Assembly (NCBI GenBank): GCA_017309275.1
Contig: JAFKLT010000052.1
Coordinates: 1-64,000 of the forward strand
Length of the DNA stretch: 64,000 bases
DNA from: Sphingomonadales bacterium
GTDB lineage: Bacteria > Pseudomonadota > Alphaproteobacteria > Sphingomonadales > Sphingomonadaceae
Direction of reading: 5' to 3'
Shown one piece after another: positions 1-64,000 of the stretch; position 1 is the first letter of the stretch; each line of letters starts with the position of its first letter. Both the position numbers and the translations under genes were made by a program. The notes under the pieces were generated by a model. That model ran no database searches and was not told the DNA's origin. It worked only from the letters and a program-made list of their open reading frames with translations.

Positions 1-2559
1 GCGGATCAGCCGGCCGAAAGCCTGGCCGATCCACGCGCGAATGACGCTGTCGTCATAGGCGCTGCCGCCCTGCGCCGCGCGCCGCGCCGCGTGCAGGATC
101 GTCGGTCGCGGCCAGGGCACGCCCTCCATGATCACCAGCCGCAGCGAATCGCCGGGCACGTCGACCCCGTCGCGCAGCGCATCGGTGCCGAGCAGCGAGG
201 CGTGCGGATCGGCGCGAAAAATGTCGACGAGCGTCCCCGTGTCGAGCGGATCGACATGCTGGGCATAGAGCGGCAGGCCGGCCCGGGCGAGCCGGTCGGC
301 AATGCGCGCATGAACGATGCGCAGCCGCCGGATCGCGCTGAACAGCCCCAGCGCGCCGCCGCCCGACGCCTCGATCAGCCGGCTGTACGCGCCCGCCAGC
401 GCGGGCAGGTCGCCGCGCGCGATGTCGGTAACGATCAGCACCTCCGACTGGCGGGCATAATCGAAGGGGCTCGGCACGGCGAAATGCTGCACCCCGCCGC
501 CCATGTGGCGCGCGCCGGTGCGGATGTCGGCGTCGGTCCAGCCGCCGCCGTGCGCGCCGCTGCGCAGCGTGGCCGAGGTGACGAGCACGCCCTGCGCAGG
601 GCGATATACGACTTCGGCGACCGGACGCGCTGGGTCGAGCCAGTGGCGGTGCAGCCCCAGGTCGAATTCGCGTCCGTCGTATCGGTCGACCGCCAGCCAG
701 TCGACGAAGTCGGGGTCGGCGGGTCCGCCCACGCGGCCGAGCAGCGACAGCCAGCCGCCCAGCGTGTCGATTCGCGTACCCAGGCTGCCGCGCGCGCCAT
801 CGACGCGCGCCCGCGCCTGACCGTCCAGCCAGTCGGGCGGATCCTCGACCAGCGCATCCAGCCGCTTGCCGAGCGCCATCAACGGCCGCAGCAACGCCTC
901 GATCGCGTCGCTCGCGCCGGCCGCTGCGGTCACCAGCTCGGGATCGGGGTCGGCGAGTTCGGTTTCCAGGCCATAGCCGCTGTCGGCGGTGCGCGTGTCG
1001 ACGCTGCGCGCATAGACCATCGCGCGGACCGCGACGAGCAGCCGCTCGACCGCGCCCCAGGGCTCATTCTCGCCGATCCGGCCCAGCCAGCCGTCGCCCG
1101 GCAGTTCGCCCGCCGCGGTGATCGCCGCCTGGATCGCGCGGTCGCCGCCCTCGTCATAGCTTGCGACATCGGCCAGCCGCGCCGCCAGTCCGCGCCGTCG
1201 TCCGCGCGACTTGCCCTCCGGCCCCAGCACCCAGCGGCGGATCTCGACCGCTTCCTGCCCGGTCAGCGCGGCGGCGAACATGCTGTCGGCGGCGTCCCAC
1301 AGATGATGCCCCTCGTCGAAGATCAGCCGCGTCGCGGGTGCGCCGCCGTCGCGCGGCCGCGCCGCCTGCACCATCGTCAGCGCGTGGTTGGCGATGACGA
1401 TATCGGCCTGCGTCGCCGCGCGCGCCGACCGTTCGATGAAGCATTTGCGGAAATGCGGACAGCCGGCATAGATGCACTCGCCGCGCCGGTCGGTCAGCGC
1501 GGTCGTGCCGTTGCGGCGGAACAGCGCGGGCAGCCAGCCGGGCAGGTCGCCGCCGACCATGTCACCGTCGCGCGTATAGCTCGCCCAGCGCGCGACGAGC
1601 TGCGCCAGAATCGCCGCGCGACCCGAAAAACCGCCCTGCAGTGCATCCTCCAGGTTGAGCAGGCATAGATAATTCTCGCGGCCCTTGCGCACGACCACCT
1701 TTTCGCGGTGCGTCGCGGCGTCGGGATACAGCCGCTCGGTCTCGCGCGACAATTGGCGTTGCAGCGCCTTGGTATAGGTGGAGATGCAGATCGAGCCCGT
1801 CGACTGGTCGATCCATTGCTTGGCCGGGGCCAGATAGCCCAGCGTCTTGCCGATGCCGGTGCCCGCCTCGGCAACGAGCATGCTCGGCATGTCGCGCTTG
1901 TCGCGCGGTTCAAAGATCGCGGCGACGGCGCGCGCATAATCCTGTTGTCCCGTGCGCCGTTCGGCCCCGTCGCCGGTCAGCCGGTCCAGCCGCGCGCTGA
2001 TGTCGTCGGGATTGACCGTCACCTGGCGCGGCTGTGGGCGCGGGGGTTGCTCCTCCCACTCGGGCAGGCGCGCGAAGAGCCAGCGGTCGGCCTTTTCGGG
2101 CGGATCGAGGCGCGGCTGGATCAGCGACGCCCACGGCCAGCGCTGCCGGGCAAGCGCCTGCAGCCCATGCCATGCGCCCTCGCGCTCGGCCCAGTCGCCG
2201 CCATCCAGGCTGGCGAGCATTCCGGCCGCCGCGTGGCGCAGAAAGACGGCGATATCCTCCTCGGCCTTCGGCGCTTCGAGCCCGATCGCCGCGGCCATTC
2301 CCGCGGGTGTCGGCACCGCGAAGCGCGCCGGATAGAGGAAGGCGAAGAGCTCGAGCAGGTCGAGACCCGAAAGTTCGGGATAGCCGAGCCGGTCGCCGGT
2401 CAGCGTCGCATTGAGCAGCAGGTGGGGCGTGGCCGCGACGGCCGCGATCGCCTCGCCGCGTCCGACGCGCTGCACACGCCCGTCGGTGCCGGCGATCCAG
2501 ATGCCGACATGGCTTGCATGGATGGAGGGTAGGGCAAGGGGATCGACGCGCGCCGGCAT
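1..2559 (-). CDS. DinG/XPD-family ATP-dependent DNA helicase (3' end cut by window)
   Basis: Superfamily 2 helicase of the XPD/DinG type, expected to unwind DNA with ATP. About 853 residues are visible, from MPARVDPLALPSIHASHVGI; the C-terminus lies outside the window. A Walker A loop (AEAGTGIGKT) is followed by four cysteines suited to a [4Fe-4S] cluster: one in NYLCLL and three in CIYAGCPHFRKC. The DEAH-type box is DEGHH. Towards the visible end, the helicase C-terminal motifs include TSATLRSG and an SLRLVIMEGVPWPRP stretch. The start is the first ATG after an upstream stop, and the N-terminal ~270 residues before Walker A are an extension not typical of E. coli DinG. It is a single gene on this strand, with a PilZ gene 78 bp upstream in the same direction. 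Family assignment is firm; the exact role in repair is not shown. Confidence 0.93.
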   Translation of the reverse strand, partial: MPARVDPLALPSIHASHVGIWIAGTDGRVQRVGRGEAIAAVAATPHLLLNATLTGDRLGYPELSGLDLLELFAFLYPARFAVPTPAGMAAAIGLEAPKAEEDIAVFLRHAAAGMLASLDGGDWAEREGAWHGLQALARQRWPWASLIQPRLDPPEKADRWLFARLPEWEEQPPRPQPRQVTVNPDDISARLDRLTGDGAERRTGQQDYARAVAAIFEPRDKRDMPSMLVAEAGTGIGKTLGYLAPAKQWIDQSTGSICISTYTKALQRQLSRETERLYPDAATHREKVVVRKGRENYLCLLNLEDALQGGFSGRAAILAQLVARWASYTRDGDMVGGDLPGWLPALFRRNGTTALTDRRGECIYAGCPHFRKCFIERSARAATQADIVIANHALTMVQAARPRDGGAPATRLIFDEGHHLWDAADSMFAAALTGQEAVEIRRWVLGPEGKSRGRRRGLAARLADVASYDEGGDRAIQAAITAAGELPGDGWLGRIGENEPWGAVERLLVAVRAMVYARSVDTRTADSGYGLETELADPDPELVTAAAGASDAIEALLRPLMALGKRLDALVEDPPDWLDGQARARVDGARGSLGTRIDTLGGWLSLLGRVGGPADPDFVDWLAVDRYDGREFDLGLHRHWLDPARPVAEVVYRPAQGVLVTSATLRSGAHGGGWTDADIRTGARHMGGGVQHFAVPSPFDYARQSEVLIVTDIARGDLPALAGAYSRLIEASGGGALGLFSAIRRLRIVHARIADRLARAGLPLYAQHVDPLDTGTLVDIFRADPHASLLGTDALRDGVDVPGDSLRLVIMEGVPWPRPTILHAARRAAQGGSAYDDSVIRAWIGQAFGRLIR

Positions 2560-2637
2560 GTCGCCCTAGCTAAGGACAAAGAGCGAACGCGGCAAGGTCG
2601 CTGCGGCGCCCGGTGTCGACCCGGCGCCCGTTTGCGA

Positions 2638-3006
2638 TCAGCTCAGCCCGCGGCGTCCGAACACCGGGCCGCGATGGCCAAGGAAAGGCGGCGGCGTTTC
2701 GGCGACCGCGGCAGTCCGCGCGCGCCGCAACGCATTGTGAAGCGCGCCATGCGCCAGTTCATAGGGAAAGCGCACGCCCATGCGGTCGAATTCCGACCAC
2801 ATGACGATCGCATAGGTGATCTCGCCCGCATAATGGATTTCGCAGCGCGACCGCGCGGGCATGCTCGCGCCGTCGATGCGCGCGCCGCCTTCCGACAGGT
2901 CGGTGATCCGGCCGTCGACGAAATTGAGCACGCCGTTGACCATCACGTCGATCGAGACCGGGGTCCGGTTGTGGCTGCGCGCCGTGGGGGAGCGAAAGTT
3001 CGTCAT
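2638..3006 (-). CDS. PilZ-domain protein
   Basis: Small protein of 122 residues. The start at MTNFRSPTARSHNR is preferred over longer in-frame readings because the PilZ fold begins just after it. The stretch ITDLSEGGARIDG matches the PilZ (D/N)-x-S-x-x-G signature, and the Arg-rich SHNRTPV segment sits where the RxxxR c-di-GMP motif normally lies, although only the distal Arg is well placed. Near the end, FDRMGVRFPYEL is the usual closing strand. PilZ domains bind cyclic di-GMP; whether this one does depends on the incomplete RxxxR motif. No effector domain is attached. Its nearest neighbours, the helicase and lysK, do not suggest a partner. Confidence 0.8.
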   Translation of the reverse strand: MTNFRSPTARSHNRTPVSIDVMVNGVLNFVDGRITDLSEGGARIDGASMPARSRCEIHYAGEITYAIVMWSEFDRMGVRFPYELAHGALHNALRRARTAAVAETPPPFLGHRGPVFGRRGLS

Positions 3007-3312
3007 GACCGGCACGCTACGCCCATCATGGTAAATTTCCGGTAACCAGAATTCTGCGCCGAACCGCGGTCGGGGACACCAATGGCGCTGCCCTACATTA
3101 TCGCGCCGTGCTTGGTACGGTCGGATGCGGCCCGCTGCGGCATTTCGATCCTGACCGTAAAGCGATAAAGGAGACGGAAAGGACCTGCCTGTTGGTATAC
3201 TTTGTCGCTTTAAGGGTCCGGGACCCCCGCGTCGCACAGCAATTCCAGAGTAAAGTTATGCGGTTTTCCGCGCTTCTTTCCTTCGGCCCTTCTTGCCGCT
3301 ATGGGCGCTCGA
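3007..3312. other. Intergenic region between PilZ gene and lysK
   Basis: About 300 bp without a convincing gene. It must hold the divergent promoters for the PilZ gene and lysK. A 13-bp perfect palindrome, GGGTCCGGGACCC (3214-3226), lies about 90 bp before lysK and could be a short hairpin or an operator. A purine-rich AAAGGAGACGGAAAGGA run (3166-3182) resembles a ribosome-binding site but leads into no conserved reading frame. Nothing else is recognisable. Confidence 0.4.
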
Positions 3313-4911
3313 ATGACTGACCTGCACCTTCATCCTTCGCTGCGCGAACCCGCGCAAACGTCCAAGGCCTGGCCGTTCGAGGAAGCGCGCAAGCTGGTCA
3401 AACGCTATCCCGACGGAAAGGCGGGCGAACCCGTCCTGTTCGAAACGGGATATGGTCCGTCGGGCCTGCCGCATATCGGCACCTTCAACGAAGTGTTGCG
3501 CACCACGATGGTCCGCCGCGCCTATGAGGCGATGACCGGCGGCGCGGCGACGCGCCTCGTCGCGTTCAGCGACGACATGGACGGGCTGCGCAAGGTTCCC
3601 GACAATGTGCCGAACGGCGACATGCTGCGCACGCATCTCGGCAAGCCGCTGACCGACATTCCCGATCCGTTCGGGAAGTATGAGAGTTTTGCTCATCACA
3701 ACAACGCGATGCTGCGTGAATTTCTCGACCGTTTCGGCTTCCAATATGAATTTGTGAGCTCGACCGAGCGGTACAAGTCGGGAGCGTTCGACGAGGCGCT
3801 GAAGAATGTCCTGCGCCACAATCAGGACATTCTCGACATCATGCTGCCGACGCTGCGCGCGGAGCGGGCCGCGACCTATTCGCCGATCCTGCCGGTCAGC
3901 CCCAAGTCGGGCATCGTGCTGCAGGTTCCGGTCACCGTCGTCGACGCCGACGCCGGCCTCGTCTCGTTCGAGGATGAGGGCGAGACGATCACGCACAGCA
4001 TCCTGTCGGGCGGCGCGAAGCTGCAATGGAAGGTCGACTGGGCGATGCGCTGGGTCGCGCTGGGCGTCGATTACGAGATGTACGGCAAGGACCTGACCGA
4101 CAGCGGGGTGCAGTCGGGCAAGATCGCCAAGGCGCTCGGCGGGCGGAAGCCCGAAGGGCTGATCTACGAGATGTTCCTCGACGAAAAGGGGGAAAAGATT
4201 TCGAAGTCGAAGGGCAATGGCCTGTCGATGGAGGAATGGCTGACCTATGGCAGCGAGGAAAGCCTTGCCTTCTTCGCCTATCGCGAGCCCAAGGCCGCGA
4301 AGCAGCTCCACATCGGCGTGGTGCCGAAGGCGGTCGACGAATATCTGCAGATGCGCGGCAATTATCCGGCGCAGGACGGCGACAAGAAGCTCGGCAACCC
4401 CGTGCATCATGTCCATGTCGCGCGGGGGCAGGATGTGCCCGCGACCGAACTGCCGGTGACCTACGGGCTGCTCCTCAACCTTGTCGGGGTGATGGGCGCC
4501 GACGCGTCGAAGGAGCAGATCTGGCGCTACCTCGGCCAATATGTCGCGGGCGCGAATGCGCAGAGCTATCCCGAACTCGACCGGCTGATCGACAATGCAA
4601 TGGCGTATAACCGCGATTTCGTCGCGCCGACGCTCCAGCGCCGCAAGCCGCAGGGCGGGGAAGGGGCCGCGCTTCGCGAACTCGACGACAAGCTCGCGGC
4701 TTTGCCCGCCGATGCCTCGGCCGACGATATCCAGAATATCGTGTACGAGATCGGCAAGAACGAGGCCTATGGCTTTGAAAATCTGCGCGATTGGTTCAAG
4801 GCGCTGTACGAAACGCTTCTGGGTTCCAGCGCGGGGCCGCGCATGGGCAGCTTCATTGCGCTGTTCGGCATCGACAACACGCGGCGCCTGATCGCCGAAG
4901 CGCTGGCGTGA
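3313..4911 (+). CDS. lysK: Class I lysyl-tRNA synthetase
   Basis: Charges tRNA-Lys with lysine in the cytoplasm. This is the archaeal-type class I enzyme, which replaces the class II LysS in many Alphaproteobacteria. The Rossmann-fold signatures are present: GPSGLPHIGTFNE near residue 50 carries the HIGH-type motif (HIGT), and EKISKSKGNG near residue 300 is the KMSKS-type loop. Length (~532 residues) is normal for the family. I chose the ATG of MTDLHLHPSL; another ATG lies four codons upstream (3301) in the same frame and cannot be excluded. It appears to be monocistronic or to run into the downstream DUF3291 gene through a strong inverted repeat. Confidence 0.96.
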   Translation: MTDLHLHPSLREPAQTSKAWPFEEARKLVKRYPDGKAGEPVLFETGYGPSGLPHIGTFNEVLRTTMVRRAYEAMTGGAATRLVAFSDDMDGLRKVPDNVPNGDMLRTHLGKPLTDIPDPFGKYESFAHHNNAMLREFLDRFGFQYEFVSSTERYKSGAFDEALKNVLRHNQDILDIMLPTLRAERAATYSPILPVSPKSGIVLQVPVTVVDADAGLVSFEDEGETITHSILSGGAKLQWKVDWAMRWVALGVDYEMYGKDLTDSGVQSGKIAKALGGRKPEGLIYEMFLDEKGEKISKSKGNGLSMEEWLTYGSEESLAFFAYREPKAAKQLHIGVVPKAVDEYLQMRGNYPAQDGDKKLGNPVHHVHVARGQDVPATELPVTYGLLLNLVGVMGADASKEQIWRYLGQYVAGANAQSYPELDRLIDNAMAYNRDFVAPTLQRRKPQGGEGAALRELDDKLAALPADASADDIQNIVYEIGKNEAYGFENLRDWFKALYETLLGSSAGPRMGSFIALFGIDNTRRLIAEALA

Positions 4912-4918
4912 CGAAAAA

Positions 4919-5003
4919 CGCCCGTTCGCATCGGGCGGGATCGCGATACGCGTCGGCGTGACGCCCGGCCCGCCGCGGTCCGACGTCGCCCGACGCGAAC
5001 GGG
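4919..5003 (+). repeat. Nested inverted repeat between lysK and the DUF3291 gene
   Basis: The 17-base arm at 4921-4937 (CCCGTTCGCATCGGGCG) is complementary to 4987-5003 with a single A.C mismatch, enclosing 49 bases. A shorter pair, CGTCGG (4951-4956) and CCGACG (4980-4985), nests inside it. The left arm can instead fold locally: CGCCCG (4919-4924), loop TTCGCAT, CGGGCG (4932-4937). The two folds exclude each other. The structure ends 17 bp before the DUF3291 start codon, just ahead of its AGAGGAG ribosome-binding site. There is no U-tract, so it is not a standard terminator. Confidence 0.6.
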
Positions 5004-5020
5004 AATAGAGGAGTGGCTGA

Positions 5021-5515
5021 ATGACCGCCGAACCCGCATTCGAGCTGGCGCAGATCAACATCGCGCGCTTTCGCCTGCCGGCCGACCATGTCGCGAACCG
5101 CGACTTCATGGACGCGCTCGACCATGTGAATGCGATTGCGGAGGCAAGCGACGGCTTCGTCTGGCGGCTTGTCGGTGACGGCAATGACGCGACCGACGTG
5201 CCCGTCACCGACGATCCGCTGCTGATCGCGAACATGTCGGTGTGGCGCGATCTCGATGCGCTTGCCGCCTTCGTCTATCGCCAGCCCGATCATCTTTCGA
5301 TCATGCGGCGGCGCAAGGAATGGTTCGACCATATCGGCTTCTACCAGGTGCTCTGGTGGGTGCCGGCCGGACACCGCCCGACGGTTGCCGAGGGCATGGC
5401 GCAGCTCGCCCTTCTCCAGGCCGACGGCCCAACGGCCGCGGCCTTTACCTTCAAACGACCCTTTGCGGCGCCTGACGGCACGCCCGCATCGCCAGTCCGG
5501 GACGAATGCGCATGA
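5021..5515 (+). CDS. DUF3291 domain-containing protein
   Basis: A 164-residue protein matching the DUF3291 family, small alpha/beta proteins related in shape to antibiotic-biosynthesis monooxygenases. The recognisable parts are FELAQINIARFRLP at the N-terminus, an SVWRDLDALAAFVY block in the middle and RRKEWFDHIG-WWVPAGH towards the C-terminus. No catalytic residues are established for the family, so no function is assigned. It has a good AGAGGAG ribosome-binding site, and its stop codon overlaps the ATG of the following asparaginase-fold gene (ATGA), so the two are almost certainly co-translated. Confidence 0.85.
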   Translation: MTAEPAFELAQINIARFRLPADHVANRDFMDALDHVNAIAEASDGFVWRLVGDGNDATDVPVTDDPLLIANMSVWRDLDALAAFVYRQPDHLSIMRRRKEWFDHIGFYQVLWWVPAGHRPTVAEGMAQLALLQADGPTAAAFTFKRPFAAPDGTPASPVRDECA

Positions 5516-6003
5516 CCGACATGATCGATATCTTCACGACCGGCGGAACGATCGACAAGGTCTATTTCGACGCGCTCAGCGAGTTTCAGATCGGCCCGGC
5601 GGCGATCCCCGACATGTTGCGCGAAAATAACGTCCACGTCGCGCACCGCGTGACGCAGCTCATGCGCAAGGATAGCCTCGAACTGGACGACGCCGATCGC
5701 GAGGCGATCCGCGCGGCGGTCGCCGCCAGCGATGCCTCGCGCATCCTGGTGACGCACGGCACCGACACGATGGTCGTCACCGGCCGCGTGCTCGCCGGCA
5801 TTCCGGGCAAGACGATCGTCATGACCGGGGCGATGCAGCCCGCGTCGGTGCGCGCGAGCGACGCCGAATTCAACGTCGGCTTTGCGCTGGCGGCGGTGCA
5901 GACGCTGCCGCCCGGCGTCTATGTCGCGATGAACGGGATGATCTTCGACCCGGAAACGACGGTGAAGGACCGCTCCGCCGGGCGCTTTCGGACCGGCACC
6001 TGA
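5512..6003 (+). CDS. Short asparaginase-fold protein (N-terminal domain only)
   Basis: A 163-residue protein with the N-terminal domain of L-asparaginases. FTTGGTIDK carries the first catalytic threonine and THGTDTM the second Thr-Asp pair. The third block, MTGAMQPASVRASDAE, matches the MTGAM-P segment of the family. Ordinary asparaginases are about 330 residues with a second domain; here the frame stops after the first domain with no sign of a broken remainder, and stand-alone proteins of this length are known. Enzyme activity is therefore uncertain. The ATG at 5512 is chosen because it overlaps the upstream stop as ATGA; an ATG two codons earlier (5506) is possible. Confidence 0.8.
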   Translation: MTDMIDIFTTGGTIDKVYFDALSEFQIGPAAIPDMLRENNVHVAHRVTQLMRKDSLELDDADREAIRAAVAASDASRILVTHGTDTMVVTGRVLAGIPGKTIVMTGAMQPASVRASDAEFNVGFALAAVQTLPPGVYVAMNGMIFDPETTVKDRSAGRFRTGT

Positions 6004-6017
6004 ATTTCCTTTCGCCT

Positions 6018-6031
6018 GTGATCAAGATCAT
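6018..6031. promoter_or_regulatory. FixK/FNR-like palindrome upstream of bufA
   Basis: GTGATCAAGATCAT matches the alphaproteobacterial FixK/FnrN box TTGATCNNGATCAA at 10 of its 12 defined positions, with only the outermost bases differing. It lies 92 bp before the bufferin precursor start and 15 bp after the preceding stop codon. I see no strong -10 at the distance expected for a class II FNR site, so regulation is an inference. Confidence 0.4.
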
Positions 6032-6066
6032 GCCAAAAGGTCTTCGGGTCGTGTGACAAAGCACCG

Positions 6067-6084
6067 GGGGCGACGATTCGCCCC
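6067..6084 (+). terminator. Hairpin ahead of the bufferin operon
   Basis: Perfect 7-bp stem GGGGCGA / TCGCCCC with a CGAT loop, followed by GCCTTTATC. It could terminate transcripts of the asparaginase-fold gene, or sit in the bufA leader, whose start codon is 39 bp downstream. The T-run is short. Confidence 0.45.
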
Positions 6085-6122
6085 GCCTTTATCTGGACAA
6101 CCATGGGAAGGGACGATCTGAC

Positions 6123-6431
6123 ATGAACACGAACAAACTCGCCGGCCTTATCGCCGCATCGGCGACCGCGCTGGCGCTGTCGAGCGCCGCAGTCGCCGCC
6201 GACAAGCCGCTGCCGAAACAGATCGGCGCGAACGACACCGTCAAATGCTATGGCGTCAACAGCTGCAAGGGCACCTCTGACTGCAAGGTCGAGGCCGCAT
6301 CGTGCAGCGGCGATTCGGGCTGCAGCACGCCGGGCAACAGCTGCGCCGGCGCGAACAGCTGCAAGGGCAAGGGTTACAAGAAAATCGCCGCAGGCAAGTG
6401 CCTGACCGACGGCGGCAAGATCGGCGTCTGA
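6123..6431 (+). CDS. bufA: Bufferin-type Cys-rich secreted precursor (BufA2-like)
   Basis: A 102-residue protein with a Sec signal peptide (MNTNKLAGLIAASATALALS, cleavage likely after AAVA at about residue 25). The mature part of ~76 residues contains eight cysteines at 42, 48, 54, 61, 67, 74, 80 and 93, mostly six or seven apart, in NSCKG and KCYGV-like contexts. The directly following DUF692 and DUF2063 genes define it as a bufferin-type RiPP precursor: in characterised members, the DUF692 enzyme converts Cys residues to heterocycles and the exported product binds copper. The NSCKGKG and KCYGVNSCKG contexts suggest the BufA2 rather than the DUF2282 (BufA1) subgroup; that subgroup call is from memory. 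AGGGA precedes the ATG by about ten bases. Metal bound and modification pattern are unknown here. Confidence 0.85.
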   Translation: MNTNKLAGLIAASATALALSSAAVAADKPLPKQIGANDTVKCYGVNSCKGTSDCKVEAASCSGDSGCSTPGNSCAGANSCKGKGYKKIAAGKCLTDGGKIGV

Positions 6432-6438
6432 TCGATTC

Positions 6439-6465
6439 GAGGGTCCGGTCGCTGGCCGGACCCTC
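6439..6465 (+). promoter_or_regulatory. Intercistronic stem-loop between bufA and bufB
   Basis: Perfect 10-bp stem GAGGGTCCGG / CCGGACCCTC with a seven-base loop (TCGCTGG), starting seven bases after the precursor stop codon. There is no U-tract. The position suits a 3'-stabilising or partial-termination element that would give more precursor than enzyme. Confidence 0.65.
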
Positions 6466-6488
6466 CATTCGCCGGACGGATCGGGCGC

Positions 6489-7334
6489 ATGACGCAAAAC
6501 ATGACAATGGCTTCGCCGGGCTTCGGTCTCGGCCTGCGCCCCGACCATTATCGCGACTTTCTGGCCGGACCGCAGCCGGTCGACTGGCTCGAGATCATTT
6601 CCGAAAATTACATGGTCCCTGGCGGCAAGCCGCTGGCGATGCTCGATGCGATCCGCGCCGACTATCCGATGGTCATGCACGGCGTGTCGCTGTCGATCGG
6701 TTCGGACGAACCGCTCGACATGGACTATCTGGAACAGCTCCGCGCCCTCGAACGGCGCGTCGAGCCGCTGTGGATTTCCGACCATCTCTGCTGGACGGGG
6801 ATCAACGCGCACAACACGCACGACCTGCTGCCCTTGCCCTATGATGCCCCGGCGCTCGATTGCGTCGTCGGCAATATCGGCCGGGTACAGGATTTCCTCG
6901 GCCGCCGCATCCTGATCGAAAATCCGTCGAGCTATGTCACCTTTCGTTCATCGGATCGCAGCGAGTGGGACTTTCTGGCCGAAATGGCGGAGCGCGCCGA
7001 TTGCCTGCTGCTGCTCGACGTCAACAATATCTACGTCAGCGCGCGCAACCACGGCTTCGATCCCCTCGACTATCTCGCCGGACTTCCCGCCGGGCGCATC
7101 CAGCAGATCCATCTGGCTGGGCACAGCGACATGGGCGACTATGTCATCGACACCCACGACGCGGCGGTCTGCGACGCGGTGTGGGACCTTTATGCCACGG
7201 CGATCGGCATGTTCGGCCCCGTCGCGACGATGATCGAACGCGACGACGACATCCCGCCGCTCGCCGAGGTGATCGCCGAGCTCGACCGGGCGCGGGCGCT
7301 AGCCGGGCGCGCGCTGGAGCCCGCCCATGCCTGA
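6489..7334 (+). CDS. bufB: DUF692 (MNIO family) multinuclear iron oxygenase
   Basis: A 281-residue TIM-barrel protein of the UPF0276/DUF692 family, now called MNIO, whose members carry two or three irons and oxidatively modify cysteines of peptide precursors. Likely iron ligands are visible in order: His64 (MVMHGVSLS), His99 (ISDHLCW), Glu144 (ILIENPSSY), Asp177 ([10 protein letters not shown]), His188, His208 and His212 (QIHLAGHSD), Asp221/His223 (DTHDAAV) and Glu250 (IERDDDIP). Length and motif order are normal. The gene follows the Cys-rich precursor by 57 bp and overlaps the DUF2063 gene by eight bases, which makes the precursor its obvious substrate. Expected to act in the cytoplasm before export. 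Confidence 0.93.
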
Positions 7335-8115
7335 GGCGCTGCGCGAAGTTCAGCAACGCTTCCTTTCCGGGATCATCGGCGGGGATGCCGGGGCCGAGGC
7401 GCTGATCGTCGATGACGAACGCGTCGGCGCGCGCCAGCGGCTCGACATCTATCGCAACAATTATCGCGCCAGCCTCGTCGGTGTCCTCTCCGACCATTTC
7501 GAACGGCTGCACGCCTATCTGGGCGACGAGCAGTTCGACAATGTGGCCGGAGCGTATGTCGCCGCGCATCCCTCGGCGACGCGCAACCTTCGCTATTATG
7601 GCGACGTGTTTCCCGCCTTCCTGGCCCAGCATTTTCCGGGCGACGGCGAACTGGCGGAGCTGGCGCAGCTCGACTGGGCGCTGCGTTCGGCCTTCGACGC
7701 GCCCGACATCCCGTTGCTCGACGCCGCCGCGGTCGGCGCGCTCGGCGACGCGTGGATCGAACGCCGGCTGGCGCTCCATCCCTCGGCTTCGCTGATCGCC
7801 GTCCGGTTCAACGTCGCAACGCTGTGGAGCGCGCTCGACGCCGAGGAGGAACCGCCCGAACCGGTCGAATTCGCCGCGCCGGTGACGCTGCTCGTATGGC
7901 GCAGCGGCCAGCAGCCCCATTTCCGCAGTCTTTCTCCGGCCGAAGCCGATGCGCTGGCGCAGATCGAGGCGGGAGCGAGCTTCACCGACCTCAGCGCCCA
8001 TCTGATCGACCATGTGGGCGAGGCGGCGGCGATGGAGGAGCTGGCGGCCTGGCTGGGCCAGTGGCTGGCCGACGGCCTGCTCGTCCTGGCCGATCAGCCC
8101 TTTGCCGTCACCTGA
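7327..8115 (+). CDS. bufC: DUF2063 putative precursor-recognition partner of the MNIO enzyme
   Basis: A 262-residue protein whose first ~95 residues match DUF2063 ('putative DNA-binding domain'): [30 protein letters not shown] and a [16 protein letters not shown] block. In MNIO systems this partner binds the precursor and presents it to the DUF692 enzyme; DNA binding is not supported. The C-terminal half ([14 protein letters not shown], ending [10 protein letters not shown]) is a less conserved winged-helix-like region typical of the family. It overlaps bufB by eight bases. No DoxX-type membrane gene (bufD) follows; instead the 3' end overlaps the convergent desaturase gene by 22 bp. Confidence 0.9.
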
Positions 8116-9125
8116 CGCAGCACGGCGGTATAGGTGGGCGCGATCGTCATCGCCTCATGCTTGCCCTGCCGGCCCAGCATGGCGTGGACCGCCCGCAGCC
8201 GATAGCAGGGCACCCCCATGAACAGATGATGCTCGGCATGATAATTCACCCAATAGGGCGCGACCGTGGCCCGCGCGATCCATCCGGCATAGGTGGTGCG
8301 CGCATGGGTAAAGGGATCGTCGCTGCCTGTGGTCGTGCAGGCATGCTCGGCGATATTTCGGATGCGCAGATAAAGCTGGAACGTCGTCGCCAGGCCGGCG
8401 AGCCACAGCAGGTATGGCGTCCAGCCATAAAGCAGCAGCGATGCCGCCAGCAGAACCGCCTGCACGACAAGGAAGCGCCCCACCGCCCGCGTCACCGCCA
8501 TCGCCCCGGCGATGTCGATCGTGGGCGACGTCATGCCGTCGTCCGACTGCTTGTTGAACGGCGTCCCTGCCTTCGTGCTGGCGCGGCCCTTGTCGACCCG
8601 CTCGCCGCGCATCATCGCCTGCAGGCCTTTGAAGGCGAAACCGAACTGTGCCACGCGCTGTTTTAAAAACGTCTGTCCGGTCAAGTCGCGCAGCACCTTG
8701 CGCCACAGGCTGGCCCGTGTCGTTGGAAAGGGTTTCGACAACGACAAGTCCGGATCCTCCGGCTGCTGGGTGAATTTGTGATGCTGCAGATGATAGGTGC
8801 GATAGGCGATCAGGTCCGACCCCACCGCCGCGCCGGTCAGCCATTGGCCGAGGAAATTGTTAAGCTTTCGATTGGGATGGAGCAGGCCGTGCGCCGCCTC
8901 GTGCATCAGGATGGCCAGCCCCAGTTGGCGGCCGCCGACGATGATCACCGCGAGCAGCCACGCCGCCGGGTTCCCGCTCCATGCCGCAAGGCCGACCGCG
9001 GCTATGCTGACGATCCAGGCGTGGGCGACGAGCCATGGCCCGTGCCAGCGCGATGCAGTGGTGATCGCAGCCCATTCGGCGCGGTCGAAGAAACGGTCTG
9101 GCGGCAGAAGGCGGACGGCAGGCAT
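8094..9125 (-). CDS. Membrane fatty acid desaturase
   Basis: A 343-residue integral membrane di-iron desaturase. The three histidine boxes are HEAAHG (75-80), HLQHHKF (112-118) and HAEHHLF in the C-terminal third, separated by hydrophobic segments as in the family. It would introduce a double bond into an acyl chain or hydroxylate a related lipid; substrate and position cannot be read from the sequence. Start is the ATG of MPAVRLLPPDRFF. It is a lone gene, tail-to-tail with bufC, and no electron donor is adjacent. Confidence 0.9.
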   Translation of the reverse strand: MPAVRLLPPDRFFDRAEWAAITTASRWHGPWLVAHAWIVSIAAVGLAAWSGNPAAWLLAVIIVGGRQLGLAILMHEAAHGLLHPNRKLNNFLGQWLTGAAVGSDLIAYRTYHLQHHKFTQQPEDPDLSLSKPFPTTRASLWRKVLRDLTGQTFLKQRVAQFGFAFKGLQAMMRGERVDKGRASTKAGTPFNKQSDDGMTSPTIDIAGAMAVTRAVGRFLVVQAVLLAASLLLYGWTPYLLWLAGLATTFQLYLRIRNIAEHACTTTGSDDPFTHARTTYAGWIARATVAPYWVNYHAEHHLFMGVPCYRLRAVHAMLGRQGKHEAMTIAPTYTAVLRQVTAKG

Positions 9126-9274
9126 GGCGCATCGTAACGGGTTGCGAACCGAAACCCAACCCCTTCCGTTTTTGGCACAGAAACGCGGTTAACCGGACGC
9201 TCCGTGTAAGGATTTGGAAACCCCTTTCGGACAGAGCCCTAGCCTTAGGACCAGAGGGGCAGGGACGCGGAATC

Positions 9275-11911
9275 TTGGGGGTCAAGCGCAGCATCGTGCG
9301 GCCGGTCGACGGCGACGGGGGAGACGGCGATTCGCTGTTCGACTCACCCGATTTCGTCGCGCGTCTGATGCGCGTCGCACAGCTTTGGCACTATGTCTTC
9401 TTCGGCCGCACGCTGGCGTTTCTGGTTTTCGCTTTCGTCCCAGGGGTCGCCGGTTTTCTGGTACATCCTTCGCAATGGCTGGTGATGTCGATCGGGCTGG
9501 TTTCCGACCTGCTGCTGACCGTCATCGGTCAGCTTTCGCGCTCCAGCCGGGCCCGGCTCCCCGACCGACTGCGACCGTTCATGCTGTTCTGCATGGCGCT
9601 GATCGCAATGGGCAGCCTGCTCAACGCCGCGGCGATGTTCCCGGCGATCGCGGTCAACGACGGGCGCCTCTATTTCGACGCCTTCGCCGCCATCCAGCTT
9701 GGCACGATCCTCGTCGCCGCATCAGCCGCCGCCATTGCGCGCCCCGCTTTCTTCGCCTTTGCCGGAGCGACCGCACTGGGCGGCGCGATCGGGATCGCCT
9801 CCTGGCCCTTCGGCGTTGCGGGGCTCGTGTTTCTTGGTCTGCTGATCGTGATGATGCGCGAGGATGTCCGCCACCAGCGCCGCGCGACCCGCGCAAGCCG
9901 GCTTTCGATCAGTGAGCAGCAGCGCGCGCTCGGCCTGATGCGCGATTTCGAGCGTGCCGGACGCGGCTGGTTCTGGGAAACCGATCGGAACGGGCAGCTT
10001 GTCTATGTCTCGCCGACCGTCGCCGCGAAACTGGGGGTGCCGCTTACCCGGATTCTGGGACGGCCCTTCACCGACATCATCCGCAAGCGCATCGGCAACG
10101 ACGACAGCGAAGAACGGACGCTCGGCTTCAGCCTGTCGTCGCGCACACCGTTCAACGAATTGACGGTCCAGGCCGCGGTCGAGGGCGAAGAGCGCTGGTG
10201 GTCGATTTCGGGCCATCCGATCAGCAACGAGCTAGGCAATTTCCAGGGCTTTCGCGGTAGCGGCACCGACCTCACCGAAAAGAAGCGCTCGGAGCGTGAG
10301 ATCAACCAGCTTGCGCGCTACGACACGCTGACCGGCCTCGCCAACCGCCTTCACATCACCGATCTGCTCGAACGCGCGCTCCGAAACCATATGGGACAGG
10401 CGCAGCCGTGCGCGCTGCTCATGATGGACCTCGACCGCTTCAAACAGGTCAATGATACGCTGGGCCATCCCGTCGGCGACCAGCTTCTTCAGCAAGTCGC
10501 GGCGCGGCTGACCCAGATCGTCGGCGACAAGGGGCAGGTCGGTCGTCTGGGCGGCGACGAATTCCAGATCGTGTTGCCGCAGATGACGCAGACCGAGAAG
10601 CTGGCGGGTGTCGCCAATGCGATCATCCTCAGCCTCGCCAAGCTCTTCGAGATCGAGGGCGAGCAGGTGCGCATCGGTTCGTCGATCGGTATCGCGGTGT
10701 CGGAGGGCGACGGCGTCACCTCGTCAGCGCTCGTCCGTAACGCCGACCTTGCGCTCTATGCGGCAAAGGATGCCGGCCGCGGTGTCTATCGCTTCTACGC
10801 CGATGCGATGCACAATCAGGCGAGCGAGAGGAAGGCGATCGAAGACGCGCTGCGCGATGCCCTGGCGAAAGACGAGCTGAAGCTGCTCTATCAACCGATC
10901 GTCGATGTCGAAAGCGAGCATATCTCGGGCTTCGAAGCGCTGATCCGCTGGCAACGCGATGCAGGCGATGCCGTCAGCCCCTCGAAATTCATCCCGATCG
11001 CCGAGGAATCGAACCTGATCGTCCCGATCGGCGAATGGATCATCCGGTCTGCCTGCGATGCCATTGCGCGGCTGGGCGTCGGGTACCGCGTGGCGGTCAA
11101 TGTCTCGCCGCGCCAGTTCGCGAACGAGAAACTGCCGACGACGATCCTCAGCGCGGTCGCGGCGTCGGGAATCCGTCCTGAGCAGCTGGAGCTTGAGATT
11201 ACCGAGGGCGTGTTCCTTGACGAAAGCCCTGAAAATCTGGCGATGTTCCAAAGGCTGAAGCGAACCGGCGTGCGGCTTGCGCTCGACGATTTCGGTACCG
11301 GCTATTCGGCGCTCGGCTATCTGAAGAAGGCGCCGTTCGACAAGATCAAGATCGACCAGAGCTTCGTGCTTGGCGCGGCCGATCCGAGCAGCATGAACGC
11401 GGCGATCATCTCGTCGATCGTCGGGCTCGCCACCGCGCTCAACATGGAAACGACGGCCGAAGGGGTCGAGACGCACGACGACCTCGCGCTGATCCGCGGC
11501 CTCGGCTGCAGCCATGTGCAGGGCTATATCTATGGCAAGCCTATGGAATTGGGCGAAGTGCTCGCGCTCCTCGGCGAAAGCGGCGGGCGCGCGATCGCCC
11601 AGGGCTTCAAGAGCGCGCGCGAACGTCGGGTGCGGACTTTCCGGACGATCCAGGTCGCCAGCGGCGGCTATCGGTACGAAGCGATCATTCGGAACATGTC
11701 CTCGCGTGGCGCGATGATCGAAGGGATGTGGAACGTGCCCGACGGTACGCCCCTGCTGCTTGAATTCGCGCACGATACCGTGCTCGACGCTAGGGCGCGA
11801 TGGTCGACGGGCAATCGCGTCGGCGTGCAATTCTCACAATCGGTCAATATCGCCGAACTGATCGGCCCGACGAAAAGGGCGGCGCGCATCCGGATCGATC
11901 GCGCCGCCTGA
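9275..11911 (+). CDS. PAS-GGDEF-EAL-PilZ cyclic di-GMP protein
   Basis: An 878-residue protein that joins all three kinds of c-di-GMP module. Residues ~40-195 form five or so membrane helices, followed by a PAS domain (~215-335), a GGDEF domain with an intact GGDEF at 426-430, an EAL domain with EAL at 554-556 and the usual TAEGVET loop, and a C-terminal PilZ-like domain (~780-870) with NMSSRG as the (D/N)xSxxG motif and RERRVRTFRT as the Arg-rich part. No RxxD inhibitory site precedes GGDEF at the usual distance. Both catalytic cores look intact, so the balance of synthesis and breakdown is unknown. The start is the TTG at 9275 after an AGGGA box; later GTG or ATG codons are possible before the first helix. 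Confidence 0.92.
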   Translation: MGVKRSIVRPVDGDGGDGDSLFDSPDFVARLMRVAQLWHYVFFGRTLAFLVFAFVPGVAGFLVHPSQWLVMSIGLVSDLLLTVIGQLSRSSRARLPDRLRPFMLFCMALIAMGSLLNAAAMFPAIAVNDGRLYFDAFAAIQLGTILVAASAAAIARPAFFAFAGATALGGAIGIASWPFGVAGLVFLGLLIVMMREDVRHQRRATRASRLSISEQQRALGLMRDFERAGRGWFWETDRNGQLVYVSPTVAAKLGVPLTRILGRPFTDIIRKRIGNDDSEERTLGFSLSSRTPFNELTVQAAVEGEERWWSISGHPISNELGNFQGFRGSGTDLTEKKRSEREINQLARYDTLTGLANRLHITDLLERALRNHMGQAQPCALLMMDLDRFKQVNDTLGHPVGDQLLQQVAARLTQIVGDKGQVGRLGGDEFQIVLPQMTQTEKLAGVANAIILSLAKLFEIEGEQVRIGSSIGIAVSEGDGVTSSALVRNADLALYAAKDAGRGVYRFYADAMHNQASERKAIEDALRDALAKDELKLLYQPIVDVESEHISGFEALIRWQRDAGDAVSPSKFIPIAEESNLIVPIGEWIIRSACDAIARLGVGYRVAVNVSPRQFANEKLPTTILSAVAASGIRPEQLELEITEGVFLDESPENLAMFQRLKRTGVRLALDDFGTGYSALGYLKKAPFDKIKIDQSFVLGAADPSSMNAAIISSIVGLATALNMETTAEGVETHDDLALIRGLGCSHVQGYIYGKPMELGEVLALLGESGGRAIAQGFKSARERRVRTFRTIQVASGGYRYEAIIRNMSSRGAMIEGMWNVPDGTPLLLEFAHDTVLDARARWSTGNRVGVQFSQSVNIAELIGPTKRAARIRIDRAA

Positions 11912-11927
11912 CGTCTATTGCGTGGGC

Positions 11928-13199
11928 TCAGTCGGCGATCCGGCCCCGGACCATTACCCAATCGACCTTTTCGAGGCTGCGCACATCGCTCAGCGGATCG
12001 CCGCTCACCGCGATCATGTCCGCTGACATGCCCGGCGCGATCCGGCCGATTTCGCTTTCCAGCGACAACAGCTTTGCCGCGACGGTCGTCGCGCTCGCCA
12101 ACGCTTCGCGCGGCGTGAGGCCATATTTGACCAGCAGCGCGAATTCGCCAGCGTTGCGGCCATGCTCGAAGACGCCGGCGTCGGTGCCGAAGGCGATCGG
12201 CACGCCCAGCGCCTTGGCGCGGCCCACCGCCTTGCCGACGTCGTTCAACGTCATGCGCACCTTTGTTTCTACCGTCGGCGTATAGATGCCCTTGCCGAGC
12301 CGCTCGCGGATGCCTTCGAACGCCATCAGCGTGGGAACCATGTAAGTGCCCTTGGCCTTCATGACCTTCAGCGCGGCTTCGTCGGCGAAGGTGCCATGCT
12401 CGATGCTGTCGATCCCGGCTGCTGCTGCGGATTCAATCCCGCGCGCGCCATGGGCATGAGCCATGACTTTCAGACCCAGCGAATGAGCCGTGTCCGAAAT
12501 CGCGATGAGTTCGGCGTTCGAGAAATGCCCCTCGAGCCCGCGGCCCTGTTGCGACAGAACGCCGCCGGTCGCGGTGATCTTGATGACGTCCGCGCCCGCG
12601 CGCGATGCCTTGCGGACCTTTTCCGCACATTCGACGGCTCCGGTGCAGGTGTACCCCTGATCGAGCACGGCGTGGATGTCTTCACGGAAACCCGTGACGT
12701 CGCCGTGCCCGCCGATGATCGACAGCGCGGGGCCGGCCGCGACGATACGGGGCCCTTCGATCAGCCCTTCGGCTGTGCCACGACGCAGCGAGAAGGCGGT
12801 ATATTGCGCCGACCCTGCTTCGCGAACGGTGGTGAAGCCCGCACGAAGCGTGATGCGCGCATTCTTCGCGCCGACGACGACACCCCACTCGTCGGGGTCG
12901 ACGGCCTCACTCCTGTAATCGCCGCCCGGATCGCCGGTCAGGTGGACGTGCAAGTCGATCAGGCCGGGGAGCAGGGTCTTGTCGCCCAGGTCGACGACCT
13001 CCGCATCGGCAGGTGCCGCGGTGCGGCCCGGGGCGATCGAGGTTATGCGGTCGTCGGTTACGGTGACGGTCGACGGCCCCTCGACCGGTTTGCTGGCGTC
13101 GGTGATGACGCGGCCAGCGTAGATGATAGTGGTTTTCGCCATGGCGGCGCTGCTCAGCAACGCGAGCGTCGTGGCCGCGGCCAGTCCCAATTTGCGCAT
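11928..13199 (-). CDS. Secreted metal-dependent amidohydrolase
   Basis: A 423-residue protein with a Sec signal peptide (MRKLGLAAATTLALLSSAAM-A) and the amidohydrolase fold of the imidazolonepropionase/Xaa-Pro dipeptidase-like group. The metal site is complete: HVH in LIDLHVHLTGD, the carboxylated lysine in VIKITATGG, histidines in VMAHAHG and IEHGT, and the catalytic Asp in FGTDAG. Relatives hydrolyse dipeptides, N-acyl amino acids or organophosphates, so the substrate is open. The start was placed at MRKLG because it gives a clean signal peptide and has GGGGAGA eight bases upstream; a 32-codon longer reading has neither. Confidence 0.9.
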   Translation of the reverse strand: MRKLGLAAATTLALLSSAAMAKTTIIYAGRVITDASKPVEGPSTVTVTDDRITSIAPGRTAAPADAEVVDLGDKTLLPGLIDLHVHLTGDPGGDYRSEAVDPDEWGVVVGAKNARITLRAGFTTVREAGSAQYTAFSLRRGTAEGLIEGPRIVAAGPALSIIGGHGDVTGFREDIHAVLDQGYTCTGAVECAEKVRKASRAGADVIKITATGGVLSQQGRGLEGHFSNAELIAISDTAHSLGLKVMAHAHGARGIESAAAAGIDSIEHGTFADEAALKVMKAKGTYMVPTLMAFEGIRERLGKGIYTPTVETKVRMTLNDVGKAVGRAKALGVPIAFGTDAGVFEHGRNAGEFALLVKYGLTPREALASATTVAAKLLSLESEIGRIAPGMSADMIAVSGDPLSDVRSLEKVDWVMVRGRIAD

Positions 13200-13258
13200 A
13201 TTGTCTCCCCTGGTTGTGCCGTCATCGTGGCGCGCGGCGCGGGGGAGGGCAAGGCCAT

Positions 13259-13287
13259 AAAAAGAGGGGCCGGATATCCGGCCCCTC
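13259..13287 (-). terminator. Rho-independent terminator of the RcnB-like gene
   Basis: A 10-bp stem (GAGGGGCCGG / CCGGCCCCTC, 13264-13287) around ATAT, followed on the minus strand by TTTTT (13263-13259). It lies 30 bp after the stop codon of the RcnB-like gene and ahead of the amidohydrolase gene, separating the two. Confidence 0.88.
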
Positions 13288-13316
13288 AGTTTCACCTCTG
13301 ATAACCGAAAGGAATA

Positions 13317-14306
13317 TTACCAGAAGAAGTCGTAGATCACGTCGACCACGCGGCCGCTGTAGACGTCGACGAGCAACGCATCGTCGTAATATCGGATCCA
13401 GCGATAGTCGCCATAAGCGGGCGGCAGGCGATAGTACCAGGGATCGTTGATCCAATAGCGCTGGCCGTAGAACAGGGAGTTCAGCGAGAAACCGATGCTG
13501 AACCGCGTATATCCGTAACCGCGATACGGGTTGTAATAGCGCGGCATGCGATAATAGTTGCGGTTCCTGTCGCGATAGCTCCGCCAGTCGTAGCGGCGAT
13601 CGTCGCGCCAGCCGCGGTTCCAGTTGTTGCCCGGGCGGCCATCGCGATAGCGCCGGTCGACATAGCCGTTGCGGTTGTTGTCGTAACGGCGGTCTACGCG
13701 ATTGTCGTTGTTCCGATCCCAGCGACGATCGAGGTCGCCGTTGCGATTCCGGTCATAGCGCCGATCGACTTGGCCGTTGCGGTTGCGATCCCACTGGCGA
13801 TCGACCTGCCCGTCGCGATTGCGGTCCCACTGGCGATCGGTGCGGCCGTCGCGGTTCCGGTCGTTATTGCCGCCGCGCTGCTGACCCTGCCACTGCTGGG
13901 CGGGGCGCTGGTCGTTTCCGCGTTGCCATTGCTGCTGCTGAGCCGGGCGCTGATCGTTGCCTCGCTGCCATTGCCGCTGACCCTGGCCGCGCTGCGCATC
14001 GCCGCGCTGACCCTGCCACTGGCGCTGTCCATCGCCGCCGCGGTCGCGCTGGCCGTTCCCGCCATTGCCTCCACGTTCGCGCGGAGCCTGTTGGGTCTGC
14101 TGCGTCTGCACTTGCTGGCGTTCTCCGCGCTGCTCGCCGCCGTTCCAGTTGCCGCCGCGACGGACTTCGGGGCCGCGCGGTCCACGTTCGCCACCGCCGC
14201 CGCGCTGGGCGATCTGAACGCGCTCGCCGTTCGCCTGGGCGGCGGCGGGCGCTATTGGGGTGAGGATCGTCGCTGCGATGAGCAATCCTCCAAGCGTCTT
14301 CTTCAT
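13317..14306 (-). CDS. RcnB-family periplasmic protein with Asp/Asn repeat region
   Basis: A 329-residue exported protein. The signal peptide ends at PIAPAAAQA (~25). Residues ~30-145 are Gln/Arg/Gly-rich low complexity, including two copies of QWQRGNDQRPAQQ. Residues 149-220 are six perfect 12-residue repeats of the form D-x-N-x-[DN]-[GN]-x-x-D-R-[QR]-[WY]. The C-terminal ~70 residues are the RcnB domain: NDPWYYRLPPAYGDYRWIRY and the closing VYSGRVVDVIYDFFW. In E. coli, RcnB is a small periplasmic protein tied to nickel/cobalt tolerance, but most alphaproteobacterial relatives are uncharacterised. The start is MKKTLGGLL, with TTGGAG upstream; a 27-codon longer frame is rejected because the signal peptide would be buried. 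Confidence 0.82.
   Translation of the reverse strand: MKKTLGGLLIAATILTPIAPAAAQANGERVQIAQRGGGGERGPRGPEVRRGGNWNGGEQRGERQQVQTQQTQQAPRERGGNGGNGQRDRGGDGQRQWQGQRGDAQRGQGQRQWQRGNDQRPAQQQQWQRGNDQRPAQQWQGQQRGGNNDRNRDGRTDRQWDRNRDGQVDRQWDRNRNGQVDRRYDRNRNGDLDRRWDRNNDNRVDRRYDNNRNGYVDRRYRDGRPGNNWNRGWRDDRRYDWRSYRDRNRNYYRMPRYYNPYRGYGYTRFSIGFSLNSLFYGQRYWINDPWYYRLPPAYGDYRWIRYYDDALLVDVYSGRVVDVIYDFFW
13647..13862 (-). repeat. Six tandem 36-bp units coding 12-residue EF-hand-loop-like repeats
   Basis: Six units without gaps: DRNRDGRTDRQW, DRNRDGQVDRQW, DRNRNGQVDRRY, DRNRNGDLDRRW, DRNNDNRVDRRY and DNNRNGYVDRRY. Positions 1, 3, 5 and 9 carry the Asp/Asn oxygen ligands and position 6 the Gly of DxDxDG calcium loops. 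Nucleotide copies have diverged at wobble positions, so the array is not a recent expansion. Confidence 0.9.
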
Positions 14307-14430
14307 CTCGGCATACTCCAATATCCCACCCGGCACCCAGCCGATCGGGAAGATGAATCGAAAGTTACCGTACGCAAGATGGATCATGGCTGAACCCGGT
14401 TGTTGCCTGCGGTTCAGCTAGATGAACGGA

Positions 14431-14976
14431 TCAGTCGCTTTGCCGGGTCTTCAACGCGGGAACCGCGCGCGCCGCGTCGGCAGGGCGGATGCCTGGCGGC
14501 GGAGCGGCGGCGATGCGTTCCTCGCCCCGCAGCACGCGTCCTGCGAGGCGGATCGCCCCGCGAATCCGGGGATAGGTGCCGCAGCGGCAGATATTGGTCA
14601 TCGCCGCGTCGATCTCGGCATCGCTGGGGTTGCTGTTTTTGCGCAGCAGCGCGGCGGCCGCCATGATCATGCCCGACTGGCAGAAGCCGCACTGGGGCAC
14701 CTGTTCGGCAACCCATGCCTGTTGCACCGGGTGGCTGCGGTCGCGCGACAACGCCTCGATGGTCGTGACGAAGCGTCCCTCGCATTCGGCGATGGTGACC
14801 ATGCAGCTGCGAATCGCCTCGCCATCGATATCGACCGTGCAGGCGCCGCACTCTCCGGTGCCGCAGCCATATTTGGTGCCCGTCATATTCTACACATCGC
14901 GAAGCGCCCACAGCAGGGGCGTTTCGGGGTCCATGCGATATTCGACCGGGCGGTCGTTGACCGAGAATCGCGTCAT
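14431..14976 (-). pseudogene. [2Fe-2S] subunit of a xanthine-dehydrogenase-family oxidoreductase, interrupted by a stop codon
   Basis: Reading from ATG 14976, the product begins MTRFSVNDRPVEYRMDPETP, then LLWALRDV, then a TAG (complement of 14890-14892), then [17 protein letters not shown]. Family members normally read [16 protein letters not shown], so a TTG Leu codon changed by one base explains the break. After the stop everything is intact: four cysteines of the plant-ferredoxin cluster ([12 protein letters not shown] and RSC) and four of the second cluster (CGFCQSG and ICRCGTY). Translation could restart at ATG 14886, giving 151 residues that lack the first beta strands and have no clear ribosome-binding site. 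Electron-transfer partner of molybdopterin subunits such as IorB; none is adjacent. A sequencing error is the main alternative. Confidence 0.8.
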
Positions 14977-15003
14977 GCCGCCGGTCTTAGCGCAACCTTT
15001 GGA

Positions 15004-15768
15004 TTAGTCACGCCAGCTTGAATCGATCTTGTCGACCTTGCGCACCATCGCATCGAATTCGGCCTTACCCGACTGGCCGGGGATCGCCGCCATATACAGG
15101 TCGCGCTGGTGCACCTTGATCACTTCTTCAGGAACGGTGATCGCCTTGCCCATGCTCATCGTCGCGAGTTGGATCTCGCACGCGCGCTGCAGCGCCCAAT
15201 ATTTGATGAAGGCATCGGACAGCGACTTGCCCATCACGACGGGTCCGTGGTTCTTTAACATCAGGATGCGCTTGCCGCCAAGGTTCTCGACCAGGCGCTC
15301 ACCCTCTTCCTCGCGCACCGTGACGCCTTCGAAATCATGGTAGCCGAGCTGGCCCATGAAATTGCAGGCATAGAAATTGACCGGTTGCAGCCCGCCTTCG
15401 AGCGAGCAGACCGCGGTTGTCGCGGTCGTGTGGGTGTGGATGATCGCATGCGCGTCGGGAATCACCCGGTGAAACAGGCTGTGCTGCACAAAACCAGCCT
15501 TGTTGACGTGCCAGGGATTGTCCTCGTCGACCTTGTTGCCGTCGATATCGATCTTGATCAGGCTGGACGCCGTCACTTCGCTGAAGTGCATGCCATAGGG
15601 GTTGATAAGGTAGCTGCCGTCCTCGTCGGGGACCTTCACCGTGATGTGGTTGAAGATCATTTCGTCCCAGCCCATCATCGCAAAGATGCGATAGCAGGCG
15701 GCCAGTTCGAGCCGCGCCGTCCACTCGGCTTCGCTATATTTGCTGTTGCGCTTGAGCTGGGTCGCCAT
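15004..15768 (-). CDS. Class II aldolase/adducin family protein
   Basis: A 254-residue cytoplasmic protein of the class II aldolase/adducin fold, which includes zinc-dependent fuculose- and ribulose-phosphate aldolases as well as decarboxylases. The zinc ligands are visible in HAIIHTHTTATT (two His) and the catalytic region before it, FNHITVKVP, is followed by LINPYGMHFSEVTASSL. A third metal histidine is likely in MLKNHGPVV. The start MATQLKRNSKY has AGAGGA ten bases upstream. The substrate cannot be told from the sequence. Its stop is 28 bp before the broken [2Fe-2S] gene in the same direction, so the two may once have formed a transcription unit. Confidence 0.9.
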   Translation of the reverse strand: MATQLKRNSKYSEAEWTARLELAACYRIFAMMGWDEMIFNHITVKVPDEDGSYLINPYGMHFSEVTASSLIKIDIDGNKVDEDNPWHVNKAGFVQHSLFHRVIPDAHAIIHTHTTATTAVCSLEGGLQPVNFYACNFMGQLGYHDFEGVTVREEEGERLVENLGGKRILMLKNHGPVVMGKSLSDAFIKYWALQRACEIQLATMSMGKAITVPEEVIKVHQRDLYMAAIPGQSGKAEFDAMVRKVDKIDSSWRD

Positions 15769-16040
15769 CGAGCAGTCCTCTTCTTCTATCGGTTTTGTAC
15801 TGCTACCTATGCCACAGGCGAAGGGGAGGGCACAATCCCGCCTGAAGGCCTTCTGCGGTGTTTGAACCGCGATCCGCCGCGTTGGGGCTTGCATTTCGGC
15901 GCGAATCCCTTTAGTGGCGCTCCATCGGAACGTCGCGCTTTCGCGGCGCTCTTCTTATTGCCCGAATATCGGCGATCTATGATGCACCGGAACCAAGCCG
16001 GGGATATAGGTCGTTTGACGAACAGGAGACGACACGGCGT

Positions 16041-16247
16041 ATGCAGATCATCGTTCGCGACAATAATGTCGACCAGGCCCTTCGCGCGCTCAAGAAGAAG
16101 CTGCAGCGTGAGGGCGTGTATCGCGAAATGAAGCTGCGTCGTCACTACGAAAAGCCCAGCGAAAAGCGTGCGCGCGAGCGCGCTGCCGCCGTGCGCCGCG
16201 CCCGCAAGATGGAGCGCAAGCGTATGGAACGCGACGGTATCAAGTAA
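16041..16247 (+). CDS. rpsU: 30S ribosomal protein S21
   Basis: A 68-residue strongly basic protein of the small ribosomal subunit. The N-terminal [20 protein letters not shown] and the following [18 protein letters not shown] match S21 throughout, and the Arg-rich tail is normal. AACAGGAGACG precedes the ATG. The 270 bp between it and the divergent aldolase gene hold both promoters and nothing else I can name. A strong terminator follows 32 bp after the stop codon, so this is a single-gene unit. Confidence 0.97.
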
Positions 16248-16279
16248 GACCGTTTCCCGTTCGGGATCCTGATTCGAGA

Positions 16280-16311
16280 AAAGGGCGCTGCGGCAACGCG
16301 GCGCCCTTTTT
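16280..16311 (+). terminator. Rho-independent terminator of rpsU
   Basis: AAAGGGCGC pairs with GCGCCCTTT; the stem continues as TGCG/CGCG and closes with a GCAA (GNRA) tetraloop, followed by a run of five T. A textbook intrinsic terminator. Confidence 0.95.
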
Positions 16312-16416
16312 CGTTATGCGCTGGCGCATAATGTCTCTGGACCCTTCCACGCCGCACCGCCTATAGGCGTGCCGACATTTTCGCTCCCGTCAGCGGAGCT
16401 GGGGAAGGACAAGAGC

Positions 16417-16941
16417 ATGAGCGTAACGACGGTTCCATTGCGTCCGGTGGGCAAGGGCGGGCTGTGGCTGATGTGGATCGGCCTGATCGCGTTGCTCGTT
16501 GCCGGCATTGCCTTTGCCTTTCAGGGAACGCCGAAAATCGGTTTCGAAGTCGTGAAGGCGGGCGAAGGCCCCAGCCCGACGACTGCTGACGTCGTTCTGG
16601 TCAAATATGAAGGCAAGCTCGACGATGGCACCGTCTTCGACGCCAACGAACAGGCGCCGATGCAGGTCGCTCAGGTTGTGCCGGGCTTTTCCCAAGCGTT
16701 GACGCGCATGCAGAAGGGCGGGAAGTACAAGATCAGCATTCCGCCGTCGCTGGGTTATGGCGACCGCGCGGTCGGGCCGATCCCCGCGAACAGCACGCTG
16801 CATTTCGATGTCGAACTGATCGACTTCCGGTCGGAGGCAGAGGTTCGCGCGATGCAGCAGATGATGCAGCAACAACAACAGATGCAGCAGCAACAGGGCG
16901 CGCCCGGCGCTGCCCCGGCTCCGGCGCCCGCGCCGCAATAA
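16417..16941 (+). CDS. Membrane-anchored FKBP-type peptidyl-prolyl isomerase
   Basis: A 174-residue protein that should catalyse cis-trans isomerisation of prolyl bonds outside the cytoplasmic membrane. An uncleaved or signal-anchor helix (GLWLMWIGLIALLVAGIAFA) is followed by the FKBP domain: VVLVKYEGKLDDGTVFD, VVPGFSQALTRMQKGGKYKI, IPPSLGYGDRA and the closing STLHFDVELIDF. The C-terminal ~30 residues are a Met/Gln run followed by Ala-Pro repeats, which probably forms a flexible tail. The start is MSVTTVPLRP, preceded by GGGGAAGGA; an ATG 16 codons upstream gives a non-conserved extension. It ends against the convergent permease gene. Confidence 0.92.
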   Translation: MSVTTVPLRPVGKGGLWLMWIGLIALLVAGIAFAFQGTPKIGFEVVKAGEGPSPTTADVVLVKYEGKLDDGTVFDANEQAPMQVAQVVPGFSQALTRMQKGGKYKISIPPSLGYGDRAVGPIPANSTLHFDVELIDFRSEAEVRAMQQMMQQQQQMQQQQGAPGAAPAPAPAPQ

Positions 16942-16965
16942 CGCCGGCCACGAGATACGGACGCA

Positions 16966-17001
16966 AAGGCGGCGGCGAGCTTAGGAGTTCGCCGCCGCTT
17001 T
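16966..17001. terminator. Bidirectional terminator between FKBP and permease genes
   Basis: GCGGCGGCGA (16969-16978) pairs with TCGCCGCCGC (16989-16998), flanked by AAAG on the left and CTTT on the right. It follows the FKBP stop by 24 bp and overlaps the last codons of the permease gene, so it can serve both convergent transcripts. Confidence 0.75.
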
Positions 17002-18120
17002 CGTTTTGGTCTCGCCGGCGTTGCGCTCGGCCTCGCGCTCCAGCGCGACCTTGATCATCGCGACGATCGGGTCGGCGAGGAACAGGCCCATGATCCCGAG
17101 CAGGGCGCCGAACAATATCTGCGCGCCGAGGACGAGGGCAGGGGCCAGGTCTACGGTCTGTTTCGCGACCATCGGGACGATCAGATAGCCATCGACCGTC
17201 TGGACGATGAAATATATGGCGATCGCCCACAGACCGGTGTCAACGCCCGCCGAGAAGCCGACGAGCACCAGCAGCACGCCCGACACGATCGCGCCGATAT
17301 TGGGGATGAAGGCGAGCAAGCCCGTGAGCAGGCCCATCAGGGCGGCCATCGGAATGCCGACGGCGAGGCAGGCCAGCCAGGTTCCGACACCCTCGACCAG
17401 CATGCCGAGCAGGCGTCCCGCCATCAACCGGCGCAGGGTGAAACCCATGCGCGCGGTGGTGATGTAGAAATTCTCGCGGCTCTTCATCGGCAGCATCCAC
17501 GCGACGCCGCGTTCGTAAAGGCGCGGCTCGATCGCGATGAAGACGCCGAGGACGAGGACCATGACGAGGCTGGTCAACGCGCCCAGCACCGTGCCGACCG
17601 CAGCGGTGACGCGGCCGAAGGTGCCGGCGATATTTTCGGTGATCGTCTTGGTGTCGAGCTGGATGTTGCCCATCCCGTGCGCGCTGGCCCAGGCCGCGAT
17701 GCGTTCGACTTGCGCCATGACGACCGTTTGCAGGGTCGCGGCCTGATCGGCGATCTGCGAGCCCGCGAACATTATCGTCCAGGCAAGAAAGGCGATGAGC
17801 GACAGGCAGACGATCAGGAGCCGCCAGCCGCGCGCGATCGGCAGGACGCGGCCGAGCAAGCGCGTGCCGCCGTCGAGCATCGCCGCCATGACGATGCCCG
17901 CGAAGATCAGCAGGATCGGCTGGACCAGGATGATGCAGATGCCGATCAGCAGTGCGAGACCGAGCCAGACCGCGGCCCGCAACAGCTCGGTACGGACGAG
18001 CTGGCTGCGAATCTCGGTCGGGCCGGGGGCTTCCTTATGGTCGTCCGCGGGCTTGGCTGCGGCGGTTCTCGCGGGAGCCTTGGCGCGCGTCGTGGCCGTT
18101 TTTCTGGTCGTCGTCGCCAT
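16981..18120 (-). CDS. AI-2E family transporter (PerM-like membrane protein)
   Basis: A 379-residue polytopic membrane protein of the AI-2E exporter/PerM family (PF01594). The first ~35 residues are Lys/Arg/Ala-rich and probably cytoplasmic; about eight hydrophobic segments follow in pairs. Family features include the long extramembrane segment near residues 105-160, the IGAIVSGVLLVLVGFSAG block and QTVDGYLIVPMVAKQTVDLAPALVL. Actual substrates are unproven for most members; autoinducer-2 export is a family name rather than a prediction here. Start MATTTRKTAT has AGGGAGGGA upstream. It is the last gene of the pyrE-pdxJ-acpS-lepB operon, ten bp after lepB. Confidence 0.9.
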   Translation of the reverse strand: MATTTRKTATTRAKAPARTAAAKPADDHKEAPGPTEIRSQLVRTELLRAAVWLGLALLIGICIILVQPILLIFAGIVMAAMLDGGTRLLGRVLPIARGWRLLIVCLSLIAFLAWTIMFAGSQIADQAATLQTVVMAQVERIAAWASAHGMGNIQLDTKTITENIAGTFGRVTAAVGTVLGALTSLVMVLVLGVFIAIEPRLYERGVAWMLPMKSRENFYITTARMGFTLRRLMAGRLLGMLVEGVGTWLACLAVGIPMAALMGLLTGLLAFIPNIGAIVSGVLLVLVGFSAGVDTGLWAIAIYFIVQTVDGYLIVPMVAKQTVDLAPALVLGAQILFGALLGIMGLFLADPIVAMIKVALEREAERNAGETKTKAAANS

Positions 18121-18130
18121 TCGTCCCTCC

Positions 18131-18973
18131 CTATTGAGCGCTCTTGTCATGCTCGGGACGCAAATTGGTTCCCGCGCGGTCGGGCCGTAGTGCCTCGAAC
18201 CAGCTCAACGGGTTGTACCATTCCGCCGTTCCATCGGTCGAAAAGCTGATGATCTCCGCGCGCCCCGCGATCGCATCGAACGGCACTGGCCCCCCGAGGC
18301 CCTTGCGTTCGACCGAAACGCGGCTGTCGGCGCTGCCGTCGCGATTGTCGCCCATCAGAAACAGATGGTCCTTGGGTACTGTGACCGGACCATAATCGTC
18401 GGTCATATAGCCCGGCCCCATGTCGATGGTGTCGAAGGTGGCGCCGCCGGGCAGCGTTTCGCGTACGATCGGTAGTTCGAGCACATCCTTGCCGCTTGCG
18501 TCCTTCGTGATGAAGCGGCCGAGGCTGCTGTCCGGTCCGGGCAGGTTTGCATCGATCGGCAGCGTCAGCATCGGCTGCACCTCGCGCTTGATCGGCTTGC
18601 CGTTGATGAAGAGCGCGCCGCCTCTCAGTTCGATCGTGTCGCCGGGCAGGCCGATCACACGCTTGATATAGTCGATCCGCGTCTGCGGATGTTCGAGAAC
18701 GACGATGTCGCCGCGTTCGGGAAGCTTTCCGAACCAGCGGCCCGCGGCTTTGGGCGCGAGATGGAAGCTGACCGAAGCATAGGACCAGCCATAGGGATAT
18801 TTGGTCACCACCAGACGGTCGCCGTTCCGCAGGACCGGCATCATCGAATCGGACGGAATGTAAAAAGGCTTCGCAACGCAGCTATGGATGCCGAGCACCA
18901 GTGCGACGATCACCACGATGTCGCGGATCAGCTTCCCCCAGCCGCCTTCATCTTTGCCTGCAGTCTTCGCCAT
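18131..18973 (-). CDS. lepB: Signal peptidase I
   Basis: A 280-residue membrane-anchored serine protease that removes Sec and Tat signal peptides. The anchor helix (IRDIVVIVALVLGIHSCVA) is followed by PSDSMMPVL, with the catalytic Ser43, and by the general-base Lys104 in DYIKRVIGLPGD. Box D/E residues are in GDNRDGSADSR. All catalytic elements and the length fit the family. It lies three bp after acpS, in the same operon. Confidence 0.97.
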   Translation of the reverse strand: MAKTAGKDEGGWGKLIRDIVVIVALVLGIHSCVAKPFYIPSDSMMPVLRNGDRLVVTKYPYGWSYASVSFHLAPKAAGRWFGKLPERGDIVVLEHPQTRIDYIKRVIGLPGDTIELRGGALFINGKPIKREVQPMLTLPIDANLPGPDSSLGRFITKDASGKDVLELPIVRETLPGGATFDTIDMGPGYMTDDYGPVTVPKDHLFLMGDNRDGSADSRVSVERKGLGGPVPFDAIAGRAEIISFSTDGTAEWYNPLSWFEALRPDRAGTNLRPEHDKSAQ

Positions 18974-18975
18974 TT

Positions 18976-19377
18976 TCAGTCCTTGATCGCCTCTATGATG
19001 ACGAAAGCCTGCGCCCAGGGGTGGTCGTCGGTCAGCGTCAGGTGGATATGCGCGCTATGCCCCGTAGGGATCATCTCCGCGAGCCGCGCGGCCGCGCCGC
19101 CGGTCAAGGCCAGCGTCGGCGCGCCGGAGGGGGCGTTGACCACGCCGATGTCCTTCATGAACACGCCGCGCTTGAAGCCGGTGCCGACCGCCTTCGAAAA
19201 AGCCTCTTTCGCCGCGAAGCGCTTGGCATAGGTGCCCGCGCGGGTGAACGGCCGCCGCGCGGCCTTGGCACGCTCGACATCGGTGAATACGCGCTGCTCG
19301 AACCGCTCGCCGAAACGATCGAGCGAGTTCTGAATACGCTCGATATTGCAGAGGTCGGAGCCGAGCCCGATGATCAT
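18976..19377 (-). CDS. acpS: Holo-[acyl-carrier-protein] synthase
   Basis: A 133-residue phosphopantetheinyl transferase that loads the 4'-phosphopantetheine arm from CoA onto acyl carrier protein. The magnesium-binding Asp is in [12 protein letters not shown], and the second motif is [17 protein letters not shown]-terminal [20 protein letters not shown] is characteristic. It overlaps pdxJ by four bases (ATGA) and is followed by lepB. Confidence 0.97.
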
Positions 19378-20132
19378 GCGGCGCCCCGCGCCTCGTCCAT
19401 CAATCCGCGCATCCGCTGGATCGCATGCTCCAGACCGGTAAAGATCGCCTCGCCGATCAGATAGTGGCCGATGTTGAGCTCTGCGAGCTGGGGGATCGCG
19501 GCGATCGGCACGACATTGTCATAGGTCAAGCCGTGCCCGGCGTGCGGTTCGATGCCATTCTTCCATGCTAGTGCGGCGGCGTCGGCGATACGGCGCAGCT
19601 CGGCCGCGCGCTCCTCGCCCTCGACATGCGCATAGCGGCCGGTGTGGAACTCGACGACGGGCACCTTGAGCCGCATCGCGGCCTCGATCTGGCGCGGATC
19701 GGGTTCGATGAACAGGCTGACGCGGATGCCCGCGTCGTTCAATCGCGAGACGATCGGCGCAAGATGATTGTGCTGACCTGCCGCATCGAGGCCGCCCTCG
19801 GTCGTCCTCTCTTCGCGCTTTTCGGGCACGATGCAGGCTGCGTGCGGCATGTGGCGCAGCGCGATCTCCAGCATCTCGTCGGTCGCCGCCATCTCAAGGT
19901 TCAGGGGCAGGGTGGTTGCCGCCTGGATGCGCGCCAGATCCGCATCGCGGATATGACGCCGATCCTCGCGCAGATGCGCGGTGATACCGTCGCCGCCGAA
20001 CGCCGCGACGATCTCTGCCGCGCGCACGGGATCGGGATGGTCGCCCCCGCGCGCATTGCGGATCGTTGCCACATGGTCGATGTTGACGCCGAGCCTCAGC
20101 TTGGCGGCCAGAGGGGGCGGCGTGTCGGTCAA
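19374..20132 (-). CDS. pdxJ: Pyridoxine 5'-phosphate synthase
   Basis: A 252-residue TIM-barrel enzyme that condenses 1-deoxy-D-xylulose 5-phosphate with 3-amino-2-oxopropyl phosphate in the DXP-dependent vitamin B6 pathway. Signatures are [19 protein letters not shown] near the N-terminus, [10 protein letters not shown], the catalytic Glu in NLEMAA and the C-terminal phosphate loop [22 protein letters not shown] includes a conserved histidine. It overlaps both pyrE and acpS by four bases, so the four genes are translationally coupled. Confidence 0.98.
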
Positions 20133-20719
20133 GCTGCTACGCTCCGGCTCCCTGGCTTGATCGCCTGCGTGCCTGCGAGCTCGGGCGGCAGTTCATCTGG
20201 CGCATAAGTGGGAAAGTTGATTGCGACCAAAGGATAAAAGGGGACCCCAAGGTCGATGTTGCTGCCCGCCGAACGATCGACGAGCGCGGCCTCTGCGACG
20301 ACCTCGCCGCCCGCGGCGCGGACGGCATCCATTGCTTCGCGCGATGACAGGCCGGTCGTGACGACGTCTTCGACCATCAGCACCTTTGCGCCTTCGGGGA
20401 TCGCGAAGCCGCGACGAAGCTCGAAGGTGCCGGTGGGCCGCTCGACGAAAATCGCCGGCTTGCCGAGGGCGCGGCCCATCTCATGGCCGATGATCACCCC
20501 GCCCATCGCGGGCGAAACGACGATGTCGATCGCCTGACGGAGGTCGCGTGGCAGCTTTGCTGCGAGCGCGGCGGCGAGGCGGCCGGCGCGGTTGGTATCC
20601 ATCAACACGCGCGCGCACTGAAGATAATATTCGCTGTGTCGCCCGGAGGAGAGAAGGAAGTGTCCCTGCAGCAGCGCGTCGGCGGCGCGGAACTCGGCCA
20701 GAATTTCATCATCGGTCAT
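20129..20719 (-). CDS. pyrE: Orotate phosphoribosyltransferase
   Basis: A 196-residue enzyme of de novo pyrimidine synthesis, making orotidine 5'-phosphate from orotate and PRPP. The PRPP-binding motif [14 protein letters not shown] is intact, and [16 protein letters not shown] and [15 protein letters not shown] match the substrate-binding parts. It is the first gene of the operon, reading away from ctaC; the ~230 bp between pyrE and ctaC should hold both promoters, but I recognise no specific operator there. Confidence 0.96.
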
Positions 20720-20952
20720 GGGAGATTTTATCTTTTGTTCCTGTCATCGCCCGGATCGGGCGACCCTGTTTCGGCGGTCGATATTTGCCAGCCGTAAAAT
20801 AGTGTTAGAGATGCTTGAGGCAAGCGGCAAGCGGGGTTATAGCGCCCGCGAGATTCAGCCTTGGGGATGGCTGCCGTGACGCGTGTCCGGTTGCCCGATC
20901 AAAGGGGTTGGGGCATCAATAAGAACAACAGGCAACGGGCGGCACTATCCTT

Positions 20953-22050
20953 ATGAAGAGCTTGAAAACCCTTGTAATCGCAGCGGCTTTGTCGCTTGGC
21001 GCGGTGGGCACCGCGCATGCGGCGGCACCCGCTGCGGCCCCGGCGACCGCCACGGCGGCGACTCCGGCTGCGGAAGCGCCCGACGCGGCCGCGACCGCCG
21101 CTGCGCCGGCTCCGGCAGAGGCGACGAAGGCAGCGGTGCCCGCGGGCGACGCGACTTATGTCCCGATGAAGCCGACCCCGGGCATCGGTCAGCCGATCGA
21201 CGCGGGTATCGATTTTCAGCCGCAGGTGACGCCGATCGGCCAGCAGGCCTATTGGTTCAACCATGTGCTGCTGCTGCCGATCATCACGATCATCTCGCTC
21301 TTCGTCCTCGGCCTGCTGCTGTGGGTGATCGTCCGCTACCGCGCGAAAGCGAACCCGGTGCCGTCGAAGACGACGCACAACACGCTTATCGAAGTGCTGT
21401 GGACCGCCATCCCTGTCCTGATCCTCGCAGTCGTCGCGGTTCCCTCGATCCGCCTGCTCGCGGCGCAGTATGAACCGCCGAAGAAGGACGCGCTGACGAT
21501 CAAGGTCACGGGCTATCAGTGGTATTGGGGCTATGCCTATCCCGACCAGGGCATCGGCGAATATGTCTCGAAGATCCTGCCGGAAGACAAGGCTAAGGCT
21601 GCCGGCGAACCCTATCACCTCGCGGTCGACAACCGCATGGTCGTTCCCGTCGGCCGCCAGGTGAAGCTGATCATCACCGGTGCCGACGTGATCCACAGCT
21701 TCGCGGTTCCCGCCTTCTGGACCAAGATGGACGCGGTCCCCGGCCGTGCCAACGAGACGACGTTCACGCCGATGAAGGTTGGCGTCTATTACGGCCAGTG
21801 CTCGGAACTTTGCGGCGTCGATCACGGCTATATGCCGATCGCGGTCGAAGTTCTCCCGGTCGACAAGTGGGAAGCCTGGGTCCGCTCGAAGGGCGGCAAC
21901 CCCAATCCCGCGCCGGCGGCTCCCGCCGCTGCGGCGCCGGCCGCCGCGCCTGCTGCGGCTCCCGCTGCCGCTCCGGCCACGCCGGCTGCCGCCACGACCG
22001 AAGCAGCACCGGCTGCGGCTCCCGAAGCCGCACCGGCCGCCAAGAAATAA
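20953..22050 (+). CDS. ctaC: Cytochrome c oxidase subunit II
   Basis: A 365-residue CuA-bearing subunit of the aa3-type terminal oxidase. It has a Sec signal peptide (to about AHA, residue 23), an Ala/Pro/Thr-rich stretch to ~65, two transmembrane helices, and the periplasmic cupredoxin domain with YQWYWGYAYPD and the CuA site CSELCGVDHGYM; the upstream His ligand is in DVIHSFAVP. After the conserved domain come ~50 residues of Ala-Pro repeats ending in KK. The two low-complexity ends are longer than in most homologues. ctaD follows after 18 bp. Confidence 0.97.
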   Translation: MKSLKTLVIAAALSLGAVGTAHAAAPAAAPATATAATPAAEAPDAAATAAAPAPAEATKAAVPAGDATYVPMKPTPGIGQPIDAGIDFQPQVTPIGQQAYWFNHVLLLPIITIISLFVLGLLLWVIVRYRAKANPVPSKTTHNTLIEVLWTAIPVLILAVVAVPSIRLLAAQYEPPKKDALTIKVTGYQWYWGYAYPDQGIGEYVSKILPEDKAKAAGEPYHLAVDNRMVVPVGRQVKLIITGADVIHSFAVPAFWTKMDAVPGRANETTFTPMKVGVYYGQCSELCGVDHGYMPIAVEVLPVDKWEAWVRSKGGNPNPAPAAPAAAAPAAAPAAAPAAAPATPAAATTEAAPAAAPEAAPAAKK

Positions 22051-22068
22051 TATTAGGGGCTTCCACAG

Positions 22069-23712
22069 ATGACCGACACTCATGCGCACGATCATGGTCA
22101 TGATCATGATACGCCCGGCTTTTTCGTTCGTTGGTTCATGTCGACGAACCATAAGGACATCGGCACCCTCTACCTGATCTTCGCGATCATCGCCGGCATC
22201 GTCGGCGGCGCGATTTCGGGCATGATGCGTCTCGAACTCGCCGAACCCGGTATCCAGTATCTGCCCGGCTGGGCTTCGATGCTGGGCAGCGGCGCCGACG
22301 AGGTCGCGGGCAAGCACCTCTGGAACGTGCTGATTACCGCGCACGGCCTGATCATGGTCTTCTTCATGGTCATGCCCGCGATGATCGGCGGCTTCGGCAA
22401 CTGGTTCGTGCCGCTGATGATCGGCGCGCCCGACATGGCGTTCCCGCGCATGAACAACGTCTCCTTCTGGCTGACCGCGGTCGCGTTCGTCATGCTGGTG
22501 GGGTCGAGCTTCGTGCCCGGCGGCAGCGGCCATGGCGCCGGTACCGGCTGGACGGTCTATGCCCCGCTGTCGACCAGCGGGTCGGTCGGCCCGGCGGTCG
22601 ACATGGCGATCTTTTCGCTCCACCTCGCGGGTGCGGCATCGATCCTGGGTGCGATCAACTTCATCACCACCATCTTCAACATGCGCGCGCCGGGCATGAC
22701 CCTGCACAAGATGCCGCTGTTCGTGTGGTCGGTGCTGGTTACTGCCTTCCTGCTGTTGCTCGCGCTGCCGGTTCTGGCTGCGGCAATCACCATGCTGCTG
22801 ACCGACCGTAACTTCGGCACCACCTTCTATGATGCGACGGGCGGCGGCGATCCGGTGCTCTATCAGCATCTCTTCTGGTTCTTCGGGCACCCCGAAGTGT
22901 ACATCATGATCCTGCCGGGCTTCGGCATCGTCAGCCAGATCATCTCGACCTTCAGCCGCAAGCCGGTGTTCGGTTATCTGGGCATGGCCTATGCCATGGT
23001 CGCGATCGGCGTCGTCGGCTTCATCGTGTGGGCGCACCACATGTTCACCGTCGGCATGAGCGTGAACCTGAAGATGTATTTCACCGCCGCGACGATGGTC
23101 ATCGCCGTCCCGACGGGCATCAAGATCTTCAGCTGGATCGCCACGATGTGGGGCGGTTCGATGAGCTTCAAGACCCCGATGGTCTGGGCGCTCGGCTTCA
23201 TCTTCATGTTCACCGTCGGTGGCGTCACGGGCGTCGTGCTCGCCAATGGCGGCGTCGACACCAACCTGCACGACACCTATTATGTCGTCGCGCACTTCCA
23301 CTATGTGCTGTCGCTGGGCGCGGTCTTCTCGCTCTTCGCGGGCTTCTATTACTGGTTCCCGAAGATGTCGGGCCGGATGTACAGCGAAGTCCTGGGCCAG
23401 CTGCACTTCTGGATATTCTTCATCGGCGTGAACGTCATGTTCTTCCCCCAGCACTTCCTGGGTCAGCAGGGCATGCCGCGCCGTTATCCGGACTATGCGG
23501 AAGCCTATGCCTATTGGCACCACATCTCGTCGCTCGGCTATGTGATCATGGCCGTGGGCATGATCTTCTTCTTCGTGAACATCCTGTATTCGCTGTTCGC
23601 GGGCAAGAAGGCGGCCGACAATCCGTGGGGCGAAGGCGCAACGACGCTCGAATGGACGCTGTCGAGCCCGCCGCCGTTCCACCAGTTCAACGAACTGCCG
23701 CGTATCGCCTGA
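22069..23712 (+). CDS. ctaD: Cytochrome c oxidase subunit I
   Basis: A 547-residue catalytic subunit with twelve transmembrane helices, binding heme a and the heme a3-CuB site. The short N-terminus is His-rich ([11 protein letters not shown]). [16 protein letters not shown] opens the conserved part; [17 protein letters not shown] carries the CuB His and the His-Tyr crosslink region, [10 protein letters not shown] supplies two further CuB histidines, and [15 protein letters not shown] the heme ligands. A-type oxidase features are complete, so it should pump protons. Confidence 0.98.
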
Positions 23713-23719
23713 CACGTTT

Positions 23720-23750
23720 CGCCCCCTGCTGAGAGCCTTGGCAGGGGGCG
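23720..23750 (+). promoter_or_regulatory. Intercistronic stem-loop between ctaD and ctaB
   Basis: Perfect 10-bp stem CGCCCCCTGC / GCAGGGGGCG with an eleven-base loop, eight bases after the ctaD stop. No U-tract follows, so it is more likely an mRNA-stability or processing element, or a weak terminator, that sets structural subunit genes apart from assembly genes. Confidence 0.65.
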
Positions 23751-23774
23751 ATAGCGTTCCGGCCTGGAGTAAGC

Positions 23775-24686
23775 ATGGCGCAGAGCCTGACCCATGGCGA
23801 AACGGCGCTTCCCGCCGACTGGCGCGACCTGTTCGCGCTGACCAAGCCGCGCGTGATGTCGCTGGTCGTCTTTACGGCGCTGTGCGGTCTGCTCGCGGCG
23901 CCGGGGAACGTTCATCCGGTACTTGCCTTCTCGTCGATCCTCGCAATCGCACTGGGGGCAGGGGCTTCGGGCGCACTCAACCAATGGTATGAGGCTGGCC
24001 TCGATGCCAAGATGAAGCGGACGGCTGGTCGGCCGCTTCCCGCGGGGCGCCTCGATCCGCAGACCGCTCTGCAGTTCGGGGTCGGCCTGGCTGCCTTCTC
24101 GGTCTTTCTGATGCTGTTCGCCGCCAATTGGCAGGCCGCGGCGCTGCTGACCGTTTCGATCCTCTTCTATGTCTTCGTCTATACGATGTGGCTGAAGCCC
24201 CGGACTCCGCAGAACATCGTGATCGGCGGGGCCGCGGGTGCCTTTCCGCCGCTAATCGGATGGGTCGCCGCGACGGGCAGCGTCGCGCCGCTGCCGGTGC
24301 TGCTGTTCCTGCTGATCTTTCTGTGGACTCCGCCGCATTTCTGGGCGCTCGCGCTGTTCGTGCGGTCGGACTATGCGGCCGCGGGCATCCCGATGATGCC
24401 CGTCGTTGCGGGCGAGACGTCGACGCGCCGCCAGATTCTCTTCTATGCGCTGATCATGGCTGCAAGCGCGATCGCGCCCTGGCCGCTCGGCTATACCGGC
24501 GCGCTCTATGGCTGGGCGGCGGTGGTGCTGTCGGCCGTCTTTGTGCTGCTGTCCGTACAGGTCGGAACGCGCCGGACGGGCGAGGGAGACGGGATGCGGC
24601 CCGAAAAGCGCCTGTTCGCCTATTCGATCGCCTATCTCTTCATTCTGTTCGGCGCAGTCGTCGCCGACCATTGGTGGCCCCTATGA
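23775..24686 (+). CDS. ctaB: Protoheme IX farnesyltransferase (heme O synthase)
   Basis: A 303-residue membrane prenyltransferase of the UbiA superfamily that converts heme b to heme o, the precursor of heme a for the oxidase encoded upstream. The polyprenyl-diphosphate site is in [20 protein letters not shown] (Asp-rich motif), and the conserved [14 protein letters not shown] and [11 protein letters not shown] blocks are present. About nine hydrophobic segments. Its stop overlaps the next ATG (ATGA). Confidence 0.97.
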
Positions 24687-24838
24687 CCGACGAAACACCC
24701 CCCGAACAGCCGCCCTTCGACGAAGCCGAATATCGCCGTCGCCAGCGCAGTCGCGCCAATCTGATGGGTTGGATACTGGGCGGGCTTGCCTTTCTTTTCT
24801 TCTTCATCACGATGGCGCGCATGGTAGTGCCCAAATGA
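24683..24838 (+). CDS. Small membrane protein of the oxidase assembly cluster (CoxF-like)
   Basis: A 51-residue protein with an acidic, Pro-rich N-terminus ([20 protein letters not shown]), a basic turn and one transmembrane helix ([19 protein letters not shown]). It overlaps ctaB by ATGA at its start and ctaG by ATGA at its end, which supports real translation. Position and shape match the short CoxF-type gene found between ctaB and ctaG in Alphaproteobacteria. No function has been established that I can state; it probably assists oxidase assembly. Confidence 0.85.
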
Positions 24839-25392
24839 AGACGATGTCGCGAAATGCGAAGACAGGCTCGCTCGCCGCGCTGCTCGCGGTCGCGATGGTT
24901 GGGCTCGGCTTCGCGGCGGTGCCGCTCTACAATCTCTTTTGCCGCGTGACCGGCTTCGGCGGTACGACCCAGCGTTACGACCCGGTCGCGGCAGCCGAGA
25001 CGCCGAAAATCCTGAGCGATACCATCTCGGTACGCTTCGACGCGAACGTGTCGCCCAAACTGCCGTGGAAATTCTATCCCGAGCATCCGACCGATACGGT
25101 CAGCATCGGCGCCCGCGACATGGCGATCTTTATCGCTCAGAATAATTCGTCCCATCCTGTCGTCGGAACCGCGAGCTTCAACGTGACGCCCGATGCCGCG
25201 GGCAAATATTTCACCAAGATTCAGTGCTTCTGTTTCACCGAACAACGGTTGGAGCCGGGGCAGCAGGTACGCATGCCGGTGCTGTTCTTCGTCGATCCCA
25301 AGATCATGGACGACCCCGACGCGCGCGACATCGAAGAAATCACCCTCAGCTACACCTTCCACCCTGTAGACGGGGACAAAAACGCGAGCTAA
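24835..25392 (+). CDS. ctaG: Cytochrome c oxidase assembly protein CtaG/Cox11
   Basis: A 185-residue copper chaperone that delivers Cu to the CuB site of subunit I. One N-terminal helix anchors it, and the periplasmic domain has the Cu-binding CFCF pair in KIQCFCFTEQ and the conserved AAVPLYNLFCRVTGFGGTT. The start at MKTMSRNAK overlaps the small upstream gene by ATGA. Length is as expected. Confidence 0.97.
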   Translation: MKTMSRNAKTGSLAALLAVAMVGLGFAAVPLYNLFCRVTGFGGTTQRYDPVAAAETPKILSDTISVRFDANVSPKLPWKFYPEHPTDTVSIGARDMAIFIAQNNSSHPVVGTASFNVTPDAAGKYFTKIQCFCFTEQRLEPGQQVRMPVLFFVDPKIMDDPDARDIEEITLSYTFHPVDGDKNAS

Positions 25393-25472
25393 GGCCGCAT
25401 CCAAAGAGTCTTACCAAGGACCGGCGGGTGATGGGGAATCGCCACGCTGGGGCAAAAAACGGGAACTGTGAC

Positions 25473-26348
25473 ATGGCCGGTGCCAAACATCATGACTATC
25501 ACCTCGTAAATCCCAGCGTCTGGCCGCTCATCGGGTCGGTCGCGGCGCTGGTGATGTTCTTCGGCCTCGTCATGGCGATGCATGCCGACTATTTCGGCGG
25601 CGCCGGCAAATGGGTTCTGGGCCTCGGTTTCATGGGCGTGATCGCCACCTTCTTCAGCTGGTGGTCGGACGTCATCAACGAAGCGCACGCCGGCGACCAT
25701 ACCCCGGTCGTCCAGCTTCACCTGCGCTATGGCATGATCCTGTTCATCGCGTCGGAAGTGATGTTCTTCGTCGGCTGGTTCTGGGCGTGGTTCGACTTCT
25801 CGCTGTTCCCGGTCCCTGTCGAGATCGTCGACGGCGCGGTTACCTCGCTCTTCGGTCAGGACGGCGCCGCCGCCGCGACCATCTGGCCGCCCAAGGGCAT
25901 CCATGTCATCGACGCCTTCTCGCTGCCGCTGCTCAACACGCTGATCCTGCTTTGCTCGGGCACGACGATCACCTGGGCGCACCACGCGCTCATCCACGGC
26001 GATCGTGAAGGCCTGAAGAAGGGTTTGTGGGCCACGATCCTGCTCGGCATGCTGTTCACGTCGATCCAGGCGTATGAATATGCGGAAGCGCCGTTCAACT
26101 TTGGCCAGATCAACTATTCGTCGGCCTTCTTCATGGCGACCGGCTTCCACGGCTTCCATGTCCTCGTCGGCACGATCTTCCTGATCGTCTGCCTGGTTCG
26201 TACCTACAAGGGCCATTTCACACCGACCCAGCATTTCGGTTTCGAAGCGGCTGCATGGTACTGGCACTTCGTCGACGTGGTGTGGCTGTTCCTCTTCATC
26301 ATCATCTATGTCTGGGGCGGCTGGGGCGCACCTGTCGCCGCACACTAA
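25473..26348 (+). CDS. ctaE: Cytochrome c oxidase subunit III
   Basis: A 291-residue seven-helix subunit. Family signatures are HDYHLVNPSVWPLIGS, RYGMILFIASEVMFFVGWFW with the carboxylate helix, TITWAHHALIHGDR and FHGFHVLVGTIFL, ending FVDVVWLFLFIIIYVWGGWG. The ATG of MAGAKHHDYH is chosen by similarity to the family; an in-frame ATG at 25431 would add 14 unconserved residues. About 80 bp separate it from ctaG. Confidence 0.97.
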   Translation: MAGAKHHDYHLVNPSVWPLIGSVAALVMFFGLVMAMHADYFGGAGKWVLGLGFMGVIATFFSWWSDVINEAHAGDHTPVVQLHLRYGMILFIASEVMFFVGWFWAWFDFSLFPVPVEIVDGAVTSLFGQDGAAAATIWPPKGIHVIDAFSLPLLNTLILLCSGTTITWAHHALIHGDREGLKKGLWATILLGMLFTSIQAYEYAEAPFNFGQINYSSAFFMATGFHGFHVLVGTIFLIVCLVRTYKGHFTPTQHFGFEAAAWYWHFVDVVWLFLFIIIYVWGGWGAPVAAH

Positions 26349-26735
26349 GTGACGGAACAAGAGCAGAAACAAAAAGGGCAGCCGCCGGTCTGGCGCGCTG
26401 CCTTTTTTGCGACCTGTCCGGAGTGCGGGGCGCCGGGACTGTTCGAGCGCGGCGTGACGTTTCGCGATCGCTGCACCGCATGCGGGCTCGACTTCGGCCG
26501 CTATAATGTCGGCGACGGCCCGGCGGCTTTCCTGACCCTGATCGTCGGCGCGCTGCTGATCGCACTCGCACTGGGCCTCGATTCCGCCTTTAGCCCGCCG
26601 CTGTGGGTTCATGTCGTGCTGTGGGTGCCGCTCACCATCGCGGCCGTCGTCTATGGCCTCCGCCTCGGCAAGGCGGCGCTGCTCGCCAGCGAGCATCAGC
26701 GACAGGCAGCCGAAGGAAAGTTGAGCGATGAGTGA
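26349..26735 (+). CDS. DUF983 zinc-ribbon membrane protein
   Basis: A 128-residue protein of the DUF983 family. Two CxxC pairs, ATCPECGAPGLFE and CTACGLDF, form a likely zinc ribbon, followed by two transmembrane helices (~residues 57-105). It starts with GTG immediately after the ctaE stop codon and overlaps the SURF1 gene by eight bases. Its constant position in alphaproteobacterial oxidase operons suggests a role in oxidase biogenesis, which is an inference. Confidence 0.9.
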   Translation: MTEQEQKQKGQPPVWRAAFFATCPECGAPGLFERGVTFRDRCTACGLDFGRYNVGDGPAAFLTLIVGALLIALALGLDSAFSPPLWVHVVLWVPLTIAAVVYGLRLGKAALLASEHQRQAAEGKLSDE

Positions 26736-27369
26736 AGCTGGCAAACCTCTCCGCCGCTGGCCTGTCCTGCCGACGATCGTCGTCCTTGCTGCCGTTGCGG
26801 TGATGATCGCGCTCGGCGTCTGGCAGCTTCAGCGCAAGGCTGAGAAGGAAGCGCTGATCGCGCTTTATGAACGCAATATGGCGATGTCGTCGCTCGTCAC
26901 CTATCCCAAGCTGCCACCGGTTCCCGACGCGATGCTGTTTCGCAAGAGCAGCGTGGTCTGCCTGGAGGTCGTGCGCTGGGATCCGCGGGGCGGCACCGAT
27001 CGCAAGGGCGCGTCGGGGATACGGATGATCGCCGATTGCCGCACCGGTGCCGAGGGGCCGGGCGTGCTGGTCGACGTCGGAATAGCGGAGGATTTCACTC
27101 CGCCCAAATGGACGGGCGGCACGGTGCAGGGGACGATCGTGCCAGGCCCCGAACAGCCCTCGGTGATCGAGCGGCTGACGGGCAGGGCAAAGCCGGCGCG
27201 TGCGATGCTCGTCGCCGATGTAGCTGTTGCCGGCCTTCGCGCCAGCGAGGTACCGTCGGGCGCGGACGTGCCGAACAACCATCTCGCTTATGCGTTCCAG
27301 TGGTTCTTCTTCGCGGTTGTCGCGTTGATTATCTATGTCCTGGCGGTGCGCCGCCGCTTGCAGCCGTGA
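26728..27369 (+). CDS. SURF1-family oxidase assembly protein
   Basis: A 213-residue protein with the SURF1 topology: an N-terminal helix (PTIVVLAAVAVMIALGVWQL), a periplasmic domain and a C-terminal helix (QWFFFAVVALIIYVLAV). The hallmark LGVWQLQRKAEKEAL at the end of helix 1 and NNHLAYAFQWFFFA before helix 2 are both present. SURF1 binds heme a and helps insert it into subunit I. It lies between DUF983 and thrC, all in one direction. Confidence 0.94.
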   Translation: MSEAGKPLRRWPVLPTIVVLAAVAVMIALGVWQLQRKAEKEALIALYERNMAMSSLVTYPKLPPVPDAMLFRKSSVVCLEVVRWDPRGGTDRKGASGIRMIADCRTGAEGPGVLVDVGIAEDFTPPKWTGGTVQGTIVPGPEQPSVIERLTGRAKPARAMLVADVAVAGLRASEVPSGADVPNNHLAYAFQWFFFAVVALIIYVLAVRRRLQP

Positions 27370-27397
27370 CGACGCGCCGCTAGGCGCTGTGTCCGTC

Positions 27398-28795
27398 ATG
27401 GATTATATCAGCACCCGCGGCTCCGCGCCGACCCTCGACTTCCGCGCCGCCACGCTTGCCGGCCTCGCCAGCGATGGGGGGCTGTATGTGCCCGCCAAAT
27501 GGCCGCAGATGTCTACCGAGGATATTCGCGCGCTTGCCGGGCTCGACTATGTTGAAACCGCGGTTCGCGTGATGACGCCGTTCGTCGCGGGCGCGCTGTC
27601 CGAAGACGATCTGCGCGGGCTGTGCAAAGCCGCCTATGGACGGTTCAGCCATGATGCGGTGACCCCGCTCGTCCAGCTCGACCATCGTCATTGGTTGCTG
27701 GAGCTGTTCCACGGCCCGACGCTGGCGTTCAAGGATGTCGCGCTGCAACTGCTGGGCCAGCTTTTCGAAAAATTCCTGGCGGGCGGCGACACCGATATCA
27801 CGATCGTCGGCGCGACGTCGGGCGATACGGGGTCCGCGGCGATCGAGGCGGTCGCCGGGCGTGAGCATATCCGCATATTCATGCTGCATCCTGAAGGCCG
27901 CGTAAGCGACGTGCAGCGCCGCCAGATGACGACGGTCCTTGCTCCCAACGTCCACAACATCGCGATCGACGGCAGCTTCGACGATGCGCAGGCAATGGTG
28001 AAGCGGCTGTTCGGCGATGCCGAAGCGCGCGACCGCGTGACGCTGTCGGCGGTGAACAGCATCAACTGGGCGCGGCTGATGGCGCAGGTGGTCTATTATT
28101 TCTATGCGGCCGTTCGCCTGGGCGCACCCGATCGGTCGATCGCGTTCAGCGTACCGACGGGCAATTTCGGCGACGTCTTTGCAGGCTATGTCGCTTCGCG
28201 GATGGGGCTGCCCGTCGCGCGGCTGGTCGTCGCGACCAACGTCAACGACATCCTGCACCGTGCATTGTCGAATGGCGATTACAGCGCGGGCACCGTCACT
28301 GCGACTGCGACGCCGAGCATGGATATTCAGGTCAGCAGCAATTTCGAACGCCTGCTTTTTGACCTGGCGGGTCGCGACGGAGCGGCGATTACCGGCATGA
28401 TGGGTGAATTCGACCGCAACCGCGCGATGACGATTCCAGCCGATATGCTTGCCGGAGCCCGCGACCTTTTTTCGAGCGCCAGCATCGATGGCGACGGTAT
28501 GGCACTCGCGCTGCGCTGGGCGCAAGAGAAGGGTGGCCAGATCATCGATCCGCACAGTGCGATCGGCCTTGCTGCGGCGCGCGAGCTTCAGATCGACGCC
28601 GACATCCCCGTCGTCACGCTCGCGACCGCGCACCCGTCAAAGTTCCGCGACGCGGTCGAACGCGCGACGGGTGTCCGCCCGTCGCTTCCCGCGCGCCTTG
28701 GCAACCTGTTCGACCGCGAAGAGCGATACGAGAAGCTCCCTGGCGATTATGACGCGGTAAAGGCTTATATCCTCGACGAGGCAACGCGTGGCTGA
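27398..28795 (+). CDS. thrC: Threonine synthase
   Basis: A 465-residue PLP enzyme converting O-phosphohomoserine to threonine. The PLP lysine is in GPTLAFKDVALQLLG, and the phosphate-binding loop is GATSGDTGSAAIEA. The N-terminal MDYISTRGSAPTLDFRAATL is typical of the long (fungal/proteobacterial) subgroup. The ATG at 27398 is chosen; an earlier in-frame ATG inside the SURF1 gene gives an unconserved extension. The stop overlaps the following methyltransferase gene by eight bases. Confidence 0.97.
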   Translation: MDYISTRGSAPTLDFRAATLAGLASDGGLYVPAKWPQMSTEDIRALAGLDYVETAVRVMTPFVAGALSEDDLRGLCKAAYGRFSHDAVTPLVQLDHRHWLLELFHGPTLAFKDVALQLLGQLFEKFLAGGDTDITIVGATSGDTGSAAIEAVAGREHIRIFMLHPEGRVSDVQRRQMTTVLAPNVHNIAIDGSFDDAQAMVKRLFGDAEARDRVTLSAVNSINWARLMAQVVYYFYAAVRLGAPDRSIAFSVPTGNFGDVFAGYVASRMGLPVARLVVATNVNDILHRALSNGDYSAGTVTATATPSMDIQVSSNFERLLFDLAGRDGAAITGMMGEFDRNRAMTIPADMLAGARDLFSSASIDGDGMALALRWAQEKGGQIIDPHSAIGLAAARELQIDADIPVVTLATAHPSKFRDAVERATGVRPSLPARLGNLFDREERYEKLPGDYDAVKAYILDEATRG

Positions 28796-29678
28796 GCTAG
28801 CGCCCCTGGTCACGCTGATCGGCGAGGCCTGGGAGGATTATGGGCTGGTCGACAGCGGCGGCGGGCGCAAGCTTGAACGCTATGGACCCTATCGCTTCAT
28901 CCGTCCCGAACCGCAGGCGATGTGGGAGCCGGCGTTGCCGCAGGCGGAATGGGACATGGCCGACGGCGAGTTCATTCCCGCCTCGGACGACGATGGCGGC
29001 GGCCGTTGGTATTATAACAAGCCGGTGCCGGCCGAAGGCTGGCCGCTGGGCTGGCGCGAAACGCGCTTCACGGCAAGCTGCACGCCCTTCCGTCATCTGG
29101 GCTTTTTCCCCGACATGGCGCCCGTCTGGGACTGGTTGCGAACGCAGGTCGCGGACAAGCCCAATCCGGCGTTCCTCAACCTCTTCGGCTATACCGGCGT
29201 CGGTAGTCAGGCGCTGGCGGCCGCCGGCGCATCGGTGACGCATGTCGACGCGTCGAAGAAATCGGTGGCACAGGCGCGCGAAAATGCCGCGTTGGCGGGC
29301 ATGGACGACAGGCCAGTCCGCTGGATCGTCGACGATGCGGGCAAGTTCACCGCGCGCGAGGTACGGCGCGAGCGACGTTATGATGCCATTCTGCTCGATC
29401 CGCCCAAGTTCGGACGCGGACCGAATAACGAGCGCTGGCAGCTCGAAGAAGGGCTTGCGCCGCTACTTGCCGATTGCCGCAAGTTGCTGGACGCCGACAG
29501 CCGGGCGCTGTTTCTGACGGTCTATGCCGTGCGCATGTCGGCGCTGGCGATTGGCGAATTGCTGGCGCAGTTGTTCGCCGACATGCCCGGGACAGTCGAA
29601 TGCGGCGAACTGGCGGTGCGCGAAGAGGCGCGGGGGCTGTTGCTCCCCACGGCCATCTTCGCACGCTGGAGCCGTTAG
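28788..29678 (+). CDS. Class I SAM-dependent rRNA methyltransferase (RlmI/RlmK-like)
   Basis: A 296-residue methyltransferase. The Rossmann motif I is NLFGYTGVGSQALAAAGA, followed by VTHVDASKKSVAQARENA, and the catalytic motif is LLDPPKFGRGP, as in the RlmI group of 23S rRNA cytosine methyltransferases. The PUA domain of true RlmI is not evident in the N-terminal part, so the target is open. Starts with GTG inside the last codons of thrC, and its TAG overlaps the convergent diguanylate cyclase gene by four bases. Confidence 0.88.
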   Translation: MAELAPLVTLIGEAWEDYGLVDSGGGRKLERYGPYRFIRPEPQAMWEPALPQAEWDMADGEFIPASDDDGGGRWYYNKPVPAEGWPLGWRETRFTASCTPFRHLGFFPDMAPVWDWLRTQVADKPNPAFLNLFGYTGVGSQALAAAGASVTHVDASKKSVAQARENAALAGMDDRPVRWIVDDAGKFTAREVRRERRYDAILLDPPKFGRGPNNERWQLEEGLAPLLADCRKLLDADSRALFLTVYAVRMSALAIGELLAQLFADMPGTVECGELAVREEARGLLLPTAIFARWSR

Positions 29679-30808
29679 AGCCCCGCCAGTTCGATCCGGT
29701 TTCGGCCGCTTTCCTTTGCCCGGTAAAGGGCGTCGTCGGCCGCCTTGAGCGCCGCGCGTGCGTCGCCGAAGCCGAAGACGTCGGCGACGCCGCCCGAGAA
29801 GGTTATCTGGCCGAATGGCTCGTCGGTCTTGCGGTTGATCAGCCTGCGGTTGGCGAGCGCCTCCCGCGCCTGATCGAGCTTCGCCGCCGCCTCGCTGGGC
29901 GGTAGGCCGCGGAACAGCATGACAAACTCTTCGCCGCCATGGCGGGCGACGTGGCAATGGTCGTTCGAGATATGCGCAAGCGTGTCCGCGATCAGTTTGA
30001 TCACGCGGTCGCCGGCCTCGTGGCCGTGCGTGTCGTTGACTTCCTTGAACTTGTCGATGTCGCAGAAGGCGACCGACAGCGGTTCGCACGCGGCGCGGGC
30101 CTCTTCATAATGCCGCTCGAGCAGCACTTCGAAGGCGCGCCGGTTGGGCAGGCCGGTCAGATAGTCGATCTCCGCATCGCGCTTGGCGCGGGCGAGGCTG
30201 CGACGCAGTGAGCGGGCTTCGTCCTCGCTCTTGCGCATTTCTTCTTCGGCATGGCGCGTGCGTTCGAGCATCACCTTGGCGATGTCGGCGAGGTGCGAGA
30301 CCAGTTCGCCGGTCTTTTGGACCTGTTCGAGGTCGCTGACATGTTCTTCGAGCTTGGTGCCATATTCGCTGGTGGCGTTGCGTGCAGCCTTGGTGTTCGT
30401 CTGGAAAGTTTCGAGATTGGATTCGAGGCGAGCGACCATGCGGTCGAGCTCGGCATGATCGGGCTGGATCGGTTCCTGCTGCGCCAGCTCGTCGAGCCAT
30501 TGCTGCGAGATGCCTTCGCCCGTTTCGGCGCGCAGTGCGATCTGCCGCGCGAGGCGGGGATTGATCCCCGAAAAGGCGCTGTGGGCGATCAGCAGGTTCG
30601 TCGCCGTCACGTCGAGATCGTGATCGAGAAGGAAGGACCCTATTGCACCCACCAACTGATGGCGCGCCTCGCGCACGAGGTCGCGCGTGACGGACGATCC
30701 CGGCGGCCCGCGCTCCTCTTCACGGGCGCCGCCTTGTGAATTGCGGAGCCCCAGCCAGCCCAGGAGCCGCCCTACCGGCTCGTTCGATGGTGGTGCATGT
30801 GTGGTCAT
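29675..30808 (-). CDS. Diguanylate cyclase with coiled-coil sensor region
   Basis: A 377-residue soluble protein. The C-terminal ~165 residues are a GGDEF domain with the active-site version GGEEF (ARHGGEEFVMLF) and the FCDIDKFKEVNDTHGH metal/substrate motif, so it should make c-di-GMP. No RxxD inhibitory site is found at the normal distance. The N-terminal ~150 residues are unassigned alpha-helix, followed by a Glu/Lys/Arg-rich coiled coil (~165-215) that probably dimerises it. No membrane segment. Start MTTHAPPSNEPVG is preferred over an upstream ATG that adds 46 unconserved residues. Confidence 0.92.
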   Translation of the reverse strand: MTTHAPPSNEPVGRLLGWLGLRNSQGGAREEERGPPGSSVTRDLVREARHQLVGAIGSFLLDHDLDVTATNLLIAHSAFSGINPRLARQIALRAETGEGISQQWLDELAQQEPIQPDHAELDRMVARLESNLETFQTNTKAARNATSEYGTKLEEHVSDLEQVQKTGELVSHLADIAKVMLERTRHAEEEMRKSEDEARSLRRSLARAKRDAEIDYLTGLPNRRAFEVLLERHYEEARAACEPLSVAFCDIDKFKEVNDTHGHEAGDRVIKLIADTLAHISNDHCHVARHGGEEFVMLFRGLPPSEAAAKLDQAREALANRRLINRKTDEPFGQITFSGGVADVFGFGDARAALKAADDALYRAKESGRNRIELAGL

Positions 30809-30857
30809 GCGACATTTAACGGGCGCCTGTGCGCGGGATTTAATGGCTAATGCAAAT

Positions 30858-32024
30858 TTATCCCTGAAGTCGCTCGACGACCATCGCCGCGCCGACTCCC
30901 ATCGCGCCGGTGAGCACCACAAGCCCATATTTTCCGTGACTTGCATCGAGTGCGTCGAGCAGGGTCGAGGTCAGGATGGCGCCGCTAGCGCCCATCGGAT
31001 GGCCCTTTGCCAGATGTCCGCCGCCGACGTTGACGCGGGCTGCGTCGACGGGCCTGTCGCGGAGGAACTTGGCGATGGTGACGGCAAAGGCCTCCATGAA
31101 TTCTATCCTGTCCATGTCGGCGAAAGCCAGGCCGGATCGAGCCAGCGCGGTGTCCATGGCCGCGAAACCCGCGGTAAGCGAGGCCGCGGGATCGCCGCCA
31201 TTCTCGGCAAAGGCGAGGATGCGTGCGCGGGGCGCGGGGCCCAGGCCTTCGCTGCCGACAAGCGCAAGGCCCGCGCCGTCGCAGATCGGCGGCGCGTGGG
31301 CGACGCTGTGCAACGGTTCGAAACGCTCGCCCGACAGCGCGGCGGCATATTGATCTTGCAGGCCGCCGAATGCGGGGGACGCGGCGGCAAGTGCTTCAGC
31401 GGTCGTTTGAGGGCGGATGCACTCCTCACCGTCCAGTCGTCCGGTCGCGATGCGCGAATATTGAAGCGCGGCATCGCCCTCTGCCATTGCCGCTTTCTGT
31501 TGCGATGCGAGCGCGACTGCGTCGAGCTCGGCGCGACCTAGGCCCTCGCTATTTGCGAGGCGGTCGGCGGCGAGTACCGGCGGAACGAAACGCGCGCGTG
31601 GCGGCAATTCGCCGTCGGTATAGAAGGTCGCCCGATCACCGAGAAAGGGGCTGCGGCTCATCGATTCGACCCCGCCAGCGAGCGCCGAGGCGATCTGTCC
31701 GCTTGCCACGCGGGCCACCGCCTGTCCGATCGCGGTGAGGCCGGAGGCGCAATAATTGTTGAGGCTGGTCGCGGCCGTGGCGTCGGGCAGGCCGGCGTGA
31801 AGCTTTGACACCAGCGCGATGTGCCCGCCCTGTGCGCCGGCCTGCGTCACGCAGCCGACGATCAACGCCTCGGGTGATCGCGCGGCATTGCCGCACCGCG
31901 CCGCAAGTGCTGCCGCCTGCTGGCGCACCAGTTCCTGCGGGGTCAGCCCCGCCAAGCCGCCGTCGGGCCGCGCCTTGCCGCGCGGGGTGCGCACCGCGTC
32001 ATACAGATAGACCGGGTTCGCCAA
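30858..32024 (-). CDS. Thiolase-family acyl-CoA acetyltransferase (second catalytic Cys absent)
   Basis: A 388-residue thiolase-fold protein. The N-terminal half has the nucleophilic Cys92 in SLNNYCASGLTAIG, and the C-terminal half the histidine motif GGGHLAKGHPMGASGA. In degradative and biosynthetic thiolases the second cysteine lies in a terminal CxGGGxG block; here that block reads VVLTGAMGVGAAMVVE with no Cys. It may still transfer acyl groups with another base, or act on an unusual substrate. The start is TTG 32024, two bases after the upstream stop, giving MANPVYLYDAVRTPRGK; ATG 32075 would overlap the upstream gene by 50 bp. Last gene of the catabolic operon. Confidence 0.85.
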   Translation of the reverse strand: MANPVYLYDAVRTPRGKARPDGGLAGLTPQELVRQQAAALAARCGNAARSPEALIVGCVTQAGAQGGHIALVSKLHAGLPDATAATSLNNYCASGLTAIGQAVARVASGQIASALAGGVESMSRSPFLGDRATFYTDGELPPRARFVPPVLAADRLANSEGLGRAELDAVALASQQKAAMAEGDAALQYSRIATGRLDGEECIRPQTTAEALAAASPAFGGLQDQYAAALSGERFEPLHSVAHAPPICDGAGLALVGSEGLGPAPRARILAFAENGGDPAASLTAGFAAMDTALARSGLAFADMDRIEFMEAFAVTIAKFLRDRPVDAARVNVGGGHLAKGHPMGASGAILTSTLLDALDASHGKYGLVVLTGAMGVGAAMVVERLQG

Positions 32025-32025
32025 C

Positions 32026-33255
32026 TCAGGTTCCGACGACGAAACTGACCGCGGTTGTTGCGCTGCCTCCGACATTGAAGGTCGCAAAATTGCGGGCGCC
32101 CTCGACCTGATAATCGCCGGCATTGCCGGTGACCTGCCGCCAGCTGTCGAGGAGCATGCGGACGCCGGTCGCGCCGACCGGATGGCCAAGACCGATCAGT
32201 CCACCCGATGGATTGACCGGCAGTTTGCCGCCGAGTGCGATCGTGCCGTCCTCGACCGCGCGCCAGCTTTCGCCGGGCGGCGTGATGCCGAAATGGTCGA
32301 TCGCCATATATTCGGTGATCGAGAAGCAATCATGCACCTCGACGCCGTCGCAGGCATAGATGTCGGGCATATCGGCCCGTTTCAACGCATCCATCATCGC
32401 CTTGCGGACGCTGGGGAAGACATATGGCTGGTCGCGGCTGTCCCGTACCTTGGTCGAATAGAGCAGGGGCGCGGTCGCGTGGCCCCAACCCTTGATGCGG
32501 GGCAGGCTGTCGATCGGGATACCGCGCCGTCGTGCCCATGCCTCGGCAACCTCGCGCGATGCCAGAAAGATCGCGGCGGCTCCGTCGGTAACCTGTCCGC
32601 AATCGGATTTGCGGAGGCTGCCTTCGATCAGCGGATTGACCTCGTCATCCTCCCCCAGATGTCCGTCTGTGATCGCCCAGCCGCGGGTCTGCGAATTCGG
32701 GTTCCGCTTGGCGTTGGCGAAATTGTTTGCCGAGATGCCGCGCAGGTGCGCGCGGTCGAGGCCGAAGCGCTCCTCATATTCCTCGGCCACGCGTGCGAAC
32801 ATCCAGGGCCAAAGGTAGCGCGCCTCCTGCGCCTCGCGCCCCGCCCAGGCTGCCGCGCCAAGATATTCGGCGGCGCGCTGGCCGGGAACGTTGCGCATCA
32901 ACTCGATCCCGAGCACGAGCGCAAGGCCATAGCGTTCGGCCTCGATCTCTGCGGCGGCGGCGAGTATCGCGATGCTGCCGGACGCGCAGGCTGCTTCGTG
33001 CCGCGCGGCGGGGATGCCGGCCAGATCGGGGTGCACATGGCCGAAGAAACCGCCAAGTTGCCCTTGTCCGGCAAACAGCTCGCCGACGAAATTGCCGACA
33101 TGGGCGGTCTCGACCTCCTTTGGTTCGATTCCGGTGGCGGCGAAGGCCTGTTCAGCCACGTCACGGAACAGCTCGAACATCCCGCCGCCTTCGCGTTCGA
33201 TGTTGCGCGCGAAATCGGTCTGCGCACCGCCGAGAATGAAGACGTCCCTGGCCAT
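32026..33255 (-). CDS. SCP2-type thiolase
   Basis: A 409-residue thiolase of the SCP2/SCPx group, which cleaves 3-oxoacyl-CoA derivatives, often branched or steroid side chains. The nucleophile is Cys90 in HEAACASGSIA. The SCP2-specific catalytic block VHDCFSITEY is present, and the oxyanion-hole His is in GGLIGLGHPVGATG. Absence of the fused lipid-transfer SCP2 domain is usual for bacteria. It starts one base after the acyl-CoA synthetase stop and is followed by a second thiolase, so the pair may act in succession or as a heteromer. Confidence 0.92.
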   Translation of the reverse strand: MARDVFILGGAQTDFARNIEREGGGMFELFRDVAEQAFAATGIEPKEVETAHVGNFVGELFAGQGQLGGFFGHVHPDLAGIPAARHEAACASGSIAILAAAAEIEAERYGLALVLGIELMRNVPGQRAAEYLGAAAWAGREAQEARYLWPWMFARVAEEYEERFGLDRAHLRGISANNFANAKRNPNSQTRGWAITDGHLGEDDEVNPLIEGSLRKSDCGQVTDGAAAIFLASREVAEAWARRRGIPIDSLPRIKGWGHATAPLLYSTKVRDSRDQPYVFPSVRKAMMDALKRADMPDIYACDGVEVHDCFSITEYMAIDHFGITPPGESWRAVEDGTIALGGKLPVNPSGGLIGLGHPVGATGVRMLLDSWRQVTGNAGDYQVEGARNFATFNVGGSATTAVSFVVGT

Positions 33256-33256
33256 G

Positions 33257-34948
33257 TCAGTTTTCCTTTTCGAGGGTTGCGAGCGCCATTTCGCGGACTT
33301 CGCTGCGCATCACCTTGTTCGTGACGTTGCGCGGAAGCGCGTCGAAGCGGAAGAGCCGCTCGGGCAGTTTGAAGACAGCGAGGTCCTTTCCGCGCAGATA
33401 GTCGGTCACCTCGGCCAACCCGACGTCCCCGCCGCCGCGCGAGACATAGGCAAGTCCGATGCGTTCCCCCATCGTCGCGTCGGGCAGCGAAAAGACGCAT
33501 GCTTCAGTCAACAGTGGGTGACCGCCAAGCAACTGGTCGATCTCTTCGGGCGAGATGTTCATGCCGCCGCGGATGATCAGATCCTTGCAGCGCCCGACGA
33601 AGCGGTAGAAGTCGCCGTTTTCGGCGATCTCGAACAAGTCGCCGGTGCGAAACCAGCCGTCGTCGGTGAAGGCCTCGGCCGTGCGGTCGGGCGCGTTGTG
33701 ATAGCCTTCGAACAGGGTTGGGCCACGGATCTGCAATTCCCCCGCGACGCCGTCCTGTTCGACAGGGTCGCCGCCGCCGGGCGGCACGAGCCGGCTTTCG
33801 ATATTATGCGTGCGGCCATCAGCATAGGGGGGCGGGTAGCGGCCGCGACGCGGAAACAGGCTCGCCCGCTTGTCGGGGTCGGGCATGTCGCCCTCGCCGG
33901 TGATGAAACTCATCCCCTCGTTCGATCCGAAGACGTTGACGATGATGATGCCGAGCTTTTCCTGGAAACCGCGCACCATCGCAGGCGCGAGTGGGGCGGA
34001 GCCCGAGGCGATGACTCGCAGGCTGGACAGGTCGACCGATGCAAGCAACGCCTCGTTCTGCAGCAGCATGTTGAGGATCGCGGGGGGCGCGATGGTCAGG
34101 CTTGGGCGTTCGGTCGCGATTTGCCGAAGGTAGATGGCAGGGTCGAAGGGATGATGCAGCACCATCGTCCCGGCGCTGGTCAACCAGCACATGGTGATGC
34201 CGCCGATGCTCGCCATGTTGATGAGCGGAAAAGGGTTGAGCAGGACGTCGCCCGGCCCGACCTTCATCGCCTCATACCCTGCGGCGGCGACTGCGATCCA
34301 GTGATTGTGGCTGCGCGGCACGCCCTTGGGAACGCCGGTCGTGCCCGATGTCCAGCAGATGGTGAAGATATCGTCGGCGTCGACCGGGTTCGCTGCAACA
34401 TGTCGGGCGAGCGCTTCTGCATCGCCGGGCGCATTGGACAGGTCATGGGCGCCAGCCGGAGGGTTCGGCCCAAAGGTCATCAGCGCGATGGCGCCGAGTA
34501 ATGGCTGCGCAACGCCCAGATGATCGCACCCCTTCACCTGTGTCGCGCAGATGAAGGCCCGGGGCGCGACCACACCGATCATGCCCGTCAGCTCATGGCC
34601 GCGATATTGCACGGCCGCCGGGCTGACGATCGCGCCGATCTTTGCCGCCGCGAAATAGAGCGCGACGAATTCGCTGATGTTGGGAAGCTGGACGAGCAGG
34701 ACGTCGTCCTTGCGGATCCCGGCCGCGAGGAGTGCTCCCGCGAGCCGGTCGATCTCGGCCGCCAGTTCGGCGTAGTTCAGGCGTCTGGGCTCACCGAACG
34801 CGAAGTCGGCGCGGTTCGGAGCATCGATCAGCGCTGTACGCTGCGGATGTGCCGCCGCATTGACCGCGAACAGATCGGCGAAACTCTTGTCTCCCCACCA
34901 GCCGCTCGCTCGATATTGTTGCCTTTTTTCCTCTCCCGCGACGATCAT
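33257..34948 (-). CDS. Acyl-CoA synthetase (AMP-forming)
   Basis: A 563-residue member of the ANL adenylate-forming superfamily. The P-loop-like motif is ICWTSGTTGVPKGVPRS, the A8 hinge region is FRTGDLFEIAENGDFYRFVG followed by RCKDLIIRGGMNISPEEID, and the C-terminal catalytic Lys is in PRNVTNKVMRSE. It should convert a carboxylic acid to its CoA thioester. The acid is unknown; neighbours point to a product of oxidative C=C cleavage. Start MIVAGEEKRQQYRASG follows the oxygenase stop immediately. Long acyl versus aryl preference cannot be read. Confidence 0.93.
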   Translation of the reverse strand: MIVAGEEKRQQYRASGWWGDKSFADLFAVNAAAHPQRTALIDAPNRADFAFGEPRRLNYAELAAEIDRLAGALLAAGIRKDDVLLVQLPNISEFVALYFAAAKIGAIVSPAAVQYRGHELTGMIGVVAPRAFICATQVKGCDHLGVAQPLLGAIALMTFGPNPPAGAHDLSNAPGDAEALARHVAANPVDADDIFTICWTSGTTGVPKGVPRSHNHWIAVAAAGYEAMKVGPGDVLLNPFPLINMASIGGITMCWLTSAGTMVLHHPFDPAIYLRQIATERPSLTIAPPAILNMLLQNEALLASVDLSSLRVIASGSAPLAPAMVRGFQEKLGIIIVNVFGSNEGMSFITGEGDMPDPDKRASLFPRRGRYPPPYADGRTHNIESRLVPPGGGDPVEQDGVAGELQIRGPTLFEGYHNAPDRTAEAFTDDGWFRTGDLFEIAENGDFYRFVGRCKDLIIRGGMNISPEEIDQLLGGHPLLTEACVFSLPDATMGERIGLAYVSRGGGDVGLAEVTDYLRGKDLAVFKLPERLFRFDALPRNVTNKVMRSEVREMALATLEKEN

Positions 34949-34949
34949 G

Positions 34950-36446
34950 TCAGGCGGCCAATACGCTGTTTTCGCCCATACCGAGATCGTCGCCGCTCGC
35001 CCATACGGTGTGGGTCCCCGAACAGATGCGTTCCGGCAGGATGATCCGGCAGACGGGGCCCGCAGCGAAATTCTTCGCATCGATCAGCACGCACTCGCTG
35101 GTGTCGTTCTCCAGATCGGCGATGAAGGAGACGAGATAGCCGTCGTCTTCGTCCTTCGCATCGATCCGCGGCGCGAAGGGGGCTTCGCTGCCGAAGCGGC
35201 CCGGACCGAATTCATAGGATTCGCTCGTCCGCGCATCGAGGTCGTGCTTCACCAGCCCACGGAACAGGAACCAGCCGGGTTCGGGGATTGCGCTATAGGC
35301 ATAGCGATAGGGCTTTCCCGCATAGCGATGGTTGAACATGCCGAATTCGAGGTCGCGATCGTCGAGCCTCTCCTCGGTCGTTTCGCCGGTCTTCAGGTTG
35401 AAGCGCCAGCGATGGAGCCGCGGCTTGAGCAGGCCTTGATCAAGATAGGCCATCATCCGTTCGAGCCCTTCGGGCGCGTTCGGATAGGATTTGGGCATCG
35501 GCTCTTCCTGATAATAGCCGTCGAGGATGATCTCGTCGCCTTCCTCCCAGGCGTTGAGCCAATGGAGCGTGTAGGTCGGCTCGGCCTCGAACCACCGAAT
35601 ATCTTCGGGCTGTCCGTGGCGCGGGATGATCGCGAAGCGTGTCTTCTCGTCAGGATGGAATTGCACAACGTGCAAATTGCGTTCGAGCAACTCTTCGTTC
35701 CAATAGAGCGGCATGTCGTTGAGGATCGTGTAATTCTGCGTGAACGCCATGTCGTGCGGAAGGCGCGGGCCCGCGAGCGGCACGGGGATATAGTGCTTGA
35801 GCCTGTTGTCTGCGCCGACGACCCCATAATGCATGTAGGGCGCGTGCTTCGAATAGTTGAAGAACATCAGTTCGCCGGTCGCGAGGTCGACCTTGCAATG
35901 CGCCGAAATGCCGTCGAGCGGCACCCAGCTTTCGGTGCCGAACTGTTCCAGCGTGAACGGATCGAGCCGATAGGCCTCGCCGCACTGATAAAAGGTCGAG
36001 ATGATCTTTCCCGCGTGGATTGCGACATCGGTCGAGCTGGAATCCTTGAGCCATTCCTGCGCGCCCCAGCCATGGCGCGTCGACTTGTGCGGCGGCTCCA
36101 TCAGCCCGGCCCACAGCGAGTGACCGGCCTCCTTTTCGGCCTCGAATCCCTTGGTGCGGACGAAGCGGCTGCGATAGCTCGCGCGGCCGTCCTTGAAGGA
36201 AATGGCATGGATGAAACCATCGCCGTCGAAGGGGTGGTAGCGGCCGATCGGGTCGTGAACCTGGTTCTCGCCCGTGCGGACATATACGCCGTCGATGTCG
36301 GTCGGAATGGTTCCGATTACCTGCGCATCGCCGTTCGCGAAGATGGCGTTCCACTCATTATAGGTCGGCCGCCATGCCCCCTTCATATAGGGGTGATCGT
36401 TCGGCTGGATCGTGGAGGTGATCGTATCGACGAGCTCTATGGTCAT
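34950..36446 (-). CDS. Carotenoid cleavage oxygenase family (lignostilbene dioxygenase-like)
   Basis: A 498-residue non-heme iron enzyme of the RPE65/carotenoid oxygenase family that cleaves C=C bonds with O2 to give two carbonyls. The four iron histidines are His183 (ISAHCKVD), His231 (LPHDMAF), His295 (TLHWLNAW) and His479 (SGTHTVWAS). FDGDGFIHAISF is the conserved N-terminal block. Sphingomonads are known for lignostilbene dioxygenases of this family, but the sequence alone does not separate stilbene from carotenoid/apocarotenoid substrates. It overlaps the upstream monooxygenase gene by ATGA. Confidence 0.93.
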   Translation of the reverse strand: MTIELVDTITSTIQPNDHPYMKGAWRPTYNEWNAIFANGDAQVIGTIPTDIDGVYVRTGENQVHDPIGRYHPFDGDGFIHAISFKDGRASYRSRFVRTKGFEAEKEAGHSLWAGLMEPPHKSTRHGWGAQEWLKDSSSTDVAIHAGKIISTFYQCGEAYRLDPFTLEQFGTESWVPLDGISAHCKVDLATGELMFFNYSKHAPYMHYGVVGADNRLKHYIPVPLAGPRLPHDMAFTQNYTILNDMPLYWNEELLERNLHVVQFHPDEKTRFAIIPRHGQPEDIRWFEAEPTYTLHWLNAWEEGDEIILDGYYQEEPMPKSYPNAPEGLERMMAYLDQGLLKPRLHRWRFNLKTGETTEERLDDRDLEFGMFNHRYAGKPYRYAYSAIPEPGWFLFRGLVKHDLDARTSESYEFGPGRFGSEAPFAPRIDAKDEDDGYLVSFIADLENDTSECVLIDAKNFAAGPVCRIILPERICSGTHTVWASGDDLGMGENSVLAA

Positions 36447-37411
36447 GCGATGACTCCTTCGGCGGGGGTGAAGCGCGGCCTCGTTGCTGCCGCATCATAT
36501 TCTTTTACGAGACGGTCGACGATATCGGCGACGGGCTCGATCGCGCGTACTGCGCCGACGCCCTGGCCTGCGGACCAGACATTCTTCCACGCCTTTGCGT
36601 CGTCCTGCGCGTCGGAGAAATTCGGCCGCTTGTCCTCGGGCATGTTAAGGGGATCGTATCCTGCAGCGATCAAGCTCGATTTCAGCCAGTTTGCGGTTAC
36701 GCCGGTAATGCCCTTAGACGGGACGATATCCTCGGCCCCCGCCGTGACGACCATTTCCTTATAGCCCGGAACCGCCATGCTCTCCGCACACGCGATGAGC
36801 GAGGTGCCAAGATAGGCGAAATCGGCACCCAATATCTCTGCCGCGCGGACGGCATGACCGGTCGAGATCGCGCCGCCAAGGACGAGGGGACCGTCCCAGA
36901 ATTGGCGCACTTCCTCTACAAAGGCGAAACCGGCGGTCGCGCCCGTATGTCCGCCCGCGCCGGCGGCGACGAGTACCAGCCCGTCGACACCCGCTTCGGC
37001 GGCTTTGCGCGCGAAGCCCACTGAATTGACGTCGGCGAAGACGAGCCCGCCATAGCCGTGAATTTCGTCGACTACCCGCGCCGGACTGCCGAGAGCGGTG
37101 ATGACCAGCGGAACCCGATGACGGACGACGCAGGCAAGGTCTTCGGGAAGGCGGCTATTCGACGGGTGGACGACCAGGTTGACCGCCCAGGCGGCCGCCT
37201 CGGGGTCGTTCGACAGCGCCGAATCGATCCGCCCGATCCAATCCTCCAGGTCCGCCGAAGTGCGCGCGTTGGGAGCAGGGAAGCTGCCGATGACGCCCGA
37301 GCGAGACGCGGCGATTACCATCTCCGGACCGGAAACAAGGAACATCGGCGCGGCGATCGCAGGCAGCCGTAGATTGCGCGTCAGCGCTGGTGGAAGGCCG
37401 TTTTTCGGCAC
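36443..37411 (-). CDS. Nitronate monooxygenase-family flavoprotein
   Basis: A 322-residue FMN-binding TIM barrel of the 2-nitropropane dioxygenase group. LRLPAIAAPMFLVSGPEMV opens the barrel; AGAGGHTGATAGFAFVEEV and LGGAISTGHAVRAAEILGADFAYLGT are the FMN-phosphate motifs. No ATG fits the family start, so GTG 37411 (VPKNGLPPALTRNLR) with GGGAGAG upstream is chosen. True substrates of this family include propionate-3-nitronate, but many members sit in catabolic operons with unknown roles, as here. First gene of the five-gene operon. Confidence 0.9.
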   Translation of the reverse strand: MPKNGLPPALTRNLRLPAIAAPMFLVSGPEMVIAASRSGVIGSFPAPNARTSADLEDWIGRIDSALSNDPEAAAWAVNLVVHPSNSRLPEDLACVVRHRVPLVITALGSPARVVDEIHGYGGLVFADVNSVGFARKAAEAGVDGLVLVAAGAGGHTGATAGFAFVEEVRQFWDGPLVLGGAISTGHAVRAAEILGADFAYLGTSLIACAESMAVPGYKEMVVTAGAEDIVPSKGITGVTANWLKSSLIAAGYDPLNMPEDKRPNFSDAQDDAKAWKNVWSAGQGVGAVRAIEPVADIVDRLVKEYDAAATRPRFTPAEGVIA

Positions 37412-37527
37412 TGTTGTGCTCTCCCGAATTATCTGACTTGCATAGTGATACTTAAAGACGATAAGAGTCGCAAGGCCAGAAAAACATCGCGGGGTCCCAC
37501 CCGACGATGGTGGGAGGGAGAGAGAGT
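37412..37527. promoter_or_regulatory. Divergent promoter region of the catabolic operon and TonB receptor
   Basis: 116 bp between the two start codons. On the plus strand, TTGCAT, 17 bases and ATAAGA form a reasonable -35/-10 pair for the receptor gene. The region is AT-richer than its surroundings and must also drive the minus-strand operon. No clear operator palindrome is seen. Confidence 0.45.
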
Positions 37528-39816
37528 ATGAAGACCAGCTTTGCTGTGCTGTTCGCCGCGACCGCGCTTGCCACGCCCGGAATCGCCTTTGCGCAAGATG
37601 CCGCACCCGCCGCCGATCAGGGCGGCCTCGAAGAAATCATCGTGACGGCCCAGAAGCGGGCGGAGGGCCTGTCGGACGTGCCGATTTCGATCTCGGCGGT
37701 CAGCGGCAAGCAGATTGAAAGCTATGGCCAGACCAATCTCGAACAGATTTCATCGTCGGTCCCGAACCTGAAGATCACGCAGACTGCGATCGCCAATCGC
37801 ATCGCGATCCGCGGCATTGCGTCGGGCGATAACAAGGGTTTCGAACAGTCGGTCGCGATGTTCGTCGACGGCGTCTACTATGGCCGCGACCAGCTATCGC
37901 GCCTGCCGCTGATCGACATGGAGCGGGTCGAGGTGCTGCGCGGCCCCCAGCCGACCCTGTTCGGCAAGAATGCGATCGCGGGCGCGGTCAATATCACCAC
38001 GCGCAGTCCGACCGATGAATTCGAGGGGTCAGTCAGCGGCCTGTATGAATTCAACCACAAGGAATTCCAGCTTACCGGCGTCTTGTCCGGCCCGCTGAGC
38101 GAAGGGGTCGAGGCGCGCGTCGTCGGCTATTACCGGACGATGGACGGCTATTTCTATAACGCGAAGCTTGATCGCAACGAGCCGAACGTCGACGAGAAAT
38201 ATTTCCGCGGCAAGCTGGAGTTCGATCGCGGTGGGCCGTTCGCGGCGGAGCTGAAGCTGGAATATGCGGACTTTGAGGCAAAGGGGCAGCCGCGCGACGT
38301 ATTCGGTGCGGTCGGCAACTATAACACCGTCTTTCAGGGGCCATTCTTCGTCAGTACCAATCCCGATTATGTCCGCGAGGACAATGGGTATCAAAGCCGC
38401 AACAAGGTGTTCGGCGCGACGCTGAACATGGATCTGGAGCTTGGTGACCACACGTTGACGTCGATTTCGTCGCTGCTCGACTATAAGACGCGCGAGATTG
38501 TCGACGTGGATTTCTCCGGCATCAGCTTCCTCGACGGCACGAACCTGCGCGAGGATTATCGCCAATATTCGCAGGAGTTGCGCCTGGCATCACCGGGCGG
38601 CGAGGCGTTCAACTATATCGCCGGCGTCTATTATCAGAACGCCAAGCTGGACGTACAGGATTTCACGCTGTTCAACGCGACCTTCCTGGCTCTGGGCGCG
38701 CCGTTCAACGCGCTGGGCGACACGCGCAACGACCGCGATTACAGCCAGACGTCGGACCTGATTTCGGCGTTCGCGCAGGGCGAGCTGTCGCTGACCGACC
38801 AGTTGCGCCTGACGGCCGGCGCCCGCTTCAATCATGAGAAGAAGACCGGCAGCCGGACGCTGGCGATTGTCCAGGGGCCGCTCAACACCTTCAACCCGCT
38901 GGTCGTCGCCGCGACCTTCCGCGCGCTGAACATCGAGGCGCACAGCATCTCGGGCAAGCTCAGCGAAGACAGTTTCAACCCGATGGTGAACATTCAGTTC
39001 GACGCGACCGACGACCTGATGCTCTATGCCTCCTATGCGAAGGGAACAAAGGCCGGGGGCTTCGACATCCGGTCGAACTCGCTGCCGACATCGACGACCG
39101 TCGCGCGTCCGGGCGCCTTCATGTTCGCGGACGAAAGTGCCGACAATTTCGAGGGGGGGGTTAAGTTTAAGGGGCGTAATTTGGCGATCAACCTGTCGAT
39201 CTATCGTACCAAGTATCACGATTTGCAGGTTAATATCTTTGACGGCACCTTGAACTTCAACGTGAGAAACGCGGCTGGTGCGAAGACTCAGGGGGTTGAG
39301 GCCGATTTCCGGGCGGCGATCGCGAGCGGGCTGACGATCAGCGGTGCGGTCGCCTATCTGGATTTCAAGTTCACCAACTTCACCAACGGCCAATGCTATT
39401 ATCTGCAGGCGCCAGGAGCAGGGGGCTTTTGCGACTATACGGGCAAGCGCAACGCGCTGTCGCCCAAATGGTCGGGCAACCTCAACCTCGATTATACGAC
39501 GCCGATCAGCAGCAATATGAAGGTCGCGCTGAACCTGAACGCCGATTTCTCGTCGGCCTATATCGCGGCGGCGAACCTCGATCCGCGGACGCGGCAGGAC
39601 AGCTATGCCAAGCTGGGAGCGCGCCTGGCGCTGGCCGAGGTCGACAACAAATGGGAAATCGCGCTGATCGGCCGCAACCTTACCAACCAGCGCATCCTGC
39701 AGACCGCGAGCTCGATGCCGCTGGCGACGACGATCACGCGCAACGCGGGCAACGCCTATAACGGCATCGTCGACCGGCCGCGCACGATCGCGGTGCAGCT
39801 GACGGGACGTTTCTGA
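37528..39816 (+). CDS. TonB-dependent outer-membrane receptor
   Basis: A 762-residue receptor with a signal peptide (to ALATPGIAFAQ), a TonB box (LEEIIVTAQKR), a plug domain (VPISISAVSG... MERVEVLRGPQPTLFGKNAIAG) and a 22-strand barrel ending in the aromatic GRF (VQLTGRF). IVTAQKRAE is typical of sphingomonad receptors for hydrophobic or aromatic substrates rather than siderophores. It is divergent from the oxygenase-thiolase operon, which makes it the likely importer of that pathway's substrate. RBS GGGAGGGAGAG precedes the chosen ATG. Confidence 0.94.
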   Translation: MKTSFAVLFAATALATPGIAFAQDAAPAADQGGLEEIIVTAQKRAEGLSDVPISISAVSGKQIESYGQTNLEQISSSVPNLKITQTAIANRIAIRGIASGDNKGFEQSVAMFVDGVYYGRDQLSRLPLIDMERVEVLRGPQPTLFGKNAIAGAVNITTRSPTDEFEGSVSGLYEFNHKEFQLTGVLSGPLSEGVEARVVGYYRTMDGYFYNAKLDRNEPNVDEKYFRGKLEFDRGGPFAAELKLEYADFEAKGQPRDVFGAVGNYNTVFQGPFFVSTNPDYVREDNGYQSRNKVFGATLNMDLELGDHTLTSISSLLDYKTREIVDVDFSGISFLDGTNLREDYRQYSQELRLASPGGEAFNYIAGVYYQNAKLDVQDFTLFNATFLALGAPFNALGDTRNDRDYSQTSDLISAFAQGELSLTDQLRLTAGARFNHEKKTGSRTLAIVQGPLNTFNPLVVAATFRALNIEAHSISGKLSEDSFNPMVNIQFDATDDLMLYASYAKGTKAGGFDIRSNSLPTSTTVARPGAFMFADESADNFEGGVKFKGRNLAINLSIYRTKYHDLQVNIFDGTLNFNVRNAAGAKTQGVEADFRAAIASGLTISGAVAYLDFKFTNFTNGQCYYLQAPGAGGFCDYTGKRNALSPKWSGNLNLDYTTPISSNMKVALNLNADFSSAYIAAANLDPRTRQDSYAKLGARLALAEVDNKWEIALIGRNLTNQRILQTASSMPLATTITRNAGNAYNGIVDRPRTIAVQLTGRF

Positions 39817-39832
39817 GGGATTTCCGACCGGG

Positions 39833-39875
39833 CTCTCCCGGTGCGGGAGAGGGGGCCACGGGCACGGCCCCCTCT
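39833..39875 (+). terminator. Terminator-like double hairpin after the TonB receptor gene
   Basis: Two overlapping stems: CTCTCCC/GGGAGAG (39833-39851) and AGAGGGGGCC/GGCCCCCTCT (39848-39875), the second followed by TCCC rather than a T-run. They share bases and cannot both form. Confidence 0.5.
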
Positions 39876-39921
39876 TCCCATCCCCCGGCTTCCTGTCTAG
39901 GGGCGGAGCCAAGCGGAGGAT

Positions 39922-40866
39922 GTGTCCCGATTGAAACATGAGCGTACCATCAGGGCCTGTTCGATCTGGCGTGCGCTCGACGTCGTCGGCGACGTGCCGG
40001 TTCTGCTCATCATGGAACAGGCGTTTCTGGGTACGCACAGCTTCGACGAATTCGTCGCACGCACCGGATTGGCGCGCTCGGTCGTCAACGGCCGCCTCAA
40101 AAAGCTGGTCGAGGAGGATTGCCTCGCCAAAAAGCCGAAGAAGGGCGGGCGCGGCTTTCACTATGTGCTGACCCAAAAGGGCCGCGACCAGTTTCCCAAC
40201 GCACTGATGATGCTGCGCTGGCAGCACAAGTGGGAGGCGGCGAGCCGCGACTTCCAGGTCCGGCTGCACCATGCAAGCTGCGGCCATGCGACCGAGCCGG
40301 TCCCGGTGTGCGACCATTGCCGCAAAGCGATCGACCCGCGCGAGGTTTCGTGGCGCGAGGGACCGGGGCTGGTTCAGGTCGCCCCGGCGTATGAGCGCCG
40401 CCGCTTTTGCGGCGAGGTCGGGGCGCGGCGACCGGGCGGCCGTCCGCTGGTCGACACGATGATCGAACTGTTCGGCGATCGCTGGGCGACGCTGGTCGTC
40501 CGCGCGATGTTCACGCGCATCAACCGCTTCGACGATATCCAGCGCGACACGCTGATGGCGACGAATATCCTGACGGGCCGGCTGGAGCGGCTGGTGCGAC
40601 AGGGGATTTTGAAGACCGTGCCTTATTCGACGCACGCGGACCGGGTCGAATATCGGCTGACCGAAAAGGGACGCGACCTGTACCCCGTGCTGCTGGCGCT
40701 GCTGCAGTGGGGCGATCGCTGGTTTTCGGACGAGCGCGGGCCTCCGGTGCTGTTGACGCACGACCCCTGCGGACATGATCTGAACATGGTCGTCGCGTGC
40801 AGCCATTGCGGCGACGAACTGAAACTCGCGAACAGCGGATTCACGATCGAACAGGCCGACGCCTGA
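39922..40866 (+). CDS. Tandem HxlR-type transcriptional regulator
   Basis: A 314-residue protein made of two HxlR/MarR-like winged-helix domains. Each copy has the HxlR opening (SIWRALDVVGDVPVLLIMEQ; TMIELFGDRWATLVVRAMF), a recognition helix, and a wing ending LTQKGRDQFP or LTEKGRDLYP. Each is followed by a Cys/His cluster: ASCGH...VCDHCRKAI and DPCGH...CSHCGDEL, probably zinc sites. The start is GTG 39922 with GCGGAGGA upstream; the nearby ATG (39920) runs into a stop. HxlR proteins usually dimerise, so this fusion likely works as an intramolecular dimer. It probably controls the adjacent receptor and catabolic operon. Confidence 0.88.
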   Translation: MSRLKHERTIRACSIWRALDVVGDVPVLLIMEQAFLGTHSFDEFVARTGLARSVVNGRLKKLVEEDCLAKKPKKGGRGFHYVLTQKGRDQFPNALMMLRWQHKWEAASRDFQVRLHHASCGHATEPVPVCDHCRKAIDPREVSWREGPGLVQVAPAYERRRFCGEVGARRPGGRPLVDTMIELFGDRWATLVVRAMFTRINRFDDIQRDTLMATNILTGRLERLVRQGILKTVPYSTHADRVEYRLTEKGRDLYPVLLALLQWGDRWFSDERGPPVLLTHDPCGHDLNMVVACSHCGDELKLANSGFTIEQADA

Positions 40867-42105
40867 TCAGGGCATGATGCGCCCTTCGTCGCGGGCCGGC
40901 ATCGGCGCGAGCATCGGCACGACGATCGCCGACAACGTGAGCCAACCCGCCGCTCCCAGGATCGCCGCCGCGAGCGTCGCGAGGTCGGCGGCCATTCCGA
41001 ACAGCCAAGCGCCCACCGCCATCGCCCCGAAGGTGACGGCCTGATAGATCGCCATGCAGCGACCGAGGATCGCCTCGGGCGAACGGAGCTGCATCGCGAC
41101 GTTGAGCGTCGTCAGCGTCGACACCCACGCCATCCCCGCGACGAAGGCGGCCACAAGGATCGTCGGCAGATGCTGCGTCAGCGCCACCGGCAGCATGGAG
41201 GCGGCGTAAACCAGCGATGCGACACTCACGATCCGGTCGCTGCCCCAGCGGCGACGGATGCTGCCGACGAACAGCGCCGCAATGATCGACCCGGTCCCGA
41301 AAGCGGCGAGGCAAAGGCCATAGGTGGTTTCGGTGCCGTGCAGTCGATCGCGGACCAGCGACGGCAGCAGTGCCTGAAAGGCGATTGCGGGAATGCCGAA
41401 GACGAAACCGCGGATCAGGATGCGGCGCACCGGGTCCGACTGAACACAGAAGCGGATGCCCGTCGCGATCGCGGCCAGCATCGGCGTGCGCTTTGGCGGG
41501 TCGACCTCCGGATGCCAGCGCAGCAGCACGACGATCAGCGCCAGATAGGAGACGGCGTTGAGCGCGAAGGCCGGCGCGGGACCGGTGATCGAGATCAGCA
41601 GGCCGCCAAGAGCAGGGCCCGCCGAACGTGCGAGGTTGAAGGCAATGCTGTTGAGCGCGATCGCCTGCGGCAAATCCCTGGGCCCGACCTGAAGCCGCAC
41701 CGACGCCTGCCATGCCGGTCCGTTCAGCGCGGTGCCGCAGCCGACCGCGAGGGTGAAGAAGAGCAGCAGCAGCGGCGTGATCGCGCCGATCCATGTCGTG
41801 ATCGTCAGGGCCGCCGAGACGATCAGCATTCCGGTCTGCGCCGCGAGCATCACCCGCCGGCGGTCGTAATTGTCGGCGATCGCTCCCGCGAACACGCCGA
41901 GCATCAGGATGGGAATGGTCGCGCCCGCCTGCACCAGGGCGATCAGCAGGTGCGACTTCGTCAGTTCGGTCATCAGCCAGGCGGCGCCGACCGACTGGAT
42001 CATCGACCCCATGTTCGACGCGAGATTGGCGATCCAGATCGCGCGAAAGGCAGGGTAGCGAAAGGGGGCGAGCGCGGATGGCGGCGAAGGCGTGTCGGGA
42101 CTCAC
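40867..42105 (-). CDS. MFS transporter (EntS-like, MFS_3 family)
   Basis: A 412-residue major-facilitator protein with about twelve transmembrane helices. FRYPAFRAIWIANLASNMGS at the start, GVFAGAIADNYDRRRVML (loop 2-3 motif) and LQVGPRDLPQAIALNSIAFNLAR place it with the enterobactin exporter-like MFS_3 group. Probably an exporter; substrate unknown. GTG 42105 with GGCGAGGT upstream is chosen; an ATG 12 codons earlier (42141) would give an Arg-rich, unconserved start. Its TGA and that of the regulator gene meet in the palindrome TGATCA. Confidence 0.88.
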   Translation of the reverse strand: MSPDTPSPPSALAPFRYPAFRAIWIANLASNMGSMIQSVGAAWLMTELTKSHLLIALVQAGATIPILMLGVFAGAIADNYDRRRVMLAAQTGMLIVSAALTITTWIGAITPLLLLFFTLAVGCGTALNGPAWQASVRLQVGPRDLPQAIALNSIAFNLARSAGPALGGLLISITGPAPAFALNAVSYLALIVVLLRWHPEVDPPKRTPMLAAIATGIRFCVQSDPVRRILIRGFVFGIPAIAFQALLPSLVRDRLHGTETTYGLCLAAFGTGSIIAALFVGSIRRRWGSDRIVSVASLVYAASMLPVALTQHLPTILVAAFVAGMAWVSTLTTLNVAMQLRSPEAILGRCMAIYQAVTFGAMAVGAWLFGMAADLATLAAAILGAAGWLTLSAIVVPMLAPMPARDEGRIMP

Positions 42106-42148
42106 ACCACCTCGCCTAGACCCACGCCGCGCACCCGGCAAGTCGCCG

Positions 42149-44470
42149 CTATTCGGTCAGCTCGAAGTCGGCTTCGGACCCTTCGGCCGACGACGGCCCC
42201 ACCCACAGCTTGAATGCGCCGGGCTCGCTGCCCCAGCTCATGTCGGCGCGGGTGAAGGCAAGGTCGGCGTCGGTCAGGGTGAAGCGTATCGTGCGCTTTT
42301 CGCCCTTCTTCAGCGCGATCTTCTCGAACCCCTTCAGCTCCTTGACGGGTCGCGTGACGGAGCCGGTGAGGTCGCGGACATAAAGCTGCACGACTTCTTC
42401 CCCGTCGCGGCCGCCGCTGTTCGTGACGGTGACGCTGGCGGTCAGCGTCTCGCCGGGGCGAATCTTCGCCTTGTCGAGCGTCACCGGCGAATAGGCGAAG
42501 CTGGTGTAGCTGAGGCCATAGCCGAACGGATAGAGCGGCGTGTTCGGCGTATCGAGATAGCGCGATACATATTTCGCATTCGGGTCGGCCGGATTGATCG
42601 GCCGTCCGGTGTTCTTCATATCGTAATAGATCGGCACCTGTCCGACGTTGCGTGGGAAGGTGGCGGGCAATTTGCCCGACGGATTATAATCGCCGTACAG
42701 CACATCGGCGATCGCGTGGCCGCCCATCGTTCCCGGATACCAGGCCTCCATGATCGCATCGACGTTCGCGTCGGCCCATTCGATGCTGTTCGGCCGGCCG
42801 CTGAGGAGCACGAGGATGATCGGCTTGCCCGTTTTCTTGAGCTCTTCGAGCAGGGCTTGCTGGTTGCCGGGCAGGTCGAGCGAGGTCCGGCTCGCGGCTT
42901 CGCCCGTCATGTCCCAGCGCTCGCCCATCGCGGCGATGATGACGTCGGATTTCTGCGCGAGCGCGATCGCGTCGGCAAAGCCGTCGGTCTTGCCCGCATC
43001 CTCGAAGGCATAGCTGGCGCCGCGGGCATATTCGACGCTGGCTCCCTTCGGCGCGCGCGCCTTCAGCCCTTCGAGCACGGTTATGGGGCGCGTCTTGCGA
43101 TCGCCCGCGGCCGCCCAACTGCCGATCATATCTTCCTTGCTGTTGCCGAGCGGGCCGATCACCGCGATCGATTTCGCCGTGGCGGCGAGGGGAAGGGCGT
43201 TGTCCTTGTTCTTCAGCAGGACGATCGAGCGCCGCGCGACATCGCGCGCCGCCTCAAGAAACTCGGGTTTATAGACTGTCGCCTTTTCGCGCGATTCGAC
43301 CGAATAGCGATAGGGGTCCTCGAACAGGCCACGGCGATATTTCATCTCGAGGATCGACTTCACCGCCTCGTCGACGCGCGCCATGTCGACCTTGCCCTCG
43401 GCAACCGACCTGGCGAGATGATCCATGAACACCGCGCCTTGCAGATCCATGTCGACGCCGGCGTTGATCGCCTGTTCGCCGGCCTGTTTCAGGTCGCGCG
43501 AATAGCCATGGGCGACCATTTCGTTGATCGACGTGTAATCGGTTACCACGAAGCCCTTGAAGCCCCATTTTTCCCGAAGGATTTCGGTAAGCAGATAGTG
43601 GCTGCCCGACGCAGGGATGCCGTCATATTCATTGAACGACGTCATGAAGGTCGCGGCGCCGACATCGGCCGCGGCCTTGAAGGGCGGCAGATAGATATCG
43701 CGCAGCGTGCGTTCGGAGATGTCGACGGTGTGATAGTCGCGTCCCGCCTGCGCCGCCCCATAAGCGGCGAAATGCTTCGCGGTCGCCAGAACCGTGTCGA
43801 CGCGGCGAAGATCGTCGCCCTGGAAACCGCGCACGCGCGCCTTCGCAATCTCGCTGCCCAGGAAGACATCCTCGCCCGACCCCTCTGAAATTCGACCCCA
43901 GCGCGGGTCGCGCGCGACGTCGACCATCGGCGCGAAGGTCCAGTGTATGCCCTCTGCGGCGGCTTCGGTTGCCGAAACTCTTGCTGCCTTTTCAATGGCT
44001 TTCATGTCCCAGCTGGCGGATTCGCCAAGCGAGATGGGGAAGATCGTGCGATGTCCGTGGACCACGTCATAGCCGAAGAGCAGCGGAATCTTGAGCCGGG
44101 TTTCCTCGACCGCGAGCCGCTGCAACTCGCGCGTGTACTTCGCGGTAAAGGCGTTGAAGATCGATCCGATGCGGCCCTTGCGGATGTCGTCCTGATAGCC
44201 CTGGCGCATCGTCGGGCCGGTCGAATCCCAGTCGCTGGTCAACAGCGACAGCTGGCCGATCTTCTCTTCGATCGTCATCTTCGCCATCAGATCGGCGATG
44301 AATTTGTCCATCGCCGGATCGGGTTTCATCCAGCCGGTCGAATCGATTTCGGCCGCGGGTTGAGCGGTTCCGGTCGCCGGTTTGGCGAGGAGCGGGGTAG
44401 GGGCGAGCTGTCCGACGATCATCAAAGTGGCAAGCGTCAAGCTGGCAAGATTGCGCGGTACAGGCGGCAT
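42149..44470 (-). CDS. bglX: Glycoside hydrolase family 3 beta-glucosidase (BglX-like)
   Basis: A 773-residue periplasmic enzyme with a signal peptide (cleavage near PLLAKP). The three-domain BglX layout is present: the N-terminal barrel with KIPLLFGYDVVHGHRTIFP, KHFAAYG and the nucleophile Asp in FVVTDYTS; the alpha/beta sandwich with GERWDMTGEAASR, where the acid/base Glu should lie; and a C-terminal fibronectin-III-like domain. It releases glucose from beta-linked oligosaccharides. Divergent from the large TonB receptor, with a LacI-type operator between them. Confidence 0.95.
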   Translation of the reverse strand: MPPVPRNLASLTLATLMIVGQLAPTPLLAKPATGTAQPAAEIDSTGWMKPDPAMDKFIADLMAKMTIEEKIGQLSLLTSDWDSTGPTMRQGYQDDIRKGRIGSIFNAFTAKYTRELQRLAVEETRLKIPLLFGYDVVHGHRTIFPISLGESASWDMKAIEKAARVSATEAAAEGIHWTFAPMVDVARDPRWGRISEGSGEDVFLGSEIAKARVRGFQGDDLRRVDTVLATAKHFAAYGAAQAGRDYHTVDISERTLRDIYLPPFKAAADVGAATFMTSFNEYDGIPASGSHYLLTEILREKWGFKGFVVTDYTSINEMVAHGYSRDLKQAGEQAINAGVDMDLQGAVFMDHLARSVAEGKVDMARVDEAVKSILEMKYRRGLFEDPYRYSVESREKATVYKPEFLEAARDVARRSIVLLKNKDNALPLAATAKSIAVIGPLGNSKEDMIGSWAAAGDRKTRPITVLEGLKARAPKGASVEYARGASYAFEDAGKTDGFADAIALAQKSDVIIAAMGERWDMTGEAASRTSLDLPGNQQALLEELKKTGKPIILVLLSGRPNSIEWADANVDAIMEAWYPGTMGGHAIADVLYGDYNPSGKLPATFPRNVGQVPIYYDMKNTGRPINPADPNAKYVSRYLDTPNTPLYPFGYGLSYTSFAYSPVTLDKAKIRPGETLTASVTVTNSGGRDGEEVVQLYVRDLTGSVTRPVKELKGFEKIALKKGEKRTIRFTLTDADLAFTRADMSWGSEPGAFKLWVGPSSAEGSEADFELTE

Positions 44471-44592
44471 GATTCGTCCTTCCCCATTAGGTCTTCTCTT
44501 TGGCTATGGCGCGAGGATTGGCTGGAATAAGCCATTTTCCGGTTGGTGCCCGGCCCTGTTTGCCTGTGTCGCTTCCCTCTATACAGCTATCG

Positions 44593-44606
44593 TGAAACCG
44601 GTTACA
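44593..44606. promoter_or_regulatory. LacI-type operator between bglX and the TonB receptor
   Basis: TGAAACCGGTTACA, a near-perfect palindrome around the central CCGG. The same core, TGCAACCGGTTACA, lies before the MFS sugar transporter (60967-60980). LacI-family repressors usually bind palindromes with such a central CG step. A weaker ACCGGTT half-site is at 44652-44658. The site lies about 130 bp before the receptor start. Confidence 0.7.
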
Positions 44607-44720
44607 AATCAAATCAACAACGATAACGGGTTTCCCGTGATTCGGCGTCGTACCGGTTCGAATGCCGGGCGTATCTGCCGGAAAACAGGGAAATCGGGGC
44701 AGTTCAATAGGGAGGATGTC

Positions 44721-47700
44721 GTGAAGTCACACCGTCAGATTCAGTCGAATGCCGCGCGCCGGTCGAATGTCCGGATGTTCGCTGCCGCGCTTGCATATAG
44801 CAGTGCCGGCGCCGCTTTGGCGCTCGGAATGGCGGCCCCCGCGCATGCGCAGGTTTCGAATGCATCGCTCCGCGGCAATGTGAAGGCCGACGGCGGCGTT
44901 TCGCAGGTGACGGCGATCAACGTCGCGACGGGCCTGACGCGCAGCGTTACCGTCAGCGCCAACGGCGACTATAATATCGCCTCGCTGCCGGTCGGCACCT
45001 ATCGCCTCGAACTCACGACGCCGAGCGGCGTCCGCCGGACCGACGAATTCACGCTGTCGGTCGGCCAGAGCGCCGTGCTCGACTTCGATTTTTCGCAGCC
45101 CGACATCGCATCGGGCGATGGCGACGCGATCATCGTGACCGGATCGCGCATCCGCTCGATGGAAGGCGGCGAAGTCGGATCGAACATCACCCAGCGCCAG
45201 ATCGAGGTGCTGCCGCAGAACAACCGCAACTTCCTGGCGTTCGCCGATCTTGCGCCGGGCGTCCAGTTCGTGACCGGCGGCAACGGCCAGTCGCGCCTGC
45301 AAGGCGGCGCGCAGGACAGCCGCAGCGTCAACATCTTCATCGATGGCGTGGGCCAGAAGGACTATGTCCTCAAGAACGGCATCACCGGCCAGGATTCGAC
45401 GCAGGGCAACCCGTTCCCGCAGCTTGCGGTCGGCGAATATCGCGTGATTTCGTCGAACTATAAGGCCGAATTCGACCAGGTCAGCTCGGTCGCGATCACC
45501 GCGGTGACCAAGTCGGGCACTAACGAGTTCCACGGCGAAGCCTTCATCGACTACACCGACCAGAGCCTGCGCGACGCGCGTCCGACCGAATTGGCCACGA
45601 GCAAGGTACGGACGAAGGATTTCCAGTTCGGCGGTGCGCTGGGCGGCCCGATCATCAAGGACATGCTGCACTTCTTCGTGACCTATGAAGGGAAGCGTCA
45701 GGAGCAGCCGGTCGACGTCACACCCGGCCTCAGCCTGCCGGTCAGCTTTTTCCCGTCCGAATATCAGGGCGTCTTCGGTCCGACCAACGCGACCTTCAAC
45801 GAAGACCTGTATTTCGGCAAGCTGACCTTCTCGCCCTCGTCGAGCGATCTGATCGAGCTGTCGGGCAAGTATCGCAAGGAAAGCGGCGAGTTCCTGAGCA
45901 GCGGGATCAACGCGCGCAGCACGATCAGCAACCAGGAGGTCGACGAACTGCGCGTCACCGGCCGCTGGGAACATACGGCCGAAAACTGGATCAACGACTT
46001 CAAGGTCACTTATGAAGACGTGAGCTGGTCGCCGACGCCGACCGTGTTCGGCAACGGCTTCCTCTTTGCCTATGCCGGTCCGTCGCCGACCAATCCGCAG
46101 CCGGGCGTCGTCGTTCGCGGCGACATCCTGCGCGTCGGTGGCGGCAGCAACTATCAGGACAAGGGCCAGAAGGGCTGGGGCGTCCAGAACGACTTCACCT
46201 GGACCGGTTTCGAAGGCCACACGTTCAAGGTCGGAGCCAAGGCGAAGTGGGTGGAGCTGAATTCGCTTCAGCTCAACGGCTTCAACCCGGTCTATACCTA
46301 TAACCCCGCGTTCAATCCGGGCGGCGGCACCTTCAACGACGATGTGCCCTATCGCGTGCAGTTCGGCGCCTCGACCGGCAACGGCAGCCCGATCATCAGC
46401 TCGAAGAATTTCCAGTTCGGCATCTATGCGCAGGACGATTGGGAAGTCACCGACCGGCTGACGCTTAACCTGGGCGTGCGCTGGGATTATGAGCGGACCC
46501 CGGCCTTCCTGAACTTCGTCCACCCGGCCGACGCGGTGAACGCGGTGTCGCCGACCAATTATCCGAACCTGGTCAACGCCGATTACGATATCCGCGACTT
46601 CATCTCGACGGGCAGCGAGCGCAAGGCGTTCAAGGGCGCGTGGCAGCCGCGTATCGGGTTCAGCTATGAGCTCGACGACGATGCGCGCTTTGTCGTGTTC
46701 GGCGGTTTCGGCCGTTCGTACGACCGCAACCAGTTCGACTTCCTGCAGCAGGAAATCAGCACCGGTTCCTATACCACGCGTACCTTCAACTTCATCACGG
46801 GCGATCCGAACAACACCTGCGCGCCCGGGCCGACGTGCGTGCCGTGGAATCCGATCTATCTGACCGAAGCGGGCCGCGCGCAGCTGCTCGCGCAGGCAGG
46901 ACCCGGCGGCGGGCGCGAGCTTCGCTTCATCAACAACGACCTCAAGGTGCCCTATTCGGACCAGTTCAGCCTGGGCTTCCGCGCCAAGGTGACGCCGCTG
47001 TTCGAGGCCGAGGTGGGGTATAGCCACATCGAGTCGAAGGACGGCTTCGCCTATCTGCTGGGCAACCGCCGTCCGGACGGCACCTTCTTCCCGCCGGCGC
47101 CGGCGGCACCGGGCTCGCCCTTCGGCTTCGCTCCTCCGGGCTTCGGGTCGATCATCATCGGCACGAACGGGATCGAGACCAGCGCGGATACGGGGTATCT
47201 GAAGCTCGTCAAAAACTATACGCCGGCCTCGCCGTGGAGCTTCTCGGCGACGTACACCTACACCGAAGCCGAGGAAAACCGCCAGTTTGGTGAGACCTTC
47301 AGCCTCGATTTCCCGTCGCTGGACGATTACACCGTCACGCGTTCCAGCGGGGTGCGCAAGCATCGCCTGGTCGCGACGGGATCGGTCGACCTGCCGATCG
47401 GCGTGACGCTGTCGGGCAAGTTCCAGATCGCGTCGCCGCCGTATCTGAAGGCGTTCATCAACCAGGGCGGCGCGACGCCGAGCCGCACCGTCATCTCGAA
47501 CGAAGCCGACAGCAACGGGTCGCGCTGGGGCTTCCGCCAGATGGACATCGCGATCAGCAAGTACATCCCGTTCAAGTTCATCAGCGAGGAATCGCGTCTG
47601 CGCCTGCGCGTCGACATCCTGAACCTGTTCAACGATCGCAACTATGTCGATTACAACAACGATCCGAACTCGCCGCGTTACCTGGAGATTTCGGGTCGCG

Positions 47701-47756
47701 GGGTTGGCGGCAACCCGCCGCGTACGGTAAAGGTATCGGCCGGTTTCACTTTCTAA
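44721..47756 (+). CDS. Large TonB-dependent receptor with carboxypeptidase-regulatory-like domain
   Basis: A 1011-residue outer-membrane receptor. The signal peptide is MKSHRQIQSN... to AAPAHAQ; next comes an N-terminal CarboxypepD_reg-like domain (SNASLRGNVKADGGVSQVTA to DEFTLSVGQSAVLDF), a TonB box (DAIIVTGSRI), the plug and a long barrel ending KVSAGFTF. The OAR-type size and extra domain are typical of carbohydrate-linked receptors in sphingomonads and Xanthomonadaceae. Flanked by bglX, a GH144-like lipoprotein gene and a LacI-type operator, it likely imports oligoglucans. GTG 44721, with GGGAGGA upstream, is the best start. Confidence 0.93.
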   Translation: MKSHRQIQSNAARRSNVRMFAAALAYSSAGAALALGMAAPAHAQVSNASLRGNVKADGGVSQVTAINVATGLTRSVTVSANGDYNIASLPVGTYRLELTTPSGVRRTDEFTLSVGQSAVLDFDFSQPDIASGDGDAIIVTGSRIRSMEGGEVGSNITQRQIEVLPQNNRNFLAFADLAPGVQFVTGGNGQSRLQGGAQDSRSVNIFIDGVGQKDYVLKNGITGQDSTQGNPFPQLAVGEYRVISSNYKAEFDQVSSVAITAVTKSGTNEFHGEAFIDYTDQSLRDARPTELATSKVRTKDFQFGGALGGPIIKDMLHFFVTYEGKRQEQPVDVTPGLSLPVSFFPSEYQGVFGPTNATFNEDLYFGKLTFSPSSSDLIELSGKYRKESGEFLSSGINARSTISNQEVDELRVTGRWEHTAENWINDFKVTYEDVSWSPTPTVFGNGFLFAYAGPSPTNPQPGVVVRGDILRVGGGSNYQDKGQKGWGVQNDFTWTGFEGHTFKVGAKAKWVELNSLQLNGFNPVYTYNPAFNPGGGTFNDDVPYRVQFGASTGNGSPIISSKNFQFGIYAQDDWEVTDRLTLNLGVRWDYERTPAFLNFVHPADAVNAVSPTNYPNLVNADYDIRDFISTGSERKAFKGAWQPRIGFSYELDDDARFVVFGGFGRSYDRNQFDFLQQEISTGSYTTRTFNFITGDPNNTCAPGPTCVPWNPIYLTEAGRAQLLAQAGPGGGRELRFINNDLKVPYSDQFSLGFRAKVTPLFEAEVGYSHIESKDGFAYLLGNRRPDGTFFPPAPAAPGSPFGFAPPGFGSIIIGTNGIETSADTGYLKLVKNYTPASPWSFSATYTYTEAEENRQFGETFSLDFPSLDDYTVTRSSGVRKHRLVATGSVDLPIGVTLSGKFQIASPPYLKAFINQGGATPSRTVISNEADSNGSRWGFRQMDIAISKYIPFKFISEESRLRLRVDILNLFNDRNYVDYNNDPNSPRYLEISGRGVGGNPPRTVKVSAGFTF

Positions 47757-47766
47757 CCGGCTGGAC

Positions 47767-47815
47767 AGGCGCCCGGTCACACACCCCTCCCGTTGACCGG
47801 GCGCCTTTCTTTTTT
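47767..47815 (+). terminator. Strong intrinsic terminator after the TonB receptor gene
   Basis: A 13-bp perfect stem (AGGCGCCCGGTCA / TGACCGGGCGCCT), 14-base loop and TTTCTTTTTT. It ends only ten bases before the ATG of the following lipoprotein gene and one base before its GGAG, so that gene depends on read-through or on a promoter within the receptor gene. Confidence 0.92.
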
Positions 47816-47825
47816 GGAGTTTAAA

Positions 47826-49322
47826 ATGTCGTTCCGGATCGGGGCGTTCGCTTTGCCCCTCGTGGCCTTGACCGCCGCTTGCACCGTCAATCCCGCCCCA
47901 TCCGCGACGATACCGCCGGAGAGCGCCACACTCGCGCCGATGACCGAGGCGGCTTTTTCGGAAGACCTGACCCAGCGCACCTTCCGCTATTTCTGGGATA
48001 CGACGAGCACCGAGCGTTGCCTCGCACCCGACCGCTGGCCCAGCAATCCCTTCTCCTCGATCGCCGCGACGGGCTTTGCGCTTACCGCCTATGGCATTGG
48101 GTCCGAGCGCGGCTATGTGACCCGTGCCGAAGCGGCGGTCCGCACGCGCGATTGCCTGCGTTTCTACTGGACCGCGCCGCAGGGGCCGGAGGCTTCGGGC
48201 AATGCCGGTTACAAGGGGTTCTTCTATCATTTCCTGAAGAATGACGACGGCACGCGGTTCAAGAATGTCGAGCTGTCGACCGTCGACACCAGCCTGTTCC
48301 TGGGCGGCGTGCTCTTCGCGCAAAGCTATTACGACGGCAGCGATCCGGTCGAGGCCGAGATCCGCGACCTCGCCGAAAAAATCTACACCCGCGTCGATTG
48401 GCGCTGGGCGCAACGCGCATCCACGGGCACCCGCGCCGAGAATTCGAAAAATTTGCACGCCATCACGATGGGCTGGAAGCCCGAGAAGGGATGGGAGACG
48501 CACGACTGGGTCGGCTATAACGAGGGTATGCTCGTCTATGTGCTCGCGCTCGGTTCGCCGACGCACGCCGTCGACAAGGATGCCTGGGACAAGGGGTGGG
48601 CGGCCGATCTGGAAAAGGATTGGGGCACCTATTACGGTCAGGAGCATTTGCAGTTCGAGCCGCTGTTCGGCCACCAGTACAGCCATGTCTGGGTCGACTT
48701 TCGCGGGATCCAGGACGCGTTCATGCGCGGCAAGGGCATCGACTATTTCGAGAACAGCCGCCGCGCCACGCTGGCGCAGCGGGCCTATGGCGCCGACAAT
48801 CCGAACAAGTGGGTTGGGTATAGCGCCGACATCTGGGGCTGGAGCGCCTCCGACGGCCCCGGATATTCGGTCGGCGAGTATCGCGTGAACGGCACCCCGC
48901 GCGCGTTCAACGGCTATATGGCGCGCGGCGTCAGTGCGATCCGCGTCGTCGACGACGGCACGGTCGTCCCGACCGCCGCGGGCGGATCGGTGCCCTTCGC
49001 CCCCGAGGTTACGATCCCCGCGCTGATGACGATGCGCACCCAATATGGCGCAAGGCTGTACACGCGCTATGGCTTCCGGGACGCGTTCAACCCCAGCTTC
49101 AACTTCGCCGGGGCGTCATCGGGCGACGGCACGGTCGATCCGGTGCAGGGCTGGGTCGCGAACGATCATCTGGGCATCGATCAGGGGCCGATCCTGGCGA
49201 TGATGGAAAATCATCGCAGCGGCTTCGTGTGGGAGGTGATGCGCCGGAACCCTCATATCATCCGCGGCCTGAAGCGGATCGGCTTCACCGGCGGCTGGCT
49301 CGACAAGGCGCCGGCCGAATAG
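47826..49322 (+). CDS. GH144-like glucanase lipoprotein (PF10091 glycoamylase family)
   Basis: A 498-residue protein. The N-terminus MSFRIGAFALPLVALTAAC is a lipoprotein signal with the lipobox LTAAC, so it is membrane-anchored. The rest matches the PF10091 (alpha/alpha)6 family: TFRYFWDTTS, GFALTAYGIGSERGYVTRAEA, KGFFYHFLKNDDGTR, VELSTVDTSLFLGG, YNEGMLVYVLALGSPTH and WVDFRGIQDAFM. Characterised members of this family (GH144) are endo-beta-1,2-glucanases or related beta-1,2-glucan enzymes. Alpha-glucan activity, implied by the older name glucoamylase, is less likely. Starts right after a terminator; tail-to-tail with the EEP gene. Confidence 0.88.
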   Translation: MSFRIGAFALPLVALTAACTVNPAPSATIPPESATLAPMTEAAFSEDLTQRTFRYFWDTTSTERCLAPDRWPSNPFSSIAATGFALTAYGIGSERGYVTRAEAAVRTRDCLRFYWTAPQGPEASGNAGYKGFFYHFLKNDDGTRFKNVELSTVDTSLFLGGVLFAQSYYDGSDPVEAEIRDLAEKIYTRVDWRWAQRASTGTRAENSKNLHAITMGWKPEKGWETHDWVGYNEGMLVYVLALGSPTHAVDKDAWDKGWAADLEKDWGTYYGQEHLQFEPLFGHQYSHVWVDFRGIQDAFMRGKGIDYFENSRRATLAQRAYGADNPNKWVGYSADIWGWSASDGPGYSVGEYRVNGTPRAFNGYMARGVSAIRVVDDGTVVPTAAGGSVPFAPEVTIPALMTMRTQYGARLYTRYGFRDAFNPSFNFAGASSGDGTVDPVQGWVANDHLGIDQGPILAMMENHRSGFVWEVMRRNPHIIRGLKRIGFTGGWLDKAPAE

Positions 49323-49324
49323 GG

Positions 49325-50191
49325 TCAGCAGCGCTTGCCGATGCAAAGGTCGGCCAGCACCGGATAATGATCCGACGGCAGCTTGCCGCCCGTTTGCTGC
49401 GTCAGCGTCGCGTGGCGCAACACCGCGATATCGCCGCTGACGAAAATATGATCGATCGGCGCCGGCTCGACCTGTTCGACCTTGAAGGCGGTGAAGGTGC
49501 CCGGCGGGCCGAAATGCGGCGTCCGGCTGATCGTCAGCGTGTCGCGCAGCGCGCCCGCGCCGCCCTGTATGATCGCGGCATAGGCGGGGCTGTCGGTCGG
49601 ACTGTTGAAGTCGCCCATCAGGGCGGTCGCCTCGTTCGGTTTGCGATGGCTTTCGATCCAGCGGCGGATCAGCGCCGCGCCCTCGAGGCGGGCGGTGACG
49701 CCGATATGGTCCATATGCGTGTTCACGACCAGAAACACGCGCTTCGACGCCTTGTCCCGCAGCCTCGCCCAGCTTGCGACGCGGGGATAGGCGGCGTCCC
49801 AGCCCTTGCCGGGCGTGTCGGGGGTGGGGGATAGCCAGAATGTACCCGAGGCGAGCAAGGTGAAGCGGTCGCGGCGATAGCCGAGCGGCGAAAACTCGCC
49901 TTGCTCCTTGCCGTCGTCACGGGCGACGCCGACGAAGGCATAGCCGGGCAGATCGGCCTCGATATCGCGCTTCTGGTTCAGCAGCACTTCCTGCATCCCG
50001 ACGATGTCGGGCGCATAATAAGCGACCAGGCCGGTCAGCGCCTTTCGCCGGTGCGGCCAGGCGTTGTCGCCGTCCGACGCGAGGTCGAGGCGAATATTGT
50101 AAGTCATCAGGCTGTAGCGATCGGCGCCGTCGCTGGCCGCCGCCGGCAGCGGGGCGATCAGGACGGCGAGGATCAGCGCCAGCCAGCGCAT
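49325..50191 (-). CDS. Secreted endonuclease/exonuclease/phosphatase-fold hydrolase
   Basis: A 288-residue protein with a signal peptide (MRWLALILAVLIAPLPAAAS). The EEP fold is shown by LMTYNIRLD, IVGMQEVLLNQ with the metal Glu, VNTHMDHIGV, MGDFNSPTDS and the terminal SDHYPVLADL with the catalytic His. In sugar operons, such proteins may be phosphodiesterases or simply scavenging nucleases. Its ATG overlaps the GH1 stop by one base, so it is the last gene of the glucan operon. Confidence 0.9.
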   Translation of the reverse strand: MRWLALILAVLIAPLPAAASDGADRYSLMTYNIRLDLASDGDNAWPHRRKALTGLVAYYAPDIVGMQEVLLNQKRDIEADLPGYAFVGVARDDGKEQGEFSPLGYRRDRFTLLASGTFWLSPTPDTPGKGWDAAYPRVASWARLRDKASKRVFLVVNTHMDHIGVTARLEGAALIRRWIESHRKPNEATALMGDFNSPTDSPAYAAIIQGGAGALRDTLTISRTPHFGPPGTFTAFKVEQVEPAPIDHIFVSGDIAVLRHATLTQQTGGKLPSDHYPVLADLCIGKRC

Positions 50192-51537
50192 CAGCCGAGA
50201 ATTCCGCCGTTGGTGGCGATGATCTGGCTGTAATAGCGCGCGCTGCGCTTCGGCGTTCGGGTCTGGGTCTGATAGTCGACGTGGACGATGCCGAAGCGCT
50301 TCGAATAGCCGAGCGACCATTCCAGATTGTCGAGCAGCGACCAGGCCATGTAGCCGCGCACGTCGACGCCCTGGTCGATCGCATCGCCGATCGCCGCGAT
50401 GTGCGTGCGGAAATAGTCGCAGCGCAGCGGGTCGTCGATGCCGTCGGGGCCCGCGACCGGGGGGTCGTAGAAGGCGGCGCCGTTTTCGGTGATGTAGAGC
50501 GGGATGTTGCCGAAAGTGTCGCGGAACCACACAAGCATGTCGGTCATTGCGGGGGGATAAACCTCCCAATCCGTAGTCGTGTGGGTGGCGATCTGCTTTA
50601 CCGGGGAGGCCCGAAGTGGCCACTGGTTCGGATCGTCGCGAACAACGGCGCGTGTGTAGTAATTTATTCCAATAAAATCAACTGGTTGATAAATATCCTT
50701 AAGGTCAGCTTCGGGCCATTCGGGCCAGGCTTCGCCGAAGATGTCCTTGAGCTCCGCAGGGTAGCTGCCCTTCAGCGCCGGGTCGAGATACTGGCGGTTC
50801 ATATAGGCGTGCGCGCGGGCGGTCGCGGCGAGGTCGTCGGCGCTCTGGCTGGCGGGATATTTGGGTTCGATGTTGACGACGAGCCCGATTTCGTGCGCGC
50901 CCTCGGCCCGATAGGCCTGCACCGCGCGCCCGTGCGCGCGCATCAGATTGTGGCTGGCGATCGGCGCCTCGAACATGTTGCGGTGTCCGGGCGCGAGCGC
51001 GCCGTGGAGATAGCCGCCGTCGGTGATCACCCAGGGTTCGTTGAGCGTGACCCATTTTTTCACCCGGCCGTCGAGCGCGCGATACATGACGCGCGCATAG
51101 TCGGCGAACCAGTCGGCGCTGTCGCGGTTGAGCCAGCCGCCCCGGTCGTCGAGCGCGACGGGCAAGTCCCAGTGATGCAGCGTCAGCAAGGGTTCTATGT
51201 CGTTCCGCAGCAGTTCGTCGACCAGCCGCTTGTAGAAATCGAGCCCCTTGTCGTTCACGCGCCCGGTCCCGTCGGGCAGCACGCGGCCCCAGCCGACGCT
51301 GAAGCGATAGGCCTGCAGCCCCAGCTCCTTCATCAGCGCGACGTCGCTTTCCATGCGGTTGTAATGGTCGCACGCGACGTCGCCGGTATCGCCCGGCGCC
51401 GCCATCAGCCGCGGATCATGGCTGAAACGCTGCCAGATGCTGGCGCCCGCGCCGTCGGCGAGCGGCGACCCCTCGATCTGATAGGCGGCGGTGGCGGCGC
51501 CCCAGAGGAAGTTTTCGGGGAAGCTGGTCCGCGTCAT
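50191..51537 (-). CDS. Glycoside hydrolase family 1 beta-glucosidase
   Basis: A 448-residue cytoplasmic retaining beta-glycosidase. The acid/base Glu167 is in TLNEPWV and the nucleophile Glu351 in YITENGAAF. FLWGAATAAYQIEG and the HHWDLP motif also match. No signal peptide, so it acts on disaccharides delivered by the ABC transporter or MFS porter encoded alongside. It overlaps the upstream esterase-like gene by four bases. Confidence 0.96.
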   Translation of the reverse strand: MTRTSFPENFLWGAATAAYQIEGSPLADGAGASIWQRFSHDPRLMAAPGDTGDVACDHYNRMESDVALMKELGLQAYRFSVGWGRVLPDGTGRVNDKGLDFYKRLVDELLRNDIEPLLTLHHWDLPVALDDRGGWLNRDSADWFADYARVMYRALDGRVKKWVTLNEPWVITDGGYLHGALAPGHRNMFEAPIASHNLMRAHGRAVQAYRAEGAHEIGLVVNIEPKYPASQSADDLAATARAHAYMNRQYLDPALKGSYPAELKDIFGEAWPEWPEADLKDIYQPVDFIGINYYTRAVVRDDPNQWPLRASPVKQIATHTTTDWEVYPPAMTDMLVWFRDTFGNIPLYITENGAAFYDPPVAGPDGIDDPLRCDYFRTHIAAIGDAIDQGVDVRGYMAWSLLDNLEWSLGYSKRFGIVHVDYQTQTRTPKRSARYYSQIIATNGGILG

Positions 51538-52268
51538 TTGCTGCCCTTTGCCGGCAGCCGCTGTTCGAGAAGCCAGGCATAGAGCGCAGGATCGTCATAG
51601 GCGGGATCCCAGGCATTGTGGCCGAGGTCGGGATAGATGGAGAGGCGGGCCTTGCGGCCGCCGCAGGCGCGGATCGCGCGCGCCATGTTGAAGCTGCCCT
51701 CCGGCAGGACGACATCGTCGCGGTCGCCGTGGAAGGCCCAGACGGGCAGGTCCATGATCCGGCACGCGCCGCCGGGATCGCCGCGCCCCGCGACCGGCGC
51801 GACCGCAGCGAAGCGCGTCGGTTCGGCAATCACCCAGCGCCAGCTTGCATGGCCGCCGCGGCTGAGGCCCGTCAGATAGATGCGGGCGGGATCGATGCGC
51901 AGTTTCTTCGCGGTCTGGTCGACCAGCCGATCGAGCTTTTCGATGTCCCAGTCCTGATCGGCGCCGAGCAGGGGAGACACGAGTATGAAGGGGAAGTCGG
52001 GATCGCGGTCGGCGATCTTCGGCGGCCCGTGGACTTTCACCTTTGCGATGTCGTCGCCGCGCTCGCCCGAGCCGTGGAGAAAGATCAGCAGCGGCCAGCG
52101 CTTTGCCTTGTCGGCCGAATAGCCGCGCGGAAGGAAGAGCTGATAGGGATAATTGCCCGCCTCGATCGCGGGCTGGGGGTTTTGTCCGTCAGTCATGACC
52201 TGCGCCGTGGCGGGAGGGGAAAAGGCGAGGGCGAGCGCGGTCAGCGCCGCAAATCCATATCGTTTCAT
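51534..52268 (-). CDS. Secreted alpha/beta hydrolase (PHB-depolymerase/prolyl-oligopeptidase-like)
   Basis: A 244-residue protein with a signal peptide (ALALAFSPPATAQ). The hydrolase fold shows LIFLHGSGERGDD (oxyanion region), the nucleophile Ser in LTGLSRGGHASW, an Asp in FHGDRDDVV and the His in DLGHNAWDP. Relatives are polysaccharide-associated esterases and phospholipase/carboxylesterases; acetyl or succinyl removal from glucans is a plausible role but an inference. Three ATG codons stand in tandem; the third (52268) has AAAGG at the right distance. Confidence 0.85.
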   Translation of the reverse strand: MKRYGFAALTALALAFSPPATAQVMTDGQNPQPAIEAGNYPYQLFLPRGYSADKAKRWPLLIFLHGSGERGDDIAKVKVHGPPKIADRDPDFPFILVSPLLGADQDWDIEKLDRLVDQTAKKLRIDPARIYLTGLSRGGHASWRWVIAEPTRFAAVAPVAGRGDPGGACRIMDLPVWAFHGDRDDVVLPEGSFNMARAIRACGGRKARLSIYPDLGHNAWDPAYDDPALYAWLLEQRLPAKGSK

Positions 52269-52270
52269 CA

Positions 52271-53086
52271 TCATCCTTTGACGCTCCCGGTCAGGAGGCC
52301 GCTCAAGTAGAAGCGCTGCAGCGCGAGGAAGAGGATCAGCACCGGCAGGGTCGTCACGACCGCGCCCGCCATCATCAGTTCATTGTCCTGGACATGCTCG
52401 CGGCTCATCGCGGCCAGCGCGACGGGGAGCGTGTAGAGATTCTGGTCGGCAAGGATGATCAGCGGCCACATGAAGTCGTTCCAGCTCGACAGAAAGACGA
52501 ACAGCGCCAGCGTGACGATGATCGGGGTCAGCAGGGGCAGGACGATGCGGCGCAGAATTTCGCCTTCGCCGGCGCCGTCGATGCGCGCGGCCTCCAGCAT
52601 CTCATCAGGGATCGACAGGCAATATTGGCGGACGAGGAAGATGCCGAAAATCCCCGCGAGCCAGGGAATGAGCGCCCCGGCATAGCTGTTCACCAGCCCC
52701 ATCGCCTTCAGTTCCAGGAACAGCGGCAGCATCCCGATCTGTCCCGGCACGACCAGCGCGGCGACGAGCATCCGAAAGGTCGCATCGCGCCCCCGGAACC
52801 GCAGTTTCGCGAAGGCATAGCCCGCGGGAACGGTGAAGAGCAGCGCGAGCGCCGTCGCCAACGTCGATACCAATATGCTGTTCGCGAGAAAGCGCCCAAG
52901 CCCGAAGGTACCGAAAAGCATACGGTAATTGTCGAGCGTGGGGCTGTCGGGAAGCAGCGGCGGCGGGAATTGCGACGCCTCGCCGCGCGCCATGAAGCTG
53001 ACCGACACCATCCACAGCAAGGGCGCGATCGTCATCAGCGCGACGATCGCCGCGAGAAGCGTGACGGTCCAGCGGCGCAGGCTCAT
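52271..53086 (-). CDS. Carbohydrate ABC transporter permease (MalG-type)
   Basis: A 271-residue inner-membrane permease with six helices. The EAA loop reads EAARIDGAGEGEILRRIVLP and the C-terminus ends LSGLLTGSVKG, as in MalG/UgpE relatives. Start MSLRRWTVTLL overlaps the upstream permease by ATGA. Works with the other permease, the solute-binding lipoprotein and the ATPase encoded in the same operon. Confidence 0.95.
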   Translation of the reverse strand: MSLRRWTVTLLAAIVALMTIAPLLWMVSVSFMARGEASQFPPPLLPDSPTLDNYRMLFGTFGLGRFLANSILVSTLATALALLFTVPAGYAFAKLRFRGRDATFRMLVAALVVPGQIGMLPLFLELKAMGLVNSYAGALIPWLAGIFGIFLVRQYCLSIPDEMLEAARIDGAGEGEILRRIVLPLLTPIIVTLALFVFLSSWNDFMWPLIILADQNLYTLPVALAAMSREHVQDNELMMAGAVVTTLPVLILFLALQRFYLSGLLTGSVKG

Positions 53087-53979
53087 ATCGCACCCCCGCG
53101 CTTCGCGAGTTTCAATTGCACCAAAGTTACCGCGAGGATGCAGAGGAAGAGCAGGAAGGCGACCGCCGCGCCCGACCCGAGGTTCCACCATTTGAACCCT
53201 TCCTCGTACATGAAATAGAGGATGGTGACGGTCGATTGCGCCGGGCCGCCCTGCGTCATCACATAGGGTTCGGCGAAGAGCTGGAACATCGCGGCGACGG
53301 TCAGGATCGACACGAGCAACACCGTGGGCGCGATCGCGGGCAGGGTGACGTGGCGCAGCCGCATCCACCATCCGGCCCCGTCGATCCGCGCGGCCTCCTC
53401 CAGCTCGCGCGGGACCGTCTGCAGCGCGGCAAGGAAGATGATCATATTATAGCCGAAGGTCTTCCACCCCACGAAGATCAGGATCGCGGGCAGCGACGCA
53501 TGCGGATCGCCCAGCCAGTCGATCGGCGCGATACCGAAGAGCGAGAGCAGATAGTTGACGAGGCCGTAGCGCGTATGGAGCAGATAGCGCCACACGACCG
53601 CCGTCGCGACCAGAGTCGTCACATAGGGCGCGAACAGCGCGACCCGCCACACGGGCCGCCATTTGAGCCAGCGCGAATTGACGAGCATCGCAGCGAACAG
53701 CGACAGCGCGACGACGAAGGGCACGCCGAGGGCGACGAACCATAATGTGTTGCCCATCGCTTTCCAGAACAGCGGGTTTTCGACCAGCCGTTCGTAATTC
53801 TGGAAACCGACGAAGCGCAGGTTTGAGAGGTCGGCGAGCGCGTAGATGTCGAAATCGGTAAAGCTGAGCACCAGCGACGCCACCGCCGGGATGACGAAGA
53901 AGATGGTGATGGCGGCGAGCGCGGGCGCGCTCATCGCCCAGCCGGCGCGCGCCTCGCTCTTGCGGCCCACCGCGCTCAC
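53083..53979 (-). CDS. Carbohydrate ABC transporter permease (MalF/UgpA-type)
   Basis: A 298-residue six-helix permease. APALAAITIFFVIPAVASLVL opens it and the EAA loop is EAARIDGAGWWMRLRHVTLP. It begins with GTG overlapping the binding-protein stop (GTGA). Together with the MalG-type partner it forms the membrane channel of the sugar importer. Confidence 0.95.
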   Translation of the reverse strand: MSAVGRKSEARAGWAMSAPALAAITIFFVIPAVASLVLSFTDFDIYALADLSNLRFVGFQNYERLVENPLFWKAMGNTLWFVALGVPFVVALSLFAAMLVNSRWLKWRPVWRVALFAPYVTTLVATAVVWRYLLHTRYGLVNYLLSLFGIAPIDWLGDPHASLPAILIFVGWKTFGYNMIIFLAALQTVPRELEEAARIDGAGWWMRLRHVTLPAIAPTVLLVSILTVAAMFQLFAEPYVMTQGGPAQSTVTILYFMYEEGFKWWNLGSGAAVAFLLFLCILAVTLVQLKLAKRGGAI

Positions 53980-55244
53980 AGCGCGTGCCCCTTGTCGAGC
54001 ATCCAGCGCCGCTTTTCGAGCAGCCGGTCGGCGCGGCGATCGATCTCGGCCGCGGCCTGGTCGATGTCATATTGGCCGCGCACCATGCGTTCGGCGACGA
54101 CCTGCATCTCTGTAACGATGCGTTCCCACTCGGGAACCTTGGGCAGCGCGGTCGCGCGATCGAGCTGGGTCGCGAAGGGCGCGACCACCGGATCGGCGGC
54201 AAGGCCGGCCTGCGCCCAGACCGAGCGGCGCGCGGGAAGGTCGCCGGTGAGTTGCTGGAACTTGAGCTGGGCCGATGGCGCGAGCAGCCGCGAAATCACG
54301 TCCCATGCGGCGTCGGTCCGATCGGCGCCCGAAAAGACGACGAGGCTGGATCCGCCGGGCGCGGCCGAGCCGATGCCCGTCGGCCCCGGGTTCGGCGCGG
54401 TTCCCCAATTGGCCTGCATCGCCGGGGCAAGGCGGCTCTTCATGTCGCCGATCGTCCACGGGCCCGAGGTGAAGATGCTGAAAAAGCCCTTCGCGAACTC
54501 GTCCCAGATGTTCGAAATCTGCGTGGCCGACGCGATCGGCGCGAGCCGTTCGTCGAACAGCGATTTGTAGAAGGCCAGCGCCTCCTTGAACTCGGGCTCC
54601 GAAAAGGCGCCGCGCGCGCCATTGTCGCGCAGCAGGCGCGCGCCGGACGACAGCGCGATCGTGAGCAGTTGCTCGAACTCGTTGACGGGCAGGAGAACCG
54701 CGTAATTGCCGGGACCGGCAAGCGCCTTTACCTTGTGCAGCGCGCCCTTCCATTCGCTCCAGACGAGCGGCGGCGTCGCATAACCGGCGCGCGCGAACAT
54801 GTCCTTGCGATAGAATTGCAGGCGCGTGTCGACATACCAGGGCACCGCCCATGTCTTTCCCGCGATGCGGTTGGTATCGACGACCGCCGGGAACTGATCG
54901 GTCAACAGATGTTCGGCCGATGCGGGCACCGGGGCGATCGCGCCGATCGCCGCCATCTCCGCGATCCAGCTGTTGCCGACCTGTCCGATCGCAGGCAGCG
55001 AGCCGCCGGCAAAGCCGGTGAGCAGCTTTTCGTGCGCCGCGGTCCAGGGCAGCGGCTGGACGCGGATCGGGGGCGTTCCGGCCGGCAGGGCCAGCGTGTC
55101 GAGCAGGGCGGGCAGGCTGGCGGCCTCATTCCCCATCGCCCAGATCGTCAGGCCGTCGCCGCCGCGCGCGCCGCAGCCGCCGAGCATCGGCAAAAGGGGC
55201 ACGCCCGCAAGCGCGCCCGTTATCTGGCGCCGCGTCAACTGCAC
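53976..55244 (-). CDS. Extracellular sugar-binding lipoprotein of the ABC importer
   Basis: A 422-residue family 1 solute-binding protein. A Tat/lipoprotein-like signal (LTRRQITGALAGVPLLPMLG, with Cys next) anchors it, followed by LTIWAMGNEAASLPALLD and the central WSEWKGALHKVKALAG and FFSIFTSGPWTIGDMK blocks of sugar-binding members. Sugar ABC importers are not common in sphingomonads, which makes this locus stand out. It starts 19 bp after lacI. Confidence 0.93.
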   Translation of the reverse strand: MQLTRRQITGALAGVPLLPMLGGCGARGGDGLTIWAMGNEAASLPALLDTLALPAGTPPIRVQPLPWTAAHEKLLTGFAGGSLPAIGQVGNSWIAEMAAIGAIAPVPASAEHLLTDQFPAVVDTNRIAGKTWAVPWYVDTRLQFYRKDMFARAGYATPPLVWSEWKGALHKVKALAGPGNYAVLLPVNEFEQLLTIALSSGARLLRDNGARGAFSEPEFKEALAFYKSLFDERLAPIASATQISNIWDEFAKGFFSIFTSGPWTIGDMKSRLAPAMQANWGTAPNPGPTGIGSAAPGGSSLVVFSGADRTDAAWDVISRLLAPSAQLKFQQLTGDLPARRSVWAQAGLAADPVVAPFATQLDRATALPKVPEWERIVTEMQVVAERMVRGQYDIDQAAAEIDRRADRLLEKRRWMLDKGHAL

Positions 55245-55263
55245 AGGCAGCGGGCGCCAGGCA

Positions 55264-56313
55264 TCACGGCGCCTCCTGTTCCTTGGCGGCCAGGGCCTTG
55301 GTCACGGCGGCAAGGCCGACCGGGCCGGCGGTCGTGCCGCGCGCGATCAGGGTGGGGGTCAGGACGTTGCCGCTTGCCGCGCCCAGCGTTTCGCCGCGCA
55401 GCAGGCGCAGCAACATCATCATCGCCGTCGAGCCGAGCCGGTCGATCTTGACCTGCATCGTCGTCAGCGCGGGCGAGATGTGGCGCGACAGCGGGATATC
55501 GTCGAAGCCCGCGACCATGACGTCGCGCGGCACCGAAATACCCGCCTCGCCGAGTTGCTGGATACAGCCGACCGCCATCAGGTCGTTCGACGCGAACACC
55601 GCGTCGGCGGGAAGCTGGCCCTGGATCAGCAGGCGCGCCGCCTCTTGCCCCGCCTCTTCGGAGAAGTCGCCGGGCAGGATGACCGGGCTGCGTTCCTTGG
55701 CGATCCGTGCCATCGCGTCGACGAAGCCGCGCTGGCGGTCGCGCGCGTCGCGGTTGTGCTTCGGACCGGCGATATGGACGACCTGGCGTGCGCCGCGATC
55801 GAGCAGCGCCTCGGTCATCGCATAGGCGCCGTGGTAATTGTCGACCGCGACGAAGGGCAGGTCGAGCGGGCTGGCGTCATAGTTGAGCAGCACCGTGGGA
55901 AGCGCGGGGTCGAGATGCCCGGCGAGCAATTCGGGCTTCATGTCGGGCGGCATCAGCAGCAGCCCGTCGACGCGCCCGCGCATCGAGGCGACCGCCGCGG
56001 CGGTTTCGTGCGCGCTGCCGTGCATGTTGCCGAGCAGCAGGTGCATTCCCGATTCGTGCGCGACGAGGTCGATCCCGCGAATGATTTCGGAGAAGAATTC
56101 GCCGAACAGGTCGGGCAGGATCACGCCGATGGTGTCGGTCTTGCGCCGCGTCAGGCTGCGCGCGCCGCTGTGCGGGACGAAGTTCAGCTTTTTCACCGCC
56201 GCCAGCACCGCGTCGCGCGTCGGGCCGGTGACATTGCCCAGCCCGTTGATCGCGCGCGATGCGGTTGCGACCGATACGCCAGCCTCGCGCGCAACATCCC
56301 TTAAAGTCGCCAT
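55264..56313 (-). CDS. LacI-family transcriptional regulator
   Basis: A 349-residue regulator. The N-terminal helix-turn-helix is ATLRDVAREAGVSVATASRA, followed by the hinge helix region (TRDAVLAAVKKLNFVPHSGA, then RSLTRRKTDTIGVI). The sugar-binding core contains LLMPPDMKPELLAGH, FASNDLMAVGCIQQL and VMVAGFDDIPLSRHISPALT. It sits inside the sugar operon between the ATPase and binding-protein genes. A partial CCGG-type palindrome in its own upstream gap suggests autoregulation. ATG 56313 is used; ATG 56322 is possible. Confidence 0.94.
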   Translation of the reverse strand: MATLRDVAREAGVSVATASRAINGLGNVTGPTRDAVLAAVKKLNFVPHSGARSLTRRKTDTIGVILPDLFGEFFSEIIRGIDLVAHESGMHLLLGNMHGSAHETAAAVASMRGRVDGLLLMPPDMKPELLAGHLDPALPTVLLNYDASPLDLPFVAVDNYHGAYAMTEALLDRGARQVVHIAGPKHNRDARDRQRGFVDAMARIAKERSPVILPGDFSEEAGQEAARLLIQGQLPADAVFASNDLMAVGCIQQLGEAGISVPRDVMVAGFDDIPLSRHISPALTTMQVKIDRLGSTAMMMLLRLLRGETLGAASGNVLTPTLIARGTTAGPVGLAAVTKALAAKEQEAP

Positions 56314-56356
56314 GACGCCCATCCCCCAGAGGCGCAGCGGCGCCGAAGCCGCGGAC

Positions 56357-56370
56357 GGTAAGCGGTTGCA
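56357..56370 (-). promoter_or_regulatory. Diverged LacI-type operator before lacI
   Basis: On the minus strand this reads TGCAACCGCTTACC, matching TGCAACCGGTTACA at 12 of 14 positions. It lies 44 bp before the lacI start, between lacI and the ATPase gene. It may give the regulator its own promoter. Confidence 0.5.
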
Positions 56371-56386
56371 AAGGTTCGCCGCAAGG

Positions 56387-57472
56387 TCATTCGTCGGTAC
56401 TTCGTGCGAGAGCCTGACCATCGCGGTCGAACAGGTGCAACCGTTCGGGCGGGAAATGCGCCATCACGCGGTCGCCCTCGGCCAGCGTGCCGTCGTCGCG
56501 AAGCTGGCACCGGAGCGGCTCGTCGCCATCGCGGGCGCCGAGGTGGACCGTCGCCAGCCCGCCGAGCCGCTCGATGAAGGTGACGGTGAAGGACAGGGCG
56601 TCGGGGCCGTCGCCGAGCATGATATCTTCGGGGCGGATGCCGATCGACAGGTCGGTGCCGTCCGTGGGCGCGGGCGTCGTCGCGGGCAGGGCGATGCGTC
56701 GCCCGTCGGCGAGCGCCGCCTGCGCCTCGCCCGCCGCGACCGCGGGCAGGATGTTCATGCGCGGCGTTCCCAGGAACTGCGCGACGAAGATGTTCGCGGG
56801 CCGTTCGTAGAGCTCGCGCGGCGTGCCGACCTGTTCGATGCGTCCGTCGCGCAGCACGATGATGCGGTCGGCGAGCGTCATCGCCTCGACCTGGTCATGC
56901 GTCACGTACAGCGTGGTGGTACCGAGCTGGCGATGCAGGCTGGCGAATTCGTAGCGCATGCGGACGCGCAGGTCGGCGTCGAGGTTCGACAGCGGCTCGT
57001 CGAACAGGAATATCTGCGGCTGCCGGACGATCGCGCGGCCGATCGCGACGCGTTGCCGCTGTCCGCCTGACAGCGCGGCGGGCTTTCGCTCCAGCAGCGG
57101 TTCGATATTCAGGATCGTGGCGGCGCGGCGCACCGCTTCGTCGATCGCGGCCTTGTCGGCCTTTGCGATCTTCAGCCCGAAGGCCATGTTTTCGTAGACG
57201 GTCAGGTGCGGGTAGAGCGCATAGCTTTGGAACACCATCGCGATGCCGCGGTCGGACGGAGCAAGCGTGGTGACGTCGCGGTCGCCGATCCGGATGCTGC
57301 CGCCGGTCAGCTCCTCCAGCCCGGCGACCGAGCGGAGCAGGGTCGATTTGCCGCACCCCGACGGACCGACGATGACGGCGAATTCGCCGTCGGCGACGTC
57401 GATCGACACGCCCTTCAGCACATCGGTATCGCCGAAGCTCTTGCGCGCGTCGCGGATGGTGAGGCCGGCCAT
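56387..57472 (-). CDS. Sugar ABC transporter ATP-binding protein (UgpC/MsmK-like)
   Basis: A 361-residue ATPase. Walker A is GPSGCGKST (36-44), the signature is LSGGQRQRV (134-142), Walker B ends IFLFDEP (154-160), and the His switch is in YVTHDQVEAM. The C-terminal ~120 residues are the TOBE regulatory domain (SIGIRPEDIMLGD). This is the MalK/UgpC type that pairs with the two permeases encoded downstream. Starts two bp after the GH97 stop. Confidence 0.96.
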   Translation of the reverse strand: MAGLTIRDARKSFGDTDVLKGVSIDVADGEFAVIVGPSGCGKSTLLRSVAGLEELTGGSIRIGDRDVTTLAPSDRGIAMVFQSYALYPHLTVYENMAFGLKIAKADKAAIDEAVRRAATILNIEPLLERKPAALSGGQRQRVAIGRAIVRQPQIFLFDEPLSNLDADLRVRMRYEFASLHRQLGTTTLYVTHDQVEAMTLADRIIVLRDGRIEQVGTPRELYERPANIFVAQFLGTPRMNILPAVAAGEAQAALADGRRIALPATTPAPTDGTDLSIGIRPEDIMLGDGPDALSFTVTFIERLGGLATVHLGARDGDEPLRCQLRDDGTLAEGDRVMAHFPPERLHLFDRDGQALARSTDE

Positions 57473-57474
57473 CG

Positions 57475-59535
57475 TCAGCGCCCCGGCGTCAGCGCGATCG
57501 CGAAGCCGCCGCCGGCCTCCATGCGGATCGGCAGCTTGGTCGTGGCGGTCACGGTCTTTTCCTCGACCGTCATCGCAAAGCGATCGCCGCCGATGCCGCC
57601 GCCGGGACCATCGCGCCAGATTTTTGCGCGATAGCTTTTGCCCGCCGGAAGAAAGCCGAAGTCGAGGGTCAGCTCGCGCGCCTGTTCGTCGGTCACGCCG
57701 CCGACGTACCAATCCTGTCCGCCGCGCCGCTGGCGCGCGAAGACGGCATAGTCGCCGATCGCGCCCGCGAGCACGCGCGTCCGTTCCCAGTCGGCGGGAA
57801 CGCGCTTGATGAATTCGAACGCGTCGAGATGCTTCGCGTAATTTTCGGGCAGGTCGGCCGCCATCTGCACGGGGCTGTAGATCACCACATAGTTGGCGAG
57901 CTGCCGCGCGAGGGTCGACGGCACCGCCCGCCCGCCCTTGCCGGTCAGGCTGACGATGCCCGGCGTGAAGTCCATCGGCCCCGCCAGCATGCGCGTGAAG
58001 GCGAGGTTGGTTTCATGCTCGGGCGGGTTCGGCGGGTCGCCCCACGCCTGATACTCCATCCCGCGCGCGCCCTCGCGGCTGACCCAGTTCGGATAGGTGC
58101 GGCGCAGGCCGGTGTCCTTGATCGGTTCGTGCGCGTTGATCGAGATGTGGCGCTTTGCCGCCGCCAGCACGACCTCCAGATGGTGGCGCGACTGCCATTG
58201 CCCGTCGTGCCAGTCCCAGATCTCGTTTCCCGCCGCGTCCTTGTGCAGCACGCCTCCGGCGTCGGCGACATAGCCGGTCTTCACCGACGGCACGCCATAT
58301 CGGGCATAATAGTCCATCGCCGCGTCGAGCTGTTCGGCATAGAGGCCCGAATTACCGGCGGTTTCGTGATGCCCCATGATCGCGACGCCCTTTGCCTTCG
58401 CATAGGCCGCGACCTTGTCCATGTCGAAGTCGGGATAGGCCTTTGCGAACTGGAAGTTGCGGCCGTGGTCGCCGATCCAGTTGCCGTCCCACCCGACATT
58501 CCACCCCTCGATCAGCACCGCGTCGAAGCCGTGCTTCGCGGCGAAATCGATGTACTGCATCGCGTGCGCGGTGGTCGCGCCATGTTTCGGCCCGCTGTTC
58601 CAGCTCCACTGGTCGAGGTGCATCGCCCACCAGATGCCGATATATTTGAGCGGCCGGACCCAGCTTACGTCGCCCAGCTTGTTGGGCTCGTTGAGGTTCA
58701 GGGTGATGTCAGCGGCGGCGTAGAGGCCGGGCGCGTCGTCGGCGATGATGATCGTCCGCCACGGCGTGTCGAACGGCGCGGTGCGCCGAACCTTCGAGGG
58801 CTCCGACGAATTCGACAGGCGCGTGCGAAAGCGCTGCCCGTCGATGCGCTGCAGCCAGAAGGCGGCATAGTCGACCAGCGCCGCCTCGTGGATCGCGATG
58901 TGCAGCCCGTCCTTGCGGCGAAAAGTGATCGGCGTGTGCGCGGTGCCGACCTGGTTCGCGGGGGTGTGGTTATAGAGATATTCGTAGCGGTTCCATTCGC
59001 CCGCGGTGATCCACCACGCCTCGGCCTCGCCCGCGATGTTGAATTCGGTCAGCTCCTCGTCGATCCGGACGTCCTTCAGCCGTTCCTGGTCGGGAAAGGC
59101 GAAGCGGAAGCCGACGCCGGTGTCGAACACGCGCGCGATCAGGTCGATGCGCCGCTTGCCGCCGATCAGCTCGACGATGGGAACGCGCATCTCGCGATAA
59201 TGCTCGCGCATCAGGCGATTCTCGCCCCACGGCTGTTCCCATTTGCGATCGGCCTCGGCGAAGGTCGCATCGCCCAGCGCGGTACTATGCTCGAACTTGC
59301 CGTCGCCGCGCAGCATGAAGCCGAGCCGCGAGGGGGCGATCACCGGCTGGCCGTCGCGCGTGACGCTGTAGGTCGGGATTTCGTCGACGGTGGTCAGCGA
59401 AAAGCAGATCCGCTCGTCGGGCGAGCAGACCTTGTGCGTCACGTCGTCGCGCGCGGCGACGGGATTGGCGACGGCGCTCGCCAGCGCCGCAAAGGGAAGG
59501 CCGCCAGCCCGCGCGATGTCGCGCAGCCGGGGCAT
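57475..59535 (-). CDS. Glycoside hydrolase family 97 protein
   Basis: A 686-residue secreted or periplasmic enzyme with a weak N-terminal signal (LPFAALASAVANPVAARDD). The GH97 layout is N-terminal beta-super-sandwich (SPDERICFSLTTVDEIPTY...), central barrel with KYIGIWWAMHLDQWSW, VLIEGWNVGWDGNW, MGHHETAGN and YQAWGDPPNPPEHE, and a C-terminal beta domain. GH97 comprises inverting alpha-glucosidases (SusB) and retaining alpha-galactosidases. The calcium and catalytic Glu residues fit the inverting group, but I have not checked each. An alpha-glycosidase among beta-glucanases is unexpected. Confidence 0.92.
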   Translation of the reverse strand: MPRLRDIARAGGLPFAALASAVANPVAARDDVTHKVCSPDERICFSLTTVDEIPTYSVTRDGQPVIAPSRLGFMLRGDGKFEHSTALGDATFAEADRKWEQPWGENRLMREHYREMRVPIVELIGGKRRIDLIARVFDTGVGFRFAFPDQERLKDVRIDEELTEFNIAGEAEAWWITAGEWNRYEYLYNHTPANQVGTAHTPITFRRKDGLHIAIHEAALVDYAAFWLQRIDGQRFRTRLSNSSEPSKVRRTAPFDTPWRTIIIADDAPGLYAAADITLNLNEPNKLGDVSWVRPLKYIGIWWAMHLDQWSWNSGPKHGATTAHAMQYIDFAAKHGFDAVLIEGWNVGWDGNWIGDHGRNFQFAKAYPDFDMDKVAAYAKAKGVAIMGHHETAGNSGLYAEQLDAAMDYYARYGVPSVKTGYVADAGGVLHKDAAGNEIWDWHDGQWQSRHHLEVVLAAAKRHISINAHEPIKDTGLRRTYPNWVSREGARGMEYQAWGDPPNPPEHETNLAFTRMLAGPMDFTPGIVSLTGKGGRAVPSTLARQLANYVVIYSPVQMAADLPENYAKHLDAFEFIKRVPADWERTRVLAGAIGDYAVFARQRRGGQDWYVGGVTDEQARELTLDFGFLPAGKSYRAKIWRDGPGGGIGGDRFAMTVEEKTVTATTKLPIRMEAGGGFAIALTPGR

Positions 59536-60905
59536 CAATGCACCGTCGTGCCGGTGGCGACCGCGCGCACGGGCGCACGCCCCGCCGCGACGGCAAAGAC
59601 GCAGAGCGCGACATAGCAGGCGGCGGGAAGCACCAGCGCCATGCCATAGCCGACCGCGTCGGACAGAAGGCCCGCGAGATAGGGGATCGCCGCGCCGCCG
59701 ACGATCGCGGTGCACAGCAGGCCCGATGTTGCCTCTGCGCGCGCGGTCGAGCGTTCGAGCGTCAGGGTGAAGATGACGGGGAACATGATCGAGTTGAACA
59801 GGCCGATGGCAAGCGCGACGAAACCCGCGCTGACCCCGCCGACAAGCGCGACGTACAGGCACAGCAGCGCGGCGATGGCGGTGAAGGTCGTCAGCAGCCT
59901 GGTCGCCGAAAGACGGGCGAGCAGGACCGATCCGATCGCGCGGCCGACCATCGCGCCGCCCCAATAGAAAGCCACGGCCTTGCCCGCTTCCTGAAGCGAG
60001 ACGCCGGAGACGCCGTCGCTGCCCATGAACCATCCGAGCAGGGGAACGCCGAATGGCACGTCGGACTGGCCCCAGACGGCATCGCTGTTGAGGAAAAAGG
60101 CCATGTGCGTGCCGATCGCGACCTCTGCCCCGACATAGAGGAAGATCGCGAGCGAGCCGAGCAGAGCCCAGCGCGACGAGAAAGCCTCGCGGATCAGGTC
60201 GCCCATGTTCGCGTGCGAACCGGCGGGGGCAGGCGGCACCGCCTCGTTCACGATCCGCCGGCTGACCCAGAAGAAGAGGACCAGCGCGAGGATCAGCCCG
60301 CAAATCCAGAAATAGGCGGCGTCGATCCCCGCGAGCGCCTGCGCGCGCACGGCGTCGGTGACGACCGTGCCTTCCTTCACCTCGACGCCTTCGAGGAACA
60401 GGTGGGCGCCGATCAGCGGGCCGAGAAAGGTGCCGAAGCTGTTGAAGGTCTGGCTGAAGGTCAGGCGGAAATGGCTGCGTCGCGGGTCACCGAGCGCCGC
60501 AGCCAGCGGATTGGCCGCGACCTGAAGGATCGTGACGCCGCTGGCGAGGATGAACAGGCCGGCGAGGACAAGCGGATAAATGGCGAGGTTCGCGGCGGCG
60601 AGCATGACAAGGCAGCCGATGACCATCGTCGACAGCGCGGTCAGAATCGACGGCACCGAATGAAAGCGGGCGATCAGCGCCGCCGCGGGAAAGGACATCA
60701 GGCCATAGGCGATGAAATAGGCCGAGGCCGAAAGCTGCGCCTCGGCATCGCTGAGCGTGAAGATGCCCTTTACGGCGGCAACCAGCGGATCGATCAGCGA
60801 GGTGATGAAGCCCCAGGTGAAAAACAGCACGGTGACAGCGGCAAAGGCGGCCATTGCGGTCGACTTTGCGCCGGCGCCCACCGGCGTCTGGCTGGGTGCA
60901 TCCAT
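59535..60905 (-). CDS. MFS sugar transporter (FucP/GluP-like)
   Basis: A 456-residue twelve-helix sugar:proton symporter-like protein. LFFTWGFITSLIDPLVAAVK, the YFIAYGLMSFPAAAL segment and GVTILQVAANPLAAALGDP match the FucP/GluP (glucose/galactose MFS) family, and TFSQTFNSFGTFLGPLIG is its signature. First gene of the glucan operon, with a CCGG operator about 60 bp upstream that overlaps a plausible -35. Its stop shares a base with the GH97 start. Confidence 0.94.
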   Translation of the reverse strand: MDAPSQTPVGAGAKSTAMAAFAAVTVLFFTWGFITSLIDPLVAAVKGIFTLSDAEAQLSASAYFIAYGLMSFPAAALIARFHSVPSILTALSTMVIGCLVMLAAANLAIYPLVLAGLFILASGVTILQVAANPLAAALGDPRRSHFRLTFSQTFNSFGTFLGPLIGAHLFLEGVEVKEGTVVTDAVRAQALAGIDAAYFWICGLILALVLFFWVSRRIVNEAVPPAPAGSHANMGDLIREAFSSRWALLGSLAIFLYVGAEVAIGTHMAFFLNSDAVWGQSDVPFGVPLLGWFMGSDGVSGVSLQEAGKAVAFYWGGAMVGRAIGSVLLARLSATRLLTTFTAIAALLCLYVALVGGVSAGFVALAIGLFNSIMFPVIFTLTLERSTARAEATSGLLCTAIVGGAAIPYLAGLLSDAVGYGMALVLPAACYVALCVFAVAAGRAPVRAVATGTTVH

Positions 60906-62733
<1,828 letters not shown>

Positions 62734-62821
62734 CGCAGATCATGCGCCCAGGCGCTGATCATTCCCGCCTGCCTGCCGGTTCGCGCCAGGGCGCCGCGGC
62801 AAGCGGAAAGGGCTTTATCCA

Positions 62822-64000
62822 ATGACGCCCGCCGCACGCCTTCAGACCGCGATCGAGATTCTCGATGCCATTGCTGCCGCGGCGCGTGACGGCGGCGCGC
62901 CCGCCGATGCGATTTTTGCCGAGGCGATGCGCGCGCGGCGCTATGCCGGGTCGAAGGACCGCCGTGCGATCCGCGCCCATGTCTATGATACGATCCGGGC
63001 GATACGGTCGGCGCCGGTGTCGGGGCGCGCCGCGATGCTGGCGCTCGCCGATGCCGATCCCGCGATTGCCGCGCTGTTCGACGGATCGTCTTATGGTCCC
63101 GCACCAATCGCGGCCGACGAGGTGCGCGCGGAGACGGGGCTGGCGGCGCAGGCGCTGATCGACCTTTTCGACCCGCTGGTCGGGGCGGACGAGGGCGATG
63201 CGATGCTTGCCCGCGCGTCGCTCGACCTTCGTGCCAACCGCATCAAGGCGAGCGCGGACGATCTTGCCGTGCTCTTTCCGGAGGGCGAGCGGATCGCGGG
63301 GGCGCCCGATGGTTGGCGCCTGCCGTCCGAAACCGCCGCAGTGCAGCATCCTGCCTATGCTGACGGCCTGTTCGAGGTGCAGGACGCGGCGAGCCAATAT
63401 GCCTCGGCCGCGCTGGACGCCGAGCCGGGGCAGGCGATCGTCGATCTGTGCGCGGGGGGCGGCGGCAAGACGCTGACCATCGCTTCGCTGACCGGTGACG
63501 GCGCCAAGATCCTGGCGTGCGACACCAATCGCGCACGGCTTCAGCAACTTCCGCCGCGCGCCGAACGCGCCGGTGCGACGTGCATCGAAACGCGCCTGCT
63601 CAATCCGGCGCAGGAGGTCGATATGCTGGCCGACTGGCAGACGAAGGCCGATCGCGTGTTCGTCGACGCGCCCTGTTCGGGCAGCGGGACGTGGCGGCGT
63701 AGCCCCGAATTGCGTTGGCGGCTCAGTCCGTCGCGGCTGGAGCGCCATCTGGCCGATCAGGCGAAGCTGATCGAAATCGGTGCCGATCTTGTGGCGCCGG
63801 GCGGCAAACTGATTTATGCCGTGTGCTCGATCATCGAGCGCGAGGGGCGGGCCCAGGTGGACGATTTTCTGAACCGACATCACGGCTGGACGGCCGACGA
63901 TTCCTATCTTCCCGAAGGCGTCGGCCGCGCCGCGGGGCGCGGTTTTCTGATGACTCCGGCGCATGATGGATGCGACGGATTTTTTCTCGCACGGCTGACG
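62822..64000 (+). CDS. RsmB/NOP-family RNA (cytosine-5) methyltransferase (3' end cut by window)
   Basis: 393 residues are visible; the frame is open at the window edge, and homologues end a few residues later. The N-terminal ~150 residues are the NusB-like helical part, and the Rossmann domain has VDLCAGGGGKTLTIA (motif I), ACDTNRARL, and the two cysteines of m5C methyltransferases: VDAPCSGSGTWRRSPE and YAVCSIIEREG. Target is probably 16S rRNA, but other NOP/SUN members act on tRNA. An 88-bp gap separates it from guaB in the same direction. Confidence 0.93.
   Translation, partial: MTPAARLQTAIEILDAIAAAARDGGAPADAIFAEAMRARRYAGSKDRRAIRAHVYDTIRAIRSAPVSGRAAMLALADADPAIAALFDGSSYGPAPIAADEVRAETGLAAQALIDLFDPLVGADEGDAMLARASLDLRANRIKASADDLAVLFPEGERIAGAPDGWRLPSETAAVQHPAYADGLFEVQDAASQYASAALDAEPGQAIVDLCAGGGGKTLTIASLTGDGAKILACDTNRARLQQLPPRAERAGATCIETRLLNPAQEVDMLADWQTKADRVFVDAPCSGSGTWRRSPELRWRLSPSRLERHLADQAKLIEIGADLVAPGGKLIYAVCSIIEREGRAQVDDFLNRHHGWTADDSYLPEGVGRAAGRGFLMTPAHDGCDGFFLARLT

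Follow-up and report, generated by a model that had tools for sequence, protein, structure and literature searches.

Bufferins are widespread, and two questions about them are of interest: how the sequence of a precursor sets the number of its modified sites, and whether these peptides also act beyond defense against stress. A Sec signal peptide is a family trait (PMC12452194). According to the same work, Buf2 precursors possess six conserved cysteines in 90% of the cases and twelve in the rest, tandem precursor genes occur, and in Buf1 peptides the central cysteines are the targets of modification, with the first and the last cysteine forming a disulfide. The Buf1-type operons of Caulobacter (CC3254-3257 and CC2907-2905) encode DUF2282 precursors under the control of SigF, whose site has been described as GTAACC-N16-CGAA, and starts have been mapped upstream of two operons of the order DUF2282-DUF692-DUF2063 (PMC3511200). 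Thiooxazoles have been shown in the captophorins (fontiphorin, oxazolin and gonophorin), and the characterized MNIO-PME1 cases are all described as installing 5-thiooxazoles, with products that generally bind copper (PMC12668002).

Here we analyze a bufABC operon from a strain that most likely belongs to the genus Sphingopyxis. It lies in a 64,000-nucleotide stretch of contig JAFKLT010000052.1, which is called the window in the following. By its profile matches the operon is of an already known kind, the Buf2 bufferins: it resembles Buf2/BufA2 (NF050166; PMC12452194) in a putative signal peptide recognized by eye, in six conserved cysteines with the spacing 6-6-7-6-13, in its Cys-Lys(-Gly) motifs and in an MNIO and a DUF2063 partner encoded downstream of the precursor. 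Unlike the six or twelve cysteines described there, the window precursor has eight, due to an extra unit of 13 residues, and unlike the canonical sphingomonad relatives its bufA gene has a promoter of another type. Twelve-cysteine Buf2 precursors (three of 80 distinct precursors) also gain cysteines through repetition, but there the whole six-cysteine domain is doubled, whereas the window precursor adds one two-cysteine unit inside a single domain. With the Caulobacter operons the window shares the order precursor-MNIO-DUF2063 and, presumably, export of the peptide; in contrast to them its precursor is a BufA2, and a SigF site, a SigF match and a DoxX gene are all missing. The captophorins are similar in combining an MNIO and a DUF2063 partner (with an RRE there and a candidate RRE here) with many cysteine sites per peptide, and thiooxazoles would be expected for the window BufA as well. 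Their repeats are EGKCG pentamers of the Lys-Cys type, though, and their MNIO has Phe and not Asp after the catalytic Asp (PMC12668002).

The bufABC operon and its chromosomal site

The three genes are intact frames arranged head-to-tail on the plus strand and form one compact operon with the boundaries proposed in the initial annotation (Table 1). As bufA and bufB score above the NCBIfam cut-offs for BufA2 and BufB and bufC carries DUF2063, all with scores well outside chance expectation, the assignment to a bufferin-type operon of a sphingomonad was correct. For the precursor, Pfam gave no DUF2282 (Buf1) match up to an E value of 1. The overlap of 8 bp noted there is located at 7327-7334, between bufB and bufC; bufA and bufB are 57 bp apart. 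The operon had also been described as a minimal set without DoxX, which is true for the contig, but such a layout is ordinary, the fon cluster likewise having three genes (PMC12668002). Other contigs of the genome carry four DoxX family matches, of which three are genes exceeding the cut-off and the fourth stays below it.

Table 1: Features of the bufABC operon, in positions of the window.
Feature	Position	Strand	Description
Palindrome TGTGATCAAGATCATG	6017..6032	+	part of the promoter region of bufA; by consensus similar to sites of the Crp/Fnr family
Second conserved block CGGGTCGTGTGA	6045..6056	+	candidate core promoter
bufA	6123..6431	+	eight-cysteine BufA2-type precursor, 102 aa; NF050166 77.4 bits (cut-off 60)
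Putative signal peptide of bufA	6123..6197	+	Sec-type, residues 1-25, cleavage AVA-A by eye
Extra two-cysteine unit	6288..6326	+	13 residues, 56-68 as aligned; register ambiguous
Hairpin	6439..6465	+	12 bp, GC, without T run; directly after the bufA stop, between bufA and bufB
bufB	6489..7334	+	MNIO (DUF692) bufferin maturase; NF050167 384 bits (cut-off 310), PF05114 363 bits
bufC	7327..8115	+	DUF2063 partner protein (PME type 1); PF09836 81.4 bits (cut-off 27.2)

bufB is the only MNIO gene and bufA the only BufA2 gene found in the genome. In the PDB, BufB hit a solved MNIO structure, 3bww, at E 6e-41, with weaker matches to 8hci and to structures of MbnB; a methanobactin-type (MbnB) enzyme was not indicated by TIGR04159, which gave 55.6 bits and is well under its cut-off of 325. 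The C-terminal part of BufC shows a weak match to NGO1945 (RRE; PF22106, 23.9 bits, below the cut-off of 27), and the protein reaches 53.7 bits against the NCBIfam HvfC model (below the cut-off of 142); its sequence had no PDB match up to an E value of 1. Convincing relatives of BufA were not found in the PDB, and the AlphaFold models of the eight-cysteine form (pLDDT 59.9, residues 62-72 below 50) and of the six-cysteine form (56.4) are too poor for a fold search. An Rfam scan of the window gave nothing at gathering scores, and nothing in a plasmid collection matched at E 1e-5. Some 14 kb away from bufABC, at 20953-27369, the translations resemble by eye components of an operon for a cytochrome oxidase of the aa3 type, which is a copper enzyme, with a CoxA-like frame with a His-rich start at 22069, a CtaB-like frame at 23775 and a Surf1-like frame at 26728.

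The window and 15 relatives share one chromosomal site with the order LysRS, asparaginase-like gene, one or two bufA genes, bufB, bufC, desaturase and GGDEF-EAL, as far as the pieces reach. A DUF3291 gene is present at 10 of the 15 loci with enough reach (window counted), the EAL gene of L058 is on the opposite strand, and the L067 sequence ends upstream of bufA. Judged by this gene order, the bufABC locus is stable in the genus.

An eight-cysteine paralogue in Sphingopyxis

The cysteines of BufA are located at positions 42, 48, 54, 61, 67, 74, 80 and 93, exactly as first read. From their six- and seven-residue spacing a metal specificity not known so far had been suggested, and this part of the annotation was not supported, because 6-6-7-6-13 or -14 is the norm of the BufA2 family (76 of 80 distinct precursors, 49 with the former and 27 with the latter); the spacing was accordingly also rejected as a novelty in itself. 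The remaining four are three twelve-cysteine double domains (L145, L149 and L151) and one 6-6-7-6-6 precursor (L125), a BufA2-like sequence below the cut-off which represents another repeat variant.

The N-terminus of BufA reads by eye as a basic start, a hydrophobic stretch and an AVA-A site. In a precursor alignment (A1) all six core cysteines are present and invariant, and they are split by the 13-residue unit, which is a gap in all 18 rows with a six-cysteine core and sits between conserved cysteines 3 and 4. As aligned, the window precursor is a canonical six-cysteine BufA2 plus exactly one unit of 13 residues with two cysteines. All 12 eight-cysteine precursors share the spacing 6-6-7-6-7-6-13, and those nearest to the window come from S. 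soli BL03 (94% identity) and Sphingopyxis sp. H073 (93%). A recent DNA duplication was considered as the origin of the unit and left no trace, only 17-20 of 39 bases being common between units.

BufA2 matches above the cut-off were found in 17 of the 80 genomes of the genus sample. Twelve of these 17 carry the eight-cysteine form, seven in tandem behind a six-cysteine copy and five, the window included, alone; the other five have a six-cysteine copy alone, one of them at a different locus. Outside the genus none of the 80 distinct precursors from 81 loci (L075-L155) has eight cysteines, in a census which needed the first five cysteines in near-family spacing and which had no match at two of the 81 loci (L126 and L127). 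A first search for relatives (L035-L054), with a spacing filter by which odd precursors could be dropped, showed the six-cysteine core throughout, with one 6-6-8-6-13 and two 6-6-7-6-14. In profile searches the eight-cysteine form appears as two overlapping (split) hits. BufA2 was above the cut-off in 88 of 397 genomes of a family sample, 21 of 385 of a class sample and 26 of 398 of a phylum sample, which overlap one another and cover part of the public sequence, and in these three samples the split hit marked the window's genome only; the twelve-cysteine pattern occurred in three genomes of the phylum sample. Thus, among the genomes sampled, the extra two-cysteine repeat is confined to Sphingopyxis. 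The literature matches listed contained nothing on an eight-cysteine Buf2 or on Sphingopyxis bufferins, and the one passage on eight cysteines in PMC12452194 concerns another group, adjamnio-I.

To look at the origin of the unit, a tree of 24 precursors was reconstructed with the unit left out. The eight-cysteine sequences form one clade with a support of 100 and need one state change, which makes a single gain of the unit most likely. In a tree of the flanking proteins the states of the six-cysteine gene need two changes and those of the eight-cysteine gene three, and eight-cysteine genes are found in both main groups, so that a tandem pair of paralogues followed by later losses is the simplest reading. 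The sequence of the junction directly 3' of the asparaginase-like stop is common to the window and L068 and different in L067; one loss of the six-cysteine gene could be common to the window and L068. The L067 junction and the trees of bufA and bufB, in which the window is closer to L056, L057 and L059, speak against one common loss, and separate losses or recombination are therefore possible.

Two promoter types, SigF and a hairpin

The two precursor forms also differ upstream. A SigF-type site, GTAAC[ACT]-N13-17-CGAA, lies within 140 bases upstream of 11 of the 12 six-cysteine genes (found with N15 or N16; L065 is without it) and within the same distance of none of the 12 eight-cysteine genes, window included. 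The palindrome TGTGAYCnAGATCATG shows the opposite distribution, being located upstream of all 12 eight-cysteine genes and of none of the 12 six-cysteine genes. In terms of these upstream motifs the six- and eight-cysteine precursors have different promoter types. The SigF-type site is also common beyond the genus: in other Sphingomonadaceae it precedes 20 of the 29 Buf2 genes whose upstream region was long enough (30 loci), compared to a mean of 0.02 in shuffles that kept base composition only. These sites belong to the Buf2 genes of L075-L104, yet PMC12452194 mentions sigma factor genes with Buf1 and not with Buf2 clusters. In the window's genome GTAACC-N15-CGAATA is found at one place, on another contig.

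The palindrome is invariant at 14 of 16 positions in the 12 eight-cysteine genomes, and its exact genus consensus, TGTGAYCNNGATCATG, matches the window's genome once, at the bufA promoter. The second block, CGGGTCGTGTGA, is invariant in 11 of 12 columns of the 12 aligned upstream regions and exact in 11 of them, L067 having A for the first C. As a yardstick, of the 98 fourfold sites that bufB has in these genomes, 28 do not vary; against this rate the binomial values are about 1.6e-6 for the 14 of 16 columns and about 9e-6 for the 11 of 12, and both flatter, since the blocks were selected with the alignment in view and the genomes are relatives of one another.

The palindrome resembles the CRP consensus TGTGA-N6-TCACA and, to a lesser degree, the FNR box. 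It is therefore conceivable that the eight-cysteine operon is under a Crp/Fnr-family regulator and responds to carbon or oxygen status and not to metal stress. Besides this resemblance and the invariance of the palindrome in all 12 genomes, the looser pattern TGTGATCNNGATCAYR occurs with up to one mismatch at 10 places of the genome (two of them exact, the other eight with a single mismatch), whereas the reversed control pattern has none. Nevertheless, we consider such a regulator somewhat unlikely, as similar palindromes are bound by other dimeric regulators and an inspection by eye of the open frames flanking the other nine sites gave no common theme, for which reason a palindrome regulon was rejected.

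A strain whose only bufferin promoter is free of SigF could dispense with this factor, and on this prediction we searched for SigF and NrsF. NrsF had no match in the window's genome and was matched in 61 of the 80 genus genomes, in 59 of them above the cut-off; all 16 other genomes with BufA2 are among the 61. The best SigF match has 29% identity in the window's genome and 79-100% in the other 16. As the query began 5' of the probable start of SigF, several of the latter matches run across a stop or set in further downstream. The completeness of the window's assembly is rated at 99.99%. By these searches the window's strain, alone of the 17, has no recognizable SigF or NrsF, and the six-cysteine copy is absent as well; the usual metal-stress switch appears to have been lost. 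As SigF and NrsF are kept in four of the five genomes having the eight-cysteine gene alone, and no BufA2 exceeds the cut-off in the 18 other genus genomes that lack NrsF, the losses of the six-cysteine gene and of SigF are not tightly linked. A strain with the SigF-free paralogue alone and without recognizable SigF or NrsF suggests that bufA is transcribed independently of SigF.

Two further arrangements of sigF were seen. At L055 (G015:C1:1203971-1206609) a six-cysteine Buf2 gene on the minus strand lies beside a weak match to the BufA2 profile and sigF and nrsF on the plus strand. At L187, L186 and L190 sigF and nrsF follow a frame that is DoxX-like by eye; the window's genome is without NrsF, a SigF orthologue and a second MNIO.

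That the operon is a decaying leftover, no longer usefully expressed without SigF, would agree with the missing SigF and NrsF matches, but appears very improbable to us: the three frames are intact, BufA is 94% identical to the S. soli copy, and the promoter blocks of the eight-cysteine genes are kept in the window, although these genomes do vary at fourfold sites.

In the 12 eight-cysteine operons the hairpin behind bufA has changes on both sides in five of its ten predicted pairs, and pairing of the outer three is lost in one to three of the sequences. With a simple stem finder and 200 shuffles, which preserved base composition only and not dinucleotides, 15 of the 16 syntenic operons passed (at most 6) and L057 failed (83 of 200); the control also failed for the stem of the non-syntenic L055 (130 of 200). 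The hairpin is no special feature of the window operon, an idea that was rejected because among 51 other precursors 30 show a stem that no more than 3 of 60 shuffles of the same kind could reach. It probably keeps the precursor mRNA above the enzyme mRNA and in this way would set the level of the precursor above that of the enzymes.

Modification, metal and possible function

BufB contains ERDD at residues 250-253, and this motif, with an Asp following the presumed catalytic Asp, is present in 16 of 16 syntenic BufB sequences. This is the type of the Cys-Lys MNIOs, in which Asp takes the place of the Phe that follows the catalytic residue in FonB (PMC12668002). In the window BufA the residue after the cysteine is Lys at Cys48, Cys54 and Cys80, Ser at Cys61 and Cys67 and Ala at Cys74, so that three to six thiooxazoles are possible. 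The chain of modified cysteine sites proposed for the product is plausible, with the eight sites being unlike one another.

As the two extra cysteines are mostly followed by Ser or Gly and not by Lys, BufB may skip them. It would then modify Cys48, Cys54 and Cys80 alone, and the extra pair would remain as thiols or a disulfide and provide a mixed-ligand metal site or only a spacer. This is doubtful, yet a serious possibility, since Ser or Gly follows Cys61 in 10 and Cys67 in 12 of the 12 eight-cysteine precursors and the Asp of BufB is the one that the published model pairs with Lys after Cys. On the other hand, both extra cysteines are conserved in 12 of 12 sequences, and the Lys-Cys enzyme FonB favors a small residue after Cys (PMC12668002), from which Ser or Gly need not block the reaction.

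We favor, with some confidence and short of certainty, a SigF-independent eight-cysteine Buf2 bufferin that most likely serves as a periplasmic Cu(I) buffer and is thiooxazole-modified by BufBC. In this model BufA would be synthesized with a Sec signal peptide and presented by BufC to BufB, which would turn central cysteines into 5-thiooxazoles with a loss of 4 H each, and the product would reach the periplasm, hold Cu(I) and lower free copper. The eight-cysteine paralogue would offer six central cysteines, compared to four in the canonical form, and thus probably bind more copper per peptide.

The data presented give no indication of any metal besides copper, nor do they exclude one. A product buffering another soft metal (gold, silver, mercury or cadmium) instead of copper seems improbable, although fusions of MerC with bufferins and a suspected link to gold have been reported (PMC12452194) and the promoter control is unlike that by SigF; the thiooxazole peptides characterized in the cited studies bind Cu(I), and the operon has the same asparaginase-like and desaturase genes as neighbors, as far as the pieces reach. 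Nor can each cluster of this kind be assumed to act in copper stress, as expression of the related mmr cluster of Microbulbifer was not detected under copper stress (PMC12538549).

The favored Cu(I) buffer might be part of a wider division of labor, in which a Sphingopyxis bufferin gene was duplicated, one copy acquired the two-cysteine unit along with a separate promoter, and the pair came to consist of a six-cysteine arm for metal stress under SigF and an eight-cysteine arm under Crp/Fnr-like control for energy or oxygen status, with both sharing BufBC. We regard this as unlikely and offer it tentatively. If true, the strain of the window would be without the stress arm, and bufferins would in addition take part in the everyday handling of copper in the periplasm, such as that for copper oxidases.

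The genus provides a natural experiment, with one maturase pair encoded at the same chromosomal site together with six-cysteine substrates, eight-cysteine substrates or both, and with two promoter types. With this, the site selection of Cys-Lys MNIOs, the copper stoichiometry and the SigF-independent use of bufferins become directly testable.
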